From an uncultured Altererythrobacter sp. (GTDB lineage Bacteria > Pseudomonadota > Alphaproteobacteria > Sphingomonadales > Sphingomonadaceae): 32,641 nucleotides of DNA. The notes below the pieces were generated by a model that worked only from the letters and a program-made list of their open reading frames with translations, was not told the origin of the DNA and made no database searches. A program made the position numbers and the translations under genes. This document shows positions 1 to 32,641 of this stretch, piece after piece (positions within the stretch are counted from its first letter, which is position 1; each line of letters starts with the position of its first letter). Location of the stretch: NCBI GenBank assembly GCA_913055595.1, contig CAJXLD010000004.1, positions 1-32,641 on the forward strand, written 5' to 3'.

Positions 1-456
1 CTCGAACACATCGCCGCCGGTGTTCTGCGTGAAATACCACGGCAAAGTCAGCCCTCCCTGCCCGTTGGCCGCACAGCCGAGTGTGGTGAGTTCGTCCAGC
101 GCTTCCCATAGATAAGGGTCTTCCGAAGCCAGGCTGGTCCTCAGGAAATCTGCGCCGTCCTCGCCGCCAAAGCCCAGCTTCACATCGGTTGCGGCCAGGG
201 CGACCAACACATCCACATCGCGTGCCTCGATGGCGGCATGGAGCATGGCCAGGAAAGGTCCGGCCCCTTCCAGCTCACCGCATTCGTCTCTCGGCGCGAA
301 ATGGCCCAGTTCCACGCCTTCAAGCCGGCCCGGCTCATCCAGAACTGCATCGACCAGCTCGACTGCCGCCTCTTCCATCTGTTCCGAAGGGGCAGTGGAC
401 TGGTTGCAGCCTGCCAGAACGGCAAGCAGGGGCAATGCCAGAACAGCGATCTTCAT
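1..456 (-). CDS. putative lipoprotein, partial (runs off the window start)
   Basis: Open reading on the minus strand from ATG at 456 to base 1 with no stop; translates MKIAVLALPLLAVLAGCNQSTAPSEQ..., a signal peptide with lipobox LAGC. Not in the supplied ORF track because it has no stop in the window. Its ATG overlaps the rmuC stop (ATGA). Confidence 0.8.
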   Translation of the reverse strand, partial: MKIAVLALPLLAVLAGCNQSTAPSEQMEEAAVELVDAVLDEPGRLEGVELGHFAPRDECGELEGAGPFLAMLHAAIEARDVDVLVALAATDVKLGFGGEDGADFLRTSLASEDPYLWEALDELTTLGCAANGQGGLTLPWYFTQNTGGDVFE

Positions 457-1808
457 TGAGTGGAATCCTCTTCCCCAAGCAGGAACTTGCCGGACGGCTC
501 CTGAACGTCACCAGAAGTATAGCGCGGCGCGCCTTCTACAAGGGGTACATCCTCGATTTCCTTGGAAATTTCGATTCCCTTGTCCGCCATGCGCTTGCCA
601 GAGGTGAGGACATTGCGCTCGAAACTGCCGACGAACTTGTTGTAATTGGCAACCGCCGTTTCCAACCCGCCACCCATGCGCTTGAGGTGCTCGGCAGACA
701 CGCGCAACCGGTCATAGAGCTCGGCACCCATGCGACCGATCTCCTTCGCTTCGGCCGCCATCCGGTCCTGCCGCCAGACCTGCGCCACGGTGCGGGCAAT
801 GGCGACAAGGTTGGTCGGCGTTGCCAGCAGCACGCCATTCTTGAAGGCGAAGTCCCACAATTCCGGATCGGCCTCCAGCGCGGCGGCGACGAAATGCTCG
901 CCCGGTACGAACATCACCACATAATCGGGCGCCTCGTCGAACTGGCTCTGGTAACTCTTGGCGCCCAGCTGCTGCACATGGGTGCGCATGGACTTGGCGT
1001 GCAGGTCCAGATGCCGCTTGCGATCATCGTCATTGTCCGCCTCGAAAGCGGCCTGGTAAGCATTGAGCGAGACCTTGGCGTCGATCACCAGCTTCTTCTG
1101 CCCCGGCACATGAACGATGGCATCGGGACGCAGGCGGCCCTGGTCGGTCTCCATCGAATGTTCGAGATGGAAATCGGTATGCTCGGACAGGCCGCATTGT
1201 TCGAGCACGTTCTGCAGCGCCCGCTCGCCCCAGCGACCGCGTGCCTTGGGCGCATTGGTGAGCGAATTGCCCAGCCGCTGCGCCTCGCGCCGGACCTCTT
1301 CCTGCCCTTTACGCATTTCATCGATCACGCCGTGAAGCTGGCCGAAAGCGTTGACACGTTGCTGTTCCAGCGTCGCCACATGCTCCTCATAGGACTTCAG
1401 CCGCTTGTCGACCGGATCGAGAAGCGCCTTCAATTTCTCCTCGCTCGCCTTCTCGCTCTGGCCGAGACGGTCCTTGGCGGTCTTGAGGAATTCCTCCTGC
1501 GCCTTGGACAGGACCTCGCCGCCCGCAGCCTTGAATTGCGTCACAAGATCCTCGCGCGCTTCCTTCAGCAGAGTGAGCTGCTTTTCGAAATTCTCCTCAT
1601 TCGCCTCCAGCGTGGCGATGCGGATTTGCGCCCGCCCCAGTTCCGCACCCGCCTGCTTGAAATTGGCCTCTGCCTCGCTCGCCTTTTGTTCGGCCTCGGC
1701 AAGACGCGCTTCCAGCCCCGCAGCAGGCCTGCTTCCGACAAACCAGCCAAGCGCGGCGCCCACCAGAAGTGCGGCAATGACAATAGCTGCGATAAGAATG
1801 GGGTCCAT
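453..1808 (-). CDS. rmuC: DNA recombination protein RmuC
   Basis: N-terminal TM helix, long coiled coil, then RmuC core (GRWGERALQNVLEQCGL, DAIVHVPGQKKLVIDAKVSLNAY, PTNLVAIARTVAQVWRQ). ATG at 1808; the track start at 1811 is TTG. Confidence 0.95.
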   Translation of the reverse strand: MDPILIAAIVIAALLVGAALGWFVGSRPAAGLEARLAEAEQKASEAEANFKQAGAELGRAQIRIATLEANEENFEKQLTLLKEAREDLVTQFKAAGGEVLSKAQEEFLKTAKDRLGQSEKASEEKLKALLDPVDKRLKSYEEHVATLEQQRVNAFGQLHGVIDEMRKGQEEVRREAQRLGNSLTNAPKARGRWGERALQNVLEQCGLSEHTDFHLEHSMETDQGRLRPDAIVHVPGQKKLVIDAKVSLNAYQAAFEADNDDDRKRHLDLHAKSMRTHVQQLGAKSYQSQFDEAPDYVVMFVPGEHFVAAALEADPELWDFAFKNGVLLATPTNLVAIARTVAQVWRQDRMAAEAKEIGRMGAELYDRLRVSAEHLKRMGGGLETAVANYNKFVGSFERNVLTSGKRMADKGIEISKEIEDVPLVEGAPRYTSGDVQEPSGKFLLGEEDSTQ

Positions 1809-1833
1809 CAAGGTGCCTGAAGCCGGGAGAAAG

Positions 1834-1848
1834 GAACGAAAAGGGAAC
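1834..1848 (-). promoter_or_regulatory. candidate LexA (SOS) box upstream of rmuC
   Basis: GAAC-GAAAAGG-GAAC on + strand (GTTC-N7-GTTC on the rmuC strand), about 25 nt upstream of the rmuC ATG; an additional GAAC at 1852-1855. Confidence 0.5.
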
Positions 1849-2080
1849 CTAGAACAGGTTCAAGCAGCGCACAAGCGCCCCCGGGCAATCATTCACTGGA
1901 AAGCCTATCAGGTGATATACAAATCGAACTTGAGATTCCCCCCAGAAGAATTGTATGGGGTGCATACAAATTCAGATTCGCGAAATTTTCGCGTTGGTGA
2001 AAAATTTACCTTTCGCCACAGTGCAATTCGCAGGAGCCGGGTATATCCCTGCCAGGCCCCGCAAAATGGAAGAGGATTCT

Positions 2081-3748
2081 ATGCCCACCGATATCGAAAT
2101 TGCCCGTCAAGCCACGCTGATCCCCATCACCGAAGTCGCCAAGAATGCCGGCGTTCCGGACGAGGCGCTGATCCCCTATGGCAAGTACAAGGCCAAAGTT
2201 GACCGCAATGCCCTGCCCCCGGCAGCCGCTCCGGGCAAGCTGATCCTCGTCACCGCTATCAACCCGACGCCTGCGGGTGAAGGCAAGACCACTACCTCCG
2301 TGGGCCTGTCCGACGCGCTGCACCGTATCGGCAAGAAGGCCATGCTGTGCCTGCGCGAGCCTTCGCTCGGCCCCTGCTTCGGCATGAAGGGCGGCGGTGC
2401 CGGCGGCGGCAAGAGCCAGGTCATGCCGATGGACGAGATCAACCTGCACTTCACGGGTGACTTCCACGCCATCACCAGCGCGCACAACCTGCTCTCGGCC
2501 ATGATCGACAACTCGATCTACTGGGGCAACCCGAACGATATCGACGTGCGCCGCGTCACCTGGAAGCGCGTGATCGACATGAACGATCGCGCATTGCGCC
2601 AGATCGTCGGCCCGCTGGGCGGCGTATCCAACGGTTTCCCGCGCGAAAGCGGCTTCGACATCACCGTGGCTTCGGAAATCATGGCCATCCTGTGCCTGGC
2701 TTCGGACCTGGAAGACCTGCAGAAGCGCATGGGCGACATCATCATCGGCTACAACCGCAAGCGCGAGCCGGTTTTCTGCCGCGACGTGAAGGCCGACAGC
2801 GCCATGGCTGTGCTGCTCAAGGACGCCATCCAGCCCAACCTCGTGCAGACGCTGGAAAACAATCCGGCCTTCCTCCACGGCGGTCCCTTCGCCAATATCG
2901 CCCACGGCTGTAACTCGGTGATCGCCACCAAGACCGCGCTGGGCATGGCCGACTATGTCGTGACCGAAGCTGGCTTTGGCGCCGACCTTGGTGCCGAGAA
3001 ATTCATGGACGTGAAGTGCCGCATCGCCGGCCTGAAGCCAGATGCCGTTGTGCTGGTCGCCACCGTGCGCTCGCTCAAGATGAACGGCGGCGTGCCCAAG
3101 GCAGACCTGACCAAGGGCGAGAACGTCGATGCCGTCCGTGCCGGTAGCGTCAACCTCAAGCGTCACATCGAGAATGTGAAGAAGTTCGGCATCACGCCGA
3201 CCATCGCGATCAACCACTTCTATCTCGACACCGATGCCGAAATCGCAGTCATTCAGGAGATGGCCAAGGAATACGGTGCCGAAGCCGTGGTCTGCAAACA
3301 CTGGGCCGAAGGTGGCGCCGGTGCCGAGGAACTGGCACAGATCGTTGCCGCCAAGGCCGATGCCGGTGCGCCGGACTTTGCCCCGCTCTATTCGGACAAC
3401 ATCGCGCTGGCCGACAAGATCGAGACCATCTGTCGCGAGATCTATCGCGCCGGTGAAGTCAGTATTCCGGGCTCGGTACGCAAGCAGCTGCAGCAGTGGG
3501 AAGACATGGGTTACGGCAAGTACCCCGTCTGCATGGCAAAGACGCAGTACTCCTTCTCCACTGATCCGACCAAGCTGGGTGCCCCGGAAAACCACGAAGT
3601 GGCGATCCGCGAAGTGCGCCTTTCGGCCGGTGCCGGCTTCGTTGTCGCCATTGCAGGTGACATCATGACCATGCCGGGCCTCCCCAAGGTTCCGTCCGCC
3701 GAAAACATCTACATCGATGAAAACGGCGAGATTGAAGGCCTGTTCTAA
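2081..3748 (+). CDS. fhs: formate--tetrahydrofolate ligase
   Basis: [19 protein letters not shown] nucleotide-binding motif, [39 protein letters not shown]-terminus. ATG at 2081 preceded by GGAAGAGGA. Confidence 0.97.
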
Positions 3749-3792
3749 GGTCGAGACATTTCGCTCCCGTCAGGGGGCCATGTTTCTTCGAA

Positions 3793-3825
3793 AAGGCCCG
3801 CCCGGAAAAATCCGGGCGGGCTTTA
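3793..3825 (+). terminator. intrinsic terminator downstream of fhs
   Basis: GCCCGCCCGGA (3796-3806) - AAAA - TCCGGGCGGGC (3811-3821), perfect 11-bp stem followed by TTTATT. Confidence 0.85.
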
Positions 3826-3835
3826 TTGCGCACTC

Positions 3836-3863
3836 TTGTCACTTGCCCGCGACTTGCTAATTT
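3836..3863 (+). promoter_or_regulatory. candidate sigma70-type promoter of the LOV-HTH gene
   Basis: TTGTCA (3836-3841), 16-nt spacer, TAATTT (3858-3863); the ATG follows 7 nt later. Confidence 0.35.
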
Positions 3864-3870
3864 CGCCTGC

Positions 3871-4461
3871 ATGGAAGCGGAGGATTTCATCACCGACAGC
3901 GCCATTGCGGCGGTCGTAACCGACCCGCGGCAGCCCGATAATCCAATTGTCGCCTGCAATGATGCCTTTGTCGAACTGACCGGATATAGCCGAGAAGAGA
4001 TACTCGGACAGAACTGCAGGTTTCTCAGAGGGCCTGGTACCGAGCCATGGCAGACCGAAACACTGCGCAGTGCCATCGCACGGCAAAGGCCGGCCATGGT
4101 GGAGATTCTCAATTACAAGAAGGACGGCCAGCCTTTCCGCAACGCAGTGATGATATCGCCGGTCTTCGATGATTCCGGCGCGCTGGCCTATTACATTGGA
4201 TCGCAGGTCGAGTTGGCAGACGATTCACCTCGAGCGAACGAGCCTAGACGGGAGCATGCCTACAAGAGGGTAAACGAACTCAGTCCTCGTCAGCGCGAGG
4301 TTCTGGTAGAGATGTCCCAGGGACGAATGAACAAGCAGATCGCTTTCAAACTCGATCTCACCGAACGTACGGTAAAGATGCATCGCGCTGCCATGATCGA
4401 CTCTCTCGGAGTCAAGACAACTGCTGAAGCTATCCGGATTGCAGTTGAAGCAGGCTATTGA
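3871..4461 (+). CDS. LOV-domain / LuxR-type HTH blue-light transcription factor (EL222-like)
   Basis: LOV adduct motif GQNCRFLRGPGTEPW, flavin-contact NYKKDGQPFRNAV and GSQVE, then HTH_LuxR LSPRQREVLVEMSQGRMNKQIAFKLDLTERTVKMHRAAMIDSLGVKTTAEAIRIAVEAGY. Confidence 0.92.
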   Translation: MEAEDFITDSAIAAVVTDPRQPDNPIVACNDAFVELTGYSREEILGQNCRFLRGPGTEPWQTETLRSAIARQRPAMVEILNYKKDGQPFRNAVMISPVFDDSGALAYYIGSQVELADDSPRANEPRREHAYKRVNELSPRQREVLVEMSQGRMNKQIAFKLDLTERTVKMHRAAMIDSLGVKTTAEAIRIAVEAGY

Positions 4462-4483
4462 AACCTGTCCCTTTTGACAGGTT
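4462..4483. promoter_or_regulatory. perfect palindrome between LOV-HTH gene and OMP gene (operator or weak hairpin)
   Basis: AACCTGTC (4462-4469) - CCTTTT - GACAGGTT (4476-4483). Confidence 0.5.
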
Positions 4484-4560
4484 GAAAGAGTAGCCTGCCT
4501 GCCTCATTTATTCGTCCGCAATGACGACAAACGCGTCGCAACCAAGGACGAGGAATGACC

Positions 4561-5322
4561 ATGAAGAAATATGTATGCGCCATCGCGTTGGCTGGTGTTA
4601 CCTTGCCCGGTACAGCGCATGCTGGTGAAGCCTACCTGGGCGTCAGCGGCGGCGCGCAGTTCGCTGAGAATTCAAACAACCAGGGTGAATTTACGGCCGA
4701 CGTTGCAGCTACTCCGGACTGGGGAGCGATCCCGTCGGGTACGTCGCTTGCCTGGGCTACTGATTTCGAAACCGGATACCACATGGGGCTCCATCTCGGA
4801 TATGAGTTCGATAGCGGTTTCAGGACCGAAATCGAAGTGTTCTATGGCCGTAATGATGTGGATTCGCACGCCAACCTTGCCGCTGGCGGTGCAGTAATCG
4901 ACGGTGTCGATGTCGCCGTCCTGACGCGAGGCGCACCCGATGCAGCAAACCCGACTGTCGGGGCAGTGATTGCTGACGGCCAGGGCTCGTTGAAGACAAT
5001 GGGCGTATTCCTGAACGGCTTTTACGATTTCGAAGCTGGTGGCGGCTTTAGCCCCTATGTAGGCGCGGGCATCGGCTTGAACGGCGTCGCGGTGAAATAC
5101 ATGCCCTCAGGCGTGCCTGTTGCCGACGACACCAAGTCGAGCTTTTCCTGGCAGCTTATGGCAGGTGGTACATTCGATCTTTCCGACAATGCCGAGATCT
5201 ATGGACAATTGACATATCGCGGCATGGAGCGCGTCGATATTCCGCTGACCTTGCTCCCGGCAGACCTTGGCGTGAAGTCCAACCAGACCATTGCCAGCCT
5301 GGGGCTGCGCTTCAAACTCTGA
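4561..5322 (+). CDS. outer-membrane beta-barrel protein
   Basis: Signal peptide MKKYVCAIALAGVTLPGTAHA, amphipathic strand pattern, YVGAGIGLNGVAVKY and TIASLGLRFKL C-terminal strand. ATG 4555 is an alternative start; both have an SD-like sequence. Confidence 0.8.
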   Translation: MKKYVCAIALAGVTLPGTAHAGEAYLGVSGGAQFAENSNNQGEFTADVAATPDWGAIPSGTSLAWATDFETGYHMGLHLGYEFDSGFRTEIEVFYGRNDVDSHANLAAGGAVIDGVDVAVLTRGAPDAANPTVGAVIADGQGSLKTMGVFLNGFYDFEAGGGFSPYVGAGIGLNGVAVKYMPSGVPVADDTKSSFSWQLMAGGTFDLSDNAEIYGQLTYRGMERVDIPLTLLPADLGVKSNQTIASLGLRFKL

Positions 5323-5373
5323 ATACCCGTACGGTTCCCCTCCCTCCCCCAACTCAGGGATTCGTACCAACTT

Positions 5374-5406
5374 GGGGCCGCTCCATGAGGAGCGGCCCCT
5401 TCTTTT
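5374..5406 (+). terminator. intrinsic terminator downstream of the OMP gene (possibly bidirectional)
   Basis: GGGGCCGCTCC (5374-5384) - ATGA - GGAGCGGCCCC (5389-5399) followed by TTCTTTT. Confidence 0.85.
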
Positions 5407-5421
5407 CGGGCTGCGCTGACC

Positions 5422-5970
5422 TCAATCGTCCAGCGTATTCAGTCCTCGGCGCTGGATTTCAGCTATCCATTCCTCGCGCGTGGGCATGATCGTGTGGTCA
5501 TTGCGATGGGCGATCTTCCAACCGTTCTCTGTACGCACCAGATCGTCCTCATACTGGCCGGAGAGCTGGCCGGTCGGCGCACCGCCTTCGCCGCGCCCGA
5601 CAAAGATGAAGCGCGATTTGGCATGCGCCGTATCGCCATCAACGTCGATCTCGAAATTGCTGACCTGGTGGAAGCTCGACGTGTTGACGAATTCGGGGTC
5701 TTCCGGACCAAACAGGTTTTCGAGCATGGCGCGGATTTCGCCCTGTCCGTTCTGCACCGTATCGCCATTTTGCCAGATCCCGTCCTCGGTGAAGAGGCCG
5801 ACATAACCGTCGTAGTTCCGCGCATCGAGATTGGCAGAGTAGTCGGTTATCACCCGCTGGATTTCCAGCTGGTCCTCGACCTCCTGCAAGCGAGCTTCCA
5901 GTTCCGGATTGGCAGCATTGCACGCACTGAGGCCCAATGCGGCCACGGCCATCGCATATCGAATTGTCAT
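5422..5970 (-). CDS. SnoaL-like / NTF2-fold lipoprotein
   Basis: MTIRYAMAVAALGLSAC lipobox, then VITDYSANLDARNYDGYVGLFTEDGIW...GWKIAHRNDH typical of nuclear transport factor 2-like proteins. Confidence 0.8.
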   Translation of the reverse strand: MTIRYAMAVAALGLSACNAANPELEARLQEVEDQLEIQRVITDYSANLDARNYDGYVGLFTEDGIWQNGDTVQNGQGEIRAMLENLFGPEDPEFVNTSSFHQVSNFEIDVDGDTAHAKSRFIFVGRGEGGAPTGQLSGQYEDDLVRTENGWKIAHRNDHTIMPTREEWIAEIQRRGLNTLDD

Positions 5971-6016
5971 TGTATCCCCTCTCCCGAATCACTTCCGGAA
6001 GGAGAAGCTTAGCGCG

Positions 6017-6583
6017 TCACGCGGCTTTGCGCGCCTTTTCCAGCTTCTTCAGCGCCATATTGCGCTTGAGGCGCGAAAGATGATCGATGAAGAGGATGCC
6101 GTTGAGGTGGTCCATCTCATGCTGGATGCAGGTGGCCAGCAGGCCTTCCATCGCCTCCTCATGCACATTGCCTTCCAGGTCCTGCCAGCGCACGCGGCAG
6201 AAGGAGGGGCGATCAACATCGGCATAAATATCGGGGACCGAGAGGCAGCCTTCCTGATAGGTGCTCATCTCTTCCGACGGATCGAGGATCTCGGGGTTAA
6301 TGAAGATGCGCGGTTCTTTCTTCAGGGGGCGGTGGTCATGGCCGCAGCCTTCATCACCGCAATCTTCGGGTTCGGCATCCTCGTCTTCGGGTTGCAAATC
6401 GATAACCAGCACGCGCTTGGGAACGCCGACCTGGATCGCTGCGAGGCCGATACCGTGGGCGGCATACATCGTCTCGAACATGTCATCGACAAGCGACTTC
6501 AGCTCCGCATCGAATGTCTCGACGGGAGTGGACACGGTTTTGAGCCGGGGATCCGGCGCTTCGATGATTTCCATGATTGCCAT
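6017..6583 (-). CDS. def: peptide deformylase
   Basis: Motifs [18 protein letters not shown] and [20 protein letters not shown] at 6583 ([15 protein letters not shown]); the track's upstream start is less likely. Confidence 0.95.
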
Positions 6584-6621
6584 GTGACACAGATAATATT
6601 CGCTGCGAGAAACTGCAACCA

Positions 6622-6685
6622 ATGTGAATTCCAGCGAAGGCAGGAATCCAGCGCCCTGGGCTCCTGCCTTCGCAGGAGTTCACAT
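6622..6685. repeat. REP-like paired inverted repeat
   Basis: Outer ATGTGAA/TTCACAT; inner modules TTCCAGC-GAAG-GCAGGAA and CTCCTGC-CTTC-GCAGGAG in opposite orientation. Confidence 0.6.
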
Positions 6686-6687
6686 GC

Positions 6688-7284
6688 TTAGCTAACCGGC
6701 CTCCGCGCCCTGAGTGCTTGGGCCAGCGTGCCTTCGTCGAGATAATCCAACTCCCCGCCCACGGGCAATCCATGCGCCAGCTGCGTTATCCGCACGGGGA
6801 ATTGTTCCAGCTTTTCCGCAATATAGTGCGACGTTGTCTGTCCTTCGAGCGTGGCATTCATGGCGAGAACCACCTCGTCTATGCCGCCAGAAGCCACGCG
6901 CCCGATCAGCGCATCGATGCTCAAATCTTCCGGCCGCACGCCGTCTAGAGCCGAAAGCCTGCCACCCAGCACATGATAGGTGCCGGAAAACAGCTTGGCG
7001 CGGTCTAGCGCCCACAAGTCCGCGACATCCTCCACCACGCAAATCTGCTTCGTGTCGCGGCGCGGGTCGGCGCAGATCGTGCAGGGGTTCTGCGTATCGA
7101 CATTGCCGCAGACCTCGCATTCGGCGAGTTTGTCCTTCACCGCCGTCAGCGCTTCCAGCACCTGCACCAAAGCGGTTTCGCGGCGTTTCACCAGCCACAA
7201 CACTGCCCTGCGCGCAGAGCGCGGACCAAGGCCGGGCAGCTTGGCCAATGCGGATGCTAGGGTTTCGATCTCTTGCGATGACAT
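6688..7284 (-). CDS. recR: recombination mediator protein RecR
   Basis: [19 protein letters not shown] HhH, C4 zinc finger [58 protein letters not shown]-type C-terminus. Confidence 0.97.
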
Positions 7285-7331
7285 GTTGCGGGAGATAGGG
7301 CCGCTGGCCAGAGATAGAAAGGCCTCACATC

Positions 7332-8237
7332 ATGCGCTTGATCTTTATGGGAACGCCGGACTTCGCCGTGCCGACCCTGCGCGCATTGCATGAGGCCGGG
7401 CACGAGATATGTGCGGTCTATTCGCAGCCCCCCGCTCGCGCCGGTCGCGGCAAGCAATTGCGGCCCTCTCCCGTCCACGCAAAGGCGGACGAGTTAGGGC
7501 TGGAGGTGCATACGCCTGAATCGATGCGCGAACCACGGGCACAGGCGGAATTCCTTGCGCTCGAAGCCGATGCCGCCGTGGTGGTCGCTTATGGCCAGTT
7601 GCTGCCTAGGGCGATCATCGAAGGGCCGCGGCTCGGCTGTTTCAACGTGCATGGCAGCCTGCTCCCCCGCTGGCGCGGCGCGGCGCCGATACAGCGCGCG
7701 ATTCTGGCGGGCGATGAGGAGACGGGTATCACCATCATGCGGATGGAAACGGGGCTCGATACCGGACCCATGCTGCTGAAAGACAACACGCCGATCGATG
7801 ACAAGACCGCAGGCGACCTCCACGACGAACTGATGGAAATGGGTGCGCGGCTGATGGTCGACGCACTCGCACAGCTCGACAGCATCGCGCCGCAAGAACA
7901 GGATGATGCGCTCGCCACCTATGCCGCCAAGATCGACAAGGCCGAGGCGGCGATCGACTGGTCAAGACCTGCGCAAGATATCGGACGGCAAGTCCGCGCT
8001 TTCTCGCCCTTCCCCGGCGCATGGTTCACGTTGGACGGAGAGCGGATCAAACTTCTGCGCGCCGAGATCGTCGATGTGGCGGGCGAAGCGGGAACTGTGC
8101 TGGATGCGCAGATGACAATTGCCTGCGGACAAAGCGCCATCCGCCCGCTTGAACTGCAGCGCGCCGGGAAGCCTGCCATGAGCGCCGAGGACTATCTGCG
8201 CGGTCGCCCCGCCGCGGTAGGTTCAGTGCTCCAGTGA
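7332..8237 (+). CDS. fmt: methionyl-tRNA formyltransferase
   Basis: [54 protein letters not shown]. Confidence 0.97.
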
Positions 8238-8977
8238 CCCGCTTCGCCCTCACCCTTGAATTCGACGGTGCACCCTTCTTTGGCCTGCAGCGCCAAAGCC
8301 ATGGCCCCAGCGTGCAGCAGGCAGTGGAGGAAGCCGTTCTAGCGATCACCGGCGAGGAGGTGCGCATGCACTCTGCCGGTCGCACCGATAGTGGCGTGCA
8401 TGCGCTGGGCATGGTCAGCCATGTCGATATCGAAAAGGAGATGGATCCTTTCCGCCTGTCCGAAGCGCTCAACGCCAGGTTGCGGCCCAATCCCATCGCC
8501 GTGGTCCATTGCGAGGTGAAGCCCGATGACTGGCATGCCCGCTTTTCCTGCATCGGCCGCGCCTATGAATATCGCATCGTCAATCGCCGCGCGCCGCTGA
8601 CGCTTGAACGCGGCAAGGCCTGGCACGTCCCCCGCCCGCTCGATGCAGACGCCATGCACGAAGCCGCGCAGCATCTTGTCGGGCAGCACGATTTCACAAC
8701 TTTCCGTTCGGTTCATTGCCAGGCCAACGATCCGGTCAAGACGCTCGACCGCCTCGATGTCAGCCGCGAAGGCGATCATGTTGTCGTGCAGGCAGAAGCG
8801 CGGAGTTTCCTTCATCATCAGGTGCGCAGCATGGTCGGCACGCTGTCGCTGGTCGGACTTGGCCAGTGGGAACCGGACCAGGCGCGCGAGGTGCTGGAGG
8901 CAAAGGACCTCCAGCAACTGGGCCTCAACGCCCCGCCGGATGGATTGTATTTCGTGCGGGCCGTCTATCCCGACTAA
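8234..8977 (+). CDS. truA: tRNA pseudouridine(38-40) synthase TruA
   Basis: [32 protein letters not shown] catalytic motif, [16 protein letters not shown] start overlaps fmt stop (GTGA). Confidence 0.96.
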
Positions 8978-11073
8978 TCCTCAGCCGGTTCCACCCGCAG
9001 CCCCTCCTGGTCGAAGCGGATTTCGAACGGGATGCCTTCGATCTGGGTAGAAACAGTAGCACCATCCTCATCGATCGAGAGCGTTGTCAGACCGTCGTCG
9101 GAGAGGGGAATATTCTCCAGCCCATCAACGTCGAAGGGCTGGATCGGACCGCCGGGATCAGGCGATGCGGTGGGGTTCGGTGCCGGGCGCGTGCGTTCAC
9201 CCAATGCAGCAGCCATAAAGTCGCGCCAGATGCGTGCAGGAAGCCCGCCACCCGATACGCCTGACAGCGGCGAATTGTCGTCATTGCCGACCCATACGCC
9301 CACCACCAGCTCACCCGCATAGCCGACAAAGAGCGCATCGCGATTGTCCTGCGTAGTCCCGGTCTTGCCGAAATTTGCCGCCTGCAACATCGCCGCGCGG
9401 CCGGTGCCGCGATTGATAGCCCCGCGCAGTAGTGCCTCGATGTCCTCATGGTCTTCGGATGACATGCTAGATGGCCCGTCCCACAGCCATTCCAGCCATC
9501 CCTGTTCGGGCCGGGCAAATGCGTGTGGTTCCACAGGATAGGCGTTGGCGGCAATCCCGGCATAGGCCGATGTGAGTTCGAGCAGGCTCATGGTCGAAGT
9601 GCCCAACGCCAGGCTGGGATCGCCTTCATCCAAGTCCGACGTTATGCCTAGGTCACGTGCCATATCGATCACCGCATCGGTGCCTACTTCCTGCTGCAAA
9701 CGTACCGCCGCCACGTTCGAACTTTGCGCAAATGCATCGGCAAGCGTGATCGTCTCCGAATATCGCCCGCTGGCATTGCGCGGGCGATAGGCACCGTTGA
9801 CGATCTCTGTATTGGCGATCGTATCCTCAGGCTCCCATCCGTCGCGAAGCGCAGCAAGATAGACAAAGGTCTTGAAAGTCGATCCAACCTGCCGCTGCGC
9901 CTGTGTCGCACGGTTGAAGGGCGATGCCTCGTAGTCCTTGCCACCGATCATGGCGACCACTTCACCATCGGGCCGCATCGCCACCAGGGCTACTTGCGCA
10001 TTGCCCAATGGCGCACGCTGAATAACGTCGCGCGCGATATTCTGCAGTCGGGAATCGAGCGTGGTGGTTAGCGTCTGGCGGACATAGCCAACCTCGCTTC
10101 GCTGCCGCGCCTCGGGCAATGCCCAGTCGGCGAAATAGGTGCCGGTGGGCAGATCGTTCGCTTCGCGCACGTCGGTACGCGGTACGCGCATGGCATCGGC
10201 CTCGGCCTGGGTAATGTACCCGGCGGCAACCATGGCATTCTTGACCAGCCGCATACGCTCTGCGGCAAGCTCAGGGTTGCGCGTAGGGGCAAGGCGACTG
10301 GGGGCCTGTAACAACCCCGCCAGCATCGCTGCCTGTTCGGGCCGCAGATTCTCCGGCTGGCGGTAGAAGTAATGCAGGCTCGCCGCTCGCAAGCCATAGC
10401 GATTGTCCCCGAAATAGGCGTTGGAGAGATAGCGCTCGAGAATCTCGTCCTTGGTCAGCCACGCTTCGAGCCAGAAGGCGATCAGAGCCTCGCGCGCCTT
10501 GCGGGTCATGCTGCGCTCGGGGGTGAGGAAGGTGAATTTGGCGAGCTGCTGGGTGATCGTCGAGCCGCCCTGCATCGGCCCGCCCGACACCTGCGCCCAT
10601 GCTGCGCGCGCCACACCTCGCGGATCGACGCCCCAATGGCTGTAGAAGCGCCGGTCCTCGATCGCGAGGAAGGGTTCGATCACATGATCGGGAAGGTCTG
10701 CAACGCGCACCGGCTCATCCACCACCGCGCCATTGCGGGCGATCGGCGTGCCATCGCTGGCCAGCAGAGTGATTTGTGGAGCGGCAATCGGCTCGAGCGA
10801 TTTGGAGAGCGGGGCGGTGATGGCAAGCCACCCAACCAGCAGGATAAAGAGGAATAGCAAAGTCACCACGCTGCGGCTGAACCACCACCAGCGGCCGCGC
10901 CCGCGCCAGAAACGCGGCGGCTTATCGCCCCCGTCACCGCGGTCAAAACGCAGTTCGTCATCATCCTTGCCCGCAAACAGCGGATGCCACGGCGCGTCTT
11001 CCAGCACCGTGGACACTTCTCCGGGAGCCCAACGCTCGTCCTTGTTCTTCCTCAGGGAACGCAACCAAGCCAT
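8974..11073 (-). CDS. class A penicillin-binding protein (transglycosylase/transpeptidase, PBP1A family)
   Basis: Glycosyltransferase motifs [22 protein letters not shown] and [20 protein letters not shown]; transpeptidase STFK, SQSSN and [18 protein letters not shown]. Confidence 0.93.
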
Positions 11074-11212
11074 CTTGCTGTGTTACACGATTAATACAGT
11101 AAAAGCGAGACTCAGAATCTGTTCACCCAGAAAATCTCATATCAACTGATGACGCGGGCATCGAGAGATGCCATGATCACTATGAACAGAGCCAGAAGGC
11201 TTGGAGAGGTAA

Positions 11213-11587
11213 ATGAATAAGTTTGGTATTCTCGCGGCTGTCGCGGGACTTGGGATGCTTGCTCCCACCGTGCAAGCCCATCATTCCAATGCAATGTTCG
11301 ATACGTCGCGCGAAGTGAACATGCGCGGCGTTGTGCGCGAGTTCCAGTGGAGCAATCCGCACGCCTATATCCAGATGGTGGTGACCGAAGAGGATGGAAC
11401 GGAGACCGAATGGAGCATGGAAATGGGCGCGCCCATGTATCTTTATGCTCGCGGCTGGCGTCCGCGCACCTTGCGCCCTGGCAGTGTGATCAATGTTCGC
11501 GCCCATCCTTTACGCAGCGGTGAGCCGGGCGGCGTGGTGGTCGACGTGACCGACGCGGATGGTAACGAGATCGGGACAAACCAATGA
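11213..11587 (+). CDS. DUF6152-type secreted protein
   Basis: Signal peptide MNKFGILAAVAGLGMLAPTVQA followed by HHSNAMFDTSREVNMRGVVREFQWSNPHAYIQM; SD GGAGAGG. Confidence 0.8.
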   Translation: MNKFGILAAVAGLGMLAPTVQAHHSNAMFDTSREVNMRGVVREFQWSNPHAYIQMVVTEEDGTETEWSMEMGAPMYLYARGWRPRTLRPGSVINVRAHPLRSGEPGGVVVDVTDADGNEIGTNQ

Positions 11588-12381
11588 GGTGGACTGCAAT
11601 TGCCGCACTGGCGCTTGCCGCAATCGTGGCGCCTGCCTCTGCTCAGGATTCGATGGACCAGGCTGCGCGGACCGAGAAATTTGCCGAATTGCCTTATTGG
11701 CCCGGCTATTGGGTGAGCGAATATACGATCGGCACCACGATTGGTGGCGCTGCCCCCGCATTGGCCGAAGCGCGCGAACGCGGTGACACGAGCTTCTTCC
11801 GCAACTTCATGAGCCTTAATGGCGGTGGCGCGAGCTGGAATGAAGAAGGGCGTGCCCGCCTTGCCGAAGTTCGGGCCGCTGCCCGGGGCCGCAAAGCTGA
11901 CGGCTGGGGCTTCCCGATGATGATGAATGCGGCAACGCCCATTGTCTTTGCCATCACACCCGAGTTGGTCATCATCACCAATTCCTATGGCGAGACCCGG
12001 CATATCTACACCGACGGCCGCCCCATGCCCGACGAGCTGGACATGTGGCCGACCGTTTACGGCACCTCCGTGGGCCATTGGGAGGGCGATACGCTGGTGA
12101 TAGAAACGCGCATGGTCTCTACGCCCTCGGACTATTTCCACGGTGCCCCGCCCTATTCCGAGGATGCCGTCTATGTGGAACGTCTGCGGCTGGAAGGTGA
12201 TCGGCTGATTGGTGATTATACCGTCACCGATCCGACCTATCTGAGCGAGCCCTTCCATACGCAAGTGAGCTGGCTGCGCGACGAAGGTTTCGATCGTATG
12301 ATCCAGATTGATTGGGACAATGACCGCACCAGTTTTGATGGGGAATTCAATACGATCGAAGCCGAAGCTGTGGAGGATTGA
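11584..12381 (+). CDS. secreted protein of unknown function
   Basis: Signal peptide MRWTAIAALALAAIVAPASA; RHIYTDGRPMPDELDMWPTVYGTSVGHWEGDTLVIET motif. ATG overlaps preceding stop (ATGA). Confidence 0.8.
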   Translation: MRWTAIAALALAAIVAPASAQDSMDQAARTEKFAELPYWPGYWVSEYTIGTTIGGAAPALAEARERGDTSFFRNFMSLNGGGASWNEEGRARLAEVRAAARGRKADGWGFPMMMNAATPIVFAITPELVIITNSYGETRHIYTDGRPMPDELDMWPTVYGTSVGHWEGDTLVIETRMVSTPSDYFHGAPPYSEDAVYVERLRLEGDRLIGDYTVTDPTYLSEPFHTQVSWLRDEGFDRMIQIDWDNDRTSFDGEFNTIEAEAVED

Positions 12382-12383
12382 GA

Positions 12384-13370
12384 ATGAAGACCAGGCTTTC
12401 CCTTCTCGCTGCGGCACTGTGCCTCGCGGCACCTGCAACCGCCCAGGACCTGTTACCGGGCGAGGTGGCCACCGAGATTCCGGCGATTGCCGGCGTGGTG
12501 TCGGGCGATGCCGAATGGGAAATGATCTGGTCGGGTCCGATGACGGCGGACGGCATGACCACGACAGCTGACGGCTTGCTGCTCTTCGCGCAGGAACAGA
12601 GCAATGCGATCTGGAAGCTTTGGCCCGATGGTAGGGCCTTTGTCGAAGTACCCTATGTGCTGGGAGCGGGCGCTGCTTCGGTGGATGGTGACGGCAATAT
12701 CCTCGCCGTCGAACGCGGTTGCACCGATCCTGGCCTGATGCAACTGACCTGCGACCGTCCCGGACGGGTCATGCAACTGACCCCCGAACGCAAGGTGATT
12801 GCCGACGCCTTTTCCGACGGCCGTCCCTTGGCACGGCTGAACGATCTGCAGCAAGATGGCCGTGGTGGCGCTTGGTTCACAGACGGGCCGCTTTATCACA
12901 CTGATACAGAGGGCACTGTTACCACGGTCTATACGCCCAACGCCTTCACCAATGGCGTCGTCACCAGTCCTGACGGCGAGACGCTATATGTCACCGACAT
13001 GCGCGATATTGTCGCCTTCGACGTTGCTGATGACGGCAGCACATCCAACCAACGTATCTTTGGCACTCTGTCCAAGGATACGGCGGGATTCGGCGGCGAT
13101 GGCATGGCGGTGGACGCTGCGGGCCGATTGTATGTTACCGGCGATGCAGGCCTGTATGTTTTCGCGCCCGATGGCAGTGAACTCGGCGTGATCCCCACGC
13201 CGCGTCGCTCGATCACCGTAGCCTTTGCAGGACAGGACCGTGATGTCCTCTATATCGGTGCGATGGGCGCCGCCACGCCCGAAGGTGAGGCTTGGGAAAC
13301 GCCCGAAGGCGTGCGCAATGTGGCGATGAGCATCTACCGCGTGCCCACGCTCACACAGGGCACGCGCTAG
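12384..13370 (+). CDS. SMP-30/gluconolactonase/LRE family beta-propeller protein (secreted)
   Basis: Signal peptide MKTRLSLLAAALCLAAPATA; LNDLQQDGRGGAWFTDGPLYH, NGVVTSPDGETLYVTDM, DGMAVDAAGRLYVTG. ATG at 12384; track start is an upstream TTG. Confidence 0.85.
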   Translation: MKTRLSLLAAALCLAAPATAQDLLPGEVATEIPAIAGVVSGDAEWEMIWSGPMTADGMTTTADGLLLFAQEQSNAIWKLWPDGRAFVEVPYVLGAGAASVDGDGNILAVERGCTDPGLMQLTCDRPGRVMQLTPERKVIADAFSDGRPLARLNDLQQDGRGGAWFTDGPLYHTDTEGTVTTVYTPNAFTNGVVTSPDGETLYVTDMRDIVAFDVADDGSTSNQRIFGTLSKDTAGFGGDGMAVDAAGRLYVTGDAGLYVFAPDGSELGVIPTPRRSITVAFAGQDRDVLYIGAMGAATPEGEAWETPEGVRNVAMSIYRVPTLTQGTR

Positions 13371-13379
13371 ACGATCGCA

Positions 13380-13682
13380 TCAGGCCGCAGCAGGAATCGA
13401 TAGTTTCTGCCAGATATTGCTGAGCACCGCCTCGTGCAGCGGCTGTTCGAAGGCGAAGCCCGCCTTCTCATCTTCCACCCAGACAATTTCGACCGGCTGG
13501 TAGGAGAGCCCCGGCAGCTGCACCAAAGCGCGTTCACCCGCATTTGCACTCCAACGCTTGCAATCAACCAGGCAACCGCCCTCTGAAATGTCGAGCACTT
13601 CCAGATCGACCGAACCGCCTGATTTGAAACGGCATTTCACCATGAACTTCTGTGCAAGCTCGGATACGCGCCAGATCGCCAT
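13380..13682 (-). CDS. PilZ-domain protein
   Basis: VDLEVLDISEGGCLVDC (D/NxSxxG motif) plus EKAGFAFEQPLHEAVL; about 100 aa. Confidence 0.75.
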   Translation of the reverse strand: MAIWRVSELAQKFMVKCRFKSGGSVDLEVLDISEGGCLVDCKRWSANAGERALVQLPGLSYQPVEIVWVEDEKAGFAFEQPLHEAVLSNIWQKLSIPAAA

Positions 13683-13819
13683 CTACAACACTCCTGTTGG
13701 GCCGATCCTTTGTGGACCGCCAGCTGGTTACCTCGTGTTATGTATTTCATTTACGGCGACAATAACCAGTTTCGGAAATTGATTAACGGCTCGGCAAGCT
13801 CTTGTGCGCCAGCCCTCGC

Positions 13820-15421
13820 CTATTCGTCTCCGCCAAACATCTCGCCGAAGAAGTCGCCCTCGTTCCATGCGGGCCGATCTTCCATATTGGCGATATTGCG
13901 GGCGACGTGATGATTGACCGCTGTAAACAGTTCTAATGCATCGAAATTTACCAGCGCTACTTCGTCCGATACCCGGTGGTAGTGATTGGCCAGGAAATCT
14001 CCCTGCGCTGCCTCACCGCCATTGGCAAATCCGATCTCGACATAAGCCGCCGGCACGCCTTCCACGACATAGGAATACTGGTCGGATCGGGTAAACAGGC
14101 CCTCTTCCGGCTGGGGATCAGGGCTTAACGGCAGGCCGAACTCTTCCGCCGCCGCAACCACCTGCGGATAGAGGTTGGAACGTTCCGCCCCGAAAGCGAC
14201 CACATCCTGAAAATCGTAGGTCAGCACCGGCATGTCGAGATTGACGTTTGCGACCACCTGATTCTTGGTGACGGTAGGTTTGGCAGCATTGTAGGCAGAG
14301 CCGACCAGTCCTTTTTCCTCGGCGGTTAGCGCTACGAACAGAACCGAACGCCGCGGCGGATCCTGCGCCAGCAGGCGCGCCACTTCGATAATGCCCGCTA
14401 CACCGACTGCATTGTCCATTGCGCCATTGTAAATCTCGTCATCGCCCTCCTCCTCGGTCGGCTGGATCCCCTCGTGATCGAGATGGGCGGTCAGCACGAC
14501 ATATTCATCGGCCACCGAAGGATCGCTGCCCGTCAGCATACCGATGACATTGGGTGTATCGATCCGTTCGAAGCGGCTCGCAAAGTCGATCCGCGCGGTA
14601 CGTCCGGTGGCAAAGCTGGGGAAGCGCCTCTCTGGCGTTGCTTCGGCAGCGGCCAGATCGTCATAATCAAACTCCTGTCCTTCAAGCAGCGCACGCGAAA
14701 CTTCGGGTGATAGCACCCCTGTTGCAAAGAAATTGGGTGCCTGGGTCTCTGGCCTGCCGTCTTCATGCAACCAGGTCATGGATGTATTGTGTCTCGCCTG
14801 TTCGCGGATCACGTCCCATGGATAGGCTTCCTGCAGTACCGGCGTGTTGACCAGCAGCATGCCGATCGCACCGCGATCCGACAGGCGCTGCGACAGGGTG
14901 GAGCGGTAATGCGCCGCCTCCTCGGTATTCAGACCCTCAGGCCCGCCAGTTAAGCGTAGCGCAATCTTGCCTTCCAGATCGATGCCTTCGAAATCGTCGC
15001 GACCCTCGATATCAAGACCATAACCGATAAAGACCATCTCGGCCTCGATCGAACCGCTTTCCTGCTTCGATGTACCGCTGGAATAGAAGTCCTCGAACAG
15101 CACCAGCTCGTCCATCCCTTCGATGGTCAGCGCATTGCCTTCCTCGGCCCGCTCGTAGCTGAGCATGGGGACATGCTGGAAGTAAGTGCCGTTGCCGCCT
15201 GCCGGTTGCAGGCCCAGCGCGGCGAACCGTCCTGCCACATATCCCGCCGCGCGCTCATGCCCGCGCGTTCCAGCCTCGCGGCCCTCCATGTCATCGGCGG
15301 AAAGGATGGTGACGTCGCGTTCCAGATTGGCGCGATCGACGCCGCTGCCATGCGCAAACGCAGGTACGGCAAGAGCAACAGAAAGGGCAGTACCCAGAAG
15401 GGCGGCAGAGATACGGCGCAT
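13820..15421 (-). CDS. M28 family metallopeptidase, secreted
   Basis: Signal peptide; VLTAHLDHEGIQ, YNGAMDNAVGVAGIIEVARLL, ALTAEEKGLVGS, NVNLDMP zinc-aminopeptidase motifs. Confidence 0.92.
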   Translation of the reverse strand: MRRISAALLGTALSVALAVPAFAHGSGVDRANLERDVTILSADDMEGREAGTRGHERAAGYVAGRFAALGLQPAGGNGTYFQHVPMLSYERAEEGNALTIEGMDELVLFEDFYSSGTSKQESGSIEAEMVFIGYGLDIEGRDDFEGIDLEGKIALRLTGGPEGLNTEEAAHYRSTLSQRLSDRGAIGMLLVNTPVLQEAYPWDVIREQARHNTSMTWLHEDGRPETQAPNFFATGVLSPEVSRALLEGQEFDYDDLAAAEATPERRFPSFATGRTARIDFASRFERIDTPNVIGMLTGSDPSVADEYVVLTAHLDHEGIQPTEEEGDDEIYNGAMDNAVGVAGIIEVARLLAQDPPRRSVLFVALTAEEKGLVGSAYNAAKPTVTKNQVVANVNLDMPVLTYDFQDVVAFGAERSNLYPQVVAAAEEFGLPLSPDPQPEEGLFTRSDQYSYVVEGVPAAYVEIGFANGGEAAQGDFLANHYHRVSDEVALVNFDALELFTAVNHHVARNIANMEDRPAWNEGDFFGEMFGGDE

Positions 15422-15515
15422 GAGGATCAGTCCCAGTTACAATTGAAAGCACCTTGCTAGCCACGCAGGCGCGTGACGCAAGCTTTCAATCGACGAAGGG
15501 GTGATTCCGGGCGGT

Positions 15516-16499
15516 TTACGCCTTCGCAACCACGCTTTCGGGCAGTTCCTTGCCGAACACGCGCTGGTAGTATTCGGCCACCAGCATACGCTCCGCCTCG
15601 TCACACTTATTGAGAAAGGTGAGGCGGAAGGCAAAACCCGGATCGTTGAAGATCTCGGTATTTTCGGCCCAGCTGATCACCGTGCGTGGACTCATCACCG
15701 TGGAGATATCGCCATTGATGAAGCCTTGGCGCGAAAGGTCCGCCACGCGGATCATGTCCGCCACCAGCTTTGGATCGAGGTTCGTCTTGGTGCCCACGAT
15801 TTCCCGCTCGGTCTCTTCGGGCAGGTAATTGAGCGTGGTGACGATGTTCCAGCGGTCCATCTGGCCCTGGTTGATCGCCTGCGTGCCGTGATAGAGACCG
15901 CTCGTGTCGCCCAGCCCCACCGTGTTGGCGGTGGCGAAGAGGCGGAACCACGGGTTCGGGCGGATCACGCGGTTCTGGTCAAGCAAGGTCAGCTTGCCTG
16001 CCTGTTCGAGCACGCGCTGGATCACGAACATCACATCCGGACGGCCGGCGTCATATTCGTCGAACACCAGCGCCACCGGGTGCTGCAACGCCCATGGCAG
16101 CAGGCCTTCGCGGAATTCGGTCACCTGCAAGCCGTCGCGCAGGACGATGGCATCGCGGCCGATCAGGTCGATACGGCTGATATGCGCATCGAGGTTGATG
16201 CGGATGCACGGCCAGTTGAGGCGCGCCGCCACCTGTTCGATATGAGTCGATTTGCCTGTCCCGTGATAGCCCTGGATCATCACGCGGCGATTGTGCGCAA
16301 AGCCGGCCAGGATCGCGAGCGTGGTATCGGGATCGAAGACATAGCTTTCATCCAGATCGGGCACGCGTTCGTCCGCCTTGGAAAAGGCAGGCACTTTCAT
16401 GTCGATATCGATGCCGAATGCCTCGCGGACATCCACTTCTTTATCGGGCTCCGTCATCAACGTGCCGGACATATCGTTATTGCTGGTCATCTCATTCAT
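15516..16499 (-). CDS. cobS: cobaltochelatase subunit CobS (AAA+ ATPase)
   Basis: Walker [29 protein letters not shown], Walker [59 protein letters not shown]. Confidence 0.93.
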
Positions 16500-16566
16500 C
16501 TCGGGCGCCTGCCTAGACGCGGGAGGCATTGGCTGCAACAAGCAAGTCCACCAAGGAGAGGTGACA

Positions 16567-17220
16567 ATGCAGATATTCGGTTTTCCGACCAGCCCCTATG
16601 TCCGCAAAGTGCTGGTCATCGCCGCCGAAAAGGGCGTCGACGTGGAACTGGCCGACGCCACACCGCACAAGCCGACGCCGGAATTTCTGGCCGCGAGTCC
16701 CTTTCGCATGATGCCGGCGATGCGCGACGGAGACTTCACCTTGCCGGATTCTACCGCCATCGCGTTTTATCTCGACGCCAAATATCCCGATCCGCCCCTG
16801 TTGCCAGAGGGTGCCAAGATGCGTGGGCGTGCCATATGGCTCGATGAATTCGCCGATACGATCCTTGCCAATTCGGCACGCGGCGTGGCCTTCAACCGCT
16901 ATATCGGCCCTGCACTGCTGGGCCTGCCAAGGAATGACGAGGCGGCCAACGAAGCCGAGGCCAAAGCTCATCCCGCGCTCGATTATCTCGAAAATCTTGC
17001 TCCTGCAGATGGCTGGCTGGCGGAGGACTATTCCTTGGCCGATATTTCCGTCGCGTCCTGCCTCAAGACGCTGTCCTATGGTCTGGATGTAAAGGCTCGC
17101 CCGCGTACCGCAGCGTGGCTGGAGCGAATCGAAGCGCGCCCGGCCTGGAAGAAGGTCGCCGATCTGGAGCGTGATACAATCGAGGGCGCGATTGCGAGCG
17201 GCGCGCATCGATCCAGCTAG
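16567..17220 (+). CDS. glutathione S-transferase family protein (GST-1)
   Basis: [27 protein letters not shown] thioredoxin-fold N-domain, [17 protein letters not shown]-terminal [25 protein letters not shown]. Confidence 0.9.
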
Positions 17221-17286
17221 CCAGAGAATATTCGGATCAGTGCGGCTATGATGTTCAAGGGACGAATCGCTTAAGGAGTGAGCCCA

Positions 17287-17943
17287 ATGGCCACCATCAC
17301 CATCAGCGCATTCAACTGGGTGCCCGATTTCGCCCGCGGGCAAGTCCGCGATCTTGTCGTGCGCTGGGCGCTTGAGGAAATCCAGCAACCCTATCAGGTG
17401 CACCTGCTCAATGCCGGAGCTGTGAGACCTACCGAATATCTGGCCTGGCAACCCTTCGACCAGGTCCCTGCCTATCGCGACGAGACAGGAGAACTTTTCG
17501 AAAGCGGCGCGATCCTGCTGCATCTCGCTCAGGATCGGGAATTGCTGCTGCCCAGCGATCCCGCTCCGCGGATGCAGGCAACAAGCTGGCTTTTCGCCGC
17601 GCTCAACTCGATCGAGCCTATCTTGCGCCCCATCACGCTGATGCCGCTGTTCAATGGCGACAAGGAATGGTGTTCGCCTGCCGTTGCCTCCATGTTGCCG
17701 ATGGCGGAAAAGCGGCTGGAACTGCTGTCCAATGCCTTGGGTGAGAAGGAATGGCTCGCGGGCCAGTTCACCATCGCCGATATCATGATGGTCTATGTCT
17801 TGCGCAGCTTCGGCGGCGAACTGATCAATGATTTCGGCAACCTGCTGGCCTATCGCGCACGCGGCATTGCGCGCCCCGCCTTCTCCCGTGCCTTGCAGGC
17901 CCAATATGATGATTTTACGGGAGAACCACCACACGGCGACTAG
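17287..17943 (+). CDS. glutathione S-transferase family protein (GST-2)
   Basis: QVRDLVVRWALEEIQQPYQV, FDQVPAYRDETGELFESGAILLHLAQ, WLAGQFTIADIMMVYVLRSF. ATG at 17287 with AAGGAG. Confidence 0.88.
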   Translation: MATITISAFNWVPDFARGQVRDLVVRWALEEIQQPYQVHLLNAGAVRPTEYLAWQPFDQVPAYRDETGELFESGAILLHLAQDRELLLPSDPAPRMQATSWLFAALNSIEPILRPITLMPLFNGDKEWCSPAVASMLPMAEKRLELLSNALGEKEWLAGQFTIADIMMVYVLRSFGGELINDFGNLLAYRARGIARPAFSRALQAQYDDFTGEPPHGD

Positions 17944-17970
17944 TGATTTGATGCTTGCATGCGCCCAATT

Positions 17971-17985
17971 GTTCTCTAAACGTTC
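17971..17985 (+). promoter_or_regulatory. candidate LexA (SOS) box upstream of GST-3
   Basis: GTTC-TCTAAAC-GTTC; direct repeat extends to GTTCTC-TAAAC-GTTCTC; 30 nt upstream of the ATG at 18016. Confidence 0.45.
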
Positions 17986-18015
17986 TCGAATGGCTGAATT
18001 TGAGGGGACGGAAGC

Positions 18016-18624
18016 ATGGCTAGTTACACATTATTCTTCAATCCAATGAGCCGTGCGCTGATCGCGACATGGGCCTTCGCCGAGGCTAGCGTGGAGCCAA
18101 AGCTCGTAATGGTCGAATGGGACAACAAGCCAGACGCATTGCTCACTGCCAATCCCATGGGCAAGCTGCCGACCATCATCCACCATGCCGATTTCGGCGA
18201 TCGCGTGGTGAGCGAGGCTGCGGCAGTATGCCATTACCTGGCAGAGATGGACGCGCCCGACTTGCTCCCCACTCCTGAAGAGAAAGCGGACTATTTCCGT
18301 TGGCTGTTTTTTGCCGCCGGTCCTGTCGAATCCGCCGTCAGTAACAAGGCCATGGGGTGGGAGCCGAAGGATGCCAAGCAGGAGGGGACAGTCGGCTTCG
18401 GCAGTTTCGACCGTACGATCGGCACGCTCGACGGCCATTTTGCCGATAACGATTATGTCTGCGGAGACCGCTTCACCATGGCGGACGTCTATGTCGGCAG
18501 CCATGTCGATTGGGGGCTCAATTTCGGCACCATTCCGGCGCTGGACAATCTGAAGGCTTATCAGGAGAGGCTGCAGGCCCGCGATGGCTACAAGGCCAGC
18601 ATGGGTGCCATCCCGACTGGTTAA
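18016..18624 (+). CDS. glutathione S-transferase family protein (GST-3)
   Basis: NPMSRALIATWAFAEASVEPKLV, NPMGKLPTIIH, VSEAAAVCHYLAE, CGDRFTMADVYVGSHVDWGL. Confidence 0.9.
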   Translation: MASYTLFFNPMSRALIATWAFAEASVEPKLVMVEWDNKPDALLTANPMGKLPTIIHHADFGDRVVSEAAAVCHYLAEMDAPDLLPTPEEKADYFRWLFFAAGPVESAVSNKAMGWEPKDAKQEGTVGFGSFDRTIGTLDGHFADNDYVCGDRFTMADVYVGSHVDWGLNFGTIPALDNLKAYQERLQARDGYKASMGAIPTG

Positions 18625-19205
18625 ACGAAAGCTTGTGCCTTGCGCAGCAGCTGATAGGCCTCGACCACCTTTTGCAGCCGCCCCTCATGCGTGCGGTCGC
18701 CGCCATTCCGGTCGGGATGATAACGCCGCACGAGTTCCGAATAGCGGCGCCGAAGTTTTGTACGATCGGACTTTGCCGAGAGGCCCATGACGTTGAGCGC
18801 TTCCCTCTCACGCGGGGTAAAGCGGGAAAACTCCTGCCGCCCCGCTGCCGCGCGCTTGATCTCGCTAGCGCGCATTCCGATCGCGTCGAGCGGATCGTCG
18901 AAATCGGCCCAGCGCGGCATTCCATCCACGCCTGCATCGGCGCGGAAAGCACGCGTTTCGGTTTGCCAGCCCGCCGTAGGTGACTGGGCGGAGACCACCT
19001 CATCGGCACTCATCCCCTCGAAGAAATCATAGCCCGCGTTGAATTCGCGCACATGGTCGAGGCAGAAATAGCGCCACTCCCCCGGCCCGTCGAAACCGTG
19101 GCTGCGCATGCCGGGCGCGCGAAATTCGCCCGCCCCTTCGCAACCGGGGGCCTCGCAAATCCGGCCATCGGGATCGTATCGTCCATGGAATTTCTGGGCG
19201 CGCAT
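18621..19205 (-). CDS. J-domain-containing protein
   Basis: MRAQKFHGRYDPDGRICEAPGCEGAGEFRAPG N-terminus, C-terminal J domain with HPD (RYSELVRRYHPDRNGGD). The track's N-terminal extension is antisense to bolA and excluded. Confidence 0.88.
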   Translation of the reverse strand: MRAQKFHGRYDPDGRICEAPGCEGAGEFRAPGMRSHGFDGPGEWRYFCLDHVREFNAGYDFFEGMSADEVVSAQSPTAGWQTETRAFRADAGVDGMPRWADFDDPLDAIGMRASEIKRAAAGRQEFSRFTPREREALNVMGLSAKSDRTKLRRRYSELVRRYHPDRNGGDRTHEGRLQKVVEAYQLLRKAQAFV

Positions 19206-19271
19206 TCGCTTGAAACTGGGGTATGTGCGCCCAGATGAAAACCCCCAATGGCGCGAGGCAGGAGAAAAAAC

Positions 19272-19550
19272 GTGGCGGGACCGGTCCAGAAAGAGATGGA
19301 AGAACTGCTGACCCAGGCCTTTGCGCCGACAAGACTGGAAGTGATCAATGACAGCGCCATGCATCGCGGCCATGCGGGCGATGACGGTAGTGGCGAATCC
19401 CATTTCACCGTGGTGATCGAGAGCGAGGCCTTTGCCGGGCAAAGCCGCGTCAACCGCCAGCGCATGGTCAACAAGGCGCTGGGGGACATTCCGGGTGACC
19501 GCGTCCATGCCCTCGCCATCAAGGCCAGCGCGCCGGGCAACACCCAGTGA
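19272..19550 (+). CDS. BolA family protein
   Basis: LEVINDSAMHRGHAGDDGSGESHFTVVIESEAFAGQSRVNRQRMVNKAL; GTG start with AGGAG 8 nt upstream (ATG at 19248 is an alternative). Confidence 0.9.
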   Translation: MAGPVQKEMEELLTQAFAPTRLEVINDSAMHRGHAGDDGSGESHFTVVIESEAFAGQSRVNRQRMVNKALGDIPGDRVHALAIKASAPGNTQ

Positions 19551-20254
19551 GCTACCAGCTGTGGTACTGGCCCGACATTCCGGGGCGCGGCGAATTCGTG
19601 CGGCTTTATCTCGAAGCCGCCGAGCTCGACTATGAGGATATGGCGCGCGTCCAAGGTGCAGACGCGCTGGTGGAAGATCTCCACGCGCGGCAGGGCAGCC
19701 GCCCCTTCGCCCCTCCATATCTTGTCGATGGCGACAATTGCATAGGGCAGACCGCATTGATCCTCACCTATCTGCAGGATCGCGAAGGTCTCGGCTCGGG
19801 AGAACTGGAAACCGATCTACGCCTCGTCCAGCTCCAGATGGATATCGCCGACCTGGTGGAGGAAGTGCACGCCACCCATCACCCGATCGCGCCGCATCTC
19901 TATTATGCGGACCAGATGGATGCGGCCTATGAGAAGGCGCATCACTTCCGCGAAAACCGACTGCCCAAATATCTCATCCATTTCGACAATGCGCTGTCCA
20001 CTCATGGCGGGCCCTTCCTGCTCGGCGAGCAATGGAGCCATGTCGACACCTCGCTGTTTCAGCTGATGGAAGGGCTCGACTATGCCTTCCCCAACCTGAT
20101 GAGCAGTCTTCAAGGCCATTTCCCGCATCTGGAAGAGGTTCAATCGACAGTGCCGGAGATCGAGGGCGTCGCCGCCTATCTCGCCTCCGAACGGCGGATC
20201 GATTTCAACCAGGACGGGATTTTCCGCTTCTACGAGGAGCTAGACCAGCAATAG
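19547..20254 (+). CDS. glutathione S-transferase family protein (GST-4)
   Basis: YQLWYWPDIPGRGEFVRLYLEAAELDYEDMAR, GQTALILTYLQ. GTG start overlaps bolA stop (GTGA). Confidence 0.88.
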   Translation: MSYQLWYWPDIPGRGEFVRLYLEAAELDYEDMARVQGADALVEDLHARQGSRPFAPPYLVDGDNCIGQTALILTYLQDREGLGSGELETDLRLVQLQMDIADLVEEVHATHHPIAPHLYYADQMDAAYEKAHHFRENRLPKYLIHFDNALSTHGGPFLLGEQWSHVDTSLFQLMEGLDYAFPNLMSSLQGHFPHLEEVQSTVPEIEGVAAYLASERRIDFNQDGIFRFYEELDQQ

Positions 20255-20266
20255 GAGTTACCGACC

Positions 20267-21148
20267 ATGAGCATTATCAAGTCCGTGACGCCCACCTCCC
20301 ATGATCTGGGCGGGTTCCAGGTCCGGCGCGCTGTTCCCAGCCCTGAATGCCGCATGGTTGGCCCTTTCGTGTTCGTGGACGAGTTTGGCCCTGCGCGGCT
20401 AGAGGCAGGCGACGGCATGGATGTGCGCCCGCATCCGCATATCAACCTCGCCACGGTCACATGGCTATTCGACGGCGCCATCGACCATCGCGACAGTCTC
20501 GGCACATTCTCGACAATCCGCCCGGGAACAGTGAACCTGATGACGGCCGGTAGCGGCATCGTCCATTCCGAACGCAGCCCGCAGTCAGAGCGCGATGCAG
20601 GGCCCGCCATGTTCGGCATGCAGACCTGGCTTGCACTGCCCGATGGCAAGGAAGAAATCGAACCCGATTTCGAGGCGGTGAATGATCTGCCGATTGTCGA
20701 GGACTCCGGCGCGAGCGCCACAGTCATCATGGGCGAGTTGTGGGGAGAGCGCGCGCCAACCACCACACATGCGCAGACGATCTATGCCGAAATCAATCTT
20801 GCGCCGGGCGGCAACATCCCGATCGATGACTCCGCCGATGAACGGGCCGTGATGCTGGTCGAGGGCGACGCAACGCTCAGCGGCGCACAGCTTGAGCCCT
20901 ACGTGCTCTATGTGTTGAAACCGGGCGAAGCGATGGTGCTGACGTCCGCCAATGGCGGAAAGGCGATGCTGCTGGGCGGCGAGGCTTTTGCCACTCGCCG
21001 CCATGTGTGGTGGAACTTCGTCAGTTCGGACCGCGACCGCATAGAGCAGGCCAAGCAAGACTGGCGCGAAGGCCGCTTCCCCAAGGTTCCGGGCGACGAG
21101 GAGGAGTTCATCCCCCTCCCCGAACGCCCGCTCACCCGCAGCGATTGA
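20267..21148 (+). CDS. pirin family protein
   Basis: MVGPFVFVDEFGPA, RPHPHINLATVTWLFDGAIDHRDSLG, GSGIVHSE: the HxH and HxE metal ligands of pirins are present. Confidence 0.94.
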   Translation: MSIIKSVTPTSHDLGGFQVRRAVPSPECRMVGPFVFVDEFGPARLEAGDGMDVRPHPHINLATVTWLFDGAIDHRDSLGTFSTIRPGTVNLMTAGSGIVHSERSPQSERDAGPAMFGMQTWLALPDGKEEIEPDFEAVNDLPIVEDSGASATVIMGELWGERAPTTTHAQTIYAEINLAPGGNIPIDDSADERAVMLVEGDATLSGAQLEPYVLYVLKPGEAMVLTSANGGKAMLLGGEAFATRRHVWWNFVSSDRDRIEQAKQDWREGRFPKVPGDEEEFIPLPERPLTRSD

Positions 21149-21154
21149 CGCGGC

Positions 21155-21766
21155 TTACTGCTGCTCGAAAGTCAGCGAGAAGGTCACCGGCACCTGGCCG
21201 GTGATCGAATCGAGATTGGCGATATTGCGCAATTCCTCGACCCCATCGGCCAGATCGAGGCTGTCAGCGCTGACGATGATCGGTGCGATGGTGGAGACGT
21301 TGACCTTGCCTTCTCCCAATCGTGTAACCGCAAGGTCGGTGGCCACTTCAGCGTTCGCGCCGTGGACGCTGAGCGTTGTCGCAACAGGCTGCACCAGCGT
21401 GTCACCCGTCTGAAGACCCGCGAAAGCTGCGGGGTCGAGTGCGGCAGTCACGGTAGCGGCAGGGAAATCAACAACATCGAACAGCAGGTCGCGCATCCGT
21501 TCGTTGCGAATATCGATACCAGTTTCCACGCTGGCGAGAGCGATGGAAAGCTCCGCCGCACCGTCTGCGCTGACGCTGCCCGAAAGACCGGAGAAACTAT
21601 GCGCCTCGGCAACTTGCCCGTTCTTGACCGTGGTGAAGGCCAGATGCGATTCGCCAGACGAGAGTACCCAGTCGCCAGCCAGAGGTGCGTCCTCGGTGGG
21701 AGCTGTGTTGCACGCTGCAAGAGCCAATGGGCTGGCAAGAAGGCAAATCCGCGTAAACTGGTTCAT
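21155..21766 (-). CDS. YceI family lipoprotein
   Basis: MNQFTRICLLASPLALAACNT lipobox, then GDWVLSSGESHLAFTTVKNGQVAEAHSFSGLSGSVSADGAAEL...FPAATVTA YceI fold. Confidence 0.88.
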   Translation of the reverse strand: MNQFTRICLLASPLALAACNTAPTEDAPLAGDWVLSSGESHLAFTTVKNGQVAEAHSFSGLSGSVSADGAAELSIALASVETGIDIRNERMRDLLFDVVDFPAATVTAALDPAAFAGLQTGDTLVQPVATTLSVHGANAEVATDLAVTRLGEGKVNVSTIAPIIVSADSLDLADGVEELRNIANLDSITGQVPVTFSLTFEQQ

Positions 21767-21789
21767 ATCATGTGATCCCTGTTTCAGAA

Positions 21790-21810
21790 TGTATCCACGT
21801 GTCGGATACA
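21790..21810. promoter_or_regulatory. candidate operator in yceI/FKBP divergent promoter region
   Basis: TGTATCC (21790-21796) - ACGTGTC - GGATACA (21804-21810), perfect 7-bp arms. Confidence 0.5.
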
Positions 21811-21879
21811 GAGATTTTTGGCAAAGGTCAGCAGGCAAAGGGGTGACGAGCCGGTTTCACCTGATTACACCGCCTCGCC

Positions 21880-22383
21880 ATGAAGAAGATGACCTTTGCC
21901 GCGGCGCTGACCGCCACCGCCTTCGCCGCTTCCCCAGCCTTTGCGCAGGATGAAGAAGAGAGTTTCGACATCACCCAATCCTCTGCCTGGTTCAACCAGC
22001 AACAAGCCGCGCTTGCCGGTCTAACGGCGGCTGAGGGCTGGACCGCGCTGGAGGGCGGTGTGAAGTTCCGCCGCATCGATGGAGACGGCACTGGCCCCGC
22101 ACCGACGCTGCGCGACATCGTGAGCGTGCATTACACCGGGCGCCTGACCAACGGTCAGGTCTTCGATTCCACCGAGGGTCGCAACCCGGCCACCTTCCCG
22201 CTGCGCCAGCTGATCCGCGCCTGGCAAGTCGCCATCCCCTATTTGGGCATTGGCGACACGATCGAGATCGCCGTTCCTGCAGAGCTGGGTTATGGCCCGC
22301 GCGGAGCAGGCCCCATTCCGCCAGCTGCCACGCTGTTTTTCACCATCGAACTGGTAGATGTGATGGTGCCGCCGGGCGGCTGA
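21880..22383 (+). CDS. FKBP-type peptidyl-prolyl cis-trans isomerase, exported
   Basis: Signal peptide; VSVHYTGRLTNGQVFDSTEGR, IPYLGIGDTIEIAVPAELGYGPRGAGPIPPAATLFFTIELVDV. Confidence 0.94.
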   Translation: MKKMTFAAALTATAFAASPAFAQDEEESFDITQSSAWFNQQQAALAGLTAAEGWTALEGGVKFRRIDGDGTGPAPTLRDIVSVHYTGRLTNGQVFDSTEGRNPATFPLRQLIRAWQVAIPYLGIGDTIEIAVPAELGYGPRGAGPIPPAATLFFTIELVDVMVPPGG

Positions 22384-22431
22384 TCACCCGGCTTAACCCC
22401 CACCCAACGTGATCGTGCTACATGTCACAGT

Positions 22432-22794
22432 GTGAAGAAGACACTGGGCATTGCCGTCTGGGCCGGAATGATGGCCTGCCTCTGGTTCATCGCCCCGCTT
22501 GTGGCGATGGGGTGGAACGCCATGCTCAAACCCAACTACGTCGCGCGTGAATTTTCAACGGAGTATCTCGCCAGAATCCAGCGCATCGGACGCATTCGCA
22601 ATCACCATTTTGTCAGGTTGGAGCTCGATTGCGCCGGAGAGACAATCGCTGTCAGGGTGCTGGATTTGCCCGAATTCGATGAAGGGGCAGCCGAGTTCCT
22701 GAGACGAAGCTACCCCGATTGCAGCAACATCCGCTATGCGAGCCTGGGCTTCTTCGATCCCGGTGGTAGCTGGTTGGGCGACTGGATCAACTAG
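22432..22794 (+). CDS. small membrane-anchored hypothetical protein
   Basis: 120-aa ORF with N-terminal TM segment (LGIAVWAGMMACLWFIAPLVAMGW); GTG start; coding-like composition. Confidence 0.6.
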   Translation: MKKTLGIAVWAGMMACLWFIAPLVAMGWNAMLKPNYVAREFSTEYLARIQRIGRIRNHHFVRLELDCAGETIAVRVLDLPEFDEGAAEFLRRSYPDCSNIRYASLGFFDPGGSWLGDWIN

Positions 22795-23873
22795 TCCGCT
22801 AGCCATTGCACCCATGCCGCATGTGGATGGGCTTCGCCCAACTCGACCACTTCCTCCCCGCCGGGCCAGTATTTCACCGTCAATTCGTGGCGGAAGGTTT
22901 CGCGGTTGGTCTCCACCCGGATCCAGGCGAGCGGCTTTTCTGGCGTCGCTTGCTCGCCCGCTTCCGCCATCATTGTGCGGATGGCATCGCGTGTTTCCTG
23001 CGGCAGATATTGCCACATGATGGTGTGGAACAGCACGCGGGTGACGCCTTCGGTCTGCGGGCGGGCAAGCCTTTGCTTTACGAATTCGGCAGCGTCCATT
23101 TGCACCAGGTCGGGCGGTTCCTCGCTCGCCATGGCTATGGCCGTATCCATGCGCGCCATGCGTTCCTGCGCATCCGCCCAGATATAGGCCTTGAGTCTTT
23201 GCCCTTGCGCTGGATCGGTCAGATCGACAGGCGAGATATCGCAACCCGCGATCTCCGTGATTTCAACCTCCGCCTGCGGCGGCGCCTTGCCACGCCATTC
23301 AGGCACGATCCGCATAAGTGAGTCTTCGGGCCCCGCTGTAGTCCCGCCCAGATCGTAGAAATAGCGCTCCATCATCGTGTTGATGCCCGCGCTCGCGCCG
23401 ATCTCCATCAATTCGAATCTTGAGCCCAATCTGGGTGATAACCACAATAGTGCCGCCATGATACTGGCCGAACGCGCGCTTTCATTGGTCTGCGGCGGCC
23501 CGTCAAACCACGGTAGCAAGATGTGGTCGCATTGCTCGACCGCGGCACAGACGATGGCATCGACTTGCGCCTGGTCGGTAACCAATCCCGCGAAGACTGG
23601 CTCCAGTCGCTTATCCTCTCCTGTCAGACAAAGGAAATGAAGGCCGCCTGTCACCCGCAGCGCCAGCGCGTCCTCGATCCCCTGCCCAGCCCAGTTCTTG
23701 AGGCGACGCCCGGAAGCTGTGTCGGTCTCCATCACCGCCAGCAGGCTACGGATGACGCGGGCGGTAATGGGCGAGTCCGCGCGGTCGCAATGCGCCGCAT
23801 GCCATTCCAGCGCCTCTGCCACGCTGGTGATTTCCATTGCTGCTACCGGATCATCTTTCGTTGCCAATGACAT
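22791..23873 (-). CDS. DUF2332 family protein
   Basis: [52 protein letters not shown]...[10 protein letters not shown] resemble the DUF2332 family. Confidence 0.85.
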
Positions 23874-23908
23874 TGCCCTTTCGTCTGCTCGCGCCTAAAC
23901 GCGCGCCC

Positions 23909-24577
23909 ATGAGTGATACCGCATCCCGCCCGCTGACCTTTGCCGTGCCCAAAGGCCGCATACTGGAAGAGGCGCTGCCAGTGATGGCACGCGCCGGCGT
24001 CGTGCCGGATTCCGCCTTCCACGACAAGGCCGACCGTTCGCTCAGCTTCGCATGCGAGGACACCGATATGCGGATCATCCGCGTGCGTGCCTTCGACGTT
24101 GCGACCTTCGTTGCTTTTGGAGCGGCCCAGGTGGGCATTGTCGGTTCGGACGTGATCGAAGAGTTCAATTATACAGAACTTTACGCGCCGGTCGATCTCG
24201 ACATCGGCCATTGCCGTCTTTCAGTGGCAGAGCCTGTCGACGGGAGCGAATATGGCGTTGGCAATGCCAGCCACCTGCGTATCGCCACAAAATATCCCAA
24301 CATCACCAGCCGCCATTTCGAGAAGAAGGGCGTGCAAGCCGAATGCGTCAAGCTGAACGGCGCGATGGAGCTCGCTCCGTCGCTGGGCCTTGCGGGGCGG
24401 ATCGTGGACCTTGTCTCCACCGGGCGGACCCTCCAGCAGAACGGCTTGGTCGAGAAAGACAGGATCATGGATATCAGCGCGCGGCTGATCGTCAATCGCG
24501 CTGCGCTGAAGACCGATCCGCGCGTGGCCGCGCTGGTCGAGCGTTTCCGCGCCAATGCGGCGGAGCAGGCGGGCTGA
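23909..24577 (+). CDS. hisG: ATP phosphoribosyltransferase catalytic subunit (short form)
   Basis: [63 protein letters not shown]; about 222 aa. Confidence 0.95.
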
Positions 24578-25866
24578 TGCAGCGGCTCTCTTCCTCCGAT
24601 CCCGATTTCGAGGCGCGCTTTGCGGCCATCGTGAACGACCGGCGCGAGAGCGACGCCGATGTCGGCCGCGTGGTGGCGGAGATTATCGCCAAGGTGCGCG
24701 CCGAAGGCGACGCTGCCCTGCGCGAATTGACTGCGAAGTTCGACCGGCACGATCTCGATGTGGGTGGCTGGAAGATCGAGGCCGAGGCTTGCAAGGCCGC
24801 CTTCGATGCGCTGGACGCCGACCTGCGTGCCGCACTCGAACTAGCGGCATCGCGCATCCGCTCCTATCACGAGGCCCAGCTTCCCGAGGACCGTGACTAT
24901 CGCGACGATGCAGGCGTACGTTTGGGCGCGAAATGGACCGCAGTGGACGCGGCAGGACTTTATTTGCCGGGCGGACGCGCTGCGTACCCCTCCAGCCTGC
25001 TGATGAATGCGATCCCCGCCAAGGTCGCAGGTGTCGAACGGCTTGTAGTCGTCACCCCAACGCCGGGCGGCGAAGTGAACGAACTCGTGCTCGCCGCCGC
25101 GCATCTTGCCGGAGTGGACGAGATCTGGCGCGTCGGCGGCGCACAGGCGGTGGCCGCGCTTGCCTATGGCACAGACACCATCGCCCCCGTCGATACGATT
25201 ACCGGCCCCGGTAACGCCTATGTCGCCGAGGCCAAGCGCCAACTCTATGGCGTGGTGGGTATCGACATGGTCGCAGGTCCGAGCGAAATCCTTGTCATTG
25301 CGGATGGGAAGAATGATCCCGAATGGATCGCCGCCGACCTGTTAAGCCAGGCCGAGCACGATCCGACCTCGCAATCGATCCTGATTACCGATGACCCAGA
25401 ATTCGCCGCCAAAGTGGAAATCGAAGTCAGGACGCAGGCTGCAGAATTGTCCACCAGCAACACCGCCCAGGCGAGCTGGAACGAGCATGGTGTCATCACT
25501 GTCGTCGAAGACCTTGCCAACGAAGGCGTCGCCCTCGCCAATCGCCTAGCCGCCGAACATGTCGAACTGGCCGTAGACGAGCCCGAAGCGCTCTTCAAAA
25601 GCCTGCGCCATGCGGGCAGCGTGTTCCTGGGCCGGATGACGCCAGAAGCCATTGGCGATTACGTCGCCGGGCCGAACCACGTCCTGCCCACAGGCCGCCG
25701 CGCGCGCTTTTCCAGCGGACTGTCGGTGCTCGACTTCATGAAGCGAACCAGCTTTATCGCGCTGGACGAAGCCTCGCTTTCGGCCATCGGCCCCGCTGCG
25801 GTCGCCATGGCCGAGGTCGAAGGTCTTCCCGCTCACGCCAAAAGTGTGCAGGTACGCCTCAAATGA
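24577..25866 (+). CDS. hisD: histidinol dehydrogenase
   Basis: PGGRAAYPSSLLMNAIPAKVAGVERLVVVTPTPGG, VGGAQAVAALAYGTDTI, GPGNAYVAEAKRQLYGVVGIDMVAGPSEILVIAD. ATG shares one base with the hisG TGA. Confidence 0.97.
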   Translation: MQRLSSSDPDFEARFAAIVNDRRESDADVGRVVAEIIAKVRAEGDAALRELTAKFDRHDLDVGGWKIEAEACKAAFDALDADLRAALELAASRIRSYHEAQLPEDRDYRDDAGVRLGAKWTAVDAAGLYLPGGRAAYPSSLLMNAIPAKVAGVERLVVVTPTPGGEVNELVLAAAHLAGVDEIWRVGGAQAVAALAYGTDTIAPVDTITGPGNAYVAEAKRQLYGVVGIDMVAGPSEILVIADGKNDPEWIAADLLSQAEHDPTSQSILITDDPEFAAKVEIEVRTQAAELSTSNTAQASWNEHGVITVVEDLANEGVALANRLAAEHVELAVDEPEALFKSLRHAGSVFLGRMTPEAIGDYVAGPNHVLPTGRRARFSSGLSVLDFMKRTSFIALDEASLSAIGPAAVAMAEVEGLPAHAKSVQVRLK

Positions 25867-26312
25867 ACATGCCCGCCCGATCCACCGCGCGATCCGCAGC
25901 GCGCCTAGCCGCGGTCCAAGCGCTCTACCAGCGCCATATGGAAGACACCGCGCTCACCAAGCTGCTCGATGAATTCCACCAGCACCGTCTGGGCAAGGAA
26001 ATCGAGGAAGAACAATATGCCGATGCCGAGGTCGACTTCTTCGACGATGTCGTGAGCGGCGTAGTCGCGCGCGAGGAAGAGATTGACGCCTTGGTCACGG
26101 GCAAGCTCGCCGAAGGCTGGACACTGGCGCGTCTCGACAAGACCATGGTGCAGATCCTGCGCTGCGGCACCTACGAACTGCTCGCCCGCGCCGATGTCCC
26201 CAAGGCGGCGGTAATCGACGAATATGTCGATGTCGCCCACGCCTTCTTCGACGAGCGCGAGGCCAAGTTCGTCAACGGCGTGCTCGACGCGATCGGCAAA
26301 GAGGTTCGGTGA
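25863..26312 (+). CDS. nusB: transcription antitermination factor NusB
   Basis: SAARLAAVQALYQRHME, ILRCGTYELLARADVPKAAVIDEYVDVAHAFFDEREAKFVNGVLDAIGKEVR; overlaps hisD by ATGA. Confidence 0.95.
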   Translation: MNMPARSTARSAARLAAVQALYQRHMEDTALTKLLDEFHQHRLGKEIEEEQYADAEVDFFDDVVSGVVAREEEIDALVTGKLAEGWTLARLDKTMVQILRCGTYELLARADVPKAAVIDEYVDVAHAFFDEREAKFVNGVLDAIGKEVR

Positions 26313-27184
26313 GCGGCGAGTTCGCCTTCATCCAGTCCCTGCGCGCACTAGCGACGCATCCCGCTGCGCGTAACCTCGAGGATGATTGCGCCGTGCTGGA
26401 AGTCGGCAGCGAAACCCTCATCCTCACCCATGACATGATGATGGAAGGTACGCATTACTTGGCCGGAGCCGATATGGCCGATGTCGCCTGGAAATTGGTC
26501 GCATGCAATCTGTCGGACCTTGCCGCCAAGGGAGCCGAGCCATTGGGCGTTCTGCTGGGCCATATGCTGGGCGAGGACGATGAGGCCTTCGCCAGCGGTC
26601 TTGCCGAGGCGCTGTGGCATTGCAATGTGCCGCTGCTGGGTGGCGATACGGTTGGAGGCACAGGCACACATTCGCATGGATTGACTGCCATCGGGCGCGC
26701 TACGCATTCGCCTGTTCCTTCGCGCAGCGGCACGCAAATCGGTGATGCGCTCTACATCACTGGGCAATTGGGCGCCGCAATGATCGGGTATGAGGCGCTT
26801 CGCGATGGTTTGGATGCGGATCACATCGCCTATACGCGACCTTTGCCGAGGCTCGGTGAAGGACAGGCGCTCGCCCCGCATGTCACAGCCATGATGGATA
26901 TCTCCGATGGCCTTTTGCTCGATGCCTTCCGGATGGCCGAAGCAAGCGACGTCTCCATCGCAATCGACAGCGCGTCTGTGCCCATCGACGCACCGGAAAA
27001 TCGCCGCATGGATGCGCTGACCTGGGGCGACGATTACGAACTGCTCTTTACCCTGCCCGCCGGAATCGAACCGAGCGTACCGGTAACACGCATCGGTCAG
27101 GTCGAACCGCGCGGATTCGCGCCGCTATTTCTCGACGGAGAACCACTTATCAACGCCGAAGGCCTCGGTTACAGCCACAATTAG
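26309..27184 (+). CDS. thiL: thiamine-phosphate kinase
   Basis: EDDCAVLEVGSETLILTHDMMMEGTHYL, CNLSDLAAKGAEPLGVLLG, GGDTVGGTGTHSHGLTAIG, MDISDGLLLDAFRMAEAS. GTG start overlaps nusB (GTGA). Confidence 0.95.
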   Translation: MSGEFAFIQSLRALATHPAARNLEDDCAVLEVGSETLILTHDMMMEGTHYLAGADMADVAWKLVACNLSDLAAKGAEPLGVLLGHMLGEDDEAFASGLAEALWHCNVPLLGGDTVGGTGTHSHGLTAIGRATHSPVPSRSGTQIGDALYITGQLGAAMIGYEALRDGLDADHIAYTRPLPRLGEGQALAPHVTAMMDISDGLLLDAFRMAEASDVSIAIDSASVPIDAPENRRMDALTWGDDYELLFTLPAGIEPSVPVTRIGQVEPRGFAPLFLDGEPLINAEGLGYSHN

Positions 27185-27256
27185 CGTCCCATTCGGGAAA
27201 AACGCGCCTTTCCGCTTGCGAGTCGCGGCATCCCCCGATACGCCTCCCCCACCTAT

Positions 27257-27288
27257 CGGACCCGGGAAATCCGGGCCGTTTTCATTTT
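27257..27288 (+). terminator. terminator-like hairpin between thiL and hppA
   Basis: CGG(A)CCCGG - GAAAT - CCGGGCCG followed by TTTTCATTTT; one bulged base. Confidence 0.55.
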
Positions 27289-27307
27289 GGAGAGGGGTAA
27301 ACGGGTC

Positions 27308-29419
27308 ATGGACCTCGTAACTATTGCAATCATCCTGGGCCTGCTGGCAGTCGTTTACGGCTTCGTCACCAGCCGCCAGGTTCTCGGCGCAGACGCCGGC
27401 AATGCGAAAATGCAGGAAATCGCGGGAGCCGTTCAGGAAGGCGCACAGGCCTATCTGAACCGCCAATACACCACCATTGGCATGGTCGGCGTTGTCGTCG
27501 CCGTCCTGGTTGGTTTCTTCCTTGGCGTCATCCCGGCTGTCGGTTTCCTGATTGGCGCCATCCTGTCGGGGGTCGCTGGCTATATCGGCATGAACATTTC
27601 GGTACGTTCCAACGTGCGTACCGCAGCGGCTGCAGAAAAGGGCCTGCAGAACGGCCTCACCATCGCCTTCCGCGCTGGTGCCATCACCGGCATGCTGGTG
27701 GCGGGTCTCGCCCTGCTGGCCATCGCGGTGTTCTTCTATGTGCTGACGACCAGCATGGGCCTCGAAGCCAACAGCCGCACCGTGATTGACGGTCTGGTTG
27801 GCCTCGCCTTTGGTGCTTCGCTAATCTCGATCTTCGCCCGCTTGGGTGGCGGTATCTTCACCAAGGCTGCCGACGTGGGTGCTGACCTTGTCGGCAAGGT
27901 GGAAGCTGGCATTCCGGAGGATGATCCGCGCAACCCGGCCACCATCGCCGACAATGTGGGTGACAATGTCGGCGATTGTGCCGGCATGGCTGCCGACCTG
28001 TTCGAAACCTATGTGGTGACCGTTGGCGCGACCATGGTGCTGACCGCCCTGCTGCTGACGCAGCTTGGCGAGCTGCTCATGCCGCTCATGGCGCTTCCGC
28101 TGTTGATCGGTGGCGCCTGTATCGTAACCTCGATCATCGGCACGTATTTCGTGCGCCTGGGCAGTGGCACGAATGTGATGGGCGCCATGTACAAGGGCTT
28201 CATCGTCACCGCCGTCCTGGCTGTTCCGCTGATCTGGTTCGTCACGCAATATGCGCTGGGAACTGGCGGCGCGGACATGAACACGGTGTTGAATCCCGGC
28301 ACTGGCATGGTCGAATTTACCGGTCGCAAGCTGTTCTACTGCTCGCTGATCGGCCTGGTGCTGACCGGCGTCATCATCTGGATCACCGAATACTACACCG
28401 GCACGAACTTCCGTCCGGTGAAGTCCATCGCCAAGGCTTCGGAAACGGGCCACGGCACCAATGTGATCCAGGGCCTGGCGATTTCGCTTGAGTCGACCGC
28501 CCTGCCGACCATCGTCATCATCGCAGCGATCATCGGTGCTTACCAGCTCGCCGGCCTGATCGGTCTCGCCTATGGTGCAACCGCCATGCTGGCGCTGGCA
28601 GGTATGGTCGTGGCGCTCGACGCATATGGTCCGGTGACCGACAATGCTGGCGGCATCGCAGAAATGGCCGGTCTTGACGAAAGCGTCCGTGAAAAGACCG
28701 ACCTGCTCGATGCTGTGGGCAACACCACCAAGGCCGTGACCAAGGGCTATGCCATCGGTTCTGCCGGTCTGGCCGCCCTGGTGCTGTTCGCCGCCTACAC
28801 CGCCGACCTGAGGGAATACTTCCCAAGCGCTGACGTCAATTTCAGCCTTGAGAATCCTTATGTGATCGTCGGCCTGCTGCTCGGAGCGCTGCTGCCCTAT
28901 CTCTTTGGTGCGATGGGCATGACTGCCGTGGGCCGTGCCGCTGGCGACGTAGTGAAGGACGTGCGTGAGCAGTTCGCAAGCGATCCGGGCATTATGGAAG
29001 GCACCAGCCGTCCCAACTATGCCCGCACAGTGGACCTGGTCACCAAGGCTGCGATCAAGGAAATGATCATTCCTTCATTGCTTCCGGTGCTGGCGCCGAT
29101 TGCGACCTACTACGTAATCTATTTGCTCGCCGGTCAGAACGAAGCGTTCGCAGCCGTCGGAGCCCTGCTCCTCGGCGTGATCGTTGGTGGCCTGTTCGTG
29201 GCACTTTCCATGACCGCCGGTGGCGGCGCATGGGATAACGCCAAGAAGTACATCGAAGACGGCAATCACGGTGGCAAGGGCTCCGAAGCCCACAAGGCTG
29301 CCGTGACCGGCGATACCGTGGGCGATCCCTACAAGGACACCGCGGGCCCGGCAGTAAACCCGATGATCAAGATCACCAATATCGTGGCCCTGCTGCTGCT
29401 GGCGGCACTCGCCCACTAA
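27308..29419 (+). CDS. hppA: membrane-bound H+-translocating pyrophosphatase
   Basis: Multi-[56 protein letters not shown] and [39 protein letters not shown]. Confidence 0.97.
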
Positions 29420-29434
29420 AAAGCGAACGTGTGA

Positions 29435-29493
29435 GTCCCCGCGCAGGCGGGGACCTCATGCTGATCTGGACAAGACTCCCGCCTTCGCGGGAG
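29435..29493. repeat. REP-like paired hairpin element, second copy
   Basis: GTCCCCGC-GCAG-GCGGGGAC (29435-29454) and CTCCCGC-CTTC-GCGGGAG (29476-29493); second module has the same stem-4-nt-loop layout as 6661-6678. Confidence 0.6.
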
Positions 29494-29512
29494 ATCATCA
29501 GATAGGGACATA

Positions 29513-29546
29513 AAGCCCCGCCCGGTTTAGATCGGGCGGGGTTTTC
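29513..29546 (+). terminator. intrinsic terminator downstream of hppA
   Basis: CCCCGCCCG (29516-29524) - loop - CGGGCGGGG (29533-29541) followed by TTTT. Confidence 0.85.
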
Positions 29547-29597
29547 CATTGCGTCTCCAATTCTAGCGATAGATTGACTGGAGGCGTTTAGCCGCGC

Positions 29598-30515
29598 ATG
29601 GGCATAAGCATGGCCAGCGTGACCACATCGAGTCCCACACCCGAAGAACTCGTCGCAGATTTCATGCTCCTGCTCGATCTCGAGCCTCGCGGCGGCGACC
29701 TATTTATCGGAAGGAAGCATCCCGAAGGGCTGGGCCGGGTTTTTGGCGGACAGGCTGTTGCACAAGCACTCGGTGCGGCACGCCGTACTGTTCCCGAAGA
29801 CCGGCGCACCCATTCGATGCACGCCTATTTCCTGCGCCCGGGCACTGACGAACTGCCGATCGAATTTCGCGTGAAGCGCGATCTCGACGGTCGTAGCTTC
29901 ACCAACCGCCGCGTGGTGGCGAGCCAGAATGGCAAGCCCATCCTAAACCTGACGGCCAGCTTCCAGACCCATCAGGAAGGCCTGCATCACCAGGCCGCGA
30001 AAATGCCCGATGTGCCTCCGCCTGAGGATCTGGTCCCGGATTCGGTCATCCGCGCCGAGATTGCGGGCCAGATGCCCGAAGGGTCGATGAAGAACCTGCT
30101 CCTGCGCCCGCGGCCAATCGATATGCGATCGGTCGAACCACGTGCATGGATGGACCCGCAACAGCGGGATCCGGTCGCGCATTGCTGGTTCCGAACCGTG
30201 GCCTGCCTGCCCGACTATCGGCCAATCCACCGCGCGATCCTGACTTACACTTCGGACTATCAGTTGCTGGGCACGGCCATGCAACCGCACGGGCTCAGCC
30301 TGCATAAGGGAGAGGTCAAGGCGGCCAGCCTCGACCATGCGATCTGGTTCCACGACGATTTCCGCGCCGATGAATGGCTGCTCTATGCGACCGACAGCCC
30401 CTGGTCCGGCCTGTCGCGCGGCTTCGGACGCGGGCAGATCTTCACCCGCGACGGCAGGCTGGTCGCCAGCGTCGCGCAGGAAGGCATGATCCGTCCGGTC
30501 AAACCTAAGGGTTGA
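29598..30515 (+). CDS. tesB: acyl-CoA thioesterase II
   Basis: GRVFGGQAVAQALGAARRTVPEDRRTHSMHAYFLRPG, FTNRRVVASQNGKPI, LDHAIWFHDDFRADEWLLYATDSPWSGLSRGFGRGQIFTRDGRLVASVAQEGMIR. Confidence 0.96.
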   Translation: MGISMASVTTSSPTPEELVADFMLLLDLEPRGGDLFIGRKHPEGLGRVFGGQAVAQALGAARRTVPEDRRTHSMHAYFLRPGTDELPIEFRVKRDLDGRSFTNRRVVASQNGKPILNLTASFQTHQEGLHHQAAKMPDVPPPEDLVPDSVIRAEIAGQMPEGSMKNLLLRPRPIDMRSVEPRAWMDPQQRDPVAHCWFRTVACLPDYRPIHRAILTYTSDYQLLGTAMQPHGLSLHKGEVKAASLDHAIWFHDDFRADEWLLYATDSPWSGLSRGFGRGQIFTRDGRLVASVAQEGMIRPVKPKG

Positions 30516-32641
30516 GGGTCACCTCCCCTTCCCAGATCAAATCGCGTGATGAGGTGCCGACACCGAGGTGATAAGTTCCCGGGGCCACGCGCCATTGGCC
30601 TGCGGCGCTATCCCAATGTCGGAACTGATCGGCAGAAACCACGATTTGAACCACTTCCTGTTCACCTGCAGCAACCATGCTGCTGGCAATGCCCTTGAGC
30701 TGCCAGGGCGGCGAATCCGTTTCCTCGGGGAAGCCAAGATAAAGCTGGGCAACACCTTTGCCATCGCGCTCGCCGCCATTGTGCATCAGCACCTGTGCGC
30801 GAAGCGAACCATCTTCCTGCAGTTCCGCATTGAGGATTTCCAACCCGATATCGGCATAGGACAGTCCATAGCCGAAGGGGAAGAGAGGCTGTTGCCGGTG
30901 CTCGTCGAAATAGCGATAGCCAACGAAAATGCCCTCGTCGAAATAGGCATCGCCTAGCGCGCCGGTAATCGGATCGATCAGACCAGGCATCTGGTGAACT
31001 TGCGTGGCGGCTCCCTGTGTCTCGTCCGCCGGGAATGTGACGGGCAGCCTTCCGCCCGGTTCCAGATCGCCGAACAGCATGCCTGCAATCGCCGGACCCT
31101 GCGCATCTCCGGGCAGCCACATTTGCAACACCGCTGCAACATCGTCCAGCCAGGGCATCGCCACCGGACCGCCCGTATTGAGCACCACCACCGTATTGGG
31201 GTTCGCCGCTGCCACGTCGTTGATCAGCAGGTCCTGATCCGCCTGCAATGAAAGCGTGGAGCGGTCCATGCCCTCGCCCACCAGTTCACCGGCGAAGACC
31301 ACGGCCACATCGGCTTCGCTCGCGGCCTTTACGGCATCGGCGATCAGGCTGTCCGGCCCCGTATGACCGAAGCGAAGCGTCAGCCCCATTTCCATGCCGA
31401 ACATTTCCATGCGCTCGCTGCGCAGGGCGGCACGCGGCGTATACTCGATGCGGATGGCAACGGGCTCGCCAGCGGGCAGTTTCGTATTGGCAAAGATTGC
31501 GCTGCCGAAATCGGCATGGGCAAATTCGCCGACAAGCTCGCCATCGATCCACAGGCGCGCACTTCCCGAACCATGCAAGGTAAAGCGGTGCAAGCCGCCT
31601 GCCGTGGGCGTAAAGACGCTGTTATAGCGCACCGACCACTGGTTGTTCCCCGGCAAGAGATGAATGTCCGGCGCTGCCGCCAATGAAGGGTCCTGGACCA
31701 CTCTCAACACTCTCGGTTGCCCCAAGAATTCGAGGTTGGCGGAGGCGAAGTACTCAGCCAGAAAGCCGGACTTCCCGTCTGGTGTGGCAAATTGCGCCAC
31801 ATCGGCTGCAGGCAAGGCGCGCAGACCAAGGCTGCCCGGCGAATAGCTGACCCTGGTTCCATCCCCCGCGCGTTCGGCAATCGCCGTGGTGGCAGGCACG
31901 GCATGTGCCGGATCGACCCACGGCGAACCCTGCTCCACCAGCACGGCAGCAGAGCTCGCCTGAGGGCCGATCAGGGCTATCGACTTTACATCCTGGTCGA
32001 AGGGCAGGATGCCGCCTTCATTGCGCAGCAGGACCGAACCTGCAGCGGTCAATTCCACGGCCGTTTCCAGATTTTCCGGTGTAGAGGCTACTTCGCGAGT
32101 CTGCTCGGGCGGGTTATCCATCAGGCCGATCCTGAAAGCAGGGATCAGCCGCCGCAGGATCATGTCGTCGATACGTCTTTCGGGCACCTCGCCATCGAGC
32201 ACCGCCTGCCGCAAGGGCTTCTCGAAATCGAGCGCCGCGTTGACTGGGCTCGGCCCGATAGACCCCGCGTCGAGCCCCGCCAGCACCGCCCGCGTGATGC
32301 TGCGCTGGGCGGAGGGGAAATCGGGCGCGACATAGCCGTCAAAGCCCCATTCGCGCTTGAGGATATCCATCAGATGCGCATTCTCGCAGGCATAAACGCC
32401 GTTGATACGTGGGAAGGAACACATCACTGCACCCGCCCCGCCACGCTCGATTGCGGCCTTGAAACCCGGCAGATAGATCTCCCGCATGGCCCGCTCGGAA
32501 ACAATGTTGTTGCCCGTCTGTCCGGAGCCGGAAGGCTGGTCGCCCACGCGTCCCGCATCCTGCGCATAAACGGCGAAGTGCTTCATCATCGAAAGCACAC
32601 CGCCCTCGCTGAGCGCGCCCACCTGCGCCGCTGCCATCTCC
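30505..32641 (-). CDS. glycoside hydrolase family 3 beta-glucosidase-like protein with PA14 insertion, partial (N-terminus outside the window)
   Basis: MKHFAVYAQ, MCSFPRINGVYACENAHLMDILKREWGFDGYVAPDF, AAGSVLLRNEGGILPF, PA14-like LFTPTAGGLHRFTLHGSGSARLWIDGELV region, PLFPFGYGLSY, C-terminal Fn3-like domain. Confidence 0.93.
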   Translation of the reverse strand, partial: EMAAAQVGALSEGGVLSMMKHFAVYAQDAGRVGDQPSGSGQTGNNIVSERAMREIYLPGFKAAIERGGAGAVMCSFPRINGVYACENAHLMDILKREWGFDGYVAPDFPSAQRSITRAVLAGLDAGSIGPSPVNAALDFEKPLRQAVLDGEVPERRIDDMILRRLIPAFRIGLMDNPPEQTREVASTPENLETAVELTAAGSVLLRNEGGILPFDQDVKSIALIGPQASSAAVLVEQGSPWVDPAHAVPATTAIAERAGDGTRVSYSPGSLGLRALPAADVAQFATPDGKSGFLAEYFASANLEFLGQPRVLRVVQDPSLAAAPDIHLLPGNNQWSVRYNSVFTPTAGGLHRFTLHGSGSARLWIDGELVGEFAHADFGSAIFANTKLPAGEPVAIRIEYTPRAALRSERMEMFGMEMGLTLRFGHTGPDSLIADAVKAASEADVAVVFAGELVGEGMDRSTLSLQADQDLLINDVAAANPNTVVVLNTGGPVAMPWLDDVAAVLQMWLPGDAQGPAIAGMLFGDLEPGGRLPVTFPADETQGAATQVHQMPGLIDPITGALGDAYFDEGIFVGYRYFDEHRQQPLFPFGYGLSYADIGLEILNAELQEDGSLRAQVLMHNGGERDGKGVAQLYLGFPEETDSPPWQLKGIASSMVAAGEQEVVQIVVSADQFRHWDSAAGQWRVAPGTYHLGVGTSSRDLIWEGEVTLNP

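Follow-up and report, generated by a model that had tools for sequence, protein, structure and literature searches.

What do light-activated one-component regulators of the EL222 type control in nature? EL222 has found wide use as a transcription factor in optogenetics, yet the natural role given for it in a 2014 review was only the binding of a DNA consensus sequence (PMC4844311). In this work, we analysed a stretch of 32,641 nucleotides from an uncultured Altererythrobacter sp. (hereafter the window), in which a gene for a LOV-HTH photoreceptor is followed by an outer-membrane protein (OMP) gene, with a palindrome in the gap between them. A first-pass annotation had proposed that the two genes constitute a pair of light regulator and envelope protein; we asked what is conserved behind LOV-HTH genes in the nearest relative, in the genus and at the locus of EL222 itself.

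A LOV-HTH regulator of an EL222 sister subfamily

The LOV-HTH gene (3871..4461, + strand) encodes a predicted photoreceptor and transcription regulator of 196 aa, identified by its open reading frame, domains, homology and position in the tree. Profile searches recovered the Pfam domains PAS_9 and GerE, the latter at residues 136-191 (E=9e-16), and this C-terminal LuxR-type HTH is the only output domain of the protein. Its best solved relative is EL222 (8a5r, E=8e-68; 3p7n, E=1.5e-67; over residues 5-195), to which it is about 54% identical. In the alignment, C49, N81, N91 and Q112 of the window protein correspond, with an offset of 26, to C75, N107, N117 and Q138 of EL222; the photoactive Cys, the flavin-contacting Asn pair and the Gln are all present. 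The LOV residues and the LuxR-type HTH claimed by the first-pass annotation are thus confirmed by the alignment and by Pfam, and the shorter N-terminus that it had suggested is borne out, EL222 being longer by about 26 N-terminal residues. Its description of the protein as EL222-like holds for homology, residues and HTH, but requires narrowing as to subfamily: the window protein belongs to a separate clade of 21 rows, outside the EL222 subfamily proper and divided from the 38-row EL222 side with a support of 100/100, and the recognition helix reads ERTVKMHRAAM in the window subfamily vs EKTVKMHRGLV in the EL222 type. These comparisons support the classification of the window LOV-HTH as an EL222-like one-component regulator, though one whose sister subfamily differs from EL222 in recognition helix and operator.

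Upstream of the gene, a perfect 10-bp G+C stem (GCCCGCCCGG-AAAAAT-CCGGGCGGGC, 3796-3821) followed by TTTATT was noted by eye; it probably terminates the transcript of the formate-THF ligase gene, and the LOV-HTH gene is therefore likely transcribed on its own. As a further observation, three genomes of the family (G263, G176 and G230) carry two LOV-HTH genes each, and the G263 pair comprises one protein 66% and another 54% identical to that of the window.

Palindrome, hairpin and promoter-like elements in the gap

Directly behind the LOV-HTH gene lies the palindrome AACCTGTC-CCTTTT-GACAGGTT (8-6-8; 4462..4483, + strand), with the core TGTCCCTTTTGACA at 4466-4479, a putative operator by its sequence and conservation. 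Its right arm is overlapped by the -35-like TTGAAA (4482..4487, +; a consensus match only), and 17 bp further on lies CATTTA (4505..4510, +), a weak -10-like match. The palindrome, the TTGAAA and the gene coordinates given by the first-pass annotation proved exact, and the possible -35 that it placed at the palindrome edge is joined by this -10-like element, both being echoed in the nearest relative (locus L012, below); a consensus promoter scan called no promoter at TTGAAA/CATTTA. Folding further revealed a longer nested inverted repeat or hairpin of 49 nt (4450..4498, +; outer arms GCAGGCTA and TAGCCTGC), absent from the earlier annotation and located in a region (4440-4560) with a fold z of -7.4. 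This hairpin is followed by no T-run and was not called by the terminator scan; a dispersed repeat is ruled out by its single copy in the window's own genome, and Rfam at gathering scores had no match anywhere in the window. GCGTCG (4533) was considered as the counterpart of the GCATCG stem base of the relatives and rejected, with a spacing off by about 17 nt (hand count) and no partner strand seen.

Since the window holds 17 perfect 8-bp inverted repeats with loops of 3-10 nt, the palindrome by itself is unremarkable, and its significance derives from the preservation of its arms in L012 and from its uniqueness: the right-half pattern CCNNWWNGNCAGGTTGA has one exact match in the entire own genome (86.7% complete), at the palindrome. 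In the 200 bp downstream of the window LOV gene, no site reaches 11/12 of the published EL222 consensus operator, RGNCYWWRGNCY (PMC10521638); a TGNCCNWWNGGNCA-like core is found there instead. Because the EL222 consensus is unmatched, assignment of the window operator relied on its location, its conservation and a motif that had itself been derived from the sites concerned; on these grounds, the palindrome at 4462-4483 is most likely the operator of the window LOV-HTH.

Conservation in the nearest relative and in the window subfamily

The nearest relative is the Erythrobacter MAG Ww135 (locus L012, same contig region as L022/G020), whose LOV protein is 86% identical to that of the window and whose gene order is the same (LOV, OMP, SnoaL-like, peptide deformylase). 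Within a 99-bp LOV-OMP gap of 59% identity, its palindrome, AACCTGTC-CATAGT-GACAGGTT, retains both arms unchanged around a changed centre, and is accompanied by a -35-like TTGAGA and a -10-like CATTTT, so that TTGA[AG]A-17-CATTT[AT] is common to both loci. The outer hairpin arms are partly kept in L022, the inner arms being identical.

Conservation of the palindrome next to orthologues, a check proposed with the first-pass annotation, was thereby observed in L012, and a similar core follows the LOV stops of the subfamily: 10/21 window-subfamily loci have a TGNCCNWWNGGNCA core at 13-14/14 no more than 70 bp from the LOV stop, vs 1% of shuffles, a descriptive count rather than a test, the motif having been drawn from the same sites that were counted. 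Two other genomes, G022 and G015, contain a single exact match of CCNNWWNGNCAGGTTGA each, which lies inside the LOV locus, ahead of a fasciclin gene in the former and of a similar small secreted-protein gene (fasciclin by eye) in the latter; the exact matches in G020 and G038 are apparently coding. A second operator-like copy, TGCCCCAAAGGTCAGGTTGA, was also seen ahead of the fasciclin or fasciclin-like gene beside LOV (L052/L023, L053/L024). Downstream of the operator, G022 and G015 still carry a C-rich hairpin with a terminator, both identified by eye; in the window and in L012, this slot is taken by the OMP gene.

The OMP gene and its 3' end

The gene at 4561..5322 (+) encodes an outer-membrane beta-barrel protein of 253 aa with a signal peptide by eye, assigned to Pfam OMP_b-brl (48.9 bits vs a cut-off of 28.7, E=1e-12); its start was set at 4561 because the L012 homologue begins there too. 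The region behind it (5315-5415, fold z=-4.2) contains a C-rich stem-loop with the loop TTCCCCTCCCTCCCCC (5329..5367, +), a possible 3'-UTR small RNA, followed by an intrinsic terminator with an 11-bp stem found by the terminator scan (5374..5399, +), and this stem-loop and terminator region (5329-5399) is kept in L012. The suhB model (RF00519) scores 27.9 bits at 5335-5413, under its 41-bit gathering threshold, and a proper suhB (49.6 bits) is present elsewhere in the own genome, on C42. The C-rich element may represent the terminator region only, or the stem-loop may be released from the OMP mRNA as an anti-Shine-Dalgarno-type small RNA.

This OMP gene stands beside the LOV-HTH gene in only 2/30 genus LOV loci examined, those of the window and of its closest relative (L022). 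OMP homologues elsewhere in the genus are 33-49% identical and located away from LOV genes, and the C-rich 3' element is absent from those with a readable 3' flank. Among the loci compared, the LOV-OMP pairing is local, resting on two species. As a general arrangement, the proposed light regulator/envelope-protein pair is thus not supported: by the refuting condition given with the first-pass annotation, the OMP neighbour fails outside the window species and one relative, but the operator slot is kept. Separately, many of the genus OMP homologues away from LOV share a GGAAC-containing upstream block (L184, L186, L187, L189, L191, L194 and L199), possibly a sigma-EcfG-type promoter.

Putative operator and candidate RNA behind EL222-type genes of the genus

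Among the EL222-type LOV loci of the genus, 22/25 have a site with at least 11/12 agreement to the EL222 consensus in the first 60 bp after the LOV stop (vs 10% of shuffles), and 13/25 have one at 12/12 (vs 0.8%); an operator-like site and then an RNA-like element follow the gene in 24 of these 25 loci. The distance from operator centre to RNA stem base is 43-44 nt in 24/24 loci, that from LOV stop to operator ranging over 19-49. The fixed spacing ties the operator to the downstream element, as would be expected if an activator bound immediately ahead of a transcription start. One LOV-HTH gene (L068, in G035) was observed with neither operator nor RNA and with an unrelated region behind it. 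Across these loci, it is an operator that is conserved behind the LOV gene, joined in most genus relatives by a C-rich structured RNA; the OMP gene is not the conserved partner.

The element measures 77-92 nt and its lengths fall in all three phases; it is therefore non-coding. Folded singly, all 24 sequences (23 genus loci and the native EL222 locus) are closed by a stem that encloses an inner hairpin, whose loop is C/U-rich, and on the 3' side a further single strand that is likewise C/U-rich. Pairing in the 14-bp closing stem reaches 96.7%; both sides have changed in 9/14 of its pairs, compared with 2.5 for shuffled sequences and no more than two for slid ones, and C-rich motifs behind EL222-type LOV genes number 134 on the LOV strand vs 7 complements. 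A covariance model detected one strong site each in 29/40 genus genomes, always directly behind LOV and on the same strand, including five genomes outside the model set (G002, G004, G005, G012 and G019); it found no site in five genus genomes without a LOV-HTH match, in five of the window subfamily, or in G035. For 11 of the 16 loci with longer flanks, the gene that comes next is encoded on the opposite strand, according to heuristic gene calls with a coding-composition filter against spurious GC-rich ORFs. Rfam at E<=1 gave no match in the EL222-type loci searched. With these features, the genus stem-loop is a candidate small RNA resembling anti-Shine-Dalgarno RNAs.

Across 251 family genomes, under stricter filters, the genus RNA model matched in the genus only and in no other genera. 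Differing RNAs of similar style were seen by eye behind LOV-HTH genes of other genera and, because the genus model misses them, the wider claim rests on anatomy. The neighbours in those genera are often light-related: in three family genomes (L152, L155 and L156), the LOV-HTH gene and then a C-rich hairpin are succeeded by a bacteriorhodopsin-like gene (Pfam), and a photolyase (two loci) or GTP cyclohydrolase I gene lies directly behind LOV-HTH (L014 2371-3747; L132 2247-3584; L144 706-1311, - strand).

The native EL222 locus

Genome G246 encodes EL222 (100% identity over the 191 residues compared), and we infer that it is E. litoralis HTCC2594. Behind the gene stands GGGCCAAGGTCCATATTTT, then GTGACTGGGTCGGGCCGG...TTTCCTCCTGTCCCTCCCG...CTGGCCCGGTCAC, with 44 nt from operator centre to RNA stem (hand count); the extended pattern RGNCYWWRGNCCRTATTT, allowing at most one mismatch, has its sole occurrence in G246 here. 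The element folds as one long stem, whose z against shuffles (-2.8) is more modest than the values of -4.7 to -7.3 obtained for four genus RNAs. By its anatomy, the EL222 genome carries the same operator and RNA-like arrangement as the genus relatives. No report of an RNA behind EL222-type genes was found in the literature searched, a search to which the primary EL222 DNA-site papers were external, and the papers within it that name both EL222 and sRNA are, judged by titles, reviews or tool papers. The RNA is apparently unreported, a claim of newness that excludes the binding site itself.

Discussion

With the integration of these findings, we assign a probability of roughly 0.6 to the reading in which the window LOV-HTH is a blue-light activator of the adjacent OMP gene through the palindrome, as a variant of a module composed of LOV-HTH gene, operator, promoter and target. 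Blue light would form the cysteinyl-flavin adduct, which would free the LuxR-type HTH and allow dimerisation, as reported for EL222 (PMC4428443); the dimer would then bind the palindrome directly behind its own gene and thereby turn on transcription of the OMP mRNA, from a class-II site that overlaps the -35 and lies some 44 bp ahead of the OMP start. A start some 7 nt after CATTTA would set the operator centre near -44 (hand count), a geometry as in the relatives. The mRNA would end in the C-rich stem-loop and terminator, which may be set free as a small RNA of the anti-Shine-Dalgarno type. The target behind EL222 and in most genus relatives would be the standalone C/U-rich stem-loop RNA, itself able to pair with G-rich leaders, as GsrN does. 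For all these loci we infer light activation, DNA binding, transcription and RNA function from sequence comparison. With slightly less assurance, we also favour a broader proposal, namely that a light-induced small RNA of the anti-Shine-Dalgarno type is the conserved natural target adjoining EL222-type photoreceptors, and that this output was rewired in the window lineage to an OMP gene with a C-rich 3' UTR stem-loop, together with a changed recognition helix and operator.

Alternatively, the palindrome could form the core of a long RNA hairpin (4450-4498) by which the LOV transcript is terminated or protected, and the OMP gene would then have an unrelated promoter of its own. The strength of that fold and its beginning at the LOV gene end speak for this reading, which we nevertheless regard as unlikely, given a hairpin that lacks a T-run and escapes the terminator scan, outer arms only partly kept in L022 around identical inner ones, and operator-like sites at the same place in related loci devoid of such a hairpin. 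OMP genes are often under separate regulation, and the palindrome deviates from the EL222 consensus; both points would suit an operator for another regulator of the OMP gene, with the LOV-HTH acting elsewhere. Similar cores, however, follow window-subfamily LOV genes that have no OMP neighbour, and this possibility seems to us a shade less probable than the hairpin.

Regarding the relatives, the conserved stem-loop could be a terminator, a leader or a DNA element instead of a small RNA, as its position between gene ends and the same-strand gene that follows it in some wider-family loci (rhodopsin, photolyase) would allow. Its distance is fixed to the operator and not to the stop codon, however, its closing stem covaries and has no T-run beyond it, the following gene is mostly on the opposite strand, and the C-rich motifs show the strand bias described above, so we consider this the least probable of the alternatives. 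The likeliest interpretation is that the LOV-OMP pair represents a locally confined version of the LOV-operator-target module, and that the commonest target in the genus is the candidate small RNA.

This arrangement suggests what EL222-like light switches control in nature. The structured RNA behind EL222, at a fixed distance after the only extended-operator match in its genome, offers a concrete target that is testable in a cultured strain and, if the proposal is true, would couple a one-component photoreceptor with control by small RNAs, with blue light acting directly on post-transcriptional control. Furthermore, the window subfamily provides a second LOV-HTH/operator pair, apparently with different specificity.

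Compared with known systems, the window protein shares with EL222 of Erythrobacter litoralis (PDB 3p7n, 8a5r) the LOV and LuxR-type HTH domains, the photochemical residues and an operator directly behind the gene, and differs in sequence (~54% identity), N-terminus (~26 residues longer in EL222), subfamily, recognition helix and operator. The genus RNA resembles GsrN-type RNAs in being structured and in exposing a C-rich loop, for which G-rich leaders are the expected pairing partners; GsrN of Caulobacter is a C-rich RNA that pairs with such leaders, and a gsrN-like gene was not apparent in E. litoralis (PMC5869019). However, GsrN has a sigma-EcfG promoter and a general stress locus, whereas the genus RNA is preceded by a LOV-HTH gene with an operator of the EL222 type. 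The suhB/mmgR family (RF00519) likewise presents a C-rich loop and then a terminator, and the window 3' element matches it weakly, below threshold, along the model length. The CcsR RNAs of Rhodobacter (PMC7074977) are singlet-oxygen-induced small RNAs of a light-exposed alphaproteobacterium, likened here by description, with no homology implied. Finally, in pBLind and related engineered promoters driven by EL222 (PMC9614035), an EL222 operator upstream of the -35 activates transcription, and the natural loci described here appear similar in geometry.
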